Shown in pieces: positions 1-64,000 of a stretch of DNA of 64,000 nt. Origin of the DNA: a candidate division TA06 bacterium (GTDB taxonomy: Bacteria; Edwardsbacteria; AC1; EtOH8). Both the position numbers and the translations under genes were made by a program. Under the pieces are notes generated by a model, which saw nothing but the letters and a program-made list of their open reading frames with translations, had not been told where the DNA came from and did not search any database. Within the stretch, counting starts at the first letter, position 1, and each line of letters starts with the position of its first letter. The stretch is from positions 62,001 through 126,000 of the forward strand of contig JACRJI010000013.1 in NCBI GenBank assembly GCA_016235665.1, given 5' to 3'.

Positions 1-234
1 GAATACGGGATGGACCTGATAGGGGAGATCGTCCAGATCTACGACAATTACGATTTTGCCACCCAGATCCTGGCGGCCAGCCTAAGGACCCCGCTACACG
101 TGCTGGACTGCGCCAAGCTGGGGGCCCATATCGCCACCGTGCCCTTCAACGTGCTGAAGATGCTGGCCCAGCACCCGCTGACCGACGCCGGGATCAAGAA
201 ATTCCTGGACGACTGGGCCAAGGTCAAGAAGTAA
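1..234 (+). CDS. Transaldolase, small TalC/FSA type (C-terminal part only)
   Basis: The frame is open from the first base, so these are the last 77 residues of a gene that starts upstream. The visible part carries [19 protein letters not shown] and ends [15 protein letters not shown], which match the C-terminus of the small (about 215-residue) transaldolase / fructose-6-phosphate aldolase family. These enzymes move a dihydroxyacetone unit between sugar phosphates in the cytoplasm. The Schiff-base lysine lies outside the window, so transaldolase and F6P aldolase cannot be told apart. The split transketolase genes just downstream support a non-oxidative pentose-phosphate role. Confidence 0.85.
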
Positions 235-253
235 AACCCAAGAAGGAGCTGAC

Positions 254-616
254 ATGGACAGAGTGCGCTGGATAGACCATCGTGGGAAAAGGATCTTGTT
301 CGAAGACCTGTCCAATCTGTCGCATCCCCAGGAAGCCATGGTAGTGTCCCGCATCACCACAAATATGATTACCAAGGAACAGCCGGCATCGGTGCTGCTC
401 ATATCCGACATCAGCAACTCGCACTTTAACGCCAAATTGCTCAGTGAACTGAAGGAAAATACCAAAGCCACCACACCGTATATGAAGGCTTACGCCGTAG
501 TAGGCGTAACTGGACTGACCAAGGTGGTGTTGAAGAGCTTTATACGTTTTACAGGACAGGACATGAAGGTATGCCAAAGCATAGGCGAGGCCAAAGACTG
601 GTTAGCATCGCAATAA
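254..616 (+). CDS. Hypothetical protein, probable STAS/SpoIIAA-like fold
   Basis: This 120-residue soluble protein has no signal peptide or membrane segment. It follows an AAGGAG ribosome binding site and starts 20 bases after the transaldolase stop. The second half (YAVVGVTGLTKVVLKSFI, then RFTGQDMK and a final EAKDWLAS) resembles the small STAS/SEC14-like proteins that end in a similar helix with a conserved DWL. Such proteins are usually regulatory or lipid/ligand-binding; no substrate can be assigned. It is probably co-transcribed with the transaldolase and the transketolase N-terminal subunit gene that begins 14 bases later. The family assignment is by resemblance only. Confidence 0.6.
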   Translation: MDRVRWIDHRGKRILFEDLSNLSHPQEAMVVSRITTNMITKEQPASVLLISDISNSHFNAKLLSELKENTKATTPYMKAYAVVGVTGLTKVVLKSFIRFTGQDMKVCQSIGEAKDWLASQ

Positions 617-629
617 TTAAAGTTCGCCA

Positions 630-1445
630 ATGAACATGAAGGCGGAAACAATAAATCAAATAGCCAGGCAGATCCGGCGCGACATCATCGAGATGACATA
701 CAGCGCCGGATCGGGCCATCCCGGAGGGTCGTTATCCTCAGCCGAGATAATGGCCGTTCTTTATTTTCACACCCTGCAGCACCGGCCCAAAGATCCTGGC
801 TGGCAAGACCGGGACCGGTTCTACCTTTCCAAGGGGCACGCCTGTCCGGTGCTGTATGCCGCCCTGGCCGAAGCCGGGTATTTTGACAGATCGCTTTTAA
901 AGACCTTCCGCCATCTGGGATCACCGCTGCAGGGCCACCCCCACCGCCTTAAAACGCCGGGGGTCGAGGCTTCCAGCGGTTCGCTGGGGCAGGGGCTTTC
1001 GCTGGCGGCTGGCACCGCCCTGGGATTAAGGATGGACGGGAAATCAAACAGGGTATACTGCCTGCTGGGCGACGGCGAGCTGCAGGAGGGGCAGGTCTGG
1101 GAGGCGGCCATGGCCGCCGGACACTTCAAGCTCAACAACCTCTGTGCCATAGTGGACCACAACAACCTGCAGATAGACGGGTCGGTGGAGCAGGTGATGG
1201 GGATCGAGCCCCTGGCCGACAAGTGGCGGGCTTTCCGCTGGCAGGTGATAGAGGTGGACGGTCACAACATCCAGCACCTGGTCCGGGCCTTTGATTTTGC
1301 CCGGGGCATAAAGGACAAGCCGGCGGTGATCCTGGCAAAAACGGTCAAGGGCAAGGGGGTCTTCTTCATGGAGAACCGGGCGGAGTGGCACGGCCGGGCC
1401 CCGAACAAGGAGGAATATGAGAAGGCGATGGCTGAGCTAAAGTGA
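630..1445 (+). CDS. Transketolase, N-terminal (TPP-binding) subunit
   Basis: At 271 residues this is the N-terminal half of a split transketolase. It has the GSGHPGGSLSSAE segment near residue 28 and the thiamine-diphosphate/Mg motif GDGELQEGQVWEA followed by NNLCAIVDHNN around residues 148-175. It pairs with the C-terminal subunit at 3348-4340 to move two-carbon units between sugar phosphates. In most genomes with a split transketolase the two genes are adjacent; here an aldo/keto reductase and a lipoprotein gene lie between them. A second in-frame ATG two codons downstream is an alternative start. No Shine-Dalgarno is clear upstream of either. Confidence 0.93.
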   Translation: MNMKAETINQIARQIRRDIIEMTYSAGSGHPGGSLSSAEIMAVLYFHTLQHRPKDPGWQDRDRFYLSKGHACPVLYAALAEAGYFDRSLLKTFRHLGSPLQGHPHRLKTPGVEASSGSLGQGLSLAAGTALGLRMDGKSNRVYCLLGDGELQEGQVWEAAMAAGHFKLNNLCAIVDHNNLQIDGSVEQVMGIEPLADKWRAFRWQVIEVDGHNIQHLVRAFDFARGIKDKPAVILAKTVKGKGVFFMENRAEWHGRAPNKEEYEKAMAELK

Positions 1446-1494
1446 CCGGTGTAAAAATCAGACCAAGGTAAATTACAGATATTGGCAACATACT

Positions 1495-1547
1495 GAACTC
1501 AACCCTTTCTCCCTTCTCTTATAAAGAGAAGGGACGGGGATGAGTTC
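1495..1547. repeat. Palindromic intergenic repeat, class A, copy 1
   Basis: GAACTCA and TGAGTTC form the ends, and a CCCTTCTCTT/AAGAGAAGGG hairpin forms the centre. This is the prototype of a family seen about 13 times in the window. It lies just upstream of the aldo/keto reductase start. Confidence 0.9.
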
Positions 1548-1559
1548 AAAAGGAACACC

Positions 1560-2693
1560 ATGCAATACCGCCAATTTGGAAAAGACAAGTTCAACGTTTC
1601 GGTCCTGGGCTTTGGGGCCATGCGCCTGCCCATTCTGAACAACGACATGAAGCAGATCGACCAGCCCCTGGCCGCGGCCATGATCCGCAGGGGGATCGAC
1701 GGCGGGATCAATTATGTGGACACCGCCTATCCCTACCACGGCGGTACCAGCGAAGCGCTGGTGGGGCAGGCTTTGAAGGGCGGTTACCGGGAAAAAGTGC
1801 GGCTGGCCGACAAGATGCCGACCTGGCTGGTCAACTCCAGGGAGGACATGGACAGTTTGCTGGCCGAACAGCTGGCCCGGCTGGACGACAAGAGGATAGA
1901 TTATTACCTGCTGCATTCGCTGAACCGCGCGGTCTGGAACAAGATGAAAGAGCGGGGAGTGCTGCGCTGGGCCAAAAAGCAAATGTCTAAAGGGACCATC
2001 GGCAGCCTGGGATTCTCCTTCCACGGCCCGGCCTCTGATTTCATCAAGATCTGCGATGACCACGACTGGGATTTCTGCCAGATCCAGTACAATTACATGG
2101 ACACCACCACCCAGGCCGGCCTGAAAGGCCTTAAGCACGCGGCCTCCCGGGGCATCTCCGTGATCGTGATGGAGCCCCTGAAGGGCGGGCGCCTGGCCCA
2201 GCCGCCGGAACAGGTGAAGGCCATATTGGAAAACAGAAAGGGCGGCAGCCCGATCTCCTGGGCCCTGCGCTGGGTCTGGAATGACGAGCGCGTCCCGCTG
2301 CTGCTTTCCGGGATGAGCACCATGGAGCAGGTGGAGGAGAACCTGAAACTCGCCGATCAGGCCCGGGCCGGGTCGTTCTCGCCCGAAGACCTGAAGGTCA
2401 TTGACCGGGTGCGCTCCCTGTACAACCGTATGGTGGACATCGACTGCACCAACTGCAAATACTGCCTGCCCTGCCCGTCCGGGGTCAACATCCCCCGCAA
2501 CTTTGAGCTTTACAATGATGGCTACCGCTACGGGAATTTCGGCAACCCGGCCTTCTTCTACTGGACATGGTTCAAACCGTCGGAACGGGCCGAGAACTGC
2601 ATCAATTGCGGGATCTGCGAAAAGAAATGCCCCCAGGGGATTCAGATCCGGGCAGAGCTGAAAAAGGTGAGGGAGGCCCTGGCCAAAAAATGA
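1560..2693 (+). CDS. Aldo/keto reductase with C-terminal 4Fe-4S ferredoxin domain
   Basis: This 377-residue protein has an N-terminal AKR barrel (residues about 1-270) and a C-terminal iron-sulfur part. The AKR tetrad appears to be present: Asp and Tyr in YVDTAYPYHGG, Lys in ADKMPTW and His in LLHSLN. The C-terminus carries DCTNCKYCLPCP and NCINCGICEKKCP, which can bind 4Fe-4S clusters. The family (COG1453-like oxidoreductases) is common in anaerobes, and its physiological substrate is generally unknown. It sits inside the split transketolase locus and shares a 4-base overlap with the next gene, which implies translational coupling. No RBS is clear in the repeat immediately upstream. Confidence 0.9.
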   Translation: MQYRQFGKDKFNVSVLGFGAMRLPILNNDMKQIDQPLAAAMIRRGIDGGINYVDTAYPYHGGTSEALVGQALKGGYREKVRLADKMPTWLVNSREDMDSLLAEQLARLDDKRIDYYLLHSLNRAVWNKMKERGVLRWAKKQMSKGTIGSLGFSFHGPASDFIKICDDHDWDFCQIQYNYMDTTTQAGLKGLKHAASRGISVIVMEPLKGGRLAQPPEQVKAILENRKGGSPISWALRWVWNDERVPLLLSGMSTMEQVEENLKLADQARAGSFSPEDLKVIDRVRSLYNRMVDIDCTNCKYCLPCPSGVNIPRNFELYNDGYRYGNFGNPAFFYWTWFKPSERAENCINCGICEKKCPQGIQIRAELKKVREALAKK

Positions 2694-3283
2694 GGCGCCT
2701 GGTCCCAATATCTCTTTTACTGCTGATGTCCGCCGGTCTAGGGTGCACCTATCACCCGGACCTTAAAAAAGATTTTCAGATGAGCCTGGACGGCTCCAAG
2801 TTCGTCTGGGAATCGGCCCCGGCGGTGGCCTACATCTACGGCGGACCGGAAAGCGTGCTGGAAAGACCGGCTACCATCAGGATCATTCTGCCCAACCTCG
2901 GTCCGAGCCGGCACCCCCTGCCCGGCATGGAGATCATGTTCGATGAAGATGTCTTCGCTGACAGTAACCAGGTAACGGCGTCAGGCAAATCTCATGAAAT
3001 CTCGGTGGACCTCCGCCCTTCGTTCCGTCCCATGGGAAAGGGGGGGATGCTGGTGGGATATACCTCTCATGATCCCCGGGCAACAGTGACAGTTAGGATC
3101 AGCAAGCTTGACGCCAGGTCCTACGGAAGCGTGGAAGGAAAGATAATCTATGCCAAGCTTTGGGGGTACTACTATGATTTCGAGAGCGGTGAGATCACCC
3201 AACCGCCCCAGCCGATGATGCTGGAGATCTGGAACTGGCCGTTCGGGGCCAAGCTGGAGCAGAAGTATCCGGGCGACGAGTAG
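2690..3283 (+). CDS. Putative lipoprotein of unknown function
   Basis: The ATG overlaps the preceding stop codon (ATGA) and begins with a lipoprotein signal, RRLVPISLLLLMSAGLGC, so acylation is predicted at about Cys19. I chose this start over an upstream in-frame ATG at 2567, which lies inside the reductase gene. The mature part of about 180 residues has no recognised motif; alternating hydrophobic strands and segments such as ATIRIILPNLGP and YAKLWGYYYDF suggest a beta-sandwich fold. Its position between two transketolase subunit genes gives no clear functional hint. Confidence 0.8.
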   Translation: MRRLVPISLLLLMSAGLGCTYHPDLKKDFQMSLDGSKFVWESAPAVAYIYGGPESVLERPATIRIILPNLGPSRHPLPGMEIMFDEDVFADSNQVTASGKSHEISVDLRPSFRPMGKGGMLVGYTSHDPRATVTVRISKLDARSYGSVEGKIIYAKLWGYYYDFESGEITQPPQPMMLEIWNWPFGAKLEQKYPGDE

Positions 3284-3330
3284 AACCCAACCCCCGTCCC
3301 CTTCCCCACAAGGGAAGGGGAGCAAGGGTT
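3284..3330. repeat. Palindromic intergenic repeat, class A variant, copy 2
   Basis: AACCCAACCCCC followed by a CCCCTTCCC/GGGAAGGGG hairpin and a closing GGGTT. It begins directly after a stop codon. The outer ends differ from copy 1 but the architecture is the same. Confidence 0.8.
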
Positions 3331-3347
3331 ATGTCAAATGAGAGAAT

Positions 3348-4340
3348 ATGATTCCAACCAACAAACACCATCTGGTCACGGACCTGAATTTCAAGACCAT
3401 AGAGCAGAAGCCCACCCGCTTCGGCTATGCCGAGGCTTTGCTGGAGCTGGGGCGGGTCAATCAAGATGTGGTGGTGCTGGACGCAGACCTGGCCAAGTCA
3501 ACCCTCAGCGGAAAATTTCAGGAGAAATATCCCCAGCGCTTTTTTAACATCGGCATAGCCGAGCAGAACATGCTGGGCATGGCCGGGGGGCTGTCATTAG
3601 CCGGGAAGATACCCTTCGTCAATACTTATGGCGTTTTTCTGGCCGGGCGGGCCTGGGATCAGATCCGGACCTCCGTCTGCTACGGGGACCTGAACGTCAA
3701 GATAATCGGGGCGCACGGCGGCCTGTCGGTGGGCCCGGACGGCGCCACCCACCAGGCCCTGGAAGAGATAGCGCTTATGCGGGTCCTGCCCAACATGCGG
3801 GTCATCGTGCCTTGCGATTCCAATCAGGCCTACCAGGCCACGCTGGAAGCGGCCAAAATAAAAGGTCCGGTGTATATCAGATTAGGGCGCGAACCGGTGC
3901 CGGTGATCACTACTGACAAAACGCCGTTTCATTTTGGCAAAGCCCAGACCTGCCGTCAGGGCAATGACGTGACGATCTTCGCCTGCGGGCTGATGGTCTA
4001 CCTTTCGCTGGTAGCAGCCGAAAAGCTTGAAAAGAAAGGCATCTCGGCCCGGGTCATTAATCTTCACCCTGTAAAACCGATTGATAAGAAGGCCATCATC
4101 AAGGCGGCCAAAGAGACCAGGTGCATAGTCACCGCCGAGGAGCACCAGCAGATGGCCGGCTTCGGTTCGGCCATAGCGGAAGTGGTGGTGCAGAACTGCC
4201 CGGTGCCGATGGAAATGGTGGGGGTGCGGGACACCTTTGGAGAGTCGGGCCAGCCCTGGGAGTTGCTGAAGAAGTATAATCTACTTGATGGAGACATTAT
4301 AAAAGCCGCTACACAAGCTGTTAAAAGGAAAAGCAAATAG
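3348..4340 (+). CDS. Transketolase, C-terminal subunit
   Basis: This 330-residue protein is the pyrimidine-binding and C-terminal part of transketolase. It contains the catalytic glutamate segment FFNIGIAEQNM at about residues 66-76, GAHGGLSVGPDGATHQ, and a C-terminal domain with HPVKPIDKK and EEHQQMAGFGSAIAE. With the subunit at 630-1445 it should form the active enzyme of the non-oxidative pentose phosphate pathway; related E1-like proteins of isoprenoid or ketoacid metabolism are less likely because of the split and length. An in-frame start a few codons upstream lies within a repeat and is less convincing. Confidence 0.92.
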   Translation: MIPTNKHHLVTDLNFKTIEQKPTRFGYAEALLELGRVNQDVVVLDADLAKSTLSGKFQEKYPQRFFNIGIAEQNMLGMAGGLSLAGKIPFVNTYGVFLAGRAWDQIRTSVCYGDLNVKIIGAHGGLSVGPDGATHQALEEIALMRVLPNMRVIVPCDSNQAYQATLEAAKIKGPVYIRLGREPVPVITTDKTPFHFGKAQTCRQGNDVTIFACGLMVYLSLVAAEKLEKKGISARVINLHPVKPIDKKAIIKAAKETRCIVTAEEHQQMAGFGSAIAEVVVQNCPVPMEMVGVRDTFGESGQPWELLKKYNLLDGDIIKAATQAVKRKSK

Positions 4341-4363
4341 TTTTATAAAGGTAATATAGAAAC

Positions 4364-4651
4364 ATGAGCAGACTTAATAAACCTTCTGTTATTAACCATA
4401 TTGCAGAAGCTCGGGAAGAATTACAAGCAATTGAGGGCTACTTATCCTCTAATAAGGATTATTCGGAAATTGAACTTCAAATCGGTCTTGAACATGCATA
4501 CCATCACCTAAATTTTGCCTGGAATACACGACGAGCAACGGATAAAAAAATAAAAAATATGTCGGACGCAGAATGGAATCAGTATGGTAAATTCCCCAAG
4601 GACATAGAACTGCTTAAACTGCCATTGGTAAGGAAAAAGGAAAATAAATAA
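4364..4651 (+). CDS. Hypothetical small protein
   Basis: This 95-residue, charged and mostly helical protein is not recognised. It reads SRLNKPSVINHIAEAREELQ at the start and ends with a lysine-rich tail. The gene is clearly more AT-rich than its neighbours, a sign of relaxed or foreign origin. It lies 23 bases after the transketolase subunit gene and 25 bases before the UPF0016 gene. HIAEAREEL and the helix content recall small four-helix regulators, but this is not enough for a call. Confidence 0.6.
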   Translation: MSRLNKPSVINHIAEAREELQAIEGYLSSNKDYSEIELQIGLEHAYHHLNFAWNTRRATDKKIKNMSDAEWNQYGKFPKDIELLKLPLVRKKENK

Positions 4652-4676
4652 AACCTACGGATAAGAAGGAAAAACA

Positions 4677-4949
4677 ATGAACTGGAAAATCTTTGGAGCC
4701 GCATTCGTCACCCTGTTCCTGGCCGAGCTGGGCGACAAGACCCAACTGGCCGTGATCACCATGACCTCGGAATCCAAGAGCTGGCTCTCGGTCTTTTTGG
4801 GCGGCAGTCTGGCCCTGGTCTGCGTAACCCTGATCGGGGCGCTGTTCGGGCAGGCCATCATCAAGGTCATCCCGCAGAACATCCTGCATTACGTCGCCGG
4901 GGGGCTGTTCATCGTGATGGGCGTGCTGGCGATATTAGGGAAGCTTTAA
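4677..4949 (+). CDS. UPF0016/GDT1-family membrane protein, half-size
   Basis: This 90-residue protein has three predicted membrane helices and one ELGDKTQLAVI motif near residue 17. ExGDK(S/T) is the hallmark of the GDT1/TMEM165/MneA cation:proton exchangers (Mn2+ or Ca2+). Full-length members carry two such motifs in inverted halves, so this protein should work as a dimer or with a partner; half-size members are known in bacteria. A GAAGGA-type RBS precedes the ATG. Location: inner membrane. Confidence 0.85.
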   Translation: MNWKIFGAAFVTLFLAELGDKTQLAVITMTSESKSWLSVFLGGSLALVCVTLIGALFGQAIIKVIPQNILHYVAGGLFIVMGVLAILGKL

Positions 4950-4953
4950 TTTA

Positions 4954-4980
4954 GCCACAGAGACACAAAGGCGCAGAGGG
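4954..4980 (+). repeat. Class C repeat, left arm flanking the barrel gene
   Basis: GCCACAGAGACACAAAGG and following bases form an imperfect inverted pair (about 22 of 26 matching) with 5622-5647, so that the two arms enclose the gene at 5009-5611. Confidence 0.7.
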
Positions 4981-5008
4981 TGATAAAAAAAGGGATAGGA
5001 TAAATATC

Positions 5009-5611
5009 ATGAAGAAAACCTTGATGGTGCTTTTCTGTCTGTCGATAGGATCAACGGTATTTGCTTTGCCGATCAGCTCCAGGACCGGGTTAAGTATCGG
5101 TAAATTCTATGATTCCCCAAGTTACAACGGCAATGCCTTTCAATTTGAATCGGGAGTGCGGGCCGGCAAATATTTATTGTTTAGTACGGGCATTTTGCTG
5201 GAATATTTCAAGTATATCAAATTACCTGCCGGTACATGGATCCCCGAAGATCGCATAGTAAGTCAGGACAAGCATCAGTATGCTTATGGCGGTTCAATAA
5301 CCCTGGGGATTGGCCATAGAATGGGACCGCATCTGATATATAGATTTAAAAGAGTTCACACATATCACGAAACAGTGATCGAGGAATTTATCAACGATTC
5401 CGGCAATTATCGGACCATTACCGAAACCAGGGTAGAACCGGCATACGATGTCATTTTCGGCTTACACGGGAAGATCCCCAGAACAGATCTATATCTGGTG
5501 TGTGAGATAACCCCCTGGTCAAGGATATGGAATGTGGCAAGGAACACGATAACTTTAGGGATTGGTTACGAGATCGGTTTGGGTAATATTCACAAAGGAC
5601 TGAGGAGGTAA
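5009..5611 (+). CDS. Secreted, probable outer-membrane beta-barrel protein
   Basis: This 200-residue protein starts with a Sec signal peptide (KKTLMVLFCLSIGSTVFA). The mature part alternates polar and aromatic residues in strand-like stretches (YLLFSTGILLEYFKYI, YAYGGSITLGIGHRMG) and ends with ITLGIGYEIGLGN, consistent with an 8-stranded porin-like barrel. No specific family is recognised. Codon use is more AT-rich than in neighbouring metabolic genes. The gene is bounded on both sides by inverted class C repeats, which may mark it as an inserted block. Confidence 0.7.
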   Translation: MKKTLMVLFCLSIGSTVFALPISSRTGLSIGKFYDSPSYNGNAFQFESGVRAGKYLLFSTGILLEYFKYIKLPAGTWIPEDRIVSQDKHQYAYGGSITLGIGHRMGPHLIYRFKRVHTYHETVIEEFINDSGNYRTITETRVEPAYDVIFGLHGKIPRTDLYLVCEITPWSRIWNVARNTITLGIGYEIGLGNIHKGLRR

Positions 5612-5621
5612 GACGGGAAAT

Positions 5622-5647
5622 CCTCTGTGTCTCTGTGCCTCTGTGGC
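5622..5647 (-). repeat. Class C repeat, right arm flanking the barrel gene
   Basis: CCTCTGTGTCTCTGTGCC is the inverted partner of 4954-4980. It ends about 15 bases before the RBS of the aminotransferase. Confidence 0.7.
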
Positions 5648-5677
5648 AAATGAAATAAACTATTGAAAGGATATACC

Positions 5678-6844
5678 ATGAAGTTTGCAGCCAAGATGGA
5701 GAAACTGAAGGTCGAGACAGCCTTCGAGATGATGGCCAAGGCCAAAAAACTGGAGGCCGAGGGCAAGAAGATCATCCACCTGGAGATCGGAGAGCCGGAC
5801 TTCGAAACCCCCAAGAACATCAAGGAAGCCGCCAAGAAGGCCCTGGACGCCGGCAAGACCCATTACGGGCCGTCGGCCGGACTGCCCGAGCACCGCAAGG
5901 CCATCGCCGAGTACTACTCCAAGGAGATCGGCGTCCAGTACGGGCCGGAGAACGTGGTGGTGACCCCAGGCGCCAAGCCCATCATGTCTTTCGCCATCAC
6001 CGCCCTGCTGGAAGAGGGCGACGAGTGCCTGGTGCCGGACCCCGGCTTTCCCATCTACCAGTCCATGGTCAAGTTCAACGGCGGGGTGCCGGTGCCGCTG
6101 CCGCTGCGGGAGGCCAACGACTTCCGTCTGGATGTCAATGAGCTTAAATCCAAGATCACCAAGAAGACCAAACTGATCATCCTGAACTCGCCCCACAACC
6201 CCACCGGCGGGATCTTGACCAGGGACGACCTGAAGGCGGTGGCCGACATAGCGGTCAACAATAACATCCCGGTGCTGTCGGACGAGATCTACGACCGGAT
6301 GATCTACGAAGGCAAGTTCGAGAGCATCGCCCAGTTTGAAGGGATGAAGGACCTGACCATCATCCTCAACGGCTACTCCAAGACCTACGCCATGACCGGC
6401 TGGCGGGTGGGTTACGGCCTGATGCCCACGGCGCTAGTGGACCACATGGCCCAGTTGATGACCAACATCAACTCCTGCACCGCCACCTTCAGCCAGATCG
6501 CCTGCATCGAGGCCTTAAAAGGCCCGCAGGACGAGGTCACCGCCATGATGACCGAGTTCAAGAAGCGCCGAGACTTCATCGTGGAAAGGATCAACAGGAT
6601 ACCAAAACTGTCCTGCCGTAAGCCGGCCGGGGCCTTCTACGTTTTCGTCAATATCAAGCAGACCGGGATGGACTCCCGCAAGTTCACCGACTTTTTGCTT
6701 AACGACTGCGGGATCTGCGCTCTGGCTGGGGCCAACTTCGGGGCCGAGGGCGAGGGCTACGTCCGTTTCAGCTACGCCAACACCATAGAGAACCTGGCCG
6801 AGTCGGCCGATAGGATAGAGAAGGCTTTGTCAAAACTTTCCTGA
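5678..6844 (+). CDS. Pyridoxal-phosphate aminotransferase, class I/II (aspartate aminotransferase-like)
   Basis: The protein is 388 residues from the ATG preceded by GAAAGG; an in-frame TTG 15 bases upstream is a weaker start. It carries the fold-type I hallmarks: GEPDFETP at the N-terminus, NSPHNPTGG, SDEIYDRM, the PLP lysine in YSKTYAMTGWR and a C-terminal GYVRFSYA with the substrate-binding Arg. These match the subgroup I-gamma aspartate/tyrosine/alanine aminotransferases. The exact amino donor cannot be read from the sequence. A second aminotransferase follows almost immediately, so both may serve amino-acid interconversion. Confidence 0.93.
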   Translation: MKFAAKMEKLKVETAFEMMAKAKKLEAEGKKIIHLEIGEPDFETPKNIKEAAKKALDAGKTHYGPSAGLPEHRKAIAEYYSKEIGVQYGPENVVVTPGAKPIMSFAITALLEEGDECLVPDPGFPIYQSMVKFNGGVPVPLPLREANDFRLDVNELKSKITKKTKLIILNSPHNPTGGILTRDDLKAVADIAVNNNIPVLSDEIYDRMIYEGKFESIAQFEGMKDLTIILNGYSKTYAMTGWRVGYGLMPTALVDHMAQLMTNINSCTATFSQIACIEALKGPQDEVTAMMTEFKKRRDFIVERINRIPKLSCRKPAGAFYVFVNIKQTGMDSRKFTDFLLNDCGICALAGANFGAEGEGYVRFSYANTIENLAESADRIEKALSKLS

Positions 6845-6848
6845 ACCG

Positions 6849-6880
6849 CTAAGCGATGTGCTGAGTTTAATCGAAGCAAA
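6849..6880 (-). repeat. Class D repeat (CTTTGCTTCGAT...CTCAGCACATCGC)
   Basis: On the minus strand this reads CTTTGCTTCGATTAAACTCAG followed by CACATCGC. A rearranged version occurs inside the interrupted class A copy at 50945-50990. It overlaps the longest reading frame of the next gene, which argues for the downstream start. Confidence 0.55.
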
Positions 6881-6920
6881 GCGAAGATCGCATAGAGTTT
6901 CAAAGAAATACTTTATCAGT

Positions 6921-8039
6921 ATGAATACCAATTACCTTTCCTGGTTCAAGGCCATCGACATAGCCCTGCAGAACCGCGGGGACTGCCATCTGCTGCTTTC
7001 CAGCAACGTCTACGAGCCGCTGGATCTGCTGGAAAAACACGCCAAGCAGAACTGGGGAGAGCTGCGCCGGCTGCAGTCCTACAACAATGACTGGGGGCAC
7101 CCGGTGCTCAAACGGCTGATAGCCTCCCGCTACGGGGTCAAGCCTTCGGAGATACTGCTGACCAACGGCTGCACCAACGCCACCTATCTTTCCATCATCT
7201 CCCATGTCAAGCCGGGCGATACCGTCATCTGCGAGACCCCGGCCTACCAGCCGATGTGGCAGATAGCCGGGCTTTCCGGCGCAAACATCAAATGGCTGGA
7301 GCGGCGGCCGCCGCACTACCGGGTCGATCCCGGCGAGCTGGCCGCCCTGGTTGACAAGAAAACAAGTCTGGTGATCCTGACCAACCTGCACAACCCCAGC
7401 GGGGCGCATCTATGCAAAAAGGAACTGGCGGAGATAGCCCGGGCGGTGCGGCGGAAGAACAAAAAGACCCGAATACTGATGGACGAGGTGTTCCGCGACT
7501 TTGAACCGGGCAAACCGGCTCCGGCCTGCACCATAGACCGGGCCTACATCTCCACCGGCAGCCTGTCCAAGGTCTACGGCCTGAGCCATCTGGAATGCGG
7601 TTGGATCCTGGCCGATAAAAAGACCATCGATCATATCGCTCCGTATTTCGTGCTTTCCGACGGCAACGGTTCGCGCTACCTGGAGGCCATATCGGTGGTG
7701 GTGTTTGAACAGCTCGACACCTACCTGTCCCGGTCGCTGGATATCGTTGCCCGCAACCGCAAGGAGCTGGTCAAGGCGGCAGGGCCGCTGATTAAAGAAG
7801 GTTTGGTCTCGGGGGACATTCCGGAACAGAGCTGCCTCTGGTTCCCCAAAGTTGCCGGTTTCAGGGATGCCGGCAAACTAGCGGACCTGCTGGCAAAAAG
7901 ATATAAGGTCTATGTGGTGCCGGGAAGGTTCTTCGGGGACGCAGGCAGGATAAGGATCGGCTTCGGCAGCCAGCCGGAGGCGTTCAGGAAAAGCATTGCT
8001 GCCTTCACCGGGGCCGTCAGGGAAATAACTAAACGCTGA
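6921..8039 (+). CDS. Pyridoxal-phosphate-dependent aminotransferase
   Basis: The frame can be extended to a GTG at 6858, but those 21 codons lie in a repeat; the ATG at 6921 (NTNYLSWF) gives a 372-residue protein with the usual fold-type I length. Motifs: LTNLHNPSGAHL (substrate-pocket Asn), LMDEVFRDF (PLP-binding Asp), the lysine in STGSLSKVYGLSH and a late RIRIGFG with the carboxylate-binding Arg. It is a distant paralogue of the gene just upstream. Substrate unknown; the GntR-linked and decarboxylating groups share these motifs. Confidence 0.85.
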   Translation: MNTNYLSWFKAIDIALQNRGDCHLLLSSNVYEPLDLLEKHAKQNWGELRRLQSYNNDWGHPVLKRLIASRYGVKPSEILLTNGCTNATYLSIISHVKPGDTVICETPAYQPMWQIAGLSGANIKWLERRPPHYRVDPGELAALVDKKTSLVILTNLHNPSGAHLCKKELAEIARAVRRKNKKTRILMDEVFRDFEPGKPAPACTIDRAYISTGSLSKVYGLSHLECGWILADKKTIDHIAPYFVLSDGNGSRYLEAISVVVFEQLDTYLSRSLDIVARNRKELVKAAGPLIKEGLVSGDIPEQSCLWFPKVAGFRDAGKLADLLAKRYKVYVVPGRFFGDAGRIRIGFGSQPEAFRKSIAAFTGAVREITKR

Positions 8040-8079
8040 ATGGGGTTGAAATCTAAGCGGATTTTTGTTAACATTAGGT

Positions 8080-8115
8080 TTGACTTATAGCTATAGGCTG
8101 TCAGCTATAAGCCAT
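8080..8115. repeat. Short inverted repeat CTTATAGCT...AGCTATAAG
   Basis: A 9-base inverted pair with a 10-base spacer, followed by GCC. It lies between the aminotransferase and the damaged tRNA copy. TTGACT at its left edge could be a -35 box, but no good -10 sits at the right distance. Confidence 0.4.
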
Positions 8116-8134
8116 TAGAAAGAAAAAATAGAAT

Positions 8135-8149
8135 ATGGGGCTGTAGCTC
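8135..8149 (+). pseudogene. Duplicated 5' end of tRNA-Ala
   Basis: ATGGGGCTGTAGCTC is identical to 8256-8270, the first 13 bases of the functional tRNA-Ala plus two upstream bases. The copy then breaks off into a TTCGACAGGA...CTCAGGGC repeat. It looks like a target duplication produced by insertion of about 106 bases at the D-stem of the tRNA gene. Confidence 0.75.
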
Positions 8150-8255
8150 CCTTCGACAGGACTCCGGCAAGCTAAGTCGAGCCGCTCAGGGCGGGTCGCA
8201 GGGAAGCACGGCACTACATGGTAGAACACTTCGGCGTTGCTCAGTGTAAATATAA
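8150..8255. repeat. Insert between tRNA fragment and intact tRNA-Ala
   Basis: The insert contains TTCGACAGGACTCCGGCAAG, AAGTCGAGCCGCTCAGG and CACTTCGGCGTTGCTCAGTG, all related to the TTCGACAAGCTCAGTG repeat seen at 41085. It has no coding capacity. It is probably a composite of class D-type repeat units. Confidence 0.6.
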
Positions 8256-8257
8256 AT

Positions 8258-8333
8258 GGGGCTGTAGCTCAGTTGGTAGAGCGGTACGTTCGCATCGTAC
8301 AGGCAGTGGGTTCGAATCCCATCAGCTCCACCA
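8258..8333 (+). tRNA. tRNA-Ala (anticodon CGC)
   Basis: A complete cloverleaf can be drawn. The acceptor stem is GGGGCTG/CAGCTCC with one G-U pair, the D arm is GCTCAGTTGGTAGAGC, the anticodon stem-loop is GTACG-TTCGCAT-CGTAC with anticodon CGC, and the T arm has GGTTCGAATCC. The CCA end is encoded. It reads GCG codons. Confidence 0.97.
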
Positions 8334-8365
8334 GACTACGTCCGCCTGCGGCGGACGTAGTCTGG
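8331..8365. repeat. Perfect 16-bp hairpin that starts at the tRNA CCA end
   Basis: CCAGACTACGTCCGCC, loop TGC, then the exact complement. Its left arm uses the tRNA-encoded CCA. No T-run follows, so it is not a classical terminator; it may be a palindromic repeat or a 3'-end processing barrier. Confidence 0.8.
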
Positions 8366-8420
8366 CAAGCCGGACTTCAGCACAGATTTGAATCAACAAT
8401 ATTAATATAAGGAGTTTGAA

Positions 8421-9509
8421 ATGGCAAAACGGGTTTTCAATTTTTCGGCCGGTCCGGGAATGCTGCCCGAGGCGGTTTTGAAAAAGGCCGCGGACGAGAT
8501 GCTGGACTACCAGGGCTCCGGGATGTCCGTGATGGAAATGAGCCATCGCTCCAAGGTCTACCAGTCGATCATCGACGGGGCCGAGAAGGCCATCCGGGAC
8601 CTGATGAAAATCCCGGCCAATTACAAGGTGCTTTTCCTGCAGGGCGGGGCCTCCATGCAGTTCGCCATGGTGCCGCTGAACCTGATGAAGAAATCCAACA
8701 AGGCCGACTATGTCAACACCGGGGAATGGGCCAGCAAGGCCATCGCCGAGGCCAAGCGCTACGGCGACATCAAAGTGATAGCCACCTCCGAGCCGGAAGT
8801 GTTCAACCACCTGCCAGCCCTTGATCCCAAGGAGTTCCGCCCCGACGCCGATTATTTCCACATGACCACCAACAACACCATCTTCGGAACCTCCTGGAAG
8901 AGCTTCCCCGACACCAAGGGCGTGCCGCTGGTGGTGGACATGTCCTCGGATATCCTGTCAAAAGTGGTGGACATCAACCAGTTCGCCCTGGTCTACGCCG
9001 GGGCCCAGAAGAACATGGGTCCGGCCGGCGTCACCGTGGTCATCATCCGGGACGACATGATAGACTTCTCCAAGCCCGAGACCCCCACCATGCTCAAGTA
9101 CAAGACCCACGTGGAAGGCGGCTCGATGTATAACACGCCGCCCTGCTACGGCATCTACATCATCAAGCTGGTGTGCGAGCACGTGCTGGCCCTGGGCGGG
9201 GTTCCGGCCATGCAGAAGATCAATGAGCAGAAGGCCGCCCTGCTGTACGACGCCATCGACAACTCCAAGCTGTTCAAGTGCCATGTTCAGAAGAAGGAGG
9301 ACCGCTCCCTGATGAACATTCCCTTCCGGACCCCGTCCGAGGACCTGGACAAGAAGTTCCTGAAAGAAGCTGCCGAAGAGGGCCTGACCACTTTAAGCGG
9401 CCACCGCAAGACCGGCGGGATGCGGGCCAGCATCTACAACGCCATGCCGCTGGAGGGGGTGCAGAAGCTGGTGGAGTTCATAAAGAAGTTCGATAAGGCC
9501 AACCAGTAG
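8421..9509 (+). CDS. serC: Phosphoserine aminotransferase
   Basis: This 362-residue protein begins NFSAGPGMLPEAVL, the SerC signature, and has the PLP lysine in YAGAQKNMGPAG near residue 197 plus SGHRKTGGMRASIYNAM near the C-terminus. It transfers an amino group from glutamate to 3-phosphohydroxypyruvate in serine synthesis, and can also act in pyridoxine synthesis. A strong RBS (AAGGAG) precedes the ATG. SerA follows after one intervening gene, and a DUF1015 gene follows serA, an arrangement seen in many anaerobes. A terminator follows the gene. Confidence 0.96.
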   Translation: MAKRVFNFSAGPGMLPEAVLKKAADEMLDYQGSGMSVMEMSHRSKVYQSIIDGAEKAIRDLMKIPANYKVLFLQGGASMQFAMVPLNLMKKSNKADYVNTGEWASKAIAEAKRYGDIKVIATSEPEVFNHLPALDPKEFRPDADYFHMTTNNTIFGTSWKSFPDTKGVPLVVDMSSDILSKVVDINQFALVYAGAQKNMGPAGVTVVIIRDDMIDFSKPETPTMLKYKTHVEGGSMYNTPPCYGIYIIKLVCEHVLALGGVPAMQKINEQKAALLYDAIDNSKLFKCHVQKKEDRSLMNIPFRTPSEDLDKKFLKEAAEEGLTTLSGHRKTGGMRASIYNAMPLEGVQKLVEFIKKFDKANQ

Positions 9510-9519
9510 CTCATTTTTT

Positions 9520-9534
9520 GGCATAGTATGCCAG
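9520..9534. promoter_or_regulatory. Perfect short palindrome TGGCATAGTATGCCA
   Basis: A 15-base palindrome after a T-run, between the serC stop and its terminator. The core GCATAGTATGC recurs at 43590-43600, again after six Ts. It could be an operator or chance; only two copies were noticed. Confidence 0.35.
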
Positions 9535-9540
9535 TCTAAA

Positions 9541-9567
9541 CCGTCCCGCCAAAAGCGGGACGGTTTT
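9541..9567 (+). terminator. Intrinsic terminator after serC
   Basis: A 9-bp stem CCGTCCCGC/GCGGGACGG with loop CAAAA is followed by TTTT. Confidence 0.9.
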
Positions 9568-9570
9568 CTG

Positions 9571-9599
9571 TTGACTTTTAAGGCCGGTTTTGATACCAT
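9571..9599 (+). promoter_or_regulatory. Possible sigma-70-type promoter of the kelch lipoprotein gene
   Basis: TTGACT and TACCAT are separated by 17 bases directly after the serC terminator, 60 bases before the next start codon. The -10 match is moderate. Confidence 0.5.
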
Positions 9600-9660
9600 T
9601 TTAATACTGCTTGGGTAAATGTTGTTCAATTATCGGGAATTATAAATACAGCAGGTTATT

Positions 9661-10929
9661 ATGCCTAAAAAATGTATTTTTTACTTGCTGCTGCCTTTGC
9701 TTATAACTATTATCGGATGCAGCAAAAAGACACCATCAGAGATTGATGTCATACAACAGCTGGAACTGCAAACGCCGAATGGCGGCGAGATCATATCCAT
9801 TGGTTCCCAGTATACCATCACGTGGGCGACCCAAAATATTGATAAAGTGAAGATAGAATATTCTGTGATCGCAGGCATTTGGGTGCTTATTGACACAGTG
9901 AACGCAGAGACCGCATCGTATCAATGGGCAGTACCAGTTTTGCCCTCTTCGGGCTGCAGGATAAGGGTAAGCGATAATTCCGACGGCATGCCAGCCGACA
10001 GCAGCGACCAGTCGTTCTCCATCAGCGGCCAATGGATGGACTTATCCGGGGATGGTTACTGGGCGTCCCGCATGGAACAGGCCGCCATAGTTTTTAATGA
10101 TAAAGTATGGGTCATGGGCGGGAACCAAACCAATTATTTTTCAGGACCGGCCTACAATGATGTTTGGTATTCCTCCAATGGAAGCGACTGGACACAGGCT
10201 ACACTTAACGCACAATGGTCCCCTCGCTTTGGGCACTCGGTGGCCGCTTTCAACGGAAAGTTGTGGTTACTTGGCGGCAACACCAACAGTCGCGACACCA
10301 ATGATGTTTGGAATTCAACCGACGGCATCACCTGGCAGTTGGTGACATCTGCGGCTCAATGGTCCGGCCGGTCCAATTTTGCAGCACTTTCGTTTGATGG
10401 CAAGCTTTGGGTCTTGGGCGGACGGCAACTGCCAAGCATAGTATACAACGACGTATGGTATTCAAGTGACGGGGTGCTGTGGCAAAAGGTCCCTGATGCC
10501 ATACCTTGGCCAGCCCGCTGTTACCATTCCTCCGTGGTCTATGATAACAAAATGTGGATAATGGGGGGCGGGGCAAATTCGAAGGCCACGTCCATCATGA
10601 ATGACGTATGGTCCTCTGCCGATGGCGTAAATTGGCAGCAACCGTCTGAGCATGCGGCCTGGGAGGAACGATGGGGGCATAGAACAGTTGTGTACGATAA
10701 CAAGATGTGGCTGGTGGGCGGCGATGACAGCACCCATTATGGCATTGACAGCACCACCAGAAAAAACGATATGTGGTATTCGACCGACGGCATTAATTGG
10801 GATCAGGCCTGTGCCACTTCACCGTGGGCGGGGCGCTGGGGGCATAGCGTCACAGTTCTCGGTCAGAAAATATATATCATGGGCGGTTTCACTGGAGTGG
10901 TAAATAAAGAAATCTGGCGCTGGCCGTAA
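9661..10929 (+). CDS. Kelch-repeat lipoprotein
   Basis: This 422-residue protein has a lipoprotein signal (FYLLLPLLITIIGC, acylation at about Cys20). An N-terminal domain of about 85 residues begins LELQTPNGGEIISIGS and continues with YTITW, the pattern of Ser-Thr-rich GPI-anchor-like/KRE9-type domains in bacterial secreted proteins. It is followed by about six kelch-like repeats of 50-60 residues, each with a W-x-x-R-x-x-H/A start, a V-W-x-x-GG core and a DVWYSSDG-type turn (for example GKLWLLGG, NKMWIMGG, GKLWVLGG). These should form a beta-propeller on the cell surface. It interrupts the serC-serA-DUF1015 group and has its own promoter-like sequence. Confidence 0.85.
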   Translation: MPKKCIFYLLLPLLITIIGCSKKTPSEIDVIQQLELQTPNGGEIISIGSQYTITWATQNIDKVKIEYSVIAGIWVLIDTVNAETASYQWAVPVLPSSGCRIRVSDNSDGMPADSSDQSFSISGQWMDLSGDGYWASRMEQAAIVFNDKVWVMGGNQTNYFSGPAYNDVWYSSNGSDWTQATLNAQWSPRFGHSVAAFNGKLWLLGGNTNSRDTNDVWNSTDGITWQLVTSAAQWSGRSNFAALSFDGKLWVLGGRQLPSIVYNDVWYSSDGVLWQKVPDAIPWPARCYHSSVVYDNKMWIMGGGANSKATSIMNDVWSSADGVNWQQPSEHAAWEERWGHRTVVYDNKMWLVGGDDSTHYGIDSTTRKNDMWYSTDGINWDQACATSPWAGRWGHSVTVLGQKIYIMGGFTGVVNKEIWRWP

Positions 10930-10970
10930 TATCAAAAATAACAAATAAATGATAGAGAGGAGTACAAATC

Positions 10971-11897
10971 ATGGCAAAAAAAGTGCTGTTGGCCACCGAA
11001 AAACCCTTCGCCAAGGTGGCGGTTGATGGTATCTCCAAGATCTTCGCCGAGGCCGGCTATGAGCTGGTCAAGCTGGAAAAATACACCGAAAAGGCCGACC
11101 TGCTGAAGGCCGCGGCCGATGTTGACGCCATGATCATCCGCTCCGACAAGGCCGACGCCGCCGTGATCGAGGCCGGCAAGAACCTGAAGGTCATCGTCCG
11201 TGCCGGGGCCGGCTACGACAACATAGACCTGGCGGCCGCCAGCGCCAAGGGCATCTGCGCCATGAACACCCCGGGACAGAACTCCAATGCCGTGGCCGAG
11301 CTGGCCGTGGGGATGATGGTCTTTCTGGCTCGCAACAAGTTCACCGAGGGCAACGGCTCGGAGCTGAGGGGCAAAAAACTGGGCATCCACGCCTACGGCA
11401 ACGTGGGGCGGCTGGTGGCCGGCATCGCCAAGGGCTTCGGGATGACTGTGTATGCCTTCGATCCCTTCGTGGACAAGACCAAGATGGAGGCCGAGGGGGT
11501 CAAGGTCTTGGAAAAGATAGAGGAACTGTATTCCCAGTGCGACTACGTCTCCCTGCACATCCCGGCCAACGACAAGACCAAGAAGTCCATCAACTACGAC
11601 CTGCTCTCCAAGATGAAAAAGGGCGCGGCCCTGATCAACACCGCCCGCAAGGAAGTGATAGACGAGGAAGGCCTGAAGAAGGCCATGGCCGAGCGAGAGG
11701 ACCTGAAGTACGCCACCGACATCGCTCCGGACTGCCACGCCGAGATCGTTGAGATCTTCGGCAACCGCTATCACGCCACCAAGAAGAAGATGGGGGCCGA
11801 GACCTCGGAGGCCAACATCAACGCCGGGCTGGCGGCGGCCAACCAGATCGTCAAGTTTTTGGAGAACGGCGACAGGACCTTCCAGGTGAACAAATAG
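10971..11897 (+). CDS. serA: D-3-phosphoglycerate dehydrogenase, short Bacteroidetes-type
   Basis: This 308-residue protein lacks the C-terminal ACT domain of long SerA enzymes. It has VRAGAGYDNID, NTPGQNSNAVAELAVG, the NAD-binding GIHAYGNVGR around residue 140 and the arginine in NTARKEVID. It catalyses the first step of serine synthesis from glycolytic 3-phosphoglycerate. The position that normally carries the catalytic His (TPHxGAST) reads ATKKKMGAET. My recollection is that short SerA proteins of Bacteroidetes have a similar replacement, so this is probably a lineage feature. An AGAGGAG RBS is present. Confidence 0.92.
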   Translation: MAKKVLLATEKPFAKVAVDGISKIFAEAGYELVKLEKYTEKADLLKAAADVDAMIIRSDKADAAVIEAGKNLKVIVRAGAGYDNIDLAAASAKGICAMNTPGQNSNAVAELAVGMMVFLARNKFTEGNGSELRGKKLGIHAYGNVGRLVAGIAKGFGMTVYAFDPFVDKTKMEAEGVKVLEKIEELYSQCDYVSLHIPANDKTKKSINYDLLSKMKKGAALINTARKEVIDEEGLKKAMAEREDLKYATDIAPDCHAEIVEIFGNRYHATKKKMGAETSEANINAGLAAANQIVKFLENGDRTFQVNK

Positions 11898-11956
11898 CTT
11901 TTGACCGCTCCACTTCATATGTCAATCAGGTAAGCTTACTCAGTGCATCGCCTTTA

Positions 11957-11984
11957 TCCCCCTCCCGCAAGGAGGGGGATTTTT
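11957..11984 (+). terminator. Probable terminator of serA
   Basis: TCCCCCTCC, loop CGCAA, GGAGGGGGA, then TTTTTAA. Confidence 0.75.
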
Positions 11985-12021
11985 AATCCCTTCCCCTATG
12001 GGGAAGGGGTAGGGGTTAGGT
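11985..12021. repeat. Class A-like hairpin, copy 3
   Basis: ATCCCTTCCCCT/GGGGAAGGGGTAGG forms a hairpin of the CCCTTCC/GGAAGGG type seen elsewhere, with ends resembling TTAGGTCC of the class A variant group. Confidence 0.6.
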
Positions 12022-12127
12022 CCGTTCCCGGGCTTTTTATTTGGTTGAAATTTAAGGGGAAATGTAATAAAATTAACGTTCCGTTTGGTCAAACAATAGT
12101 TTAAAATATAATACATCAGGAGCATCC

Positions 12128-13363
12128 ATGGCAGTCGTTCTACCATTCAAGGCAGTCCGCCCCAAAAAAGAGTTTGCCAAGGACATCGCCGCGCCGCCCT
12201 ACGACGTGGTCAACAGCGAGGAGGCCCGGGAGCTGGCCAAAGGCAACGACAAGAGCTACCTGCACATCAGCCGTCCGGAGATTGACCTTGATCCCAAGAC
12301 CGACGAGCACGCCGACCAGGTCTACGGCCAGGGGAAGATCAATTTCGAAAGATTCAAAACCAACGGCTGGATGTTTCAGGAGCAAAAACCCTGCTTCTAC
12401 ATCTACAAGCAGATCATGGGCGGCCACCAGCAGATCGGCCTGGTGGCGGTGGCCTCGGCCGAGGACTATGACCAGGATGTGATCAAAAAGCACGAACACA
12501 CCAGACCCGACAAGGAGGACGACCGCACCCGGCACATCAGCACCATTGACGCCAACACCGAGCCGGTGTTCTTCACCTACCCGGCGGTCCCGGCCATAGA
12601 TTCCCTGATCAACGACTGGATCAAGAAGACCCCGGAATACGATTTCACCAGCGACGACGGCGTCAAGCACACTTTGTGGGTCTGCGATGATGATAAGATC
12701 GTGGAAGCTCTGAAGAAAGAATTCTCCAAACTCAAATACATGTATGTGGCCGACGGCCACCACCGCAGTGCAGCCGCCTGGCGGTTGTGGAAGGAGCGCA
12801 AGGCCAAAAACCCCCAGCACAACGGCAGCGAGGAATACAATTTCTTCTTGACCGTGATCTTCCCCGACAATCAGATGAACATCATGGCCTACAACCGGGT
12901 GGTGAAGGACCTGAACGGCAATTCCCGGGACGAGTTCCTGAAGAAGGTGGGCCAGAAGTTCACAGTGACCGAGCAGGCTCCGGATGTGCCCGGAGCCAAC
13001 CTCAAATTCTCCATGTACCTGGAGGGGAAGTGGTATCTTTTGACCGCCAAGGACGGAAGCTATGACCAGAAGGACCCGGTCAAAAGGCTGGACGCCTCGA
13101 TCCTCCAGGACAACCTGCTGCAGCCGGTCTTAGGAATTGAGAATCCCAGGACCGACAAGCGGATCGGCTTCGTGGGCGGGATCCGGGGAACCAAGGAGCT
13201 GGTAAAATTAGTGGATTCCGGCAAGTATGCGGTGGCCTTCTCCCTGCATCCGGTAAACATCAAGCAGCTGATCAGCGTGGCCGATTCCGGGCAGGTGATG
13301 CCGCCCAAGAGCACCTGGTTCGAGCCGAAATTGAGAAGCGGATTGTTCGTGCACCAGTACTAA
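12128..13363 (+). CDS. DUF1015 family protein
   Basis: This 411-residue cytoplasmic protein begins AVVLPFKAVRPKKEFAKDIA and contains PPYDVVNSEEARELA and YVADGHHRSAAA, the hallmark segments of DUF1015. It also has KKHEHTRPDKEDDR. The family function is not established. DUF1015 genes often lie beside serA and serC, and a role in serine or phosphoserine metabolism has been proposed on that basis. Here it is the third member of the group. The GHHR segment with conserved histidines looks like an active site. RBS: CAGGAG. Confidence 0.9.
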   Translation: MAVVLPFKAVRPKKEFAKDIAAPPYDVVNSEEARELAKGNDKSYLHISRPEIDLDPKTDEHADQVYGQGKINFERFKTNGWMFQEQKPCFYIYKQIMGGHQQIGLVAVASAEDYDQDVIKKHEHTRPDKEDDRTRHISTIDANTEPVFFTYPAVPAIDSLINDWIKKTPEYDFTSDDGVKHTLWVCDDDKIVEALKKEFSKLKYMYVADGHHRSAAAWRLWKERKAKNPQHNGSEEYNFFLTVIFPDNQMNIMAYNRVVKDLNGNSRDEFLKKVGQKFTVTEQAPDVPGANLKFSMYLEGKWYLLTAKDGSYDQKDPVKRLDASILQDNLLQPVLGIENPRTDKRIGFVGGIRGTKELVKLVDSGKYAVAFSLHPVNIKQLISVADSGQVMPPKSTWFEPKLRSGLFVHQY

Positions 13364-13424
13364 ACCCAGGCCGTGGAAACGGACCAAAGTATTCATCGTT
13401 CAATTACAGATAATGGGCAAAAAA

Positions 13425-13457
13425 GCCGGAGCTTGGGCTCCGGCCCTTTATTTTTTT
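13425..13457 (+). terminator. Intrinsic terminator after the DUF1015 gene
   Basis: An 8-bp stem GCCGGAGC/GCTCCGGC with loop TTGG, followed by CCTTTATTTTTTT. Confidence 0.92.
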
Positions 13458-13469
13458 ACCACTTTAAAA

Positions 13470-13497
13470 TTGACATAACCCTTATTTGTGGTATAAT
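13470..13497 (+). promoter_or_regulatory. Consensus sigma-70 promoter of the yicC operon
   Basis: TTGACA and TATAAT, both perfect, are separated by 16 bases, 28 bases before the yicC start codon. It sits immediately after a terminator and probably drives yicC and the genes beyond. Confidence 0.92.
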
Positions 13498-13525
13498 CAT
13501 AAGTCTAATCATAAAATAGGTTTAA

Positions 13526-14401
13526 ATGATAAAAAGCATGACCGGTTTCGGCCGGGCCGAGGCCAGGACCAAGGACCATCAGATAGGGGTGGAGGTCCGT
13601 TCGGTCAACAACCGCTATTCCGAGATATCCTTAAGACTTCCCAGGGCCTTTAACGGTCTGGAGTCCAAAATAAAGACCCTGATCCAGCAGAACATATCGC
13701 GGGGCTCGGTCTCACTGGTGCTGAATTACAGCGGCCGCGAAGAGGCTTCCCTGCCCCAATTGGACATCAAAGCCGCCCGACATTACCACAAGATACTGTT
13801 GACCCTTAAAAAAGACCTGGGGCTGAAGGGCGAGATAGACCTCCGGTCCATCACCTCCTTTCCCGACGTGCTGGCCGTAACCCCCACCGCCTTCTCCGAA
13901 CAAAAAGCCTGGCAGCTGGCGGAAGGCCCATTGTCCAAAGGGCTGGCCGAGCTGAACCGGATGCGCCAACAGGAGGGGAAACGGCTGGAGGCCGAGTTCA
14001 AAAAACGGCTGAACAACATCGGGCGGATAGCCAACCAGATAGAAAAACTGGCCGAAGACCGGGTGCCGGAATACAAAAAACAACTGCAGGCCCGGATGTC
14101 AAAGCTGCTGGCCGGGACCGGGGTGGATGAGGGCCGGCTGGCCCAGGAGGCCGCAGTCTATGCCGATCGCTGCGACATCACCGAGGAGTGCGTCCGGCTG
14201 AAGATCCACGTGAAGGCCTTTGACCAGTTCCTGAAAACCCCGGAGCCGGTGGGCCGGCGGATGGACTTTTTATTGCAGGAAATGAACCGGGAATCCAATA
14301 CCATGGGGGCCAAGGCCAACCAGGCCGCCATCTCCCAGCTGACGGTTCAGCTTAAGGAAGAGATAGAAAAAATGCGGGAACAGGTCCAAAACATAGAATA
14401 A
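13526..14401 (+). CDS. yicC: YicC family protein
   Basis: This 291-residue protein begins IKSMTGFGRAEA and contains EVRSVNNRYSEISLRLPR, the conserved YicC start, and ends with the conserved EMNRESNTMGAKA and a C-terminal helix. E. coli YicC is an endoribonuclease, and the gene is usually next to gmk. Here the usual yicC-gmk-rpoZ-coaBC order is kept, except for one inserted outer-membrane gene. The gene starts directly downstream of a consensus promoter. Confidence 0.93.
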   Translation: MIKSMTGFGRAEARTKDHQIGVEVRSVNNRYSEISLRLPRAFNGLESKIKTLIQQNISRGSVSLVLNYSGREEASLPQLDIKAARHYHKILLTLKKDLGLKGEIDLRSITSFPDVLAVTPTAFSEQKAWQLAEGPLSKGLAELNRMRQQEGKRLEAEFKKRLNNIGRIANQIEKLAEDRVPEYKKQLQARMSKLLAGTGVDEGRLAQEAAVYADRCDITEECVRLKIHVKAFDQFLKTPEPVGRRMDFLLQEMNRESNTMGAKANQAAISQLTVQLKEEIEKMREQVQNIE

Positions 14402-14415
14402 TAAAGTAACTATTC

Positions 14416-14445
14416 ATAGCCACGAAGACACTAAGTCTCAAAGGA
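14416..14445 (+). repeat. Class C-like half repeat
   Basis: TAGCCACGAAGACACTAAG resembles the CCACAGAGACACAAAG arm, without a visible inverted partner. Confidence 0.4.
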
Positions 14446-14546
14446 CGAACTTTATACCGTGTGTATTCTACATGAGAATTACCCAGTATCCTAGTACCTT
14501 TTTGACTTTGTGGCGGAGTAGTAACATAATAAAGGAGAAATATTTT

Positions 14547-16583
14547 ATGAAGAAGATCTTATTTTCCGGGTTGCTGCTGGCCGTGCTAGCCGGCGGCCTG
14601 GGTGCTCAAACCATAGACAGCACCGCCACATTGAAGTTTTCCATCAAGATGAGCACTCCGGACCTGAACCTGTACTTCCTGGACCACGGATTCCTGGATA
14701 TCGTCCAGGCCCACGGGGCGGTGGGGATGATGGTCAACCCGGCCGGGTTGGAGCGCACCCAGGGGCTGGATGTCTTCGTGGCCGGCAGCCTTTCCAAGGA
14801 TGTCAGCAATGATTTCAAGATAAAGATCATAGACAGTTCCGAGGCTTCGCCATCCATCAAGGTGCCAACCACCCTGACCCTGACCGACATGGGCGGCCTG
14901 GATTATGTAGGTCTGGCCGGCAAGGCCGGGCCGTTCGGGCTGGGAATAGCGGTACAGCGAGGATCCGGCATGGAAATGGGCCTGGATACCAGCATAGTTG
15001 AGATATCCCAGAAAATGACCTATGATTATCCCTACCAACTTGACAGCTCCATGGTCTCCGGCCTTCCCTTCCCGGTGGTGGTCAACCTCAGGGTCTCCGG
15101 TACCGGGGTCATCACCATGGGCGGCCAGGGCAATGTCAGCATCATGAACACGCCGGTTTTCCTGGGCAGCGGCACCAAGTTCGGCCCCTTTAAGCTGGGA
15201 ATGGGGATCAAGATGACCAAGCTCTCGGCCACCGGTAACTTTGCCATCAATTCCTCGGCCCGGATCCAGGACCTGAGCGGGATTGTGGGCGACACCATTA
15301 ACGGAATCAAGATAGAGAACATCATAGTCCACAGCAGTTTTGACAGCTCCATCTTCAGCGATAATTTTGACTGCAAGCTGTCGGGCACCCAGACCAGCCT
15401 GGTAGTTAGCGCCAACTTTGAGATCCCGATCCTGAAGGCCGGCATGTCAATTGAAAAGGGCATGCCATACACCCTTAAAGGTGATTACTTCAACAATGCT
15501 TACATACCCTACGGCGAACCCCGGTTGGATTCGGTCAACGTGGATTCATTGAGCTACAATCCTGCGGATAGCTCCATTCACGGCCAGGCCCAGCTTTATC
15601 TGGGAGGGATCGAATTCAAACACAAATCCGGGGCCCAGGAAGGCGGCATTGACTTCCCGGGAATACTGTCGGTCAAGGCTTCGCTGGGCTTGAAGTTCTG
15701 GGGTTTCCGGCTGGGAATAAACGGCGGCACCGACATCATGAACGGCCAATGGCCGATGCTGGGCAACGCCTACACCTCGGCCGGTACCTCGCTGTCCATC
15801 AAGAAGGCCACCCTAAGCATCGGGCTGGCCGGCCGCTGGCAGTACGTGGCCCTGGATGAGAAGAAGATCTACAGCACCCCGCCCATGGTGCTGGCCGGGG
15901 TGGGCCTGCGGATGCCGGTCTATGTGGGCGAGGTGATGCTGGCCACCAGAATGAACCTGGCCAACGGCATCCTCAAGGTGCAGAACATGAGCAGCGTTTC
16001 GGAGTTCAAACCCTGGGAGACCCTGGCCCTAAGCGCAGCTATACGAGTGGATCTGGGCTTCCTTTCCAAGTCCGGCAAAAAAGCAAAACAAACCGAGACC
16101 GCCAAACCGGTTGAACAGCCAAAGCCCGGAGCCAGGCTGGGACAGGTGACCACCGAGGGCGCGCCGCTGGCTGCCGTCGGCGACACTTCTCAGATAAAAT
16201 GCGCGGTCAACATCTACCAGGGGCCCAACGCTTCCTGGCAGGATGCCCTGGTCTACGCCGACTTCCTGAGGGCCGAGATGACCAAGACCGGCCGCTTCAG
16301 CATCACCCCCAAGGACCGGATGCAGGAACTGCTGGCCCGGAAGAACCTGGCCCAGACCTATTGCCTGGAGCCGGTCTGCGCCGCCCAGCTGGGGCAGGCT
16401 TTGAACGTCAGACAAATGCTGGTGGGCCAGATAGACAAAACCGAGGCCGGATATTATGTCAAGGTCATTCTGGTGGACCCGGCCACCGGCCAGCAGCTGC
16501 GGGTGGACCAGGACCAGGCGGCAGACCTTACGGCCATCTGCGCCTCGGCCGGGGCACTGGCCCAGCGCCTGCTTATGCAGTAG
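14547..16583 (+). CDS. Outer-membrane-type protein with C-terminal CsgG/TolB-like domain
   Basis: The ATG after AAAGGAGAAA, followed by a Sec signal peptide (LLLAVLAGGLGAQ), gives 678 residues; a longer frame from 14472 is less likely. Residues about 20-510 are rich in beta-strand-like stretches (LGIAVQRGSGMEMG, LGLKFWGFRLGING) that look like a large barrel related to DUF6588 or PorV-like proteins. A Lys/Pro linker (about 510-540) leads to a domain of about 130 residues with ALVYADFLRAEMTKTG, CLEPVCAAQLGQ and VRQMLVGQIDK. This resembles the N-terminal domain of CsgG/TolB-like lipoproteins and the lipoprotein at 50264-50908. Function unknown. Confidence 0.75.
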   Translation: MKKILFSGLLLAVLAGGLGAQTIDSTATLKFSIKMSTPDLNLYFLDHGFLDIVQAHGAVGMMVNPAGLERTQGLDVFVAGSLSKDVSNDFKIKIIDSSEASPSIKVPTTLTLTDMGGLDYVGLAGKAGPFGLGIAVQRGSGMEMGLDTSIVEISQKMTYDYPYQLDSSMVSGLPFPVVVNLRVSGTGVITMGGQGNVSIMNTPVFLGSGTKFGPFKLGMGIKMTKLSATGNFAINSSARIQDLSGIVGDTINGIKIENIIVHSSFDSSIFSDNFDCKLSGTQTSLVVSANFEIPILKAGMSIEKGMPYTLKGDYFNNAYIPYGEPRLDSVNVDSLSYNPADSSIHGQAQLYLGGIEFKHKSGAQEGGIDFPGILSVKASLGLKFWGFRLGINGGTDIMNGQWPMLGNAYTSAGTSLSIKKATLSIGLAGRWQYVALDEKKIYSTPPMVLAGVGLRMPVYVGEVMLATRMNLANGILKVQNMSSVSEFKPWETLALSAAIRVDLGFLSKSGKKAKQTETAKPVEQPKPGARLGQVTTEGAPLAAVGDTSQIKCAVNIYQGPNASWQDALVYADFLRAEMTKTGRFSITPKDRMQELLARKNLAQTYCLEPVCAAQLGQALNVRQMLVGQIDKTEAGYYVKVILVDPATGQQLRVDQDQAADLTAICASAGALAQRLLMQ

Positions 16584-16600
16584 ACCCGGGATAACTATTC

Positions 16601-16695
16601 TATCCGCAGATTAACGCAGATTATAATTTCTATTTTCATTCTTTGATAATCCAAATCATATATAAATCTGCGGAAATCTGTGAAATCTGCGGATA
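16601..16695. repeat. Class B inverted repeat element, copy 1
   Basis: The left arm reads TATCCGCAGATTAACGCAGA and the right arm AATCTGCGGAAATCTGTG followed by AAATCTGCGGATA, with an AT-rich centre. It sits just upstream of gmk; a GTG-started extension of gmk would lie inside it. Confidence 0.85.
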
Positions 16696-16730
16696 AAAAA
16701 TTCACATTAACAATAAGAACACACCTTGAC

Positions 16731-17348
16731 ATGATCTATCCCGACCGAAAAGGCTTTCCCATAATCCTCTCGGCCCCATCCGGGGCCGGCAAGACCACGC
16801 TCTGCCGTGGTGTCGAGGCCCTGCATCCCGAGATATACTATTCCATCTCGGTCACCTCCCGGCCGCCCCGGGCGGGCGAGCGCGACGGCCAGGATTACCA
16901 TTTCGTGCCGGTCAAGGAATTCGAGCAGATGCTGGAGGCGGGACAGCTGCTGGAATGGGCCATGGTCCACGAGAATTACTACGGCACTCCACGCAAGCAG
17001 ATCGATGACAAGCTGAACGCCGGCCAGGATGTGATCATGGACATTGACACGGTGGGGGCCCGGGCCATCAAAAAGCTCTATCCCCAGGCGGTCACCATCT
17101 TCGTACTGCCTCCGACCTTCGAGGAACTGAAGACCCGATTGAAGGGCCGGGCCACCGATTCCGAGGAAGTGATCAACAAACGGCTGAACCGGGCCAAGCT
17201 GGAGATGCAGGAGATCGGGGATTTTGAATACTGGCTGATCAACGACAAGTTCGAGCAGACGGTGAAAACCGTGACCGCCATCATCGAAGCCGAGCGCTGC
17301 AAACTGATCCGCTACAACCGGGACGAAGTGGTCAATGTCATAAAGTGA
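16731..17348 (+). CDS. gmk: Guanylate kinase
   Basis: From the ATG at 16731 the protein is 205 residues, the normal length. Upstream in-frame starts fall in a repeat. Motifs: P-loop ILSAPSGAGKTTL, SVTSRPPRAGERDGQDYHFV (GMP-binding Arg and Tyr), EWAMVHENYYGTP and MDIDTVGARAIK. It phosphorylates GMP to GDP with ATP in the cytoplasm. The neighbours yicC, rpoZ and coaBC are the usual ones. No strong RBS is visible, so the start is the least certain part. Confidence 0.95.
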   Translation: MIYPDRKGFPIILSAPSGAGKTTLCRGVEALHPEIYYSISVTSRPPRAGERDGQDYHFVPVKEFEQMLEAGQLLEWAMVHENYYGTPRKQIDDKLNAGQDVIMDIDTVGARAIKKLYPQAVTIFVLPPTFEELKTRLKGRATDSEEVINKRLNRAKLEMQEIGDFEYWLINDKFEQTVKTVTAIIEAERCKLIRYNRDEVVNVIK

Positions 17349-17420
17349 CGGGCACGGCTGCCTAAAATAAAAAATCAAAGATAAAATATAAAAAGTAAAT
17401 TTATAAACGGAGGAGCTATC

Positions 17421-17612
17421 ATGGGTTTCATACCGATCGACGAGATCTCCAAGGGGCTGGAGAACAAATACATCGCGGTGCTGGTGGCAGCCCGCGAAGC
17501 CAGGCGCTTGCACGAGATCCGCCGGATGTCATCCCAGGAGATGGAGATCAAGCCGATCACCATGGCCCTGGAGCGGATGCGCGACGGACAGGTGATCTTC
17601 CAGCATACATGA
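17421..17612 (+). CDS. rpoZ: DNA-directed RNA polymerase omega subunit
   Basis: This 63-residue protein contains NKYIAVLVAAREARRLHE, the omega core motif, and KPITMALERMRDGQV, where the usual omega reads KP...A..E...G. Omega helps fold the beta' subunit. A strong RBS (GGAGGAG) is present. The stop overlaps the coaBC start by four bases (ATGA), so the two are translationally coupled. Confidence 0.93.
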   Translation: MGFIPIDEISKGLENKYIAVLVAAREARRLHEIRRMSSQEMEIKPITMALERMRDGQVIFQHT

Positions 17613-18820
17613 GCTCCGGCAAGAAAATACTTTTGGGGGTGACCGGCAGCATAGCGGCCTACAAGGCCTTGGACCTGGCCAGCCGTCTGCGTAAAAAAGG
17701 GCACCAGGTGACGGCGGTGATGACCAGGTCGGCCTGCCAGCTGGTGGGGCCGGCCTCGTTCGAGTCGCTGACCGGGAACCCGGTGGCCCTGGAACTTTTC
17801 CCCAAGCAAAAGCCCCAGCAGATAGAGCACATCTCGCTGGCCCAGTGGGCAGACCTGGTGTTGATAGCCCCGGCCACCGCCAATTTTCTGGGGAAGGCGG
17901 CCCACGGCATCGCCGACGACCTTTTGACCACCGTGGCCATGGCGGCCACTTCTCCCATCCTGATAGCTCCGGCCATGAACGTCAACATGTGGCAGGCCCA
18001 GGCTGTGCAGGAGAACCTTAAAAAACTTAAAGCTTTCGGCTGGAAGGTCATCGAGCCCGAGAGCGGCCGTTTGGCCTGCGGCGACACCGGCAAGGGCCGG
18101 CTGGCATCATTGGATACAATAGAAAAGGCCATAGAGGATGCCCTGTATCCCAACCAACAGCTGGCCGGGGTTTCGATCCTGATCACCGCCGGCCGGACCG
18201 AGGAGGACATAGACCCGGTGCGGACCATCACCAACCGTTCCTCCGGCCGGATGGGCTACGCCCTGGCCGAAGAAGCTGCCGCCCGCGGTGCCAGGGTCAC
18301 CCTGATCACCGGCCCGGCGGATCTGACGCTGCCCGATGTTGAAAAGGTGGTGAAAGTGAGAACGGCGGAACAAATGTCCCAGGCGGTCAAGAAGCATCTG
18401 CCGCTTAACCAGGCGCTGATAATGACGGCGGCGGTGGCCGATTTCAGACCGTCTAAGACCAGCGCCCAGAAGATAAAACGGGGCTCCGGTTCCCTGAACC
18501 TGAAACTGGAGCCGGTATCCGACATTTTGGCCCAGGCGTCCAGGAACAACAAAAAGCACGCCCTGCTGGTGGGCTTTGCCCTGGAATCGAAAGACCTTTT
18601 GGCCAACGCCCGGAAGAAGCTGGTCTCCAAGAACCTGGACCTGATAGTGGCCAACGACCCCCAGACCATTGCCAGCGGCAATATCCGGGCCATTTTGTTG
18701 GAGCCCAACGGCCGGGCGATTAAACTGCCCCTGATGGGAAAACCGGAACTGGCCGGGGTGCTCCTGGACAAACTTGACGAGCTGTTCAAAAAGCGGAAAG
18801 CAAATCCGAATGCCCGATAA
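17609..18820 (+). CDS. coaBC: Bifunctional phosphopantothenoylcysteine decarboxylase/phosphopantothenate-cysteine ligase
   Basis: This 403-residue protein has the CoaC flavoprotein half first (VTGSIAAYKALDLASRL; active-site His in GKAAHGIADDLL; PAMNVNMW; Cys in LACGDTGKGRL) and the CoaB ligase half from about residue 190 (ITAGRTEEDIDPVRTI, SGRMGYALAEEA, AAVADFRP). It carries out two successive steps of coenzyme A synthesis. It overlaps rpoZ by four bases and the following uracil-DNA glycosylase gene by eleven, so the three form one operon. Confidence 0.95.
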   Translation: MSSGKKILLGVTGSIAAYKALDLASRLRKKGHQVTAVMTRSACQLVGPASFESLTGNPVALELFPKQKPQQIEHISLAQWADLVLIAPATANFLGKAAHGIADDLLTTVAMAATSPILIAPAMNVNMWQAQAVQENLKKLKAFGWKVIEPESGRLACGDTGKGRLASLDTIEKAIEDALYPNQQLAGVSILITAGRTEEDIDPVRTITNRSSGRMGYALAEEAAARGARVTLITGPADLTLPDVEKVVKVRTAEQMSQAVKKHLPLNQALIMTAAVADFRPSKTSAQKIKRGSGSLNLKLEPVSDILAQASRNNKKHALLVGFALESKDLLANARKKLVSKNLDLIVANDPQTIASGNIRAILLEPNGRAIKLPLMGKPELAGVLLDKLDELFKKRKANPNAR

Positions 18821-19511
18821 AATATCAGTGCAAAAAGCAAAGCGCTATCTTAAACAGCAGCAGGAACTGGGCGAGACCGAGCTGGTCTTAAAGCGCGCCA
18901 AGGCCAAGCCCCCGGTTCAAGAAACCACAAGATCTGCCGCGCTCAACACCTCCTTGGAAGATTTCCGCCGCCAGATCGAAGAATGCCAGAAGTGCTCCCT
19001 GGGCAAGACCCGGATCAAATTTGTCTTCGGGGACGGCGACCCCAATTCCAAGCTGGTGTTCGTGGGAGAGGCCCCAGGCAGCGATGAGGACGAACAGGGC
19101 CTGCCCTTCGTGGGCCGGGCCGGGCAGCTGCTGACCAAGATCATCGAGGCCATAAATTTCCAGCGCTCCCAGGTCTACATCTGCAACATCCTCAAGTGCC
19201 GTCCCCCCAACAACCGCAACCCCCTGCCGGTCGAGATCGAGCTCTGCGAACCCTACCTGATCAAACAATTGGAGATCATCAAGCCGGCGGTGATCTGCAC
19301 CCTGGGCACCTTTGCATCGCAAACCCTTTTGAAGACGGATGTTCCCATCTCAAAACTCCGGGGAAAGATCCATTATTACCAGAACATCAAACTCGTTCCC
19401 ACCTTTCACCCGGCGGCGCTGCTACGCAACCCGGCCTGGAAGCGGGATACCTGGGAGGACGTGAAACTAGTGCGTCAGATCTACGATCAGGAGGTTAAGA
19501 ATGGCCGATAG
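18810..19511 (+). CDS. Type-4 uracil-DNA glycosylase (4Fe-4S)
   Basis: From the ATG at 18810 (inside the end of coaBC) the protein is 233 residues; an in-frame TTG at 18774 is less likely. Motif A is [14 protein letters not shown], and motif B-like HPAALLRNP lies near the end. Cysteines in [12 protein letters not shown] and CNILKCRPP are those that bind the iron-sulfur cluster. It removes uracil from DNA as a base-excision step. The N-terminal about 60 residues are charged and less conserved. It overlaps dnaB by eleven bases. Confidence 0.92.
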
Positions 19512-20934
19512 CCAGCAGCCCGCCGACCGCAAGCCATTGGACCGGCAGTTGCCGGACCGGCAAATGCCGGATCGTGTGCCGCCCCAGTCCCAGGAGGCCG
19601 AGATGGCCGTGCTGGGCTCGATGCTTTTGGACAGCGAGGCGGTCAGCCGGGCGGTGGAAGTTATCGCCGACGAAAACAACTTTTACTTCGGGGCCCACCG
19701 CAAGATCTACCGGGCGGCGGTCACCCTGTACGAGCGCAGCCAGCCGGTGGACCTGGTCACTTTGGCCGAGGAGCTGCGCCGCCAGAAATGCCTGGACGAG
19801 GTGGGCGGCCCGGTCTACCTGACCAAACTGACCGACAGCGTGGCCACCTCGGCCAACATCGACTATTACGCCAGGATAGTGGTGGAGAAGGCGGTGCTGC
19901 GCCGCCTGATAAACACCGCCTCCGAGATCATCTCCTTCAGCTACCAGGCCACCGAGAATCCCGAGGAGCTTTTGGACCGCTCAGAGCAGATGATCTTTTC
20001 CATCAAGGAACAGCGCCTGCGCAAGAGCCTGATCCCCCTAAAGACTTTCATTCACGACAGCTTTGAGACGGTGGAGAAGCTGTTCCGGGAGAAGCGGCAC
20101 ATCACCGGGCTGGAGACCGGCTTCACCGACCTGGACCTGATGACCTCCGGCCTGCAGAAGGGCGACCTGATAATAGTGGGCGCCCGGCCCTCGGTGGGAA
20201 AGACCGCCTTTGCCCTGAACATCGCCCAGCACGTGGCGGTGCAGAACCAGATACCGGTGGCGGTGTTCAGCCTGGAGATGTCCAAGGAGCAGCTGGTGCT
20301 GCGCCTGCTGTGCGCCGAGGCCCGGGTCTCGGGCCACAAGGTCCGCAGCGGCTATCTTTCCCAGGAGGAATGGCCGGCCCTGGTCAGCGCGGCCTCGGTA
20401 TTGCACCAGGCCCCAATGTACATCGACGACAGTTCAGCCATGAGCCCGCTGGAGATCCGGGCCAAGGCCCGGCGCTTAAAGGCCGAGGTGGACCTGGGAC
20501 TGGTGGTGGTGGATTACCTCCAGCTGATGCGGGGCTCGTCCTCCCGCGTCGAGAACCGCCAGCAGGAGATCTCCGAGATTTCCCGTTCACTCAAGGCCCT
20601 GGCCAAGGAACTGAACGTTCCGGTGATCGCCCTGTCCCAGCTTTCCCGTTTAAGCGAACAGCGGGGCCAGGATTCCCGGCCCATCCTGTCCGACCTGCGC
20701 GAATCGGGGGCCATCGAGCAGGACGCCGACGTGGTGATGTTCCTGCACCGGGACAAGACGCCCTACAAGAGCAAGGAAGAATGGACCCCGGAATCAAGCA
20801 TGGAATCCGAGGTGGCCGACCTGATAGTGGCCAAGCAGCGCAACGGCCCGGTGGGCACAAAGAAACTGACCTTTCTGCGGAGCTACACCCGGTTCGAGAA
20901 TTACAGCCAGCGCCAGGACGAGGAAATGAATTGA
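19501..20934 (+). CDS. dnaB: Replicative DNA helicase
   Basis: This 477-residue protein has the DnaB N-terminal domain (PPQSQEAEMAVLGSMLLD) and the RecA-like C-terminal domain with Walker A GARPSVGKTAFALN, FSLEMSKEQL, Walker B LVVVDYLQLMRG and SQLSRLSEQR with LRESGAIEQDADVV. It unwinds DNA at the fork as a hexamer. No intein interrupts the gene. It has an unusual N-terminal run of short DRxLPDRQ-like repeats before the domain begins. The start overlaps the uracil-DNA glycosylase gene. Confidence 0.97.
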   Translation: MADSQQPADRKPLDRQLPDRQMPDRVPPQSQEAEMAVLGSMLLDSEAVSRAVEVIADENNFYFGAHRKIYRAAVTLYERSQPVDLVTLAEELRRQKCLDEVGGPVYLTKLTDSVATSANIDYYARIVVEKAVLRRLINTASEIISFSYQATENPEELLDRSEQMIFSIKEQRLRKSLIPLKTFIHDSFETVEKLFREKRHITGLETGFTDLDLMTSGLQKGDLIIVGARPSVGKTAFALNIAQHVAVQNQIPVAVFSLEMSKEQLVLRLLCAEARVSGHKVRSGYLSQEEWPALVSAASVLHQAPMYIDDSSAMSPLEIRAKARRLKAEVDLGLVVVDYLQLMRGSSSRVENRQQEISEISRSLKALAKELNVPVIALSQLSRLSEQRGQDSRPILSDLRESGAIEQDADVVMFLHRDKTPYKSKEEWTPESSMESEVADLIVAKQRNGPVGTKKLTFLRSYTRFENYSQRQDEEMN

Positions 20935-21034
20935 AGAAGTTTAAAACGGTTTGAATTGGTTAAAAATCAGACTAATCAAATAGTTCGAAAAATACCGGCC
21001 ACTGTGAACTTGAATTATTAGCACACAAATCACC

Positions 21035-21835
21035 ATGCCATTTCAAGAACGAAGGCATTATCCGGCCCGGTTCTTCGCTGGAATAGGCCAGGCCACACTG
21101 GATTCTTTCCAGGAATGGGGCTCGGCCTTTTATTTATTCGGCCGGATCATCCTGGCCTTAAGGCACACATTCAGGAACTCCAGCCTGATCCTTCAGCAGA
21201 TGATGGTGATGGGGGTCAATTCCCTGCCGCTGGTGCTGTTCTCGGCCGTCTTCACCGGGATGGTGGCGGCGGTCCAGGCCGCCTACCAGATGCAGGGGCT
21301 GGTGCCGCCCATCTGGCTGGGCACCGGGATCGCCCGGGCGGTGATGATAGAGCTTGGCCCTGTCCTGACCGCGCTGGTGGTGGCCGGGCGGGTGGGGGCG
21401 GGCATCGCCGCCGAGCTGGGCACCATGCGGGTGACCGAGCAGATCGACGCCCTGGAGACCATGGCCATAGACCCGGTGTCCTTCCTGGTAATGCCCCGGT
21501 TCGTGGCCGGGGCGGTGATGTCGCCGGTGCTGACCATCTTCGCCAACTTCGTGGCCCTGATCGGAGGCTGGCTGGTGGCGGTGGCCTCGGTGGGCATCTC
21601 CTCCCAGGTCTACCTGGACGGTTTGCGGTTCCACTTCCACACCAAGGACCTGATGGGTGGCATAGTGAAATCGATATTCTTCGGGATCATCATCGCCACT
21701 TCCGGGTGCTTTCACGGGTTCGCCACCGAGGGCGGGGCCGAGGGGGTGGGCCGGGCCACCACTAAGGCGGTGGTCACGGCGGCGGTGCTGATACTGATCT
21801 TCGATTACATCGTATCGGCCTGGATATTCGGGTGA
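21035..21835 (+). CDS. mlaE: MlaE-type ABC transporter permease
   Basis: This 266-residue membrane protein of the DUF140 family has about five to six hydrophobic segments and the conserved GRVGAGIAAELGTM and TEQIDALETMAIDP motifs. With the ATPase at 23375-24103 it should form the inner-membrane part of a phospholipid transport system that maintains outer-membrane asymmetry. No MlaD-type substrate-binding gene (MCE domain) is visible nearby. The ATPase gene is not adjacent, as is usual; two genes intervene. The stop overlaps the next start (TGATG). Confidence 0.9.
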   Translation: MPFQERRHYPARFFAGIGQATLDSFQEWGSAFYLFGRIILALRHTFRNSSLILQQMMVMGVNSLPLVLFSAVFTGMVAAVQAAYQMQGLVPPIWLGTGIARAVMIELGPVLTALVVAGRVGAGIAAELGTMRVTEQIDALETMAIDPVSFLVMPRFVAGAVMSPVLTIFANFVALIGGWLVAVASVGISSQVYLDGLRFHFHTKDLMGGIVKSIFFGIIIATSGCFHGFATEGGAEGVGRATTKAVVTAAVLILIFDYIVSAWIFG

Positions 21836-22611
21836 TGGACAATAAGCAAAATATCTCAGATCCGGATTGGGGGCAGTTGTCGGTTGATTCGGAGATAAAT
21901 CTCTCAAAAGCTTACGGCGGCAACCCTGAGAAACACAACCATTACATTCACATTACTAATCCTTTTGTTCCCTGGAACGGCGATTTCAATAGAGCGATTA
22001 ACGTATCCCCGGATTCTGTTAACGATTTGGATGAGATCATTAGGGAGGTCAGGGATATACACCGCAACAATAAACTGGACCCACCGAACCGTTATGATAT
22101 TGGACCTGAAATCAAAATAGACAAAGCTTGGGAATCCAATTTTATTGCAAAAAACATGAAATTCAGTGAAGCTGTTTTCATGCAGGCCCAAAGTCAAGAT
22201 ACTTCTGACGGTGTATTATACGGGCCTTCGGCAGATGAGTATTTTAACTGGTACAGGACAAAGATGGGGGGAAGGGACTATTTCACCGATGAATATTATT
22301 CACTTCTAAAACCCCTCCAATCGGCCTTTATCAAAGTGTTTAAACCTTATTGGTTTTATGTTGCTGATGAAATAGTGGGCTCCGTATATATCGCTGACCT
22401 TGGGGGATATGCCAGGTTGTTTGAAGTTGAAATCGAAGAGAACCATCAAGGCAGGGGTTTGGGTTTAAAGATGATGGAGGCTGTCAGACATAAAGTTAAG
22501 TTACTGGGCTTAAAATATGTCCTGCTGGAAACATCGGGAAGTTTACCCAGGTTTTACGAGAAATGTGGTTTTAAAGAGTGTATCAGAAGTAAAATATTAT
22601 GGCAAAAATAA
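21835..22611 (+). CDS. GNAT family N-acetyltransferase
   Basis: This 258-residue protein has an unrecognised N-terminal half (residues 1-150) and a C-terminal GNAT domain with VADEIVGSVYIADLGGYARL, the acetyl-CoA loop EENHQGRGLGLKMMEA (the R/Q-x-x-G-x-G/A motif) and LPRFYEKCGFKE. The substrate cannot be told. The gene is more AT-rich than the mlaE and mlaF genes around it, which suggests late insertion. The ATG overlaps the mlaE stop by one base. Confidence 0.85.
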   Translation: MDNKQNISDPDWGQLSVDSEINLSKAYGGNPEKHNHYIHITNPFVPWNGDFNRAINVSPDSVNDLDEIIREVRDIHRNNKLDPPNRYDIGPEIKIDKAWESNFIAKNMKFSEAVFMQAQSQDTSDGVLYGPSADEYFNWYRTKMGGRDYFTDEYYSLLKPLQSAFIKVFKPYWFYVADEIVGSVYIADLGGYARLFEVEIEENHQGRGLGLKMMEAVRHKVKLLGLKYVLLETSGSLPRFYEKCGFKECIRSKILWQK

Positions 22612-22690
22612 CCGCTGGTTATACGGATAAGCATCTGCCACAGATACACTGAAAACAGAGGGGATAGCAATCTCCAAAGGGAGGACGACA

Positions 22691-23305
22691 ATGGATAAAT
22701 TCGCCCAAAACACCGCACTGTTGGGCCTGGGGTTCGGCCTCCTGGCCCTGATCATTCTGATGTCTTCTATCGCCCTGAAGGTCAAAAAGAAGATCGGCCT
22801 GGGCTCTCTTTGGAGCGCCTTTCTGTTCTTCCTGATACTGCTCCTGGCCGGGGCCTCAATGTTCTCCTTATCCTTATTCGCCCGGACCTACAGCCTGCTG
22901 AACAACGATAAACTCATCTGCACGGTCACTGCGCTAAAGACCGAAAGCGGCCTGCAGATGAGCTATACCGACGAATCCACCGGGGCCAAGCATGTCTTTC
23001 CCCTGGCCGGCGACCAGTGGATGATCCAGGGCTACATCCTGCGCTGGAAGCCGTTCTTACGATTCCTTGGCGCCAGGCCCTATTACCGGGTCACCCGTTT
23101 TTCCGGGCGCTGGGAATCAGCCGATTCCACCACTGTCTGCAATTACCAGCTGGTCAAGGAACCGGGCTACTGGGGAACTCTGCTGCGCTATGGGCAAAAA
23201 TATCCCCTGATCGATGCGGTCCAGGGCATAGCCGCATTCCAATATCCCGATCCCAATGCTTACATGGTGTACATCACCGATGCCGGGTTTGTTTTGAAGA
23301 AATAA
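22691..23305 (+). CDS. Membrane-anchored protein of unknown function
   Basis: This 204-residue protein has two N-terminal membrane helices (LLGLGFGLLALIILMSSIAL and AFLFFLILLLAGASMFSL) followed by a domain of about 140 residues that reads as strands (LICTVTALKTES, WMIQGYILRWK). It may face the periplasm. I do not recognise the family. It lies between mlaE and mlaF and could be a transporter accessory, but that rests only on position. A GGAGGAC-type RBS precedes the ATG. Confidence 0.7.
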   Translation: MDKFAQNTALLGLGFGLLALIILMSSIALKVKKKIGLGSLWSAFLFFLILLLAGASMFSLSLFARTYSLLNNDKLICTVTALKTESGLQMSYTDESTGAKHVFPLAGDQWMIQGYILRWKPFLRFLGARPYYRVTRFSGRWESADSTTVCNYQLVKEPGYWGTLLRYGQKYPLIDAVQGIAAFQYPDPNAYMVYITDAGFVLKK

Positions 23306-23352
23306 GACCCCTCCCAACCCTCCCCGCATCGGGGAGGGAAAGGGAGAGGTCC
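23306..23352. repeat. Class A variant repeat (GACC ends), copy 4
   Basis: GACCCCTCCCAACCCTCCCCGC/GGGGAGGG...AGAGGTCC. It starts directly after the stop codon. Variants with GACC/GGTC ends recur at 37287 and 50162. Confidence 0.8.
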
Positions 23353-23374
23353 GAAGCAAGAAGCTAACAAGCAA

Positions 23375-24103
23375 ATGATAACTATCCGCGATCTGCATAA
23401 ATCCTACGGGCACAAAAAGGTCCTGGACGGGGTGGAACTGGAGATCCAGACCGGCGAGACCATGGTGATCATGGGGCGCTCCGGCTGCGGCAAGAGCGTG
23501 CTGCTGCGCCATATCATCGGCCTGGCCCGGCCCGACCAGGGCTCGGTCACCATCGACGGCACCGGCATCACCGCCATAAAAAAGCATGAGCTGTATGCCT
23601 TGCGTCGGAGGTTCGGGATGCTGTTCCAGGGGGCGGCCCTGTTCGACTCCATGACCGTGGCCCAGAACGTGGGACTGGGGCTTAAAGAGCACAGCCCGCT
23701 GTCTGACGGCGAGATCGCCGGGAAGGTGGCCGAAAAGCTGGCCCTGGTGGGCATGTCTGGCACCGAGCAACTGATGCCATCGGAACTTTCCGGGGGAATG
23801 AAGAAAAGGGTGGGGCTGGCCCGGGCTTTGGCCATGGACCCGGCCTACATCCTGTACGACGAGCCCACCACCGGCCTGGACCCCATCACCGCCGACAAGA
23901 TCAACGACCTGATGATGTCGCTGTCCCAAAAACTTTCCCTGACCTCCATCGCGGTCACCCATGACATGGTCAGCGCCAACAAGATAGCCGACCGGATCGC
24001 CATGCTGCACCAGGGCCGGATCATCTTCTGCGGCACCCCGGAACAGATAAAAAAATCGCCCGATCAAAACATCCAGCAGTTCATCCGGGGCGAAGCGGAC
24101 TGA
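23375..24103 (+). CDS. mlaF: MlaF-type ABC transporter ATP-binding protein
   Basis: This 242-residue ATPase carries Walker A GRSGCGKSVLLRH, Q-loop FQGAALFDSMT, signature LSGGMKKRVGLARA, Walker B YILYDEPTTGLDP and switch AVTHDM. The MKKRV signature and the FDSMTV segment are typical of MlaF/Ttg2A-type phospholipid transport ATPases. Its partner is MlaE at 21035-21835. It is followed by a terminator and two minus-strand tRNAs. Confidence 0.93.
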   Translation: MITIRDLHKSYGHKKVLDGVELEIQTGETMVIMGRSGCGKSVLLRHIIGLARPDQGSVTIDGTGITAIKKHELYALRRRFGMLFQGAALFDSMTVAQNVGLGLKEHSPLSDGEIAGKVAEKLALVGMSGTEQLMPSELSGGMKKRVGLARALAMDPAYILYDEPTTGLDPITADKINDLMMSLSQKLSLTSIAVTHDMVSANKIADRIAMLHQGRIIFCGTPEQIKKSPDQNIQQFIRGEAD

Positions 24104-24110
24104 TAATGAA

Positions 24111-24134
24111 AAAACCAGGCTTTCGCCTGGTTTT
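24111..24134. terminator. Bidirectional terminator between mlaF and tRNA-Phe
   Basis: AAAACCAGGC, loop TTTC, GCCTGGTTTT; runs of A and T on the two sides let it serve both strands. Confidence 0.9.
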
Positions 24135-24139
24135 TAAAA

Positions 24140-24215
24140 TGGTGGCACGGGACAGAGTTGAACTGCCGACGCAGGGATTTTCAGTCCCTCGCTCTACCAC
24201 CTGAGCTACCGTGCC
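24140..24215 (-). tRNA. tRNA-Phe (anticodon GAA)
   Basis: Read on the minus strand: acceptor GGCACGG/CCGTGCC, D arm GCTCAGGTGGTAGAGC, anticodon stem-loop AGGGA-CTGAAAA-TCCCT with anticodon GAA, T arm with GTTCAACTC. The CCA end is encoded. Confidence 0.96.
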
Positions 24216-24264
24216 CCAGATCCAGATATAAATACAAAAGCCCTGTATTACAGAGCTTTGTTTA

Positions 24265-24343
24265 TGGCGGGATCGACGGGGTTCGAACCCGCGACCTCCT
24301 ACGTGACAGGCAGGCGTTCTAAACCAAGCTGAACTACGACCCC
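24265..24343 (-). tRNA. tRNA-Asp (anticodon GTC)
   Basis: Read on the minus strand: acceptor GGGGTCG/CGATCCC with one G-U pair, anticodon stem-loop CCTGC-CTGTCAC-GTAGG with anticodon GTC, T arm GCGGGTTCGAACCCCGT, encoded CCA. The D loop is two bases longer than in E. coli tRNA-Asp. Confidence 0.94.
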
Positions 24344-24458
24344 ACCATAAACAACGAATTATAGCATAATCTAAAAAGCCTGTCAACTATCTAAAAGGGT
24401 CGGTAAATAAATTCTAAATCCCGGGCCGGAATATCCCGGATAAAACGTCTGTTTGGAG

Positions 24459-24487
24459 TTGACAGACAAAAGCTATAATAGTATAAT
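24459..24487 (+). promoter_or_regulatory. Consensus sigma-70 promoter of the outer-membrane protein gene
   Basis: TTGACA and TATAAT are separated by 17 bases, 52 bases before the start at 24539. A second TATAAT eight bases upstream is too close to the -35 box. Confidence 0.92.
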
Positions 24488-24538
24488 AAACGCAAGTATT
24501 TGCTAAATAACAACCACCAATATTATCAGGAGCCCGAC

Positions 24539-25849
24539 ATGAAAAAGATACTGATCTTAGCTCTCTTCCTGGCCGCCTTTTTTAGCGCCGGTTTTGCCCA
24601 GACCATGCCCGGAGCGCCAGCCGACAGCGGTTCCAGCTTCACCGGGGGCATGGGATTGACCATGATAGACGGAAAGGCATATTTCCTGCTGCAGCTGACC
24701 CCGGAGCTGCGGTTCTCCAAGCTGGGCCTGGGCCTGGACGTCTCCCTGCTGGTGAACAACGACGGCATCCGCAAGGAAGAATGGAAGCCGGCCAGCAAGA
24801 TGATGCGGCTGGTCCGCTATGTAAGCTGGGGCGACCGGACCGACAAGTTCTACACCCGGGTGGGAGCCCTGGACGCCACCACTTTGGGCAACGGGTTTTT
24901 GATGAGCAACTACAGCAACCGGGCCGACGACCTGAACCGCAAGATAGGTATGGAGCTTAACCTGAAATTCCCCTGGGGCGAGGCTCCGACCATGTTCGGC
25001 ATCCAGTCCATGGTCTCCAACTTCGACCGGGCCGAGATCTACGGCCTGCGGGGCTTTGTCTGCCCCCTGTCCGGTACCGGCATCCCGATCATCAAGGGAT
25101 TTGAAGTGGGCGGTACGGTGGTCACCGATGTCGATCCCGACCAGAACAGCGCCACCAAGGACGCTGTGACCGCCTTCGGCGCCGACCTGGGCTTGCCCAT
25201 AATCAACACCAGCATCCTGGGAAGCAGGATATATTATGATTTCGGCCAGATCAAGGATTACGGCAAAGGCAATGCGGTGGGGATCTCGGCCCTGATATCC
25301 TTCCCCGGCAATCTCGTCACACTGGGAGCCAAACTGGAACAGCGCTTTTTGGGCAAGAACTTCATTCCCCAGTATTTTGACAGGTTCTATGAGATCGACC
25401 GTTACCAATTGTACTCCATGACCTCGGGCAGCGTCACCACCACTTTCGGGGTGCCCAAAAAACTGGTGCTGACCGACGTGACCGAGGCCAGGAACGGCAC
25501 CTACGGCGAGATCTCCGGCAATGTGCTGGGCAAGGTCAGGGTGATGGGCAGCGGCTACAAGACTCGGGGAGCCGACAGCACCGGGATATTTCATGCCGAG
25601 GCCAGTGCGCCGGATCTGATCCCCAAGGGGGACGTCCGGGCCTACTTCGACCAGAAGAGGATCCAGAGCTTGTCCGACCTGTTCACCAAAAAAGAGAACA
25701 TGCTGCTGACCGCCGATGTCGGCTACCAGGCTTACTGGAAGATCTGGATGTATCTGACCTACCAGATCACTTATGAGAAGCAGGAGGATCTTAGCTTCCT
25801 GACCAGGAAGAAGTTCTCCACCAGGCTGGCTTTGAAGTTCAACTTTTAA
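24539..25849 (+). CDS. Secreted, probable outer-membrane beta-barrel protein
   Basis: The start at 24539, after a CAGGAG RBS, gives a 436-residue protein with a Sec signal peptide (KKILILALFLAAFFSAGFAQ); a frame extension to 24500 is not needed. The rest alternates polar and hydrophobic residues in the way of a porin (FSKLGLGLDVSLLVNNDG, LYSMTSGSVTTTFG) and ends with a terminal aromatic, KFNF, typical of barrel recognition by BamA. No known family was recognised. It has its own strong promoter and terminator, so it is probably abundant. Confidence 0.8.
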   Translation: MKKILILALFLAAFFSAGFAQTMPGAPADSGSSFTGGMGLTMIDGKAYFLLQLTPELRFSKLGLGLDVSLLVNNDGIRKEEWKPASKMMRLVRYVSWGDRTDKFYTRVGALDATTLGNGFLMSNYSNRADDLNRKIGMELNLKFPWGEAPTMFGIQSMVSNFDRAEIYGLRGFVCPLSGTGIPIIKGFEVGGTVVTDVDPDQNSATKDAVTAFGADLGLPIINTSILGSRIYYDFGQIKDYGKGNAVGISALISFPGNLVTLGAKLEQRFLGKNFIPQYFDRFYEIDRYQLYSMTSGSVTTTFGVPKKLVLTDVTEARNGTYGEISGNVLGKVRVMGSGYKTRGADSTGIFHAEASAPDLIPKGDVRAYFDQKRIQSLSDLFTKKENMLLTADVGYQAYWKIWMYLTYQITYEKQEDLSFLTRKKFSTRLALKFNF

Positions 25850-25868
25850 TTCAGGCTGAAAACAGAGA

Positions 25869-25910
25869 AAAGGGAAGGCGAGAATTATTCTTGCTTTCCC
25901 TTTGTTTTTA
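25869..25910 (+). terminator. Intrinsic terminator
   Basis: A 16-bp stem AAAGGGAAGGCGAGAA / TTCTTGCTTTCCCTTT with two G-U pairs, loop TTA, then GTTTTTA. Confidence 0.9.
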
Positions 25911-25938
25911 ACCTGAATTCACTTTTAAAAATGAAACT

Positions 25939-25995
25939 AACTCAACCCCTTTTATTCCCCTTCTCTTGAAAGAGAAGGGGCTAGGGGATGAGTTC
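25939..25995. repeat. Class A repeat, copy 5
   Basis: AACTCAACCCC...CCCCTTCTCTT/AAGAGAAGGGG...GGGGATGAGTTC, close to the prototype. Confidence 0.92.
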
Positions 25996-26024
25996 AAACA
26001 GTCCAGCGCAGTTTTGATTGCCAT

Positions 26025-26762
26025 ATGCTTAAAACACTCCTACACAGCCTGCTGAATTTTATCTTTCCGCCGTTCTGCGCCTCCTGCCATAAAAAGATTC
26101 TGGAGCCGAAGGGCGGCCTGATCTGCGAGGCCTGCTGGGGTACCCTGGAAAGATGGGAAGCCCAAAGCTGCCAGCGCTGCGGGTCTATATTGCCAGAGCA
26201 GTCCTGGCCAGCCATGCCGCTGCTTTGTCCCAAATGCCGGATTCCGGACTGGGCCTGCGCCGATGTCAGGGCCATCGGGCCGTTCAAACAGCCGCTCTCT
26301 GATGCCATCCACCTGCTGAAATACTCGGACAGGCGCTCGGTGGTCAAAAGGCTGTCTCTTTACCTGGAGCAGTCCCTGGCCGGAGTCGGGCAGTACCAGG
26401 CCGCCGATCTGATCCTGGCGGTGCCGCTGCACCCGGCCCGGAAACGGGAGCGGGGCTACAACCAGGCACAGCTTCTGGCCCAGGTTCTGGGAAAACTTTT
26501 AAACAAGCCCTGTCCCGAAAACATCGTCTCCCGGGCCAGACACACCCAGACCCAGACCAAACTGAACAAGCAGCAGCGGCTGGAGAACGTGAAGGACATT
26601 TTCACCGTAAAAAAACCGGAACTGGTCAAAGGCAAGAGCGTGATCCTGATAGACGATGTGCTGACCACCGGGGCCACCATCGGCTCCTGCGCCGGAAAAC
26701 TGCTGGAGGCCGGGGCCTCCAAAGTACTGGCCCTGACCGCGGCGGCCGCTCCGTTAGATTAA
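26025..26762 (+). CDS. comF: ComF family phosphoribosyltransferase-like protein
   Basis: This 245-residue protein has an N-terminal double zinc-finger region (CASCHKK, CEACW, CQRCGS, CPKC) and a PRTase domain with HPARKRERGYNQAQ and SVILIDDVLTTGATIG. ComF proteins are linked to DNA uptake and recombination; related proteins may have a purine salvage or single-strand DNA role. No other competence genes are seen here. No clear RBS precedes the ATG, which lies shortly after a class A repeat. Confidence 0.9.
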   Translation: MLKTLLHSLLNFIFPPFCASCHKKILEPKGGLICEACWGTLERWEAQSCQRCGSILPEQSWPAMPLLCPKCRIPDWACADVRAIGPFKQPLSDAIHLLKYSDRRSVVKRLSLYLEQSLAGVGQYQAADLILAVPLHPARKRERGYNQAQLLAQVLGKLLNKPCPENIVSRARHTQTQTKLNKQQRLENVKDIFTVKKPELVKGKSVILIDDVLTTGATIGSCAGKLLEAGASKVLALTAAAAPLD

Positions 26763-26769
26763 GAGCCTT

Positions 26770-26868
26770 TTATCCACAGATTAACGCAGATTATAACAAT
26801 TACTTTCCGCCTAATTGTTTGTTTCAACATGAGAAAATCTGTGATAATCTGTGAAAATCTGCGGATTA
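26770..26868. repeat. Class B inverted repeat element, copy 2
   Basis: Left arm TTATCCACAGATTAACGCAG, right arm AAATCTGTGATAATCTGTG followed by AAAATCTGCGGATTA; about 100 bases, AT-rich centre. Confidence 0.85.
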
Positions 26869-26909
26869 TAATTTCCCGGGGAGTCATATAAATTCACTGC
26901 CGATTTTTA

Positions 26910-26937
26910 TTGACATAAGCCCTTGGTAGTGTTAAAC
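26910..26937 (+). promoter_or_regulatory. Possible promoter of the PPi-PFK gene
   Basis: TTGACA with a weak TTAAAC -10 box at 16 bases, 52 bases before the start codon. Confidence 0.45.
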
Positions 26938-26989
26938 TAAAAGGCTGTTAAAATCGTCATTAATTCCATGAAAACACTTAGGAGAATAC

Positions 26990-29071
26990 ATGTCTGATAT
27001 CTCCGTTCTGCAGAAACACCGGGCCGGTTACCGGCCCAAACTGCCATCAATCTTCATCAAGAACGGCCCCCGGTTAAGGGCTGTTGAAACAGGCGAGCCG
27101 GGGCCCAAACACGAGATCATTGACGGCGCTTTTCCCAAAACATCAGCCTTCAAGGCTGTGGTGTTCGAGCCGGACCAAAAGCGCCAATACAAGCCCCTGA
27201 ACGTGGGGGTGATCTTCTCCGGGGGCCAGGCCCCGGGCGGGCATAATGTGCTGGCCGGGCTGTTCGATTGTTTGACCGCCATCAACCCCCAAAGCCGGCT
27301 TTACGGATTCCTGGGCGGCAGCAGCGGCCTGGTGGACAACAAATACCAGCTGCTGACCTCCGATCTGATCGACGAATACCGCAACACCGGGGGCTTTGAT
27401 CTGATCCTCACCGGGCGCACCAAGCTGGACAAGGAGGAGCAGTTCGTAAAGGTGGCCCAAAACTGCAGGGAACTGGGGATCACCGGGCTGGTGATAGTGG
27501 GCGGCGACGACTCCAACACCAACGCTTGCATGCTGGCCGAATATTTTCTGCAGAACGAGGCCGAGATCAGCGTGGCCGGCTGTCCCAAGACCATAGACGG
27601 CGACCTGAAGAACGAACAGATAGAGATATCCTTCGGCTTCGACACCGCCACCAAGGTCTACACCGAACTGCTGGGGAACATCCTGCGGGACTGCAACTCG
27701 GCCCAAAAGTACTGGCACTTCGTGCGGGTGATGGGCCGCTCGGCCTCGCACATCGCGCTGGAATGCGCCCTGCAGTGCCATCCCAACCTGACCATCATCT
27801 CCGAGGAAGTGGCGGCCAAAGCCTACAGCCTGAAGCAGATAGTGGAGCAGATCGCCAGCCTGATCAAGGCCCGGTCCGAAGAGAAGATGAATTTCGGGGT
27901 GGTGGTGGTGCCGGAAGGGCTGATCGAATTCATCCCCGAGATCAAAATTCTGATCACCGAGCTTAACGAGATACTTTCGGGGCATCAAGACTACTTCAAT
28001 TCCCTGCCCAGCACCAAGGACAAACAGCAGTTCCTGAACAGCAAGCTGTCGCCGGCTTCGGCCCAGGCCTACGGCCAGCTGCCGGATGAACTGCAGTGGG
28101 AGCTGTTGGTGGACCGGGATCCCCACGGCAACGTCCAGGTCTCCAAGATCGAGACCGAGAAACTGCTGATAGACATGGTGGGCGACCTGTTAAGGGAATG
28201 GAAGGCCGAAGAGAAGTACAACGGCAGATACGCGGCCCAGAACCATTTCTTCGGCTACGAGGGCCGCTGCGCCGCGCCGTCCAACTTTGACGCCGACTAT
28301 GCCTACAGCCTGGGCTACACCGCCGGGGCGCTGCTGGCCGCGGAGAAGACCGGATACATCGCCACGGTCAGGAACCTGATGAAACCTTCCTCCGAATGGG
28401 TTCCGGGCGGCCAACCCCTGGCCGGAATGATGACGGTGGAGCGGCGCCAGGGCAGGGATGTGCCGGTGATCAAAAAGGCTCTGGTGGAGCTGGAGGGCAA
28501 GCCGTTCAAGGTCTTCGCCCAGCAGCGCGACAAATGGATGATGTCAACCGACTATCTGTACCCCGGACCGATCCAGTATTTCGGCCCGGAGGAGGTCTGC
28601 GACCGGACCACTTTGACCCTGGTGCTGGAGCAGGGACAGGACATCCTGGACGCCCTGTCCACGGTGGGCGCCTTAAAGACCAGCGATTTCTTCAGCCGGC
28701 TGTCCCCGGATTCGCTGACCCGGCTGCTGGGAATGGTCCAGCATCTGGAGGTGAGGCCCGGGCAGGTGGTGATCCGCCGGGGCGAGATCGGGCAGTGTTT
28801 TTACGTGGTGATGGAGGGCGAGCTGGAAGTGCTGGGCGGAGATGATTCGTCAATTGTGGCCACGCTTAAGAAAGGCGACCCCTTCGGGGAGATCGCCCTG
28901 CTGGCCGACGTGCCCCGCACCGCCACGGTGGCGGCCAAGACCGAGGGGGATCTGATATTCATCAACAATTATGATTTCAAGGAATTTCTGGCCGAGCACA
29001 AGGAGCTGGAGCAGCAGCTGTCAGCGCTGAGCCAGGCCAGGCTGGCGGAGCTGAAGGAGAAGGGGAACTAG
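26990..29071 (+). CDS. PPi-type 6-phosphofructokinase fused to a cyclic-nucleotide-binding domain
   Basis: This is a 693-residue protein. Residues about 70-555 match long PPi-dependent phosphofructokinases: FSGGQAPGGHNVLAG, GGDDSNTNA, CPKTIDGDLKN, MGRSASHIALECALQ and FGYEGRCAAPSNFDADYAY. The GGDD and KTIDGD motifs are those of PPi users. Residues about 567-690 form a separate cNMP-binding (CAP-ED) domain with PGQVVIRRGE, GDPFGEIALL (Glu634) and PRTATV (Arg643), the phosphate-binding cassette. The enzyme should interconvert fructose-6-P and fructose-1,6-bisP reversibly, and the tail suggests control by a cyclic nucleotide. The two parts share one open frame with no sign of frameshift. FBA and GAPDH genes lie downstream. 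Confidence 0.93.
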   Translation: MSDISVLQKHRAGYRPKLPSIFIKNGPRLRAVETGEPGPKHEIIDGAFPKTSAFKAVVFEPDQKRQYKPLNVGVIFSGGQAPGGHNVLAGLFDCLTAINPQSRLYGFLGGSSGLVDNKYQLLTSDLIDEYRNTGGFDLILTGRTKLDKEEQFVKVAQNCRELGITGLVIVGGDDSNTNACMLAEYFLQNEAEISVAGCPKTIDGDLKNEQIEISFGFDTATKVYTELLGNILRDCNSAQKYWHFVRVMGRSASHIALECALQCHPNLTIISEEVAAKAYSLKQIVEQIASLIKARSEEKMNFGVVVVPEGLIEFIPEIKILITELNEILSGHQDYFNSLPSTKDKQQFLNSKLSPASAQAYGQLPDELQWELLVDRDPHGNVQVSKIETEKLLIDMVGDLLREWKAEEKYNGRYAAQNHFFGYEGRCAAPSNFDADYAYSLGYTAGALLAAEKTGYIATVRNLMKPSSEWVPGGQPLAGMMTVERRQGRDVPVIKKALVELEGKPFKVFAQQRDKWMMSTDYLYPGPIQYFGPEEVCDRTTLTLVLEQGQDILDALSTVGALKTSDFFSRLSPDSLTRLLGMVQHLEVRPGQVVIRRGEIGQCFYVVMEGELEVLGGDDSSIVATLKKGDPFGEIALLADVPRTATVAAKTEGDLIFINNYDFKEFLAEHKELEQQLSALSQARLAELKEKGN

Positions 29072-29080
29072 GTTAAACCC

Positions 29081-29135
29081 AACTCAACCCCTACACCCCT
29101 TCTCTTGTTAAGAGAAGGGGACGGGGGATGAGTTC
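29081..29135. repeat. Class A repeat, copy 6
   Basis: AACTCAACCCC...CCCCTTCTCTT/AAGAGAAGGGG...GGGGGATGAGTTC. Confidence 0.92.
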
Positions 29136-29153
29136 GGTCCAAAGGAGAAGGTT

Positions 29154-30539
29154 ATGGCCAAATTACCAAAATGGCGGGGCCGGACCCTTAAAGTGATCGG
29201 GTGGATGTGCCTGATCCCTATCTGCCTGGTGGTGCTGGCTTTCCTGATAGGATGGGTCGGGGATCTGACAGCTACAGCAAAATGGGAGGCCGGGCGCCAG
29301 CGAGCTTTGGAAAGGGTCCAAAAAGCCAAGACTGCCGAGTTCCAGAGTGGTTATGATTTTGCGGTCATCAAGGCCAACGCCTGGGATTATTATCTTAATG
29401 CATCCGGATCGCTGGACAGCCTGGACAACCGGAAATTGGACAGCCTGGTCTTCAAAACCTTGGACATCAAGGAAGCAAACCGGCTTTTATCAAAATACAA
29501 AAGGGAAATTACCCTCTGGGATTCCGGGGCCTGCAGCCGCTATTGCCGCACCAACGTGGAATACGAAAAGGGCTACAACGCTCCCATTCCAAATTACATA
29601 GCCCTTCAGAAAATGCTTAAATTGGCACTGCTCAAGGGCAGACTTGAAGTGGCTTCGGGCCAGACTCGGCAGGGGGCGCTCACTTATTCCAAAGCCCTTA
29701 AGACGGCCATGGACTTTTCGGGGGGCAGTATGCTGACAATAAGCAGAATGGTGGGAATAGTAGCAGGCAGGCATGCCAATAGGATGATCGCCGGAGACAT
29801 TGGTCGGTTTGATTCAAAATCATTGCTACTTATGCAAGAAACGCTGGAGAATACGGAAAAGTCATGGCCGCCTATCCATCCGACCATTGACATGGAAGCT
29901 ATTAGCATTTATTTTGCAGCAGACGGACAGGATGCAGTGGCCTTCATAGAAGGCGGTGCCGATGGTAAAGTGAACGCAAATCCTATAGTAAGGATCGTGC
30001 GCCGGGCAGGTTACGCAATGCTTTGCTGGAAGCAATATTTTTCAGTCAAACGCAACCTGATGAACTTTTCCGGCATACTGCAGCAGGTGGCTGATGAAAC
30101 GAGCAGGTCCCGGAGTGGACTATGGTCAACCCTGGAGCCGCTCCTTAAGCGGAATCAGGAGGGCATCAGTAAAAAAGCCAAGGGTGATGTATTTTTATCC
30201 ATAGCCATGCCTAACCATACTATTTTCTTTTCACGTGAATTTGAACTGAGGATGGGTCTCAGGGTGTTAAAGGATGCTTTGATATTAAGGGAATACAGTC
30301 TGAAAAATGGCAAATATCCAGCCGATCTGTACCAAGCGGTCAAAGACAGCCCAGAGTACAACGACATTGCCAACGGCCTTCCACTAAGGTATGTTATCAA
30401 TCAAGACAAGTCAGTTTTGCTTTACAGCGTAGGCCTTAATTTGAAGAATGACGAAGGGAAAAACTTTGTACTTTCGGAGGGCATAACCAGGAGCACGGAT
30501 AATGAAGATAGGGATGATATCGGAATAAAGTTAGAGTAA
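29154..30539 (+). CDS. Membrane-anchored protein of unknown function
   Basis: This 461-residue protein has one N-terminal membrane helix (about residues 12-36: VIGWMCLIPICLVVLAFLIG) and a long periplasmic or extracellular part, mainly helical. No motif is recognised. The KYPADLYQAVKDSPEYNDIA stretch with YSVGLNLKNDEG near the C-terminus looks like the end of type II secretion pseudopilin-like or DUF1559-like sequences seen in Planctomycetes, but the rest does not fit. RBS GGAGAAGG. It is 10 bases upstream of a secreted-protein gene and may be co-transcribed. Confidence 0.7.
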   Translation: MAKLPKWRGRTLKVIGWMCLIPICLVVLAFLIGWVGDLTATAKWEAGRQRALERVQKAKTAEFQSGYDFAVIKANAWDYYLNASGSLDSLDNRKLDSLVFKTLDIKEANRLLSKYKREITLWDSGACSRYCRTNVEYEKGYNAPIPNYIALQKMLKLALLKGRLEVASGQTRQGALTYSKALKTAMDFSGGSMLTISRMVGIVAGRHANRMIAGDIGRFDSKSLLLMQETLENTEKSWPPIHPTIDMEAISIYFAADGQDAVAFIEGGADGKVNANPIVRIVRRAGYAMLCWKQYFSVKRNLMNFSGILQQVADETSRSRSGLWSTLEPLLKRNQEGISKKAKGDVFLSIAMPNHTIFFSREFELRMGLRVLKDALILREYSLKNGKYPADLYQAVKDSPEYNDIANGLPLRYVINQDKSVLLYSVGLNLKNDEGKNFVLSEGITRSTDNEDRDDIGIKLE

Positions 30540-30549
30540 GGAGGATTCC

Positions 30550-31866
30550 ATGGTCAAAAAGGTCATAATCCCGGCGCTTTTACTGCTGGCGCTGGCCGGC
30601 GCCGCCGCCGCCCAGCAGATCATAGCCGACCATAACGCCGTCGCCGCCTATGCCGGCATTCCCCAGCAGTACATCGACAGCGTCAAGACCTGGTGGGTGA
30701 CCGTGCCCGGCGAGTCGCACTCGTCCGGCTACCGCATCGGGCTGGCCCTGCTGGAGGCCGCCGAGCCGCGCTACGCGGTCAACATCCGGGAGAGCGGCAC
30801 CCCGGACAGCCTGCCCGCCGGGGAACTGCGGTTCAGCCGGGCCAGCTGGGGGGACCTGGGATCATCCAGCGGATGGCGCTACGGCTACGGCGAGGAGGAC
30901 TGGTACACCAGCCAGACCGCGGTCGCCCGCACTGCGGCCGGTATCCGCTACTGCAACACCAACGGCAGGCCCTTGCACGCCACGGGATTCGGCTGGTGCT
31001 GGGACATGACATGGATAAACGCGCCGGGCGGCACGGAGGATCCAGTTTATCAGGTGCGCTGGGCGGGTTCATCCGAGGGCGGGCCGCAAGGCAGCCTGCG
31101 TTGGGGGCTTGATGCCGGCGATTCAGCTCTCACCGGAAACAGCATCTGCATGGACACATACCTGGCGGCGACACAGCTTTACATCGATTCCTGTCATGTC
31201 AACGGCTGGCCCACCACGGTATTCTACACCACCGGGCCGGTAGACGGCAACGACAACAATGAGAACGGTTACCAGCGCGAGATAAAGCATCAATATCTGA
31301 GGGACTACGTGCAACAGGACTCCACCCGGGTGCTGTTCGACTATGCCGACATTCTGTGCTGGGGGAACGACAGCAGCCAGCACATCGCCACCTGGAACGA
31401 TAGCGGTACGCCCAGGAACTACCCCCAGATCCACGCCGACAACATGCTGGACACCAACGGCTCCTACACCGAGGACGGGGACCACATCGGGCAGAGGGGT
31501 TCCATCCGGCTGGCCAAGGCCATGTGGTGGATGCTGGCACGGCTGGCTGGCTGGGACGGAACGCCGTCGGGCGTCACGGCAAATATCAATGTTCTTAATG
31601 ACGACCCCGGACTGCGGTTGTCGGTTCAGCCCAACCCGTTCCGGGGACAGACCGTCATCAGTTACATCCTTCCCCGGGCTGGCGAGGTCGAGCTGGCAAT
31701 CTACAACAGCCTGGGGCAGAGGGTCCGTACTCTGGTGAGTTCACGGCAGGAACAGGGGACGCATACCGTAACACTCGGATACAACGACAATCCCGCCGGC
31801 GTTTATTTCTGCCGGCTGCGCGGCGGCGGAGCCGTCAAGACCAGCAGAATGGTGCTAATGAAATAA
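30550..31866 (+). CDS. Secreted protein with C-terminal FlgD-like/type-A sorting domain
   Basis: This 438-residue protein has a Sec signal (ALLLLALAGAAAAQ). Residues about 30-340 show SGNH-hydrolase-like features: an early GESHSSG with a Ser, VFYTTGPVDG in the middle and a late DGDHIGQRGSIRLAK that could supply Asp and His, though these are not certain. From about residue 350, LSVQPNPFRGQTVISYILP, AIYNSLGQRVRTL, PAGVYFCRL and SRMVLMK form the C-terminal Ig-like sorting domain used by secreted proteins of the Bacteroidetes/FCB group. It is predicted to be exported and possibly cell-surface linked. A similar tail occurs at 61140-61447. Confidence 0.8.
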   Translation: MVKKVIIPALLLLALAGAAAAQQIIADHNAVAAYAGIPQQYIDSVKTWWVTVPGESHSSGYRIGLALLEAAEPRYAVNIRESGTPDSLPAGELRFSRASWGDLGSSSGWRYGYGEEDWYTSQTAVARTAAGIRYCNTNGRPLHATGFGWCWDMTWINAPGGTEDPVYQVRWAGSSEGGPQGSLRWGLDAGDSALTGNSICMDTYLAATQLYIDSCHVNGWPTTVFYTTGPVDGNDNNENGYQREIKHQYLRDYVQQDSTRVLFDYADILCWGNDSSQHIATWNDSGTPRNYPQIHADNMLDTNGSYTEDGDHIGQRGSIRLAKAMWWMLARLAGWDGTPSGVTANINVLNDDPGLRLSVQPNPFRGQTVISYILPRAGEVELAIYNSLGQRVRTLVSSRQEQGTHTVTLGYNDNPAGVYFCRLRGGGAVKTSRMVLMK

Positions 31867-31907
31867 CCAATACCGGTCTGTTCAATAAATACTAAGAGGA
31901 GATCACA

Positions 31908-32831
31908 ATGCCGCTAGTCGGAACCCGCGAGATGTTCAACAAGGCCTATGAAGGGGGCTATGCCATCGGGGCCTTCAACGTCAACAACATGGAACTGCTC
32001 CAGGCCATCGCCGACGCCGGGCACGAGGAAAGATCCCCGCTGATACTGCAGGTGTCCTCCGGGGCACGCAAGTACGCCCGGCGGGAGTATCTGACCCACC
32101 TGGTGAAAGCCGCGGTGGAGACCTACCCCGACTTGCCCATTGCTTTGCACCTGGACCACGGCGACAGCTTTGAGCTGTGCAAGGCCTGCGTGGACGACGG
32201 CTTTTCCTCGGTGATGATCGACGCCTCGCATTTCGGCTTCGAGGAGAATGTCCACATCACCAAGCAGGTGGTGGAATACGCCCACGCCCGCAACGTGCCG
32301 GTGGAGGCCGAGCTGGGCAAGCTGACCTCGACCTCGGACGAGCCCGGCGCCAAGGAATCCGTTTACACCGACCCCGACGAGGCCAAGCGGTTCGTGGAAC
32401 TGACCGGATGCGATTCCCTGGCCATCTCCATCGGAACCTCGCACGGAGCCTACAAGTTCAAGGGCGAGCCGACCCTGGATTTCGAACGTTTGGAAAAGAT
32501 CCAGAAACTGCTGCCGGGATTTCCCATCGTGCTGCACGGGGCCTCCTCGGTCCCCAAGGACTTGGTGGAGACCTGCAACAAGTACGGCGGACAGCTGCCG
32601 GGAACCCGGGGCGTGCCGGAGGAGTTTTTGGCCCGGGCAGCCAAGATGGCGGTCTGCAAGATCAACGTGGACACCGACCTCCGCATAACACTGACCGGAG
32701 CCATCAGAAAAGTCTTCGCCGAGAGCCCGGGTGAGTTCGATCCCCGCAAGTACCTGGGCCCGGCCCGGGACGCGGTAAAAGAAGTGGTCAAGGGCAAGGT
32801 GAAGCTTTTCGGCTGCGCGGGCAAGGCCTAA
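31908..32831 (+). CDS. fba: Class II fructose-bisphosphate aldolase
   Basis: This 307-residue protein shows the zinc-dependent class II features: AIALHLDHGDSFE-type segment (here IALHLDHGDSFELCK), MIDASHFGFEENVHITK, GTSHGAYKF and IVLHGASS. It cleaves fructose-1,6-bisphosphate to DHAP and GAP. It lies near the PPi-PFK and gapA genes, so the glycolytic steps cluster in this 8-kb stretch. RBS AGAGGAGA. A palindromic hairpin follows the stop codon by 16 bases. Confidence 0.95.
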   Translation: MPLVGTREMFNKAYEGGYAIGAFNVNNMELLQAIADAGHEERSPLILQVSSGARKYARREYLTHLVKAAVETYPDLPIALHLDHGDSFELCKACVDDGFSSVMIDASHFGFEENVHITKQVVEYAHARNVPVEAELGKLTSTSDEPGAKESVYTDPDEAKRFVELTGCDSLAISIGTSHGAYKFKGEPTLDFERLEKIQKLLPGFPIVLHGASSVPKDLVETCNKYGGQLPGTRGVPEEFLARAAKMAVCKINVDTDLRITLTGAIRKVFAESPGEFDPRKYLGPARDAVKEVVKGKVKLFGCAGKA

Positions 32832-32847
32832 CCTACTGGCATCAATC

Positions 32848-32876
32848 CTTAGCCCAGCCCTTAAGGACTGGGCTAA
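32848..32876. repeat. Class E palindrome after fba
   Basis: TTAGCCCAG...CTGGGCTAA around CCTTAAGG; one mismatch pair. Closely matches 34851 and 39242. Confidence 0.85.
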
Positions 32877-32914
32877 AGATGAGTCATACGGTAAATTGAA
32901 CAAGGAGGTGTATC

Positions 32915-33571
32915 ATGGCTGTGATCACGATCTCCAAACAGCATGGGGCCGGGGGCAAGGAGATCGCCCTGGCCCTGGCCCGGAGCTTAAGCTGCGAAGT
33001 GGTGGACAAGTCGCTGATCATCAAAGTGGCCCAGCAGGCCCGGGTGGGAACCGACCGGGTGGAGAACTTTGACCAGGAGCATTACAGTTCCATCGACAAA
33101 TATTTGAGCGGGATATTCCTGGCCAACCCGGCCTTGTTCGGTCCTGGCAGTTTTGATTTCCCCGTCACCAGTTCCGCCGGGCTGATGGCCGACCAGGAAT
33201 TCTTCAACGCCCAAAAATACCTGACACTGACCCAGGCTTTGATCAAAGAGCTTTACCAGAAGGGCAACGTGGTCTTGGTGGGGCGGGGCGGGCAGGTGCT
33301 GCTGGCCGATAAGCCGGACTGCCTTCACCTCAGGCTGTGTGCCCCGCTGGAATACCGGATCAAGCGGGTGATGGAGAAGGCCGGGGTCAGTGAGAAGGAG
33401 GCCGGGGAGAAGATCCACTCCCGCGACAGATCCCGGGCCTCTTACATCAGGGATTATTACCAGAAGGACTGGAACGACCCGGGGCTGTATCATCTGACTA
33501 TCAACACCCAGTTGGTCCCGGTCGAGACCATCATCACGCTGGTTAGGCAAATGATAAACAACAAACTTTAA
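32915..33571 (+). CDS. Cytidylate kinase-like protein
   Basis: This 218-residue protein begins AVITISKQHGAGGKEIALAL, the P-loop-like GxGGxE form of the cytidylate kinase-like family (Cytidylate_kin2), and has VLVGRGGQVLLADKP, LRLCAPLEYRIKR and RDRSRASYIRDYY. The last segment carries the lid arginines. True CMP kinases have a different, more standard P-loop, so the substrate is uncertain. An AAGGAGG RBS is present. Confidence 0.85.
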   Translation: MAVITISKQHGAGGKEIALALARSLSCEVVDKSLIIKVAQQARVGTDRVENFDQEHYSSIDKYLSGIFLANPALFGPGSFDFPVTSSAGLMADQEFFNAQKYLTLTQALIKELYQKGNVVLVGRGGQVLLADKPDCLHLRLCAPLEYRIKRVMEKAGVSEKEAGEKIHSRDRSRASYIRDYYQKDWNDPGLYHLTINTQLVPVETIITLVRQMINNKL

Positions 33572-33593
33572 TAGTTATCTTACTTAGGAGCTT

Positions 33594-33692
33594 TTATCCG
33601 CAGATTAACGCAGATCATAGCGAATCATTTTGTGCTTATAATAATATCCCTATTTAGAAATATCTGTGTAAATCTGTGAAATCTTTGGATAG
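33594..33692. repeat. Class B inverted repeat element, copy 3
   Basis: Left arm TTATCCGCAGATTAACGCAG, right arm AATATCTGTGTAAATCTGTG; the outermost bases diverge (TTTGGATA). Confidence 0.8.
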
Positions 33693-33727
33693 AAAAGGTT
33701 TTGGTGTGTATTCCTGAAATAGTTAGA

Positions 33728-34840
<1,113 letters not shown>

Positions 34841-34850
34841 TCCGTCACGT

Positions 34851-34882
34851 TCATAGCCCAGCCCTTAAGGGCTGGGCTATGA
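34851..34882. repeat. Class E palindrome after gapA (perfect)
   Basis: TCATAGCCCAGCCC, TTAA, then the exact complement. It starts 10 bases after the gapA stop. Confidence 0.9.
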
Positions 34883-34922
34883 ATAACATTTCCTACTGGT
34901 GATTTTCAATGTCAGAAAATTG

Positions 34923-37286
34923 ATGAAAAAACTCCTCACAATAGTTCTATTTTTTGCGATAGCCTTTAACCTGGCACATGCCCAGAAACTGCTGGTGGTC
35001 CAGACCAACGCCACCAACGGCTATCTCTATCCCTGCCACTGCCCCAAGGAACCCAAGGGCGGGCTGGCCAGGCGTTTCACCCTGATCAAAAAGCTGGCCC
35101 AGGGCCAGCCCCAATTCCTGCTGCTGGACTCCGGCGACCTGCTGGGGATAGATTCCGATTACAAGGGCGATTCCCTGATGTTCGCGGCCTACCGGGCCAT
35201 GAAATACGACGCCCTGGCGCCTGGGGACCAGGAATTTGCCCGGGGTATCAACAATTTCCTTAAACTGCAAAAGGAATTCGACCTGCCGTTCGTGGCGGCC
35301 AATCTTTTTTACCAGGGAAGTCTTTTAACTGCGCCCTATAGTACCGTTGAACTGAGATCGCTGAAAATGAAGGCGGCCCTGATCGGACTGATATCGCCCG
35401 ATGCCTTCAGATACTATCCCCAGGACAGCCTGCAGGGGCTGGAGATCAAGGCCCCGGATGCCATCCTGCAATCAATATTGGACAGCCTGAAGGGCCGGGC
35501 CGATATATTCATCCTGGTCTCGCACCTGGGGTATGAACAGGAGATCGAGATCGCCAGAAAATTCCCCCAATTGACCCTGATCGTGGGCGGCCACACCCAG
35601 ACCGAGCTGAAGACGGCCGACCTTTCGGCCGGGGTGCCGATCATAGAGGCCGGTGCCTCGGCCAAGAGCCTCAGCTATGCCTGGCTCCAAAAGCAGGGCG
35701 GCCAATGGAAGCACCAAAGTTCCCGGATGGAGGGCATCGTCTCGGATCTGGCAGACGACCCAAAGATCGTTTCCGTGGTGGGCGCCGGGCCGCAATCAAA
35801 GCCGGTCAATGCCAACCCCATTCCCGGCGACACCAGATTGCAGGTGCAGCTCTTTGTGGCCCGGGACTGCCCGGACTGCGCCCAGCTTAAGAAAGGCCTG
35901 TTCTTAAAACTATCACAGGATCATCAGGGCCAAATGGCCATGGTCTATCACGAGGTGGACAACCCGGCCGAATACCAGGCCCTGCTGAATTACGAGAAAC
36001 AGCTGAACGACCGGAACAACCAGATCCCGGCGGCAGTGATAGGGAACAGGATACTGGGCGGGGTGGAGGAGATAGAGAAGGATCTGGAACGGCTGATCAA
36101 GGAAGCGCTGGCTAACAAGGCGATAGAGAAGCCGAAATCCAATAACCCGGCAACGCTTGATAAGCAAGGCAAGCGGGCCGAAAAGACGATTGAAACGGAG
36201 GCTGTTGATAGTATATATCTGGCCTTCGTGTCCAATGCCCGGTGCCAGAAGTGCAGCCGGGCCGAGTACATGCTGAAGGCGCTGAAAGAGCAGTACCCGA
36301 ATCTGAAGGTGGAAAAGATAGACGTGGCCTCTGATTCGTCCAAACTTCTGGTCGAAGCTCTGGGGATAATGTACGGCCTGCCGGACAATAAGCGGATGAT
36401 AGCCCCCTCGGCCTTTGTGGGCCGGGATTTTTTAATAGGTGACGAGATCAACGACCAAAGTCTTTTCGAGTTGCTGGTCAAATACAAGTCCGGCAGCGGC
36501 CGGGTTCCCTGGATAGAGGCTAAGGAATATCTGCCCCAGGCCAAGCAATCGGTGGTCAGCCGCTTTGCTTCCTTTGGCCTTTGGGGCGTGGCCGGGGCCG
36601 GCCTGCTGGATGGCATCAACCCCTGTTCCCTGGCGGTGCTGGTGTTCTTCATCTCCTACCTGGCCTTTGTGGGCCGAAAACGCTGGGAGATCCTGGCGGT
36701 GGGCCTGGCCTATACTTTTGCCGATTTCCTGGTCTACTTCCTGATCGGTGTGGGCAGTCTGTCGTTTCTGATGACATTGAAAGCCCTGCCGCTTTTCAGC
36801 AGGATATTTTACTGGCTGGCTGTCATCGCCGGGCTGGTGCTGGCCTTCTACAATCTGAAGGATTATTTCAAGGCCAGGAAGGGCGACCTTTCCGGGATGG
36901 ACCTGCAGCTTTCCACCGCCGCCAAACAACGGATCCACAAGGTCATCCGGGAAAAGATGGGTGCCGGGAGCCTGATCGGCGGGGCCTTTATGGTGGGGCT
37001 GGTCACATCCGTCCTGGAATTCGCCTGCACCGGCCAGGTTTACCTGCCCACCATAGCCTTTGTTTCCCAGATTGCCACACACAGATACCAGGCCTACGGG
37101 TATCTTCTGCTATACAACCTGATGTTCGAAGTGCCGATGATCATCACCTTCGTCATCGCCTTCTGGGGTGTGTCATCCAAGCGGATCGCCGGATGGGCCC
37201 AGTCCTCGGTGGCCGGGGTGAAGCTGTTGACGGCGCTGTTGTTTCTGGGGATGAGCGCGGCGCTGTTGTACATACTGGTAAAGTAG
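34923..37286 (+). CDS. Fusion: 5'-nucleotidase-like phosphoesterase, two thioredoxin-like domains, CcdA/DsbD membrane domain
   Basis: The start at ATG 34923 (Sec signal LTIVLFFAIAFNLAHAQ) gives 787 residues. Residues 21-290 resemble UshA-type metallophosphoesterases, but the metal-site motifs are altered: TNATNGYLYPCHCP replaces DxHG, and APGDQEF replaces GNHEF. DSGD, SHLG and GGHTQ remain. Residues 305-395 and 430-520 are thioredoxin-like, with CPDC (C316/C319) and CQKC (C441/C444). Residues about 550-787 have six hydrophobic segments with NPC (C568) and ACTG (C702), as in CcdA/DsbD electron-transfer domains. The order suggests electrons pass from the membrane domain to the periplasmic thioredoxin-like sites. 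C38 and C40 of the CHC could be a further redox or metal site. Confidence 0.85.
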   Translation: MKKLLTIVLFFAIAFNLAHAQKLLVVQTNATNGYLYPCHCPKEPKGGLARRFTLIKKLAQGQPQFLLLDSGDLLGIDSDYKGDSLMFAAYRAMKYDALAPGDQEFARGINNFLKLQKEFDLPFVAANLFYQGSLLTAPYSTVELRSLKMKAALIGLISPDAFRYYPQDSLQGLEIKAPDAILQSILDSLKGRADIFILVSHLGYEQEIEIARKFPQLTLIVGGHTQTELKTADLSAGVPIIEAGASAKSLSYAWLQKQGGQWKHQSSRMEGIVSDLADDPKIVSVVGAGPQSKPVNANPIPGDTRLQVQLFVARDCPDCAQLKKGLFLKLSQDHQGQMAMVYHEVDNPAEYQALLNYEKQLNDRNNQIPAAVIGNRILGGVEEIEKDLERLIKEALANKAIEKPKSNNPATLDKQGKRAEKTIETEAVDSIYLAFVSNARCQKCSRAEYMLKALKEQYPNLKVEKIDVASDSSKLLVEALGIMYGLPDNKRMIAPSAFVGRDFLIGDEINDQSLFELLVKYKSGSGRVPWIEAKEYLPQAKQSVVSRFASFGLWGVAGAGLLDGINPCSLAVLVFFISYLAFVGRKRWEILAVGLAYTFADFLVYFLIGVGSLSFLMTLKALPLFSRIFYWLAVIAGLVLAFYNLKDYFKARKGDLSGMDLQLSTAAKQRIHKVIREKMGAGSLIGGAFMVGLVTSVLEFACTGQVYLPTIAFVSQIATHRYQAYGYLLLYNLMFEVPMIITFVIAFWGVSSKRIAGWAQSSVAGVKLLTALLFLGMSAALLYILVK

Positions 37287-37325
37287 ACCTCTCCCTTAAT
37301 CCCTCTCCTGGCAGGAGAGGGTCAA
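37287..37325. repeat. Class A variant repeat (GACC ends), copy 7
   Basis: ACCTCTCCCTTAATCCCTCTCC, GGAGAGGGTC; begins right after the stop codon. Confidence 0.75.
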
Positions 37326-37349
37326 TAAATGGTAACTATTAACCGATAA

Positions 37350-37431
37350 TGTCATTCTGAGCAGAGCTGCCCGCCGTACAAATCGAAGAATCCTTCAATT
37401 TGTTGGGCAAGGTGGCATTCTCAGGATGACA
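37350..37431. repeat. Inverted repeat TGTCATTCTGAG...CTCAGGATGACA
   Basis: A 12-base inverted pair with one mismatch, enclosing about 58 bases that include CGAAGAATCCTTC. It overlaps the extended reading frame of the next gene. Confidence 0.75.
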
Positions 37432-37443
37432 GAAAAAAGCATC

Positions 37444-37806
37444 ATGAACATCAAAGCACATTTTCAAAAAGATTGGATCTACTACCTGGCCCTGGGAATG
37501 GCAATTATCTCCGTGGCCATAGACCTGTACCGCCCGAACATGGCGCCGATGCTGGCTGCGGTGCTGGTGTTCTCGGCAATACTGGGCTGGCTGAATGTCA
37601 TCGCCCCCAACAAGGCGGCGGCGGCCCTGGGATTCTGGATCCTGGCGGTCTATGTGGCCCTGGCCCTGCTGGAGATGATCCCGGCGACGAAGCAGAACAT
37701 CTTTTCCTCGGCGCTTTCGTTTGTTCCGGCGTATCTGGGGGCGTACGGAGGGTGGTGGATAGGGACCAAGTTCAAACGAACTCAACCCCCGGCCCCTTCT
37801 CTTTAA
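37444..37806 (+). CDS. Small integral membrane protein
   Basis: From the ATG at 37444 this is 120 residues with about four hydrophobic segments (for example YYLALGMAIISVAIDL and AALGFWILAVYVALALL). An ATG six codons earlier lies in a repeat. The last residues, TQPPAPSL, are encoded by the beginning of a class A repeat, which also supplies the stop codon. The normal C-terminus may have been cut when the repeat arrived. No family is recognised. Confidence 0.7.
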   Translation: MNIKAHFQKDWIYYLALGMAIISVAIDLYRPNMAPMLAAVLVFSAILGWLNVIAPNKAAAALGFWILAVYVALALLEMIPATKQNIFSSALSFVPAYLGAYGGWWIGTKFKRTQPPAPSL

Positions 37807-37834
37807 AAGAGAAGGGGAGCAAGGGGATGAGTTC
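37778..37834. repeat. Class A repeat, copy 8 (left of the DUF559 gene)
   Basis: GAACTCAACCCCC...CCCCTTCTCTTT/AAAGAGAAGGGG...GGGGATGAGTTC. It overlaps the end of the membrane protein gene by 29 bases. Confidence 0.93.
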
Positions 37835-37846
37835 TGGAAGTAATGT

Positions 37847-38227
37847 ATGAGCCTTAACATCAAAACAAAACTGGTGCCGCTGGCCAAAGCCCGTTGCCGT
37901 GAATTGCGCAAAAGGCAAACCAAGGCCGAAGAAATATTTTGGAATAAAGTAAGAAACAAACAATTTAAGGGGCTAAAGTTTTACCGGCAATATCCTTTGT
38001 TCTCGGATCTTCTTGGCAAGGAGACATTTTATATAGCGGATTATTACTGCCATACTAATCGTCTGGTGGTTGAATTAGATGGCAGAATTCACGAAAGGCA
38101 GAGGGAAAAGGATAGACTGCGGGATGAAGTAATTAACGACCTGGGATTAAAGGTTGTGAGAATAAAGAACAAAGATGTATTGGAAAACATCGAAGAAGTC
38201 ATGAAATGCATTAGCTCTGTTTTGTGA
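37847..38227 (+). CDS. DUF559 domain protein, Vsr-like endonuclease fold
   Basis: This 126-residue protein is a typical DUF559 protein: AKARCRELRKRQTKAEEIFW at the N-terminus, the KFYRQYPL segment, IADYYCHTNRLVVELDG and a closing HERQREKDRLRDEVINDLGL with VVRIKNKDV. The Asp in ADYY and the Glu/Asp in VELDG match the nuclease core of the very-short-patch repair/PD-(D/E)XK fold. The function of the family is not settled. It sits 12 bases after one class A repeat and 9 bases before two others. It is more AT-rich than its neighbours, as expected of a mobile gene. Confidence 0.9.
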   Translation: MSLNIKTKLVPLAKARCRELRKRQTKAEEIFWNKVRNKQFKGLKFYRQYPLFSDLLGKETFYIADYYCHTNRLVVELDGRIHERQREKDRLRDEVINDLGLKVVRIKNKDVLENIEEVMKCISSVL

Positions 38228-38236
38228 AGCCGGTCC

Positions 38237-38303
38237 GAACTCAACCCCCAACCCCTTCTCTTGGAAAATAAATAAGAGAAGGGGGGCAGGCGGATAGATT
38301 GAG
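38237..38303. repeat. Class A repeat, copy 9 (degenerate right end)
   Basis: GAACTCAACCCCCAACCCCTT with a CCTTCTCTT/AAGAGAAGG hairpin whose loop is extended (GGAAAATAAAT); the right end reads GGGGCAGGCGGATAGATTGAG. Confidence 0.85.
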
Positions 38304-38318
38304 ATGCTATTGTGCAAA

Positions 38319-38379
38319 GAACTAACCCAACCCCCGGCCCCTTCTCTTTAAAAGAGAAGGGGTGCAAGGGGATGAGTTC
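38319..38379. repeat. Class A repeat, copy 10
   Basis: GAACTAACCCAACCCCC, CCCCTTCTCTTT/AAAGAGAAGGGG, GGGGATGAGTTC. It is nearly identical in the centre to copy 8. Confidence 0.92.
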
Positions 38380-38402
38380 AAAATACGTAAATAGGAATTC
38401 TA

Positions 38403-39236
38403 ATGACCAAACAGCTCAACATCGGTAAAGTAAGGATCGGCGGGGGCGCGCCGCTGGCACTGATCGCCGGGCCCTGCGTGATGGAGGACGAATCCGTGGT
38501 GTTGTCCACGGCCGAGGCAATAAAAAAGATCGCAGACAAGCTGAAGATAGGCCTGATCTTCAAGTCCTCCTACAAAAAAGACAACCGTTCCTCGGCCAAA
38601 AGCTACCAGGGCCCTGGGCTGGAGGCCGGATTGAAACTGCTGGAAAAGGTCAAGAAACAGTTCGACGTTCCGGTGCTCTCCGACGTTCACTATCCCGAGG
38701 AGGTGGGCCCGTCCGCCCAGGTGCTGGACGTGATCCAGATCCCGGCCTATCTCTGCATGCAGACCGAGCTGACATTAAAGGTCGCAAAAACTGGAAAGGT
38801 GGTAAATGTCAAGAAAGGCCAGTTCCTGGCCCCGGAGGACGTGGGGCACATTGTCAAGAAAATAGAGGAGACAGGGAACACCAACATTCTGCTGACCGAG
38901 CGCGGCAGCAGTTTTGGTTACCACAACCTGGTGGTGGATTACAAGGCCCTGCCCATTATGCGCTCTTTGGGCTATCCGGTGGTGTTCGACGTGACCCACA
39001 CCATCCGCAAATACGGCAAGCCCTCCAGCGATCCCAAGGGCGGCAGTCCGGAGTTCATAGAACCCCTGGCCCGGGCCGGGGTGGCCTGCGGCTGCGACGC
39101 CATATTCATCGAGACCCATCCCAGGCCCTGCGAGGCCAAGTGCGACGCGGCCAGCATGCTGGAGCTGTCCAAGCTGGAGCAGCTGGTGGAGAGCTTGATG
39201 GAACTGGATGCAGTTACCAGAAAATATTCCGATTAG
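38403..39236 (+). CDS. kdsA: 3-deoxy-8-phosphooctulonate synthase
   Basis: This 277-residue protein contains LIAGPCVMEDE, FKSSYKKDNRSSAKSYQGPG, LSDVHYPEEVG, IPAYLCMQTEL and FDVTHTIRKYG, all KDO8P synthase motifs. It condenses PEP with arabinose-5-phosphate to give KDO-8-phosphate. The arabinose-5-phosphate comes from KdsD at 41139-42107. The Cys in PCVME suggests the metal-dependent class, with further ligands in HPRPCEAKCDAAS, but the metal class was not checked. A palindrome follows five bases after the stop. Confidence 0.95.
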   Translation: MTKQLNIGKVRIGGGAPLALIAGPCVMEDESVVLSTAEAIKKIADKLKIGLIFKSSYKKDNRSSAKSYQGPGLEAGLKLLEKVKKQFDVPVLSDVHYPEEVGPSAQVLDVIQIPAYLCMQTELTLKVAKTGKVVNVKKGQFLAPEDVGHIVKKIEETGNTNILLTERGSSFGYHNLVVDYKALPIMRSLGYPVVFDVTHTIRKYGKPSSDPKGGSPEFIEPLARAGVACGCDAIFIETHPRPCEAKCDAASMLELSKLEQLVESLMELDAVTRKYSD

Positions 39237-39241
39237 ATCAA

Positions 39242-39277
39242 TTCCTTAGCCCAGCCCTTAAGGACTGGGCTAAGGAA
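39242..39277. repeat. Class E palindrome after kdsA
   Basis: TTCCTTAGCCCAG...CTGGGCTAAGGAA with the CCTTAAGG centre; outer stem 13 bp. Confidence 0.88.
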
Positions 39278-39310
39278 ACGGAGCCAGAAAACCAGATAAA
39301 GGAGACCGCC

Positions 39311-40999
39311 ATGAGAAAAGCTCTTATAACTCTCTGCGTATTGGTTACGGTATCATCTGCCTTTGCCCTGCAGGTCATCGAGCACAAGGCTTCCATCACC
39401 CAGGCCGTGGTCTACAACGACCGGGTGGAGGTCATCCGCAGTTACAAGAACACCTACCAACCCGGCGAATACCAGGTGAAACTGCTGGACCTGCCTTCGG
39501 CGCTGGACGACAACTCGGTGCGGGCCTCGGGGCAGGGCACGGCCGGGGTCAAGATCAACGCGGTAAAAATTGAATCCGTTTTTCTGGACACCACCACCAA
39601 TCTGAAATACAAAGTGCTGGAGGATTCGGTGGACCAGCTTAAGGAACAGCTTAAGGTCTATGACGACAGGTTTTCCTTGTTGCAGAAAGAAGCCGATTAC
39701 CTGGAAAAGATCAAGAACGCCAGCACTGCGGTCAGCGCCGGGCGCGAGGCCGAGAAACCCAAGACCCCCAGCGTGGCCGAGTGGATGAACCTTTATACTT
39801 TCTACGATGCCCGCTACGAGGCCATCAACAAGGAGATGCGGGGGATAGAAAAGAGCAAAAAATCCCTGCAGGCAAAACTGGACGCCCTGCAGAAAAGGCT
39901 GAACAAGATCGCCGGTACGGCCAATCTGACCAAGAAGAATGTCACCATCAATTTTCGGGTGCTGGAGCCAGGAACTCTTAACTTGAATCTGAGTTATATG
40001 ATGATGGGCGCTTCCTGGCATCCCCAGTACGACATTAGGGTTTCGCCGGAAGACAAGAAGGTGGAGTTCACTTATTACGGAGTGATCTACCAGAACACCG
40101 GAGAAGATTGGAAGGACGTCAGGGTCACATTGTCCACCGCCCAGCCATCGGTCTCGGGCTCCATGCCGGCGCTTTTGCCCTGGTATGTGGATGTTTACCA
40201 GCGGTATTACCAGAAGGGAGCCGCCGCCAAGAAGGCGCAGATGAACGTCAGTTACGGAGCGCAGATGAACCAAGCTCCCGCTCCGGCAATGGAGCAGGAG
40301 GCGTTCAAAGATGACTACGGAGCAGCGATGTCGGGGGTGATCAATGCTTCGGTGACGACATCTGAAGTCGAGTTCTCCGGCACCTCCTACGTCTTCGTGA
40401 CCCCCGGCGAGAACAACATCCCCTCGGACGGCGAGCCCCACAAGATCCCCATTGCCTTCGAGACCCTGGACGCCGAGTTCGAGTACTCGGCCGCCCCGCG
40501 GCTCAAGCAGTACGCCTATCTCAAGGGCAAGGTCAAGAACACCACCGAGTATCCCTTCATTGCCGGGGACATCAACGTTTTCTTCGGCAACAATTTCGTG
40601 GGCACCTCGTCCATCAACTCCATCATCCCCTCGGAGAAATTCGACGTCTCGCTGGGCATAGACGAAGGTCTAAAAGTAACCCGGCAGAAGGTGAAGGACC
40701 TGACCGAGGGAACCAAGAAGATCAAGCGGACCTACGGTTACAAGATAACGGTGAAGAATCTGAAGAAGGACAAGAACATCATCACCGTCAACGAGCAGTA
40801 CCCGGTCTCCAAGAACGACAAGATCAAGGTGAAATTAGTGTCGCCCAAGTTCGATTCCCCCGAGTCCGAGTTCGGGGTCAAGGAAAAGGCCAACGGGATG
40901 ATCGAGTGGAAGTTCCAGATAGAGCCCCAGGGCAAGCAGGAGCTGGAACTGGAGTACATCATAGAATATTCCTCGGACACCGGCATACAGGGGCTTTAA
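39311..40999 (+). CDS. DUF4139 domain protein (MuiA-like), secreted
   Basis: From ATG 39311, after AAAGGAG, the protein is 562 residues with a Sec signal (LITLCVLVTVSSAFA). The N-terminal part (about 20-110) resembles DUF4140 (TQAVVYNDRVEVIRSYKNT). It is followed by a coiled-coil region (about 105-205) and DUF4139 (about 210-560), with LNLSYMMMGASWHPQYDIRV and a C-terminal QELELEYIIEYS. Homologues are annotated as mucoidy inhibitor A-like and are periplasmic or surface proteins of unknown role. A low-complexity Ala/Met/Gln stretch interrupts the second domain near residues 300-340. Confidence 0.85.
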   Translation: MRKALITLCVLVTVSSAFALQVIEHKASITQAVVYNDRVEVIRSYKNTYQPGEYQVKLLDLPSALDDNSVRASGQGTAGVKINAVKIESVFLDTTTNLKYKVLEDSVDQLKEQLKVYDDRFSLLQKEADYLEKIKNASTAVSAGREAEKPKTPSVAEWMNLYTFYDARYEAINKEMRGIEKSKKSLQAKLDALQKRLNKIAGTANLTKKNVTINFRVLEPGTLNLNLSYMMMGASWHPQYDIRVSPEDKKVEFTYYGVIYQNTGEDWKDVRVTLSTAQPSVSGSMPALLPWYVDVYQRYYQKGAAAKKAQMNVSYGAQMNQAPAPAMEQEAFKDDYGAAMSGVINASVTTSEVEFSGTSYVFVTPGENNIPSDGEPHKIPIAFETLDAEFEYSAAPRLKQYAYLKGKVKNTTEYPFIAGDINVFFGNNFVGTSSINSIIPSEKFDVSLGIDEGLKVTRQKVKDLTEGTKKIKRTYGYKITVKNLKKDKNIITVNEQYPVSKNDKIKVKLVSPKFDSPESEFGVKEKANGMIEWKFQIEPQGKQELELEYIIEYSSDTGIQGL

Positions 41000-41084
41000 A
41001 CTATTGACCATCAAGACGGCAAGCCATATTTATAAAATAGGAAATGGGAAATAGGAAATCGCAGGTTGGGTCTTTGTGTCACTT

Positions 41085-41113
41085 CGACAAGCTCAGTGCC
41101 ACGCTTTGTGATA
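41085..41113 (+). repeat. Short repeat TTCGACAAGCTCAGTG
   Basis: CACTTCGACAAGCTCAGTGCCACG. Related strings occur in the insert at 8150-8255. Confidence 0.5.
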
Positions 41114-41138
41114 AAAAATTCAACATGACGTGAGAGAA

Positions 41139-42107
41139 ATGAACGCTAAAAAGTTAATTGCACTGGGCCGGAAGGCCGTCAAAGCCGAGGCCCTGGCCCT
41201 AAGCGAGATGGCGGGCCGGATGGGCCCCGAGTTCCCGCAGGCGGTGGAACTGCTGCTGGCGGCCAAGGGCAAGGTCATCATCACCGGGGTTGGCAAGTCG
41301 GGGCTGATCGGCCAGAAGATAGCGGCCACTCTGACCTCCACCGGCACGCCGTCCTTCTTCCTGCATCCCACCGACGCCCTGCACGGCGACCTGGGACTGG
41401 TCTCCAAGGGGGACGTGGCAGTGATCATCAGCAAGAGCGGCGGCACTGATGAGCTGTGCGAACTGCTGACCGTGCTGAAAAGGGTGGGGATCAAGATCAT
41501 CGCGCTTTTGGGCAAGACCGACACGGCCCTGGCCGCTCAGTCCGACGTGGTGCTGGACGTCTCGGTAAAAGAAGAGGCCTGCCCCCACGACCTGGTGCCC
41601 ACCAGCAGCACCACCGCCGCCCTGGCCATGGGCGACGCTTTGGCCGTGGCCTTATTGGATCAGCGAAACTTCACCCCCGAGGACTTTGCCTGCTTTCATC
41701 CCGGCGGGGGGCTGGGCAAGAAACTTCTGCTGCGAGTCTCCGACCTGATGCAGTCCGGCAAGGACGTTCCCATAGTCGTGCAAAGCGCCACCATGAAGGA
41801 TGTGATCCTGGAGATGACCGCCAAACGGGGCGTGACTTCGGTGGTGGACGAGAAGGGAAGCATCATCGGCATCCTGACCGACGGCGACCTGAAAAGACTG
41901 CTGACCAAGTCCCAGGATATCTTCTCGCTTAAGGTGGACGAGGTGATGAACAGGAACCCCAAGACCGTGGACCAGGGCCAGCTGGCGGTAAAGGCCGCCA
42001 AGATGATGGAGGATTTTAGGGTGACCTCGCTGTTGGTGGCCGACAAGGAGAAAAAGCCGGTGGGGATAATACATCTGCATGACATCATGCAGGCGGGAGT
42101 GCTGTAA
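41139..42107 (+). CDS. kdsD: D-arabinose-5-phosphate isomerase
   Basis: The ATG at 41139 (an in-frame GTG lies nine bases upstream) gives 322 residues. It has a SIS domain (GKVIITGVGKSGLIGQKI, PTDALHGDLG, SKSGGTDELCEL, CPHDLVPTSSTTAALAMGDA) and two CBS domains (residues about 205-320). These are the features of KdsD/KpsF, which makes arabinose-5-phosphate from ribulose-5-phosphate for Kdo. It is in the same neighbourhood as kdsA and the lpt genes. Confidence 0.95.
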   Translation: MNAKKLIALGRKAVKAEALALSEMAGRMGPEFPQAVELLLAAKGKVIITGVGKSGLIGQKIAATLTSTGTPSFFLHPTDALHGDLGLVSKGDVAVIISKSGGTDELCELLTVLKRVGIKIIALLGKTDTALAAQSDVVLDVSVKEEACPHDLVPTSSTTAALAMGDALAVALLDQRNFTPEDFACFHPGGGLGKKLLLRVSDLMQSGKDVPIVVQSATMKDVILEMTAKRGVTSVVDEKGSIIGILTDGDLKRLLTKSQDIFSLKVDEVMNRNPKTVDQGQLAVKAAKMMEDFRVTSLLVADKEKKPVGIIHLHDIMQAGVL

Positions 42108-42170
42108 CAGGGAACAGATTATTGGGACTTGATAACTGGGAATAGATAATTGGGGGGAATTCGGGGAAAG

Positions 42171-42512
42171 ATGATAAAAATAGTTGAAAATGCAATTACC
42201 AAAGCTGAACTAACGGAGATGGGTAAAATAATGTTCGGCAACATGGTCAAAGCAGTGGTCGATGTGGAACTAGGAATCATGGCCGTTGGCGGCGAGCTTC
42301 ATTCCGACGAAGAGGGAGTGTTGTTGCAAAACGGCTCTGTTCAAAGGAATCTTTGGGGCATAAACATATTCCCCGAAGTGGATGGTCCTGATTGGATAGA
42401 GTTCGATTCTATGATCAACTTAAGGCCAACCCATAACAATCTCAGCCGCGGGGTTGATGACAAGGAAACTCAGGGGAAAATAATAAAAATCGTTTCAGGC
42501 TTGGTGCAATAA
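42171..42512 (+). CDS. DUF5674 family protein
   Basis: From ATG 42171 (preceded by GGGGAAAG) the protein is 113 residues: IKIVENAITKAELTEMGKIM, VKAVVDVELGIMAVGGELHS, DEEGVLLQNGS and NLWGINIFPE, then EFDSMINLRP. This matches DUF5674, a small family frequent in candidate phyla whose function is unknown. The strongly conserved GELHxDEE and FDSMIN segments suggest a binding or enzymatic site. The stop overlaps the next start (TAATG), so the two genes are translationally coupled. Confidence 0.85.
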   Translation: MIKIVENAITKAELTEMGKIMFGNMVKAVVDVELGIMAVGGELHSDEEGVLLQNGSVQRNLWGINIFPEVDGPDWIEFDSMINLRPTHNNLSRGVDDKETQGKIIKIVSGLVQ

Positions 42513-42844
42513 TGGAATACCAGCACAAAGAACTGGCGGCCGGAAGGTGGTTCACCCTAAGCTTCATGGAACAGATGGCTAATATAGGCAGCGAGGTGGA
42601 ACGGGCCATAAAGTGGAAGAATAAGAATAATCCAGAATACAGCAAGGCCGCCATCAATCGCGGTTTGGAACTATTGGAGTTGACCAAGACCGATACCCGT
42701 AATGTGAACCGGTTGAAGGAACTGGCCCGGCTTTACGAGGTGCTGGTGGATTATTTTTATTTCAGCAATCAGTATTCTTCTTCTGACGAATTGTGGCACA
42801 AGTATTTTTATGCCTTTAACTATGCGGCCCGGGTGAATAAGTAA
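42512..42844 (+). CDS. Small helical protein, partner of the DUF5674 gene
   Basis: This 110-residue helical protein has no signal or membrane segment and reads HKELAAGRWFTLSFMEQMAN, GSEVERAIKWK and RLKELARLYEVLVDYFYF. From memory, similar proteins accompany DUF5674 in other candidate-phylum genomes; this could not be tested here. The one-base overlap with the preceding gene suggests that the products act together. Function unknown. Confidence 0.7.
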   Translation: MEYQHKELAAGRWFTLSFMEQMANIGSEVERAIKWKNKNNPEYSKAAINRGLELLELTKTDTRNVNRLKELARLYEVLVDYFYFSNQYSSSDELWHKYFYAFNYAARVNK

Positions 42845-42859
42845 TAAGGATTAATAAAT

Positions 42860-43546
42860 ATGAACTACTTACCATTAATATTCACAATCATAGTCCTTGT
42901 TAGTTACGAAAGTAACCCTATCAAGGGCAGAGGAAAGATAATAATAAGCGAAACCAAATGTGCTAAGATTAATAAAACGAAAAAAATTGAAACAACAAGT
43001 CAATATAAAGTAGAGACAATATATGGGGGACCAAATGAAACAGAAATGCAAGCGCACTTGTTTTTACTAATAGATTCAGCAGGTGCCCTTGTAGACAGTA
43101 TTGAGTTGACGCATTGTTATATTCATGATGGTAAAAAACCAATCTATATGTTTTATTGTACAGAATATTTAATATTTGAAGATTGTCAAAAATACCCAAG
43201 TAAAATAAAAATTCTTAACCTGAAAAGCTTGAAAATCATTTATGAGCAAAGTGGTTTTCTGCAAAACATAAAAAAAGGAAAAAGTACTTTAAACCCAATT
43301 GATAAAAGTGATGACTTATTATTGTTCTTTTCAACAAAAGCGAAAACATATGATACTTTTTATGTGAATAAGCTTGAATTAAAAACGTTTAATTGTTCTA
43401 TTATAGATACTATTATAACATCTGGGGACCCATTATCTGGAGTACCATATATTACAGAGATGGATACAGTGGAGAATATGATAAGAATTGAATATCGATC
43501 AAAAAATCGAGAAGGCAGTAAACTATTAATTTTAAAATATAATTAA
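42860..43546 (+). CDS. Hypothetical AT-rich gene, possibly secreted
   Basis: This 228-residue protein is encoded by strongly AT-rich DNA, unlike the GC-rich genes around it. The N-terminus (LPLIFTIIVLVSYES) could be a signal peptide or an anchor. The rest has strand-like stretches and no recognised motif (FLLIDSAGALVDSIEL, KIKILNLKSLKIIYEQ). Composition suggests recent acquisition. Confidence 0.6.
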   Translation: MNYLPLIFTIIVLVSYESNPIKGRGKIIISETKCAKINKTKKIETTSQYKVETIYGGPNETEMQAHLFLLIDSAGALVDSIELTHCYIHDGKKPIYMFYCTEYLIFEDCQKYPSKIKILNLKSLKIIYEQSGFLQNIKKGKSTLNPIDKSDDLLLFFSTKAKTYDTFYVNKLELKTFNCSIIDTIITSGDPLSGVPYITEMDTVENMIRIEYRSKNREGSKLLILKYN

Positions 43547-43576
43547 CCCAAATTTATGCATATAAAGTAAATATTT

Positions 43577-43592
43577 TGGTATATTTTTTGCA
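43577..43592 (+). promoter_or_regulatory. Possible sigma-54-type promoter
   Basis: TGGTATATTTTTTGCA keeps GG and GC 10 bases apart, as in -24/-12 promoters. A TTGACA at 43601 follows. A terminator at 43668-43702 would end any short transcript. The sequence is AT-rich, so chance is a real possibility. Confidence 0.35.
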
Positions 43593-43667
43593 TAGTATGC
43601 TTGACAACAAAAACAAATGCTCATAAGCCAAGTAAAATCAACATAATACCAACAAGGCGCAATTCGC

Positions 43668-43702
43668 AAAAATGCCCCCCGCCAAAGGCGGGGGGCATTT
43701 TT
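43668..43702. terminator. Strong bidirectional terminator
   Basis: A 16-bp stem AAAAATGCCCCCCGCC, loop AAA, then the exact complement ending in TTTTT. Confidence 0.93.
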
Positions 43703-43741
43703 AGTCTTGCAAAGAACGGTTTATTGTGGTAAATTATTAAA

Positions 43742-44626
43742 GTGAATAAAACAATCCGCCGGCAGTTCAAATACCTGCTGGTCAGACTTTTATTAAAGAC
43801 CTTTTTGGTCCTGCCCCGGTCCTTTTGCCTGTGGCTGGCCAGATCTTTGGCGCCTGCGGCCTGGTATTTTTTGCCCAAGGAACGAGGCAAGGTGCTGTTC
43901 AACCTAAGGCTGATCTTTCCGGAACACAAAGACCACAAAGCCCTGGGCCTGGAGATCTACCGGAACCTGGCGCTGAATGCGGTGGACACCGTTAAAGTAT
44001 CCGGGCTTCCGCTGGAGGAACTGGACCGGCTGGTAAAGGTCCACGGTCTGGAGCATTTCGACGCCGCCTACAAGACCGGCCGGGGGCTGGTGGCCATCAC
44101 CGGGCATATCGGCTGCTGGGAACTGATGCCGGTCTGGTTCTCCCGGCATGGTTACAAGATCAGCGTCATCGGCAAGCGGATGTACGACCCCCGGATGGAC
44201 GACATAGTGCTGAAAATGAGGAGCGGGCAGGGGATCAAGGTGATAGACCGGGACACCGGGGCCAAGGAGGCGCTTAGGGCCCTGCATTCCGGCCATGCCC
44301 TGGGGATATTGATAGACCAGGACACCCGGGTCTCCAGCGTCAACGCGGAGTTCTTCGGCCATCTGGCCAAGACGCCCACCGGGGCGGCGGCCCTGGCGGC
44401 CCGGGCCGCCGCGGCTGTGATCCCGATGGCCATCCAACGCGACAAAGAGGGGATACATCATCTGTACGTCAGGCCGCCGCTGCCTCAATCACAATTAACC
44501 GACAAGGAAGCCCGGCTGAAAGAGGACGTGCAGCGGCAGACCTCGGCCTTGGAAGATCTGATCAAGCAGGACATAACCCAGTGGGTGTGGATGCACCTGC
44601 GCTGGCTGGAGAAGCCAAAAGCTTGA
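43742..44626 (+). CDS. LpxL/HtrB-type lauroyl/myristoyl acyltransferase
   Basis: This 294-residue protein from a GTG start has a membrane-associated N-terminus, FPEHKDHKALGLEIYRNL, and the catalytic HxxxxE motif in ITGHIGCWELMP. It also has a basic HGYKISVIGKRMYDPRM region and an ILIDQDTR segment with AEFFG. Such enzymes add secondary acyl chains to lipid A on the inner membrane. The location before lptC-lptA and after kdsA/kdsD supports an LPS role. Whether it uses lauroyl or another acyl group is not readable. No clear RBS is visible. Confidence 0.9.
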   Translation: MNKTIRRQFKYLLVRLLLKTFLVLPRSFCLWLARSLAPAAWYFLPKERGKVLFNLRLIFPEHKDHKALGLEIYRNLALNAVDTVKVSGLPLEELDRLVKVHGLEHFDAAYKTGRGLVAITGHIGCWELMPVWFSRHGYKISVIGKRMYDPRMDDIVLKMRSGQGIKVIDRDTGAKEALRALHSGHALGILIDQDTRVSSVNAEFFGHLAKTPTGAAALAARAAAAVIPMAIQRDKEGIHHLYVRPPLPQSQLTDKEARLKEDVQRQTSALEDLIKQDITQWVWMHLRWLEKPKA

Positions 44627-44635
44627 AGAAAAATT

Positions 44636-44729
44636 AACCACAGAAAGCACAAAAACACAAATCAACCACGTTTAACGTTATTACGTAGTAACGTTATAAC
44701 GATTTATGTGCCTTTTTGTGGCAAAGGTT
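44636..44729. repeat. Class C inverted repeat element
   Basis: Left ACCACAGAAAGCACAAAAACAC, right TTTATGTGCCTTTTTGTGGC; the centre holds the near-palindrome CGTTATTACGTAGTAACG. Confidence 0.75.
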
Positions 44730-44738
44730 AAAAAAGAA

Positions 44739-45290
44739 ATGAAAAAAAAATACATATATACTGCCCTTGTCCTTGTACTTTTAACCGGGTGCAAGAAGGA
44801 ACAGGCTTCCCAGCCGGCGGTGGAGCCTGCTTTTTCCCCGTCCCAGACCATCCAGGGTTTCAAACTGACCGAGACCCAGGCTGGCCTGAGGGTTTGGGTG
44901 CTGGTGGCCGACCAGGCCAACACCTTCAACGAACAGCATCTGGTGGAGATGTTCAAACTGAAGATCGATTTTTACCGCAAGGCCGGGGATTCCATCAGCG
45001 CCAACCTGACCGCCGATTCCGGCAAGATCAACACGGACAGCCGCAACATGGAGACCCGCCGGAACGTGGTGCTGACCACCAAGGACGGGATGAAACTTTT
45101 GACCGATTATCTGGACTGGAGCAACCAGGACCGGCGCTTTACCACCGAGTCCAAGGTCCGGCTGGAGAAGGACGGAGACTGGCTGGAAGGCGAGGGCATG
45201 AGCGCCAGCCCCGACCTTAAGGAGATCGAGCTCAAGCGCAATGTCCGGGGCAAGAAGGAACTGCTGACCGGGCTGGAGGGGATCCAGTGA
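44739..45290 (+). CDS. LptC-like lipoprotein
   Basis: From ATG 44739 the protein is 183 residues, with a lipoprotein signal (YTALVLVLLTGCKK, Cys17). The main part follows the LptC pattern: GFKLTETQAGLRVWVLVAD, LKIDFYRKAGD, LTADSGKINTDSRNME, and a final EGEGMSASPDLKEIEL. LptC moves LPS from the inner membrane ABC complex to LptA. The gene overlaps the following LptA-like gene by four bases. It is a lipoprotein rather than a single-pass membrane protein as in E. coli; both forms occur. Confidence 0.85.
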   Translation: MKKKYIYTALVLVLLTGCKKEQASQPAVEPAFSPSQTIQGFKLTETQAGLRVWVLVADQANTFNEQHLVEMFKLKIDFYRKAGDSISANLTADSGKINTDSRNMETRRNVVLTTKDGMKLLTDYLDWSNQDRRFTTESKVRLEKDGDWLEGEGMSASPDLKEIELKRNVRGKKELLTGLEGIQ

Positions 45291-46354
45291 TCTTCCCAGT
45301 CCTGCTGCTTTTGGCCGGACTGGGAGCGGCTCCCCAGCCGCTGGCCGACACCACCCAGCCCTACGTGCTTTCGGCCGGCAACATGAAGATCCAGCAACTG
45401 GGCCAGGACAAGATCACCTGGCTTTACGGCCAGGTGGAGATCATCCACGGCTCCACGATACTGAAGGGCGACACCGCCCGCATCTCCACCCTTACCGAAA
45501 AAGCCTCGGTCTGGGGCAGGGTCACCATCTACGACAAGACGGTGAAGATCACCGGACGCCGGGCCGACTACCTGAAACCCACCGGCCGGGCCAGCGTCTT
45601 TGGGCGGCCCCGCCTCAACGACGCCGGCTGGGACCTGACGGCCGACTCCCTGGCATATTCCCGGCCCCAGGCCAAAAGTTATGCCTACGGGCAGGTGGAG
45701 ATGATTGACTCCTCACAGCACAACAAGCTTTACGGCGATTACGGCGAATACTGGCATGACCAGGGCTATGGGTTCGTCAGCGGCCGGGCCAGGATGGAAT
45801 CCTACGACAAAAAGAACCGTGATAAGAAAAGCATGATCACATCCGGCAAAATGGAGGTCTTCCAGGCCAGCGGCCTGGCGGTGGCCGCCGACAGCGTCAG
45901 GTTCGCACAGGACAGCCTGTGGGCCGCCTGCGGCAAGATGACCTATTTCAAGACCGCCGGGCGGATGATGCTGGAGCAGGAGCCCTCGGTCTGGCGCCGG
46001 GACGCCCTGATCAGCGGCCGGCTGATGGAGCTGGACCTGAAGGGCGACACCCTGCGCCATGCCTGGGTGCGTGACTCGGCCGTGGTCCGCCAGTTCAACG
46101 AAGCCAGCCCCGACACCGACATCATCACCTGCGACAGCCTTAAGGCCGACTTTGACCAGGGCCAGATGTCCTACGTCCATGCCTGGGGCCGGGTGTGGTG
46201 CCAGTACCACCGGAGGCAGAAGGAAAACAGCAGCGGCCGGAACCTGGCCCAGGGACAGGAGATGGAATTCTTCATGAGCCAGGGGAAGACCCAGAGGATA
46301 CTGATGAACAAAAAAGCCAAAGGCGCATATCACTCCAAGGAGGATGTAAAATGA
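45287..46354 (+). CDS. LptA/OstA-like protein
   Basis: This 355-residue protein starts with a GTG overlapping the lptC stop, followed by a short signal (FPVLLLLAGLGAAP). It contains repeated OstA-like strands (KITWLYGQVEIIHGSTILKG, ITGRRADYLKPTGRASVFG, SLAYSRPQAKSYAYGQVEM). It is about twice the usual length of LptA, so it may form a longer periplasmic bridge, or be a fusion of two OstA domains. It overlaps rpoN by four bases. Confidence 0.85.
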   Translation: MIFPVLLLLAGLGAAPQPLADTTQPYVLSAGNMKIQQLGQDKITWLYGQVEIIHGSTILKGDTARISTLTEKASVWGRVTIYDKTVKITGRRADYLKPTGRASVFGRPRLNDAGWDLTADSLAYSRPQAKSYAYGQVEMIDSSQHNKLYGDYGEYWHDQGYGFVSGRARMESYDKKNRDKKSMITSGKMEVFQASGLAVAADSVRFAQDSLWAACGKMTYFKTAGRMMLEQEPSVWRRDALISGRLMELDLKGDTLRHAWVRDSAVVRQFNEASPDTDIITCDSLKADFDQGQMSYVHAWGRVWCQYHRRQKENSSGRNLAQGQEMEFFMSQGKTQRILMNKKAKGAYHSKEDVK

Positions 46355-47781
46355 GCGCCATGGGTCCGGGACTGAGGCAGGAACTGCGCCAGATGCTGGC
46401 GCCGGAGATGCTGCAGCTGTTGAAACTGCTGCAGCTGCCGACGCTGGAGCTTCAGCAATTGGTGCGCCAGGAGCTGGAGATCAACCCCCTGCTGGACGAG
46501 GTGATTGAGGAGACCCAGGAGGAGATCCAGGAAACTGAAGGCCTGAACTCGCTGGATTCCTTCCAGAAGACATCCAATGAGGAAGAACCGGAAACGCCGG
46601 ACCGTCCCGACCAGTTGGATTGGGAAAACTATCTGCAGGAGGGCCTGGACAGCGGATACTATCCCGCCAACAAGGACAAATCCGAGGAGGACTCCCAGCC
46701 CTACGTGGTCACCCAGCAGAGCTTTCAGGATTATATCCTGTCCCAGCTTCGGATCTCCTTTGACAATCCCCGGGACCTGGAGATCGGAAATTACCTGATC
46801 GGGAACCTCAACGACGACGGTTACCTGACCATGGAGACGGCCGAGGTGGCCGCCGCTCTCCACTATTCTCTTGACGAGGTGGAAAGGGTGCTGGGACTGG
46901 TCCAGAACTTCGACCCGCCCGGCGTGGCCGCCCGGAACCTGAAGGAATGTTTGCTTATCCAGCTGAATCACCTGGGATACAAGGACAGTTTGGCCTGGAA
47001 GATGGTGGACCAGCACCTGGACGACATGGAGCGCCGCCGTTATCCGGCCATAGCCAAGACCCTGAAAGTGACAGAGGAGGAGGTGGCGGAGGCCCGGGAT
47101 ATCATCTCGGCCCTTTCTCCCAAACCCGGGGCCGGGCTGGGAAGCGATGAGACCCGTTACATCTTCCCCGACATCCTGATAGAAAAGCACGAAGGCGAAT
47201 ATGTGATCATCATCAATGACCGGGTGGTGCCCCGGGTGCGGGTGACCCCGGATTACAAAAAGATCCTGCAGCGTTCCAAGACAGCCAGGCCCGAGGAGCG
47301 GGACTACGTGGTCAAGCGGCTGGAGGCCGCCCGGTTCATAGTCCGGATGATAGAACAGCGCCGCCGCACCGTCCAAAAGATAATGCTGGCTATAGTGGAC
47401 CGCCAGCGGGACTTTTTGGACCACGGCCTCCGGCACTTCAAGCCCTTGACCATGAAACAAGTGGCCGATGACATCGGAATGCACGAATCCACGGTCAGCC
47501 GGGCGGTCCACAACAAGTACGCCCTGACCCCCCACGGCATGTTCGCGGTAAGATACTTTTTCGGTGGAGGGATGAGCACCACCCAGGGCCAGGATTCGGT
47601 CAAGGCCATCAAGGACAAGGTGCTGGAGATGATCAAGAACGAAGACCCCAGATCGCCGTTGACCGACCAGGACATCACCGACGCATTGGCCAAGCAGGGC
47701 CTGAAGATCGCCCGGAGGACCATTGCCAAATACCGCCAGGAGGGGAACATCCAGCCGGCCAGCATCCGGAAGAACCCTTAG
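46351..47781 (+). CDS. rpoN: RNA polymerase sigma-54 factor
   Basis: From ATG 46351, preceded by AAGGAGG, the protein is 476 residues. Region I is Gln/Leu-rich (RQELRQMLAPEMLQLLKLLQ), followed by an acidic stretch (residues about 60-95), the core-binding domain, a helix-turn-helix at MHESTVSRAVHNKY and the RpoN box ARRTIAKYRQ at residues 454-463. Sigma-54 directs transcription from -24/-12 promoters with an activator ATPase. No such activator is coded in this window. Its placement between lptA and hpf is as in Proteobacteria. Confidence 0.97.
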   Translation: MSAMGPGLRQELRQMLAPEMLQLLKLLQLPTLELQQLVRQELEINPLLDEVIEETQEEIQETEGLNSLDSFQKTSNEEEPETPDRPDQLDWENYLQEGLDSGYYPANKDKSEEDSQPYVVTQQSFQDYILSQLRISFDNPRDLEIGNYLIGNLNDDGYLTMETAEVAAALHYSLDEVERVLGLVQNFDPPGVAARNLKECLLIQLNHLGYKDSLAWKMVDQHLDDMERRRYPAIAKTLKVTEEEVAEARDIISALSPKPGAGLGSDETRYIFPDILIEKHEGEYVIIINDRVVPRVRVTPDYKKILQRSKTARPEERDYVVKRLEAARFIVRMIEQRRRTVQKIMLAIVDRQRDFLDHGLRHFKPLTMKQVADDIGMHESTVSRAVHNKYALTPHGMFAVRYFFGGGMSTTQGQDSVKAIKDKVLEMIKNEDPRSPLTDQDITDALAKQGLKIARRTIAKYRQEGNIQPASIRKNP

Positions 47782-47809
47782 CCTCAGAAGTCAAGTTTCC
47801 TTTTACCAG

Positions 47810-47903
47810 CCGCAGATTACGCAGATGTTCGCAGATTTATTTTTAACGAATTAAAATTATGTTGTATGAAAAATTGTTAAATCTGTGTTAATTTGCGGAA
47901 ATA
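47810..47903. repeat. Class B inverted repeat element, copy 4
   Basis: Left GCCGCAGATTACGCAGATG, right AAATCTGTGTTAATTTGCGG with AAATA; the centre is AT-rich. Confidence 0.8.
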
Positions 47904-47930
47904 AATGCTCCAAGAAGATTAAACAACATC

Positions 47931-48824
47931 ATGCCGGATAACCAAAACTTAAAAAGACTGCCCCGGGCCTTCAAGCAAAGCCTGGTGCGGAACCCCGCCC
48001 AGGCCCTGGTCAACCAGGTGCTGTCTGAATGCAGGCTGGAGACGGTCTGCCGCGAGGCCCGCTGCCCCAACCGCAACCAGTGCTTTGCTTCTGGCACCGC
48101 CACCTTTCTGATCATGGGCGGGAGCTGCACCCGGGGCTGCCGCTTTTGCGCGGTGGGCAAGGGAGGCGCTATGCCACTGGACCAGGGGGAGCCCCAAAGG
48201 CTGGCCGAGGCGGTGAAAAAACTGGGGCTGAAATATGCGGTGATCACCTCGGTCACCCGGGACGATCTGGAGGACGGCGGGGCCGGGCATTTTGCCGAAA
48301 CCGTCAAAGCCCTGCGCCGGGAGAACCCCGGGGTTCTGACCGAGATCCTGACCTCCGATTTCAACGGCCGGGAAGATTCCTGGAGGCAGGCGGCGGCCAT
48401 CCGGCCCGAGGTCTTTAACCACAACCTGGAGACAGTACCCCGGCTCTACCCCATAGCCCGCCCCCAGGCCGATTACCGGCGGTCGCTGGACCTGATCAGC
48501 TACGCTGCCCGGGCCGGGCTGGTGGCAAAGTCCGGCCTGATGGTGGGGCTGGGCGAGGAAATGGCAGAGATCAAACAGGTGATGGCCGATCTTAAGCAAG
48601 CCGGCTGCCGGATTCTGACCGTGGGCCAGTACCTGGCCCCATCCCAGGAACATCTTCCGGTGGCAAGATTCTGGGAGGAATCCGAGTATCAGATGCTCAA
48701 ATCATACGGCGAACAAATACTGGGGCTGGATGCGGTCGTGGCCGGGCCCGCCGTGCGCAGTTCCTATCTGGCATATCAAACTTATCAGACCATAACCAAC
48801 ATTAAACAGGAGGCACCGGCATGA
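47931..48824 (+). CDS. lipA: Lipoyl synthase
   Basis: This 297-residue protein is a radical-SAM enzyme with the auxiliary cluster motif CREARCPNRNQC (CxxxxCxxxxxC) and the SAM-cluster motif CTRGCRFC. It also has AVITSVTRDDLEDGGAGHFA, EVFNHNLETVPRLY and TVGQYLAPS, with the expected C-terminal RSSY (VRSSYLAYQ). It inserts two sulfurs into the octanoyl group of lipoyl proteins. It overlaps the hibernation factor start by four bases. It is not usually part of the rpoN cluster. Confidence 0.96.
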   Translation: MPDNQNLKRLPRAFKQSLVRNPAQALVNQVLSECRLETVCREARCPNRNQCFASGTATFLIMGGSCTRGCRFCAVGKGGAMPLDQGEPQRLAEAVKKLGLKYAVITSVTRDDLEDGGAGHFAETVKALRRENPGVLTEILTSDFNGREDSWRQAAAIRPEVFNHNLETVPRLYPIARPQADYRRSLDLISYAARAGLVAKSGLMVGLGEEMAEIKQVMADLKQAGCRILTVGQYLAPSQEHLPVARFWEESEYQMLKSYGEQILGLDAVVAGPAVRSSYLAYQTYQTITNIKQEAPA

Positions 48825-49135
48825 AGATCAACATCACCGCCCGTCATTTTGAAGGCCTGACCGAAGGCCTGAAAAAAGAGGTCCAGTCCCGTCTTGAGCA
48901 TCTGGAGCATTTCTTCCCCAGGATACTGGAGGCCCGGGCCATTCTGACCGAAGAAAAAAAGAGGATGACCGCCGAGGTCACCATCCATCTGCCGGCCGGC
49001 AAGCGTCTGATTGCCAAGGAGCAGGGTATGGACATGCGCCAGGCTTTGGATTTGGCGGTGAAGAAGATAGAGACCCAGGTCAAGAAAGTTAAGGAGCGCA
49101 AGGAGCACAAGGGCCGGGGGCTTAAAGGGCAGTAG
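48821..49135 (+). CDS. hpf: Ribosome hibernation promoting factor, short form
   Basis: This 104-residue protein begins KINITARHFEGLTEGLKKEV and includes EEKKRMTAEVTIHLPAG, the HPF/RaiA N-terminal fold. It lacks the C-terminal dimerisation domain of long HPF, so it would act like short HPF or pY on the 30S subunit. The basic tail (KERKEHKGRGLKGQ) is typical. The start overlaps the lipA stop. Confidence 0.94.
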   Translation: MKINITARHFEGLTEGLKKEVQSRLEHLEHFFPRILEARAILTEEKKRMTAEVTIHLPAGKRLIAKEQGMDMRQALDLAVKKIETQVKKVKERKEHKGRGLKGQ

Positions 49136-49151
49136 GGCCCTTCCGGGCAGC

Positions 49152-49179
49152 CAGTATTCAGTAATCAGTATTCAGTAAT
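49152..49179 (+). repeat. Perfect tandem duplication of a 14-base unit
   Basis: CAGTATTCAGTAAT occurs twice without a gap, just before the hprK RBS region. Confidence 0.85.
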
Positions 49180-49192
49180 TGCGAGGGTGACC

Positions 49193-50161
49193 ATGAAGGA
49201 GATATCGGTACAGGAGGTGCTGAACGACCGGCAGGAATTCCTGCATCTTGAACTTTTGACCGGCCCGGCCGGGCTGGATCGCAAGATCATAATTGCCGAC
49301 ACCAATCGTCCGGGGCTGGCCCTTTCCGGCTACATGGGGTATTTCCTGTGGGAGCGGGTCCAGATAATCGGGATCACCGAGACCGGGTACCTGGAGACCC
49401 TGAAGCCGGACAAGCGCATCGAGGCTATCAAGCGGATTACCTCCTTTGAGCTGCCCTGTATCATCATCACCAAGGGGCTGGCCGCCCATCCCGAACTGCT
49501 GGCCACCTGCCTGGAACGCAAGATTCCCCTGCTACGCACCGGGCTGGACACCACAGACTTCATCCATAAGCTTTCCTCCTACATCGACAACAAGCTGGCC
49601 CCCACCACCACGGTCCACGGTACTTTGGTGGATGTCTACGGCCTGGGCCTGCTGTACACCGGCGACTCAGGCATCGGCAAGAGCGAATGCGCCCTGGACC
49701 TGGTGGAGCGGGGGCACCGGCTGGTGGCCGACGACGTGGTGGAGATCAAAAAGCGCGGCCAAAGCGTGCTGGTGGGCTACGGCAACAAGCTGCTGAGGCA
49801 CAACATGGAGATCCGGGGCATCGGGATAATAGACCTGGCCACTATCTTCGGCATCCGGGCGGTGCGGATGCGCAAGCGGATAGAAGTGGAGATACGGCTG
49901 AAGCGCTGGAGCGACGACGAGGATTATGAGCGGGTGGGCCTGGACGAACAGCCCACCACCATCCTGGGGGTGGAGATCCCGCTGGTGACGGTGCCGGTGG
50001 TGCCGGGCAAGAACATCAGCGTCATCTCCGAAGTGATAGCCATGAACCAGCTTTTAAAGGCCTGCGGCTACCGGACACCGGAGGAGTTCAACAACCGTCT
50101 GCTGGAGTCCATGCAGAAGAAGTTCGAGGCCGCCAAGTTCGAGGAGGACGACCTGGAGTGA
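49193..50161 (+). CDS. hprK: HPr kinase/phosphorylase
   Basis: From ATG 49193 (a GTG lies six bases earlier) the protein is 322 residues. The C-terminal domain has VHGTLVDVYGLGLL with His142, Walker A GDSGIGKS (157-164), HRLVADDVVEI and the HPrK signature MEIRGIGIIDLATIFGIRAV. The N-terminal domain (1-130) is the usual one. It phosphorylates HPr on Ser46 and removes the phosphate. Its HPr substrate is coded 3.5 kb downstream and has the serine. Confidence 0.96.
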   Translation: MKEISVQEVLNDRQEFLHLELLTGPAGLDRKIIIADTNRPGLALSGYMGYFLWERVQIIGITETGYLETLKPDKRIEAIKRITSFELPCIIITKGLAAHPELLATCLERKIPLLRTGLDTTDFIHKLSSYIDNKLAPTTTVHGTLVDVYGLGLLYTGDSGIGKSECALDLVERGHRLVADDVVEIKKRGQSVLVGYGNKLLRHNMEIRGIGIIDLATIFGIRAVRMRKRIEVEIRLKRWSDDEDYERVGLDEQPTTILGVEIPLVTVPVVPGKNISVISEVIAMNQLLKACGYRTPEEFNNRLLESMQKKFEAAKFEEDDLE

Positions 50162-50218
50162 GACCTCACCCTCATTCCCTCTCCTAATGCTTTAGGAGAG
50201 GGAGGTAAGGGATAGGTC
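50162..50218. repeat. Class A variant repeat (GACC ends), copy 11
   Basis: GACCTCACCCTCATTCCCTC, hairpin CTCCTAA/TTAGGAG, GGATAGGTC; right after the hprK stop. Confidence 0.85.
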
Positions 50219-50263
50219 AATAACCATGCTGATACCGTGATCCCATAACCTGTAAACGGAGAT

Positions 50264-50908
50264 ATGATGAAGAGAAGTTCACTTGCCGCTGTCATCGGCC
50301 TATTCTTGACGTTGATTCTGACCGGCTGCGCAGTAAAGTCGGCAGGCCCAACCACCGGCTCGCTGTTAAGCGGGTCGAAGGCCACCCCGGCCACCCAGAC
50401 CCAACCCGTCTATTCTTCGGTCCCGGCGCCCCAGGGCCCAAAACTTACCATCTCGGTGATGGACCTGAACGTCACCTCTGGCCTGTCGCCGCAGGAGGTG
50501 TCGATGCTGACCGACAAGCTGCTGAACGAGTTCGTGAACACCAAGTACTACAAGGTGGTGGAGCGCTCCAAGCGCGACGAGATCCTGAAGGAACAAGGGT
50601 TCCAGCAGAGCGGGGCCTGCGACCAGGGGGCCTGCCTGGTGGAGGCCGGACAGCTTTTAGGCGTGCAGAAAATGGTGGGCGGCACCATTGGCAAGCTGGG
50701 CGTGATGTACGTGGTGGAACTGCGGATCATGGACGTCAAGACCGGGGAGATAGACCAGGCCTTTTCCCGCAAGTACTCAGGGGACGTGTCCAATCTTTTG
50801 GACGCCATGCGCGAGGCGGCCGTGGTGTTCTCGGGCGGCACGGCGGTCCCGGCTTCTCAGACCGTTACCCCCAGCCAGACCGGCCAACCGCAGAAGAGAA
50901 GAAAATAG
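50264..50908 (+). CDS. CsgG/TolB-like lipoprotein
   Basis: This 214-residue protein has a lipoprotein signal (LFLTLILTGC, Cys22). The mature part contains LTISVMDLNVTSGLSPQEVS, LLNEFVNTKYYKVVERSKRD, and CDQGACLVEAGQLLGVQKMV, close to CsgG-like domains. The domain is similar to the C-terminal part of the protein at 14547-16583, which has CLEPVCAAQLGQ at the same place. It is probably periplasmic or outer-membrane and could serve in secretion or envelope signalling. Not otherwise identified. Confidence 0.8.
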   Translation: MMKRSSLAAVIGLFLTLILTGCAVKSAGPTTGSLLSGSKATPATQTQPVYSSVPAPQGPKLTISVMDLNVTSGLSPQEVSMLTDKLLNEFVNTKYYKVVERSKRDEILKEQGFQQSGACDQGACLVEAGQLLGVQKMVGGTIGKLGVMYVVELRIMDVKTGEIDQAFSRKYSGDVSNLLDAMREAAVVFSGGTAVPASQTVTPSQTGQPQKRRK

Positions 50909-50918
50909 CTTAAGGAAT

Positions 50919-51023
50919 GAACTCAACCCCCAACTCCTTCTCTTTGCTTCGATAAACACTTAGGCATAACTCAGTGCATCGCTCAGCACAAGTTCCAGAG
51001 AAGGGGAGTAAGGGGATGAGTTC
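50919..51023. repeat. Class A repeat interrupted by a class D unit, copy 12
   Basis: The outer parts GAACTCAACCCC and GGGGATGAGTTC match the family. The hairpin loop is replaced by about 48 bases (GCTTCGATAAACACTTAGGC, then CTCAGTGCATCGCTCAGCAC). The copy forms the left border of a duplicated block. Confidence 0.85.
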
Positions 51024-51042
51024 CCAAATATATCAATCATCT

Positions 51043-51087
51043 ATGTCCAAACTAAAATTCATATTAGGGGTTCACAACCACCAGTAG
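51043..51087 (+). pseudogene. Duplicated 5' end of the GH57 gene
   Basis: The codons read SKLKFILGVHNHQ after the ATG, then a stop. This matches PKLKFIFGVHNHQ at the start of the gene at 51589. Together with the upstream repeat it is the left copy of a direct duplication of more than 100 bases. Confidence 0.9.
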
Positions 51088-51111
51088 TTGAAAACACGAA
51101 GCAGGATAAAC

Positions 51112-51438
51112 ATGGAGAAAAACAATAAAAACGGCGCGGATTTTAAGAACACCATTGATCTCATTGTAAAAAAGATCCGGCCCCAAAAAATAATCCTTTT
51201 CGGCTCCAGGGCTGACCGCAAGAACAAGGAATGGAGCGATTATGACATTTGCCTGCTTAAAGCCGGAGTTGTCAATAAGCGGAAAATGGCCCAAGATATA
51301 TACAAAATGCTATGAGGCTGTAATATCGCCATGGATATAATTGTGGAAACTCCCGAGAATTATTTGAAGCTCAAAAACAACCGTTTTATGATCTACAGCG
51401 AGATCGCGAAAAACGGGAAAGTGGTTTATGAAAAATAG
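51112..51438 (+). pseudogene. MNT-type nucleotidyltransferase antitoxin (MntA-like), interrupted by a stop codon
   Basis: The frame encodes a minimal nucleotidyltransferase: IRPQKIILFGSRADRKNKEW, then SDYDICLL, which is the GSxAxG(x)nSDxD motif. It meets an in-frame TGA at 51313-51315 and continues in the same frame as CNIAMDIIVETPENYLKLK and GKVVYEK to a TAG at 51436. Homologous proteins read through this point with an ordinary codon, so this is a nonsense mutation. The HEPN partner remnant begins in the last bases (ATGAAAAATAG overlap), the usual gene order for this toxin-antitoxin pair. Confidence 0.85.
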
Positions 51439-51514
51439 CGACCTGGCCAAAGAATGGCTTAAAAGAGCTCAAAGCAATCTGGCGAAAGCCGGTGTGTTAG
51501 AAATGACAGATTAA
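51428..51514 (+). pseudogene. HEPN toxin (HepT-like), truncated after 28 codons
   Basis: The ATG overlaps the nucleotidyltransferase end. The reading KNSDLAKEWLKRAQSNLAKA is the start of the first HEPN helix. The frame is cut by a class A repeat, whose first bases give the stop. The RNase motif (Rx4-6H) normally lies further downstream and is absent, so no toxin is made. Confidence 0.8.
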
Positions 51515-51568
51515 CTCAACCCCCAACCCCTTCTCTTTAAAAGAGAAGGGGAGTAAGGGGATGAGTTC
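51513..51568. repeat. Class A repeat, copy 13
   Basis: AACTCAACCCCCAACCCCTT, CTTCTCTTT/AAAGAGAAG, GGGGATGAGTTC. It forms the right copy of the duplicated block in front of the GH57 gene. Confidence 0.92.
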
Positions 51569-51588
51569 CCAAATAAAATCAATAATCT

Positions 51589-53670
51589 ATGCCCAAACTA
51601 AAATTCATATTCGGGGTTCACAACCACCAGCCGGTGGGCAATTTCGACTTTGTGTTTGAGGATGCCTACCAGAAGGCCTACAAGCCTTTCCTGGATGTCG
51701 TGGCCGGCTATCCCTGGTTCAGGTTCACCCTGCACAACAGCGGCTGCCTGTGGGAGTGGCTGGAACAGCATCACCCGGAATACCTGGAACAGGTCAACAC
51801 CATGGTCCGGACCGGGCAGGTCGAGCTTTTGGGTGGGGGATTTTACGAGCCCATCATGCCGGCCATCCCCGACCGCGACAAGCAGGGCCAGCTGAAGATG
51901 ATGTCGGAGTTCCTGAATAACAAATTCGGCAAAACCCCGTCCGGGGTCTGGCTGGCCGAGCGGGTGTGGGAGCCGGGGCTGGCCTCGGTCCTGGCCGGCG
52001 CCGGGATAAAGTACACGGTGCTGGACGACTATCATTTCAAATGCTCCGGCAAGAACGACCAGGATCTTGACGGCCACTATATCACCGAGGACCAGGGCCA
52101 GCCGCTGGCCGTCTTTCCCATCAGCCAGCAGCTCCGCTATCTGATCCCCTTCCACAATGTGGACGAGGTCATCGCCCATCTTAAAACCCTGTACCAGCCG
52201 GATCGGGAGACTTTGGCCGTACTGGCCGACGACGGGGAAAAGTTCGGGGTCTGGCCTGGCACCCACGAACTGGCCTATGAAAAGGGCTGGCTGAAAAATT
52301 TCCTGGACGCGCTGGAAGCGAACAAGGAGTGGCTGGAACTCTCTACTTTCAGCCAGGCGCTGGAAGCGCTTCCGGCCAGGGGCCGGATCTACCTGCCCAC
52401 CGCCTCCTACGCCGAGATGGGGGAATGGGCGCTGGATCCGAAAGCCGAGGCGGTCTATTCGGAGCTGACCCAAAGGCTGAAGGGCGAGGGCAGCTATCCC
52501 CGTTACAGCCCGTTCGTCAAGGGCGGCACCTGGCGGGATTTTTTGACTAAATACCCCGAATCCAACAACATCTACCGCAAGATGCTCTCGGTCTCGGCCA
52601 AGGTTTCTGGCCAGGGTCCCGAGGTCCTGCGGGAACTGTACCGGGGGCAGTGTAACTGCGGATACTGGCACGGAGTGTTCGGCGGCCTGTATCTGCCGCA
52701 CCTGCGCGAGGCGCTGTACCGGCATCTGATCCGGGCCGAGAATCTGATGGGATCAAACCCTGAAACCTCTGCGCCCTCTCTGGAGGCCAGGGAATTCGAT
52801 TTTGACGGCGACGGCCAAAACGAAGTGGAACTGTCCAACCGTCATAGCAGGCTTTACCTGTCCCCGGCCGCCGGCGGCAGTCTGGTGGAGTGGGATGCCC
52901 GGGAAAAGGAGATAAACCTGTTCGATACCCTGGCCCGCCGACCCGAAAGCTACCACCGGAATATTCCGAAGCCGGGCGATCAAAGCGCATCCCAGGGCAA
53001 GAGCATCCACGAGATGGTGGTCTCCAAGGAAGAGGGCCTGCAGAACATCCTGTTCTACGACTCCTTCCGCCGGGTAGGCCTGGTGGACCACCTGCTGGGG
53101 CCGGAGACGGACCTGGAATCATTTTACCGCAACTGCCACCGGGAGCAGGAGCCGGGCTTAAACGGTGCATGGGTTCATGAGACAAACAGGGAAGCGGAAC
53201 GGGCCACGGTGGAACTCACAAAAATAATAAACGATCTGACCGTCGTCAAGAAGATCGTCTTCGGGACCGGGCCGTCATTCAGGATAGAATACAGCTGGAT
53301 GAACTGCGGTCTTAAGGAAATGGAGATCTGGCCGGGGATAGAGTTCAACTTCGGCCTGCTGTCTTCGGGTTTCGGGCGGCACTGCCGGAGCGCCAGCCAG
53401 ATACTGTCCACCGAAGCCCTCAATGTCCGGGCCCAGGATCAGGATATTTCCCAGCTCTCGGTGATTGACGGATACCGCAACCTTTCCGTCGACTTTGACC
53501 TGGACCAGGCCTGGGATCTCTGGCGTTTTCCGGTGGAGACCGTCTCCCAGTCGGAATCTGGGCTGGAGCGGAACTACCAGTGCTCGTGTTTTTTATGGAA
53601 TAAAAGGATAAAACTTTTGCCGGACCGGCCGCAAACATTAATTTTCACACTGGAACATAAGGCAATTTGA
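51589..53670 (+). CDS. Glycoside hydrolase family 57, 4-alpha-glucanotransferase-type
   Basis: This 693-residue protein has the GH57 motifs HNHQP (residues 11-15), GGGFYEPI, WLAERVWEP with the nucleophile Glu124, LADDGEKFGVWPGT with the acid Asp214 or Asp215, and ASYAEMGEWAL. The C-terminal half (DUF1925/1926-like, after about residue 390) is the beta-rich domain of the T. litoralis-type 4-alpha-glucanotransferases. It probably remodels maltodextrin or glycogen in the cytoplasm. The gene is located between hprK and ptsH and overlaps ptsH by one base, hinting that carbohydrate reserves and PTS control are linked. The sequence is intact. Confidence 0.93.
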   Translation: MPKLKFIFGVHNHQPVGNFDFVFEDAYQKAYKPFLDVVAGYPWFRFTLHNSGCLWEWLEQHHPEYLEQVNTMVRTGQVELLGGGFYEPIMPAIPDRDKQGQLKMMSEFLNNKFGKTPSGVWLAERVWEPGLASVLAGAGIKYTVLDDYHFKCSGKNDQDLDGHYITEDQGQPLAVFPISQQLRYLIPFHNVDEVIAHLKTLYQPDRETLAVLADDGEKFGVWPGTHELAYEKGWLKNFLDALEANKEWLELSTFSQALEALPARGRIYLPTASYAEMGEWALDPKAEAVYSELTQRLKGEGSYPRYSPFVKGGTWRDFLTKYPESNNIYRKMLSVSAKVSGQGPEVLRELYRGQCNCGYWHGVFGGLYLPHLREALYRHLIRAENLMGSNPETSAPSLEAREFDFDGDGQNEVELSNRHSRLYLSPAAGGSLVEWDAREKEINLFDTLARRPESYHRNIPKPGDQSASQGKSIHEMVVSKEEGLQNILFYDSFRRVGLVDHLLGPETDLESFYRNCHREQEPGLNGAWVHETNREAERATVELTKIINDLTVVKKIVFGTGPSFRIEYSWMNCGLKEMEIWPGIEFNFGLLSSGFGRHCRSASQILSTEALNVRAQDQDISQLSVIDGYRNLSVDFDLDQAWDLWRFPVETVSQSESGLERNYQCSCFLWNKRIKLLPDRPQTLIFTLEHKAI

Positions 53671-53936
53671 TGCAGGAAAGATCTTTCACCATCGTCAACC
53701 GTTTGGGAATGCACGCCCGGCCCTCGGCCCTGTTCGTCAAGACAGCCGGGAAATTCAAATCCAAGGTCTGGGCCCGCAAGGACGAGACCGAGGTCAACGG
53801 CAAGAGCATCATGGGGGTGATGATGCTGGCGGCCGAGCCCGGTTCCACCCTTACCGTCCGGGCCGAGGGCGAGGACGAAGCCCTGGTGCTGGAGGCTCTG
53901 GGCAAGCTGATAGCCGATAAATTCAACGAGGATTAA
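53670..53936 (+). CDS. ptsH: Phosphocarrier protein HPr
   Basis: This 88-residue protein has both regulatory sites: His15 in NRLGMHARPSALF and Ser46 in VNGKSIMGVMML. HPr passes phosphate from Enzyme I to EIIA proteins, and HprK modifies Ser46. Both partner genes are in the window. The start overlaps the GH57 stop (TGATG). The ptsI gene follows after four bases. Confidence 0.97.
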   Translation: MQERSFTIVNRLGMHARPSALFVKTAGKFKSKVWARKDETEVNGKSIMGVMMLAAEPGSTLTVRAEGEDEALVLEALGKLIADKFNED

Positions 53937-53940
53937 AAAA

Positions 53941-55716
53941 GTGAACGCCGAATTCAGGATCAGCGGCCTGCCGGCCTCTCCGGGCATAGCCATCGGCCGG
54001 GCCTTCGTCTACCGCAAGGCGGCCGTCACGGCCGTCAAATACCGGGTCAGCGACACCGGGCGGGAGCTGGAGAAATTCAAGGCCGGACTGATCCGGGCCA
54101 AGGCCGAATTCTCCGAACTGAAACAGCAGATCGTGCTGCGGATGGGGGAGGAGGCGGCCGCCATCTGGGACGCCCAGCTTTTAATGCTGGACGATCCCGA
54201 GACCTTCGAAGGCACGGCCCGCCGGATCAAGGAACAGCGGCAGGACGCCGCCTCGTCGTTCAAGGAAGTGATGGAGGAGGTGGCCCAGGGCATGCAGAAC
54301 TCCAGCAACGCTTACCTCAAGGAAAGGTCGGCCGACATCCGGGACATGATCTGGCGGGTGATCAAACACATCGAGGCCCAAAGCACCCTGCCGATGCAGG
54401 AGCTGCCGAAGGACGCCATAGTGCTGGCCCACGAGCTTTCTCCGGCCGACACCGCTTTGATGACCCATAAAAAAATACTGGGCTTCATCACCGAGTCCGG
54501 GGGAAAGACCTCCCATACCGCCATCGTGGCCCGCAGCCTGGAGATCCCGGCGGTGGTGGGCGCTCCGGACCTGATGCTGAAGGCCGCATCCGGCCTGCCG
54601 GTGATACTGGACGGAGCACGGGGGTTGGCCATATTCAATCCCGGCCCCCAAACCCTGGAACTTTACCGCGAGGAACAGAAGGTTTTCTTAAAGCACCTGG
54701 CCAACCTCAAGCGCCTGCGCCGCCAGAAGGCGGTGACCAAGGACGGCCACCAGGTGGAGCTTTCGGCCAACATCGAGATGCCGGAGGAGACCGCCTCGGT
54801 GCTTTCCCACGGAGCCAAGGGAGTGGGCCTTTACCGCACCGAATTCCTGTTCCTGACCTCGGACCATCTGCCCACCGAGGAGGAGCAGTACCAGGTCTAC
54901 CGCCGGGTGGCGGAAAAACTCAGTCCCGATCCCGTGATCTTCCGGACCTTTGACCTGGGCGGCGACAAGCTGGACAACAAGACCGGACCATTAAGCGAGG
55001 CCAATCCCTTCATGGGATGGCGGGCCATCAGGTTCTGCCTGGACCGGCCCGAGATATTCAAGCCCCAGCTTAGGGCCATCCTCCGGGCCTCGGCCCACGG
55101 CCAGGTCAAGATCATGCTGCCCATGATCTGCTGCCTGTCCGAGGTCATCAGCGCCAAGCAGATGATCGCCGAGGTCAAGGACGAGCTGAAGGCTCAGGGG
55201 CACAAGTTCGATCCCGGCTGCCAGCTGGGGATAATGGTGGAGACACCCTCGGCCGCGTTGACCTCGCGCCAGCTGGCCAGGGAGGTGGATTTCTTCAGCA
55301 TCGGTTCCAACGATCTGACCCAGTACACCCTGGCGGTGGACCGCAGCAACCAGAAAGTGGCCGGGCTGTACGATCCCTTCAACCCGGCGGTGCTGCGCCT
55401 GATCCGGGAGGTCTCGGAACAGGGCCACCGGGCCGGGATCTGGGTGGGGATGTGCGGAGAGATGTGCGCCGATCCGCTGGCCATGCCGCTGCTTTTGGGC
55501 CTGGGACTGGACGAGTTCAGCATGAACCCGGCCTCGGTGCCGGAGATAAAAAGGATGATCATGAATTTGAGCGTGGACGAATGCCGCAAGGTGGCGGCCA
55601 GGGTGATGGAGGAGCCGGATCCCATGGTCATCCGCCGGCTGTTGTTTGATTTTGTGGTCAATATCCTGCCGGACCTGAAACTGGCCGGGCAGATATGCTC
55701 GCTGGAGAGAAACTGA
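53941..55716 (+). CDS. ptsI: PTS Enzyme I (phosphoenolpyruvate-protein phosphotransferase)
   Basis: This 591-residue protein starts with GTG after the HPr gene. It contains SGLPASPGIAIGRAFV, the phosphorylated His in ESGGKTSHTAIVARS, GVGLYRTEFLF, TFDLGGDKLDN, PMICCLSEV and SIGSNDLTQYTLAVDR, and the catalytic Cys region WVGMCGEMCAD. It takes phosphate from PEP to HPr. No EIIA, EIIB or EIIC gene is in this window, so a regulatory PTS is possible. It ends just before an AT-rich region. Confidence 0.97.
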   Translation: MNAEFRISGLPASPGIAIGRAFVYRKAAVTAVKYRVSDTGRELEKFKAGLIRAKAEFSELKQQIVLRMGEEAAAIWDAQLLMLDDPETFEGTARRIKEQRQDAASSFKEVMEEVAQGMQNSSNAYLKERSADIRDMIWRVIKHIEAQSTLPMQELPKDAIVLAHELSPADTALMTHKKILGFITESGGKTSHTAIVARSLEIPAVVGAPDLMLKAASGLPVILDGARGLAIFNPGPQTLELYREEQKVFLKHLANLKRLRRQKAVTKDGHQVELSANIEMPEETASVLSHGAKGVGLYRTEFLFLTSDHLPTEEEQYQVYRRVAEKLSPDPVIFRTFDLGGDKLDNKTGPLSEANPFMGWRAIRFCLDRPEIFKPQLRAILRASAHGQVKIMLPMICCLSEVISAKQMIAEVKDELKAQGHKFDPGCQLGIMVETPSAALTSRQLAREVDFFSIGSNDLTQYTLAVDRSNQKVAGLYDPFNPAVLRLIREVSEQGHRAGIWVGMCGEMCADPLAMPLLLGLGLDEFSMNPASVPEIKRMIMNLSVDECRKVAARVMEEPDPMVIRRLLFDFVVNILPDLKLAGQICSLERN

Positions 55717-55734
55717 GCGACTAAGAACCAACCG

Positions 55735-55778
55735 GAACGCTGATAAACGCTGATTATCGTCGATGTACGCTGATATAC
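55735..55778 (+). repeat. Class B-like half element
   Basis: AACGCTGATAAACGCTGATT, then CGATGTACGCTGATAT: three related GCTGAT units in tandem, similar to the CGCAGATTAACGCAGATTA arm, with no inverted partner seen. Confidence 0.5.
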
Positions 55779-55873
55779 CAACAACTTTTTATCTGATAAC
55801 AATGCCAAAACAATATGCAATAGCCACGCAAACCAGTAGTTAGTGGTAAATCTATAATCAGAAACAAAAGATA

Positions 55874-56878
55874 ATGGCAGAACTTTACATATTTAACGAC
55901 AAGGTTGACAGTGTTTTTCAACTTCTTGGGCAAAAGGAAAACGACATTTCATATAGTGTTGGCTTTACCTTTGCTAATTGCAACCAGTTTTTGCAAAAGT
56001 TTCTTCAACGCATAAACATCAAGGCACCCTTCCAGCCTAACAAAATAAAAATACGACTTCAGGCCCACGAAAAAGAAAAAGGCTTTACTGATTTTGAAAT
56101 AATCCAAGAAAAAGAATTTCATATAATTATAGAAGCAAAGCGTGGTTGGACTTTTCCGACAGAAGGACAACTCGATAAATATGCTTCAAGACCTTCATTT
56201 AAATACTCATCTGCGGAAGACAAGCGTATTATTGTTATTAATGAAAGCATCCCTGCATTTACAAAGACGCATTTCATAACAACAAATATTCAATCAATTT
56301 CAGTTGAAGTAGTTTCTTGGAAAGACATTCAGCAATTAGCATCTGCGTCAAAATCAATCGGGCGTGATGCTGAAAATAGAATTTTAAAAGAACTAAATAC
56401 TTACCTTAACAAAATAAGCAGTATGCAAAAAATAGATAGTAATTGGGTTTATGTTGTTTCCCTTGGTAGTGGTATGCCAGAGAGGGGGAACATTTTATGG
56501 CAGGATATAGTTAATAAGGATTTAAAATACTTTCATCCTGTTGGCGGAGGAAGAGGCGGTTGGCCAGCGGAACCCCCCAACTACATTGCCTTTCGATACG
56601 GCGGCATACTTCAATCAATTCATCACATTGACAAATATGAAGTATTTACGGACCCTTCATTGCATTTTAAAACAATTGCAAAACAAACTTGGGATAAACC
56701 TCATTATTTATACCATTTAGGACCTGCAATCAAACCCACACACGAAGTAAAAGCAGGAAAGAAAATGGTTAGGAGTATAAGAGTTTGGGCAATGTTAGAT
56801 CTACTGCTGACAAGTCAAACAATACAAGAAGCAAGGGACAAGTCGAAAGATAGAGCCCCAGCTACTATACTTCCTTGA
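55874..56878 (+). CDS. Putative PD-(D/E)XK nuclease-like protein
   Basis: This 334-residue protein is encoded by AT-rich DNA. It has a possible nuclease core: RLQAHEKEKGFTDFEI with Asp73, then FHIIIEAKRGW with Glu87 and Lys89 (ExK). This D...ExK spacing with beta-strand context matches PD-(D/E)XK nucleases. The rest (residues 130-334) shows no known domain; a VVSLGSGMPERGNILW region may be a second domain. It stands alone, without a methylase or a recognisable defence partner. Its composition suggests horizontal transfer. RBS is weak. Restriction-like defence or DNA repair are both possible. Confidence 0.7.
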   Translation: MAELYIFNDKVDSVFQLLGQKENDISYSVGFTFANCNQFLQKFLQRINIKAPFQPNKIKIRLQAHEKEKGFTDFEIIQEKEFHIIIEAKRGWTFPTEGQLDKYASRPSFKYSSAEDKRIIVINESIPAFTKTHFITTNIQSISVEVVSWKDIQQLASASKSIGRDAENRILKELNTYLNKISSMQKIDSNWVYVVSLGSGMPERGNILWQDIVNKDLKYFHPVGGGRGGWPAEPPNYIAFRYGGILQSIHHIDKYEVFTDPSLHFKTIAKQTWDKPHYLYHLGPAIKPTHEVKAGKKMVRSIRVWAMLDLLLTSQTIQEARDKSKDRAPATILP

Positions 56879-56909
56879 ATAACAAAACACTCAACATACA
56901 CAACACAAA

Positions 56910-58010
56910 ATGACAAAAGTTGAATTCCTGGACCTGCCCGCCCAGTACCAAAGCATCAAGCCCGAGATAGACGCCGCCATGGCCGCCGTGGTCTCTACCG
57001 GCGGCTTTGTGCTGGGCAAGACCGTGGCCGACCTCGAGCAGTCGGTGGCTAAATTTGCGGGCGCCAAATACGGCATCGGGGTGAACTCCGGCACCGACGC
57101 CCTGTACCTTTTGCTAAAAGCCGCCGGGGTCAAGGCCGGGGATGAGGTCATCACCACGCCCTTCACCTTCATCGCCACCGCCGAGGTGGTCTGCTGGCTT
57201 GACGCCAAACCGGTGTTCGCCGACATCCGCCCGGACACGTTGAACATCGACCCCAAAAAGATAGAGGCCGCCATCACCCCGCGCACCAAGGCCGTCATCC
57301 CGGTCCACCTGTACGGCCAGGCGGCGGAGATGGACCAGATCAAGGCCCTGGCCCAAAAGCACAACCTGAAGATCATCGAGGACTGCGCTCAGAGCCTGGG
57401 GGCATCTTACCGCGGCAGGCAGACCGGATCCCTGGGCCACCTGGCCGCCTTCAGTTTTTACCCCACCAAGAACCTGGGCGCCTACGGCGACGGCGGCCTG
57501 GTGCTGACCGATGACGAGGCGCTGTATAATGAAGTGAAAATGCTGCGCCAGCACGGCCAGGACAAGAAGTATCACCACGCCAAGCTGGGGATGAACTCCC
57601 GGCTGGATGCATTGCAGGCCGCGGTTCTTTTGGTCAAACTGAAACACCTGGACAAATGGAACCAGAGGCGCCGGGAGCTGGCCGCCCGTTATACGTCCGC
57701 TTTCACCGGTATCGCCGGCATCACGCCGCCGGTTTCCCTGGACCACAACGTTCACATCTATCACCAGTACACCATCAGGGCCAAGGACCGGGGAGCATTG
57801 GAGGAGCGCCTTACCAAGCAGGGCATCCCTTACGCCATTCACTATCCCATCGCGCTGCACCTGCAGCCGGCCTTTGAGTTCCTGGGCCTTAAGGAAGGTT
57901 CTCTGCCGGAGGCCGAGTTGGCGGCTAAAGAAGTGCTGTCCCTGCCCATCTATCCCGAGATGAAGGAAGAACAGCAGGATGCGGTGATCGCAGCAGTGAA
58001 GGGGCATTAA
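56910..58010 (+). CDS. DegT/DnrJ/EryC1 family sugar aminotransferase
   Basis: This 366-residue protein has the family features: VEFLDLPAQYQSIKPEI at the start, NSGTDALYLLLKAAGV, EDCAQSLGASYRGRQTG and the PLP lysine in FYPTKNLGAYGDGG. Such enzymes add amino groups to nucleotide sugars for O-antigen or other surface glycans. The C-terminus ends PIYPEMKEEQQDAVIAAVK. No other nucleotide-sugar gene lies nearby. GC content is back to the local norm, unlike the gene upstream. Confidence 0.93.
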   Translation: MTKVEFLDLPAQYQSIKPEIDAAMAAVVSTGGFVLGKTVADLEQSVAKFAGAKYGIGVNSGTDALYLLLKAAGVKAGDEVITTPFTFIATAEVVCWLDAKPVFADIRPDTLNIDPKKIEAAITPRTKAVIPVHLYGQAAEMDQIKALAQKHNLKIIEDCAQSLGASYRGRQTGSLGHLAAFSFYPTKNLGAYGDGGLVLTDDEALYNEVKMLRQHGQDKKYHHAKLGMNSRLDALQAAVLLVKLKHLDKWNQRRRELAARYTSAFTGIAGITPPVSLDHNVHIYHQYTIRAKDRGALEERLTKQGIPYAIHYPIALHLQPAFEFLGLKEGSLPEAELAAKEVLSLPIYPEMKEEQQDAVIAAVKGH

Positions 58011-58028
58011 GTATAAAGGGGAACTAAT

Positions 58029-58193
58029 CAACCACAAAAGGCACAAAGGACACAAAAATGGAAATAAACATTTTGGTCCTGCTGTACGATAGCCTATTTT
58101 AATCTTTATATTATTTTTATGGACAGGAAACTTGGAATAAATGTGCATAATTATAGAAATATATTTTGTGTTTTATGTGCTTTCTGTGGCTAA
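58029..58193. repeat. Class C inverted repeat element
   Basis: Left ACCACAAAAGGCACAAAGGA, right TTTATGTGCTTTCTGTGGCT; about 165 bases with an AT-rich centre and no reading frame. It is the only content of the gap between the aminotransferase and rarA. Confidence 0.7.
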
Positions 58194-58200
58194 TTAAAAA

Positions 58201-59517
58201 ATGAACAAAAAACAAACCGACATATTCCCCCAGGCTGACGTTCCCCAGGCCAACGTCCCCCTGGCCGACCGGATGCGGCCCCGCACCTTGGACGAGGTGG
58301 TGGGCCAGGAGCACCTGATCGGGCCGGGCAAGGTGCTTAGGAATCTTATAGAGTCCGGGCAGATCCCCTCGCTTATCTTCTGGGGGCCGCCAGGCTCGGG
58401 CAAGACCACTTTGGCCCGGGTGCTGGCCAACACCGTCCAGGCCAACTTCGTGGAGTTCTCGGCGGTGACCTCGGGCATCAAGGAGATCAAGGAGGTCATC
58501 AAGGAGGCCGAGCAGAAGCGGGCGGTGCGGGGCGCGCGCACCATCCTCTTCGTGGACGAGATCCACCGCTTCAATAAGGCCCAGCAGGACGCCTTTCTGC
58601 CCCACGTGGAAAAGGGCACGGTGGTGCTTATCGGGGCCACCACCGAGAACCCCTCGTTCGAGGTGATCTCGGCCTTGCTGTCCCGTTCCAAAGTGCTGAT
58701 ACTGAAGGGGCTGGAGGCTGCCCACATACTTTCGATATTGCAGAGAGCGATCAACAGCGAACTCGGCCTCAAACCCCTTCAAGTGACCGCTGAGTCCGAT
58801 GCTCTGGAGTTCATCTCCCAGGCCTGCCAGGGCGACGCCCGCACCGCGCTCAATGCATTGGAGATCGCTGTCTCCATGGCCAAGCCCGATGCTTCCGGGA
58901 GGCTGACAGTGACACTGCACCTGGCCGAGGAGGCCATGCAAAAGAAATCCCTGCTCTACGACAAGGCCGGGGAGGAGCACTACAACCTGATCTCGGCCCT
59001 GCACAAGTCCCTGCGCGACTCCGACCCCGACGGATCGCTGTACTGGCTGGCCCGGATGCTGGCCTCGGGCGAAGATCCGCTTTACGTGGCCCGGCGGATG
59101 ATCCGCTTTGCCGCCGAGGACATCGGCCTGGCCGACCCCAATGCCCTGCTGATAGCCAACCAGGCCAAGGACACTTATCACTTCCTGGGCTCCCCCGAGG
59201 GCGAGCTGGCTTTGGCCCAGGCCTGCCTTTATTTAGCCCTGGCTCCCAAGAGCAACTCGGTCTACAAGGCCTACGGCGCGGTGCAGCGGGAGATCGAACA
59301 AAGCGGGGCCATGCCGGTGCCGCTGGTGATCCGCAACGCGGTCACCAAGCTGATGAAGGAGGTGGGTTACGGGGCCGGTTACCGTTACGCCCACGACGAA
59401 CCGGACGCCAAGGTGGACCAGCAGCACCTGCCGGACGAGATCAAAAATAAGAAATTCTATTCCCCCTCCGACCGGGGCTGGGAGGGCCGGAAGAAAAAAG
59501 AGCGGGAAGGGAATTGA
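58201..59517 (+). CDS. rarA: Replication-associated recombination protein RarA/MgsA
   Basis: This 438-residue AAA+ ATPase has [20 protein letters not shown], Walker [15 protein letters not shown], Walker [17 protein letters not shown], sensor [11 protein letters not shown] and the C-terminal MgsA segment [18 protein letters not shown]. It acts at stalled forks, close to DNA polymerase and RecA. The N-terminus has an uncommon repeat of [14 protein letters not shown]. Confidence 0.95.
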
Positions 59518-59544
59518 ACGATCCCCGATTTTTCCCAAAAACAC

Positions 59545-59573
59545 TTGACTTTGGTGTTTTCTGTTATTATAAT
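59545..59573 (+). promoter_or_regulatory. Near-consensus promoter of the metalloprotease gene
   Basis: TTGACT and TATAAT are 17 bases apart, 51 bases before the start codon. Confidence 0.88.
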
Positions 59574-59623
59574 GAAGTGTTGAAATTTATCCGAAATCAT
59601 AAACTTTTGGAGGACTTGATAGA

Positions 59624-61447
59624 ATGAAACTGAAGAATATTCTTATGGCGCTGTGTCTGCTGGCTGTGGCCGCGGTCTCCTTCGCCATGCCGCCGTTTCA
59701 GGGCATTCAGGAACCCGAAGCCTTGAAGGTTATGCGTCTGCAGGGAATGGACAGCCCCCTGCGCGGACATGAAAGGGAACTGAGCCTCAAATCCAAATCG
59801 GCCAAGATCTCCGGCAGCCGCAGCTACCCAGTGGTGATGGGCTACTTCACCGACCTGGCGGCTACCAACACCCAGGCCGACTTTCAGAACCTGCTGTTCA
59901 ACACCGGGACTCAGGTCAAATCCGTCAACAACTACTACCGCGACATGTCTTACAACGCCATGAGCTGTTCGGGTGCTGTTGATATCTGGCGCACCAGCAA
60001 CAATACGGTTTCTTATTATGGCGGCGGGAATTACGGGATGAACGGTGGAACTACCGCCAACACATACGAGTTCATTAAAAAAGTGCTGGCCCATGCCGAC
60101 TCTTTCGTGGATTTTTCCACCGGTTATGACCAGAACGACGACGGTTATGTGGATGTCCTGTGGGTGGTCCATGCCGGCAAGGGTGCGGAGGAGACAGGCA
60201 GCGTCAACAATATTTGGTCACATAGTTTTTACTTGTCAGGTTATGGCAGTGGTGCCACCTATTATACCACCAACGATCCATGGCCGGGTCACGCCGGGCA
60301 GTATATGAAGATTGACGATTACATCATCATGCCGGAGCGCACCAATTATGCCGACGGGAATGCAGGTAATACCGAGCAAATAGGCTGCGGAGTATTCTGC
60401 CATGAGTTCGGCCATGCCATTGGACTGCCGGATCTCTATGATACCGATGCCTATGGTTATGGTTCCGGCTCCGGCCTGGGCAACTGGTCTTTGATGGCCG
60501 GCGGTTCCTGGGGCGGAAACGGCATCACCAACGCTCGGCCGGCGGCGTTGGATGTCTGGGCCCGGCGCTTTCTGGGCTGGGCTAGTCCCGCTCTGGTGAC
60601 CAACGACAACCTTTACACTGTAAACGGAATCATGGCCACGGCCACGGGCAGCAGCTACAAGCTGGCCAGGCTAGGGTCCGACACTACTAAACAATTCTGG
60701 CTGATTGAGAACCGCTACGAACTGGGGATGGGTCCGGTCAGCAGCGTCCGCTGGGATTCCCTGCTTCTGTCCACTTCTCCGGGCGGCCTGGCCATCTACC
60801 ACATAGACAGCACCTATACCACCACCACCTACCTTTCCAACAACACCGTCAACAATAAGTATACCAGCGGCGGCGTGGCCCGGCCCTATGGCGTGGCCAT
60901 GGAGGAGACCGACATGACCACTGCCGGGTATTCTTCGGAACTGTGGAACGGCAGCAGCAGCGACGCTGCAGATATTTGGATGTCATCCACCCAGGCCAGC
61001 TTCGACAGCAACGGCACTGCCTATCCGGTCACCTACCTCAACGGTACTTCATCGACCACCGGAGGGTCCCACACCATGACCGCTATCCGGGCCATCCCGG
61101 CCGGCTCGGCCGCCATGGCTTGCAGCATGTTCGTAGCCGTTCCCACCGGGGTGGAGGGCCAGCCCCAGGCCGGACCGATGCCGGAGGCCTTCGTTCTCGG
61201 CAACTCATATCCCAACCCGGCCAAAGGCCAGATTACTTTCAGTTATCAATTACCCAAAGCCGGACGGGCCAGTTTGGAAATATACAATATGCTGGGACAA
61301 ACTGTACAGAAGTTCGACCTGGGATTTAAGCCCGCCGGAACACACAGCCTGAATTGGAATACATCGCAACAGGTCCAGGGTGTATATTTCTACCGCCTTC
61401 AGTCTGGTGATTACAGCAGTACCAAGAAATTGGTGGTGGTGAAATAA
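59624..61447 (+). CDS. M6-type secreted metalloprotease with C-terminal sorting domain
   Basis: This 607-residue protein has a Sec signal (ALCLLAVAAVSFAM). The zinc site is CHEFGHAIGLPDLYD (His260, Glu261, His264) with VVMGYFTDLAAT and FSTGYDQNDDGYVDVLWVVH before it, as in the immune-inhibitor-A-like M6 family. After the catalytic domain (to about residue 500) comes a linker and a C-terminal Ig-like domain (LGNSYPNPAKGQITFSYQLP, EIYNMLGQTVQKF, GVYFYRLQSG, KKLVVVK) that is a type-A/FlgD-like sorting signal. Predicted to be exported and to degrade external proteins. It has its own promoter and terminator. Confidence 0.88.
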   Translation: MKLKNILMALCLLAVAAVSFAMPPFQGIQEPEALKVMRLQGMDSPLRGHERELSLKSKSAKISGSRSYPVVMGYFTDLAATNTQADFQNLLFNTGTQVKSVNNYYRDMSYNAMSCSGAVDIWRTSNNTVSYYGGGNYGMNGGTTANTYEFIKKVLAHADSFVDFSTGYDQNDDGYVDVLWVVHAGKGAEETGSVNNIWSHSFYLSGYGSGATYYTTNDPWPGHAGQYMKIDDYIIMPERTNYADGNAGNTEQIGCGVFCHEFGHAIGLPDLYDTDAYGYGSGSGLGNWSLMAGGSWGGNGITNARPAALDVWARRFLGWASPALVTNDNLYTVNGIMATATGSSYKLARLGSDTTKQFWLIENRYELGMGPVSSVRWDSLLLSTSPGGLAIYHIDSTYTTTTYLSNNTVNNKYTSGGVARPYGVAMEETDMTTAGYSSELWNGSSSDAADIWMSSTQASFDSNGTAYPVTYLNGTSSTTGGSHTMTAIRAIPAGSAAMACSMFVAVPTGVEGQPQAGPMPEAFVLGNSYPNPAKGQITFSYQLPKAGRASLEIYNMLGQTVQKFDLGFKPAGTHSLNWNTSQQVQGVYFYRLQSGDYSSTKKLVVVK

Positions 61448-61597
61448 TTCCCGGGGAGCAATTACCGGACGCAGGCTTCGACAAAGGCTCAATCGAACGA
61501 TTCCAGCAGATTTTACTGATCGTAAAAAACATTTGAAATTCATTCTTCAACAGATCGTCATCAATAGGCAATATACCAGAAAATAATTTTTTTAAGG

Positions 61598-61628
61598 GAC
61601 GCCGGGACAAAATCCCGGCGTCTTTTTA
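61598..61628 (+). terminator. Intrinsic terminator after the metalloprotease gene
   Basis: GACGCCGGGA, loop CAAAA, TCCCGGCGTC, then TTTTTATT. Confidence 0.9.
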
Positions 61629-61692
61629 TTCTTAAGCCCTAACCTGATGTCATTAAAGCAATAGGGGCGACGGGCAAAGTTGATTTTAACAC

Positions 61693-61721
61693 TTGACAAA
61701 TATATATTTTTTAGATATACT
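61693..61721 (+). promoter_or_regulatory. Consensus promoter of rplM-rpsI
   Basis: TTGACA and TATACT are 17 bases apart, with an AT-rich spacer, 87 bases before the rplM start. Confidence 0.92.
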
Positions 61722-61808
61722 TACTATCTTTACTGGAAAACCAGCCCTTGAATATATAACAGCTTTGGGGGCTTATAATTAGCTAATTCAGGAGGACCAA
61801 AGATATCT

Positions 61809-62237
61809 ATGAAGACCTATGTAGCCAAAAAGGGCGAACTGGATCAAAAATGGTTTCTGGTCGATGCCAGCGGGATCCCGCTGGGGCGGCTGGCATCCAA
61901 GGTGGCCCATGTGCTGCGGGGCAAGGGCAAGCCGCAATATACCCCCAATCTGGACTGCGGCGATCACGTGGTGATCGTCAACGCGGCCAAGGTGCGGCTG
62001 ACCGGCAGCAAACTGCAGAACAAGACGCTTAAGCGCCACAGCGGTTTTCAGGGCGGCCTGCGGACCGACAAGTACCAGGACCTGATGGTTCAGCGGCCGG
62101 AGAAGGTGATAGAACTGGCGGTCAAGGGTATGCTGCCCAAGACCACCCTGGCCCGCTCCAATTTCAGCAAACTGCATGTCTACGCCGGGGACGAGCATCC
62201 CCACGCCGCCCAGGGCCCCAAGGCAGTGACCCTGTAA
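61809..62237 (+). CDS. rplM: 50S ribosomal protein L13
   Basis: This 142-residue protein has KTYVAKKGELDQKWFLVDAS, GRLASKVAHVLRGKGK and GMLPKTTLARSNFSKLHVYA, the L13 hallmarks. It binds 23S rRNA early in large-subunit assembly. A strong RBS (AGGAGG) precedes the ATG, and rpsI follows after 48 bases as usual. The pair is driven by a consensus promoter. Confidence 0.98.
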   Translation: MKTYVAKKGELDQKWFLVDASGIPLGRLASKVAHVLRGKGKPQYTPNLDCGDHVVIVNAAKVRLTGSKLQNKTLKRHSGFQGGLRTDKYQDLMVQRPEKVIELAVKGMLPKTTLARSNFSKLHVYAGDEHPHAAQGPKAVTL

Positions 62238-62285
62238 TCTTTTTACAGTAAAATTCCTCTACCCCATAAAATATTAGGAGGTTCA

Positions 62286-62678
62286 ATGGACCAGGCTGTT
62301 TTCAAAGCAACCGGAAGACGCAAACGTTCGGTGGCCCAGGTTAAAATGGTTCCCGGCCAGGGGAAGATCATCATCAACGAGAGGACCTGCGAGGATTACC
62401 TTTGCCGGCCCACCTTGGTGATGCAGGTCAAGCGGCCCTTTGAGCTGACCGCTACCGTAGGCAAGTACGACATCACTGCCAAGGTGGACGGCGGAGGCAT
62501 AGCCGGCCAGGCCGGAGCCCTTACTTTGGGCATCTCCCGGGCCCTGCTGTTGGCCTCCCAGGAAATGCGGCCACCGCTTAAATCCAACGGCCTGCTGACC
62601 CGCGATCCCCGGGAAAAAGAGCGCAAGAAATACGGACAGAAAAAGGCCCGCAAGCGCTTCCAGTTCTCCAAGCGTTAA
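62286..62678 (+). CDS. rpsI: 30S ribosomal protein S9
   Basis: This 130-residue protein begins with FKATGRRKRSVAQVKMVPGQ and ends with the basic tail KARKRFQFSKR, which contacts P-site tRNA. The GGGIAGQAGALTLGISRAL segment is the conserved S9 core. An AGGAGG RBS precedes it. It is co-transcribed with rplM. Confidence 0.98.
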   Translation: MDQAVFKATGRRKRSVAQVKMVPGQGKIIINERTCEDYLCRPTLVMQVKRPFELTATVGKYDITAKVDGGGIAGQAGALTLGISRALLLASQEMRPPLKSNGLLTRDPREKERKKYGQKKARKRFQFSKR

Positions 62679-62686
62679 TATCAACG

Positions 62687-62718
62687 AGCTTACAGCTTTA
62701 AGCCTAAGGCTGTAAGCT
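62687..62718. repeat. Hairpin AGCTTACAGC/GCTGTAAGCT after rpsI
   Basis: A 10-bp stem with a 12-base loop. Only a few Ts follow (TTATC), so it may be a weak terminator or a repeat related to the inverted repeat at 8080-8115. Confidence 0.55.
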
Positions 62719-62838
62719 TTATCACACACGTCCGATCAAATCCCCGGGCGGGGGTGTCACCGGCGGCCAAAGGCCTCAGGTGATCCTGTCCGGTTTCGGG
62801 CGGAGGAACAACCAACAAAAAATCAGGAGGATCTTTAC

Positions 62839-63795
62839 TTGGCCAATTACACCATCAAAGACCTGCTGGAGGCCGGAGTCCATTTCGGCCACCAGGCTCC
62901 CCGCTGGAACCCCAAGATGAAGAAGTTCATCTTTGATGAGCGCGACGGCATCCACATCATCGACCTGCAGAAGACCATGAAATGCCTGGAGACCTCGCTC
63001 AATACCATCAGCAAGCTGGCCGAGCAGGGCGAAGAGTTCATGTTCGTGGGCACCAAGAAACAGGCGGCCGACGTCATCAGGGAAGAGGCTATGCGCTGCC
63101 AGATGCACTATGTGGCGGAACGCTGGCTGGGCGGACTGCTGACCAACTTCGCCACCATCCAGAAAAGCATCCGCCGGTTAAAAGATTTGGACAAACTGTC
63201 GGAAGCCAATTTTGCCGGATATACCAAAAAGGAGATCCTGGGCCTGGAACGGGAGCAGAAGAAACTGGAGACCGTGCTCTGCGGCGTCAAGGAAATGCAC
63301 CGGCTGCCGGGTGTGGTTTTCGTGGTGGACTGCAAAAAGGAGAAGCTGGCCATAGCCGAGGCCACCAGGCTGGAAGTGCCAGTGGTGGCCATGGTGGACA
63401 CCAACGTTGATCCCGACGGTATCACCTATCCCATTCCGGCCAACGACGACGCCCTGCGCTCCATCAAGCTGATCACCGCCCTGGTGGCCGACGCCATCAT
63501 CGACGGGCGGGCCAGGTTCCAGAAGGAGCAGGAAGCCCATCACCAGTCGGCAGCCGAGGGCAAGGAAGCTCCGGGCGGAGCCGCCGCCCCCAAACGGCAT
63601 CTTTCGGACCGCCGTCCCCCCAGGCCCCAGACCGGCCGGAGCAATGACGGCCGGGGCGGAGATAACCGGGGCTCGGGCCCCCGCCGTGACGGACAATCCT
63701 CCCCCGGCCGCGGGGGAAGCGGACCCAGGACCGGAGGGGCTCATTCACCCAAGCCGGTGGCCCATGCCTCCCACAAGGCCGAAGAGAAGAAATAA
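62839..63795 (+). CDS. rpsB: 30S ribosomal protein S2 with a long C-terminal extension
   Basis: A TTG start is chosen because AGGAGG lies eight bases before it, and it restores the conserved ANYTIKDLLEAGVHFGHQ N-terminus. S2 motifs include RWNPKMKKFIF, IIDLQKT, VGTKKQAADVI and ERWLGGLLTNFATI, then VVAMVDTNVDPDGI. Core S2 ends near residue 235. The last 80 residues are a Gly/Pro/Arg/Ser-rich tail (GRSNDGRGGDNRGSGPRRDG) predicted to be disordered. The gene tsf, which usually follows, is beyond the window or not here. Confidence 0.96.
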   Translation: MANYTIKDLLEAGVHFGHQAPRWNPKMKKFIFDERDGIHIIDLQKTMKCLETSLNTISKLAEQGEEFMFVGTKKQAADVIREEAMRCQMHYVAERWLGGLLTNFATIQKSIRRLKDLDKLSEANFAGYTKKEILGLEREQKKLETVLCGVKEMHRLPGVVFVVDCKKEKLAIAEATRLEVPVVAMVDTNVDPDGITYPIPANDDALRSIKLITALVADAIIDGRARFQKEQEAHHQSAAEGKEAPGGAAAPKRHLSDRRPPRPQTGRSNDGRGGDNRGSGPRRDGQSSPGRGGSGPRTGGAHSPKPVAHASHKAEEKK

Positions 63796-63856
63796 GCCCA
63801 TTTGATCATCAAATCATTCGGGGATGCCCAGCAGGCAATAAAACTAAGATACCGTT

Positions 63857-63921
63857 GACAGGATTTACAGGATTTTAATTTTAGTTTGTGATCAATCCCG
63901 TGAAATCATGTTCATCCTGTC
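63857..63921. repeat. Inverted repeat GACAGGATTTACAGGAT...ATCCTGTC
   Basis: Arms GACAGGATTTACAGGAT and ATCATGTTCATCCTGTC around a 31-base centre. It lies after rpsB. Remaining bases to 64000 show no gene. Confidence 0.65.
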
Positions 63922-64000
63922 TATCCCCGGGAATACCTAATAGTAATATAATTTCAACAACTCCAATTCAATAATTTCAAATCTGGATATAAAATGTCCT

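Follow-up and report, generated by a model that had tools for sequence, protein, structure and literature searches.

A DUF559 nuclease gene and BoxC/PIT-type triplex repeats as candidate parts of one selfish system in bacteria

Introduction

Does a small nuclease gene belong to the palindromic repeats that frame it, and do the two move together? The question is raised by one locus in the window, i.e., the whole stretch of 64,000 nucleotides from a candidate division TA06 bacterium that was analysed here. A preliminary description of this locus had placed a DUF559 gene among copies of a repeat called class A, had likened the arrangement to REP/RAYT pairs, and had proposed a new type of mobile system. 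Repeats of the BoxC/PIT/intrastrand triplex motif family, to which we will compare class A, have been recognised since the 1990s in more than 260 genomes and have been tied to genome instability in Escherichia coli (PMC4666352). The dedicated 2015 study found no mobility gene near them and counted 23 TMECO copies in E. coli K-12 (PMC4666352). Triplex formation in vitro has been demonstrated for TMECO only (PMC4666352).

Results

Nuclease Gene and Class A Repeats in the Window

The nuclease gene and the class A repeats of the window are the following.

1495 to 1547, no strand assigned: solo class A repeat
25938 to 25995, no strand assigned: solo class A repeat, present at the matching site of the related genome G001, lacking in G002
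29081 to 29135, no strand assigned: solo class A repeat, matching sites in G001 and G002 without a repeat
37778 to 37834, no strand assigned: complete class A repeat of BoxC type, GAACTCAACCCCC..GATGAGTTC, ending 12 bases before the ATG
37847 to 38227, plus strand: gene for a predicted PD-(D/E)XK-type nuclease of the DUF559 family (PF04480), complete ORF, 126 codons, 126 aa
38237 to 38303, no strand assigned: degenerate class A repeat whose loop, GGAAAATAAAT, is longer and whose right outer arm has decayed
38319 to 38379, no strand assigned: complete class A repeat sharing 95% identity with that at 37778 to 37834
50918 to 51023, no strand assigned: class A repeat split by an insert of about 50 bp
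51512 to 51568, no strand assigned: class A repeat before a GH57-like gene

The preliminary description had given a gene of 126 codons with one repeat 12 bases upstream and two more within 9-92 bases downstream, and these coordinates were confirmed, the degenerate copy beginning 9 bases past the stop codon and the third repeat about 92 bases past it. Its statement that the same repeat is scattered through the window also held, since there was no DUF559 gene at the copies near 1495, 25938, 29081, 50918, and 51512. The core that it had named, searched as GAACTCA-N0-30-TGAGTTC, had zero matches in the window because the true spacing is longer. The Rfam search over the window returned tRNAs only.

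The genome that contains the window (G000) comprises 2.71 Mb in 16 contigs. Genome-wide, the pattern CCCTTCTCTT-N0-16-AAGAGAAGGG occurred in 23 copies and the reversed control pattern in none; BLAST near-matches added weaker and half copies to the family. This genome has five DUF559 genes, and five of the 23 copies lay within 150 bp of two of them, where about 0.013 copies would be expected from flank length by our own arithmetic (5 genes × 300 bp in 2.7 Mb). These two genes, that of the window and one at C5:10025, carried the exact class A repeat on both sides, and the other three were accompanied by hairpin repeats of the same build with different stems (CCCTCTCC, CCCTCCCC, and TCCCTCCCC), so that a repeat of this build adjoined 5/5 DUF559 genes. 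Class A repeats also framed an ordinary acetyltransferase (GNAT) gene at C11:171093-171720.

Two further arrangements of class A sequence were observed in this genome. Six pairs of inverted half-repeats, each about 80 bp long, looked like another short element in which two class A halves are combined (C3:153691-153774, C3:254705-254786, C6:53825-53906, C11:129779-129860, C14:35901-35984, and C16:78847-78928). At window positions 50917-51630, two repeats 545 bp apart had between them a split class A repeat, an MNT-type nucleotidyltransferase gene in decay, and a duplicated GH57-like gene start.

Architecture of the Repeats

The class A element is about 56 bp long and consists of an inner pyrimidine/purine hairpin and of outer arms that mirror its stem. 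In the copy at 37778-37834, the outer arms are GAACTCAACCCC and GGGGATGAGTTC and the inner stem is formed by CCCCTTCTCTT and AAGAGAAGGGG. Each outer arm mirrors the inner stem if T is permitted for A, as in AAGAGAAGGGG followed by GGGGATGAG or GGGGTTGAG, and in AAGGAGGGG followed by GGGGTGGTC. Such third-strand arms were present in 73% of 188 flanking elements vs 13% of shuffles. We thus assigned the elements to the BoxC/PIT intrastrand-triplex motifs because of these mirrored arms: three consecutive stem blocks follow each other as Y-R-R, the third arm mirroring the purine stem. The elements are also multi-copy and intergenic (23 copies in 2.7 Mb). The motif pattern occurred 5-105 times per genome in most genomes with DUF559 genes, with stem variants that differ between repeat subfamilies (e.g., CCCCTCCTT, CCCCTTCTCTT, and CCCTCTCC).

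The likeness to BoxC/PIT/TMECO covers the C-rich stem, the G-rich stem and the G-rich third arm, the intergenic location, the many copies, the instability between relatives, and the lineages concerned (E. coli, Neisseria, and cyanobacteria). Unlike in published BoxC/PIT repeats, the class A stem CCCCTTCTCTT is a lineage-specific sequence, and a DUF559 gene is tied here to each repeat sub-class, whereas no mobility gene was reported for the published repeats (PMC4666352).

At three loci (L085, L077, and L115), small inserts ending in CTCAGTGCAGGCTC were seen within BoxC-type repeats and apparently represent a nested element.

The DUF559 Protein

The window ORF matched the PF04480 profile with E = 1.2e-29 and 102.8 bits (gathering cut-off 20.6). 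Conserved residues of the protein are R21, E28, W32, F45, R47, Q48, D65, E76, and D78, followed by G79, H82, D89, R92, and R105, and the invariant ones among DUF559 proteins are consistent with a PD-(D/E)XK/EDxHD nuclease. Profile comparison of the sequence retrieved 3HRL (NGO0050; 1.7e-35) and 3R3P (I-Bth0305I; E = 1.7e-5). The AlphaFold model (pLDDT 84.8) fitted the same two structures, with a Foldseek value of 5.7e-3 and probability 1.0 for 3R3P, and TnsA weakly. The modelled fold, together with the conserved acidic residues D65, E76, and D78, indicates a PD-(D/E)XK/Vsr-like enzyme whose catalytic domain is related to that of EDxHD homing endonucleases. A cyanobacterial paper assigns DUF559 to the EDxHD homing family (PMC9403480). 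Among the phage records searched, only 3 weak matches to DUF559 were found.

The window gene differs from its homologue in G001 by 8, 5, and 30 changes at codon positions 1, 2, and 3, and the third position likewise changed most in all other DUF559 pairs compared. This concentration of changes at third codon positions indicates that the protein has been kept functional by purifying selection. Many DUF559 proteins finish in translated repeat sequence (PSPGLPGEGQG, TPPIKGGE). At locus L076:7308-8393, a downstream methyltransferase is joined in frame to DUF559 via a translated repeat.

Linkage of DUF559 Genes and Hairpins Across Bacteria

We used a composition-specific test, a pyrimidine-purine stem score of at least 8 within 150 bp of the gene, because a generic hairpin score that did not demand a pyrimidine/purine stem separated DUF559 genes only weakly from controls. 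In a first set of 61 DUF559 genes, gathered regardless of their flanks from the family of the window's genome and from unrelated genomes, a hairpin was present at 56/61 genes vs 57/495 control ORFs (Fisher 6e-39, a value that overstates independence since the set includes related genes). Hairpins on both sides were found at 25/61 DUF559 genes vs 4/495 control ORFs of the same stretches. When controls had intergenic space on both sides, 20/140 had a hairpin and 1/140 had hairpins on both sides.

The test was devised after the first loci had been seen; a second, named set and a series of annotated records came afterwards. The second set was collected by protein similarity only, with one DUF559 clade as query, and is phylogenetically broad (Bacteroidota, Ignavibacteria, Chloroflexi, Planctomycetota, Acidobacteria, Nitrospirae, Geobacter, and several CPR groups). 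Here, 69/76 DUF559 genes had a hairpin vs 4/74 controls, and 37/76 vs 1/74 had hairpins on both sides. In the annotated records, which include E. coli, Neisseria gonorrhoeae, Sinorhizobium, Azospirillum, Deinococcus, Pseudanabaena, and cyanobacteria, slightly wider flanks gave a hairpin at 13/16 DUF559 genes. About 8% of the surveyed DUF559 genes had no flanking hairpin. Outside the family of the window's genome, 9/11 genomes with a strong DUF559 match carried the motif vs 8/40 of those without (p = 3e-4).

The comparison of DUF559 flanks with those of other genes, proposed in the preliminary description as a check of its idea, thus came out in its favour, such hairpins being about 8 to 20 times more frequent than at controls in related and unrelated genomes. 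A chance association was rejected, as the reversed pattern gave 0 matches and control ORFs, those of the second set included, lay far below the DUF559 genes.

Specificity and Match of Stem to Protein

In the same genomes, the pyrimidine/purine hairpin was found at 1/23 Y1 transposase genes (RAYT/IS200 type) and at 0/25 genes for GxxExxY nucleases. These families had their own paired flank repeats, with scores of at least 14 at 14/23 Y1 and 13/25 GxxExxY genes; for comparison, 8-9% of ordinary ORFs reach paired-repeat scores of at least 13. The two controls rule out that the hairpins accompany any small mobile gene. Movement of class A repeats by a RAYT was unsupported as well, since the Y1 genes had 0 class A repeats and almost no pyrimidine/purine hairpin in their flanks.

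Across genomes, protein identity correlated with stem similarity (Mantel r = 0.29; largest of 500 permutations 0.067), the exclusion of same-genome pairs being the sole adjustment for genome relatedness. Distant DUF559 proteins within one genome had a common stem in 1.6% of pairs, and DUF559 proteins 45-60% identical in different genomes in 30-38% of pairs. The stem sequence thus tracks the DUF559 protein clade across phyla rather than the host genome.

A side observation, at window 16598-16700, 26768-26807, and 33592-33696 and at loci L260-L289, concerns GxxExxY (PF13366) nuclease genes. CAGAT/CACAGA-rich repeats like the class B repeats of the window lay at 5/25 GxxExxY genes and at 0/63 DUF559 genes. 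The GxxExxY genes and their own flanking repeats are perhaps a second nuclease-repeat pair.

Presence and Absence at Matching Sites

The preliminary description had called for strain pairs with and without the block, and differences of this kind were found between related genomes. At the window locus, which lies before kdsA, the cassette was intact in G000, reduced to a 3' remnant in G001, and absent from G002; G001 encodes a protein 90% identical to the window's DUF559 protein elsewhere, upstream of fba. At an MFS transporter site, three genomes (G005, G007, and G009) had the series repeat, DUF559, repeat, cargo gene, repeat, while G000 had a different palindrome and G008 was without a cassette. 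Three Deinococcus species each have the cassette at a different junction within the hpa gene cluster, and where NW-56 has its cassette, two genes of D. proteolyticus overlap by 4 bp.

Eight solo-repeat sites were compared with congeners whose flanks were about 70-97% identical. Four were without the repeat in every congener compared, one was without it in one of two congeners, and three had it in both. Genomes of one family had between 1 and 11 DUF559 genes each. That matching sites of relatives differ in having a cassette or a solo repeat supports mobility. There was no clean target-site duplication at the matching sites compared. Flanking repeats were direct or inverted and complete or half, and one simple mechanism does not explain this variety.

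Several other rearrangements were recorded at such sites. The palindrome TTAGCCCAGCCCTTAAGGRCTGGGCTAA (window 32846-32879, 34850-34883, and 39243-39276; also L219 and L297) sits where sister genomes have BoxC-type repeats or DUF559 cassettes. At L061, L071 (radA), L053 (fba), and L294 (DUF1156), partial copies or an interruption of the neighbouring gene start lay beside DUF559 insertions; the radA, fba, and DUF1156 sites look as if the 5' end of the target gene had been duplicated. The intergenic site matching window 29081-29135 in G002 (C139) carries an insertion of a Y1/RAYT-type transposase (L210 2020-2960).

Discussion

We favour, with a probability of roughly 0.6, the reading that a single selfish nuclease-repeat system comprises both the DUF559 gene and the class A repeats. 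The 126-aa protein is most likely a homing-type nuclease whose target would be the repeat of its own subfamily. A DUF559 dimer would nick or cut the cognate repeat, probably while the repeat is single-stranded or folded in replication, and the break would be repaired from another repeat copy. What is thereby copied into the broken site would be the repeat, either by itself or as two copies that enclose the nuclease gene. Solo repeats could be products of such copying, or remnants left after the cassette recombined out between its flanking repeats.

The closest parallel is REP/RAYT (PMC2817692, PMC8266576), in which palindromic intergenic repeats likewise frame one small nuclease gene, many solo copies exist, and the enzyme clade matches the repeat class. 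Here also, palindromic repeats lie at the nuclease gene and occur solo elsewhere. The difference is in both partners: RAYT is a Y1/HUH tyrosine transposase and DUF559 an unrelated, PD-(D/E)XK/Vsr-type nuclease by prediction, and the DUF559 repeats are of triplex type and missing from the Y1 genes of the same genomes. The GTAG/CGTC foot tag of REP was not seen by eye in the consensus GAACTCA..TGAGTTC. The REP/RAYT-like pairing that had been proposed for this locus thus stands in that nuclease and repeats belong together, as linkage and specificity indicate; the system would work like REP/RAYT, but with an enzyme other than a Y1/HUH transposase it falls outside that group.

I-Bth0305I (3R3P) shares the predicted catalytic fold. 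It forms a dimer on its target, which spans nearly 60 bp (PMC3943268) and is close in length to the repeat (56 bp). I-Bth0305I is a multi-domain phage intron protein, whereas the DUF559 protein of the window is a bare 126-aa domain, without intron or intein and framed by repeats.

The E. coli protein YcjD (b1289) and NGO0050 of N. gonorrhoeae (3HRL) are DUF559 proteins whose genes are adjoined by BoxC-type repeats. In E. coli K-12, ycjD is flanked by fabI and sapF; a BoxC-type copy occupies the gap that separates ycjD from fabI, and an intact copy is found only some 150-250 bp downstream of ycjD. This is also the envM/fabI region in which BoxC was first noted, which offers a lead. Action in trans would be weak or extinct in E. 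coli because one annotated DUF559 gene was seen for 23 TMECO copies and the intact copy is distant. With one annotated copy at a fixed site, ycjD differs from the cassettes described above and, as a mobile element, appears inactive.

Correia/NEMIS elements and other MITEs are short non-autonomous intergenic elements with inverted repeats, and in these traits class A resembles them. It differs in having, as far as seen, no DDE transposase as mover and no detected target duplication. An IS-like reading, in which DUF559 would be a TnsA-like cut-and-paste enzyme, the cassette a minimal transposon, the hairpin elements its terminal inverted repeats and the solo repeats MITE-like, draws on the inverted ends of a subset of cassettes. 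These near-perfect long inverted flanks reach local scores of 102 in S. meliloti, 78 and 54 in Hymenobacter (L160 and L141), and 28 at C12:167591 in G000, and TnsA was among the weaker fold matches of the model. We nevertheless regard this reading as unlikely: many cassettes, that of the window included (direct 51, inverted 22), carry direct or complete copies, target-site duplications were not found at the matching sites, and no integrase or transposase that might act as a partner was observed next to the cassettes. It is less probable still that DUF559 is a passenger, carried by recombination among BoxC-type repeats that another factor or replication slippage has spread. The repeats do outnumber the DUF559 genes, and they also flank the GNAT gene and cargo beside DUF559, but ordinary genes seldom have them on both sides (4/495), two other small mobile gene families of the same genomes almost never carry them, and tracking of the DUF559 clade by the stem across phyla is not expected of a passenger.

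A host function, with DUF559 as a Vsr-like housekeeping nuclease of DNA repair that would resolve folds or triplexes formed at the repeats, would agree with the relationship of DUF559 to Vsr (PMC1189080) and with Caulobacter VsrA, a DUF559 protein that is DNA-damage induced and proposed to act in mismatch repair (PMC12907096). Such an enzyme would act on repeats anywhere and would not need to have its own gene framed by them, and copy numbers of 1 to 11 per genome in one family, at positions that differ between congeners, argue against it, so that we give it slightly less credit than the passenger. Lastly, intergenic hairpins beside a small gene could be its ordinary transcription terminators or regulatory hairpins. 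This we consider very improbable, as the repeats stand upstream as well as downstream, are without a T-run, have mirror outer arms and are missing from control genes, and as earlier tests, cited in PMC4666352, detected neither promoter nor terminator activity of BoxC/PIT elements.

The claim of a new type of mobile system, made from the window alone, thus needs to be divided: the repeat half was already known, class A belonging to the described BoxC/PIT family, which the preliminary description had missed, and the link to a DUF559 nuclease appears to be new. In the open-access literature consulted, no report was found that links BoxC to DUF559, or DUF559 to flanking repeats. The selfish nuclease-repeat reading can be widened, at what we judge to be even odds, to a pan-bacterial mobile class in which a minimal PD-(D/E)XK homing nuclease (DUF559/YcjD) would recognise a folded triplex-type repeat by its subfamily-specific stem and would spread both itself and gene-less copies.

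If true, this wider reading would explain how the BoxC/PIT/triplex repeats arose, which occur in hundreds of genomes as far apart as those of E. coli and the Candidate Phyla Radiation. The system would then represent a second, independently evolved REP/RAYT-like arrangement, one that differs in both enzyme fold and DNA structure. Should the enzyme read folded DNA, it may also provide a tool to detect triplexes in cells. DUF559, represented in E. coli K-12 by ycjD, is a named candidate for the missing factor that spreads these repeats, and this would give a possible function to what is still a domain of unknown function.
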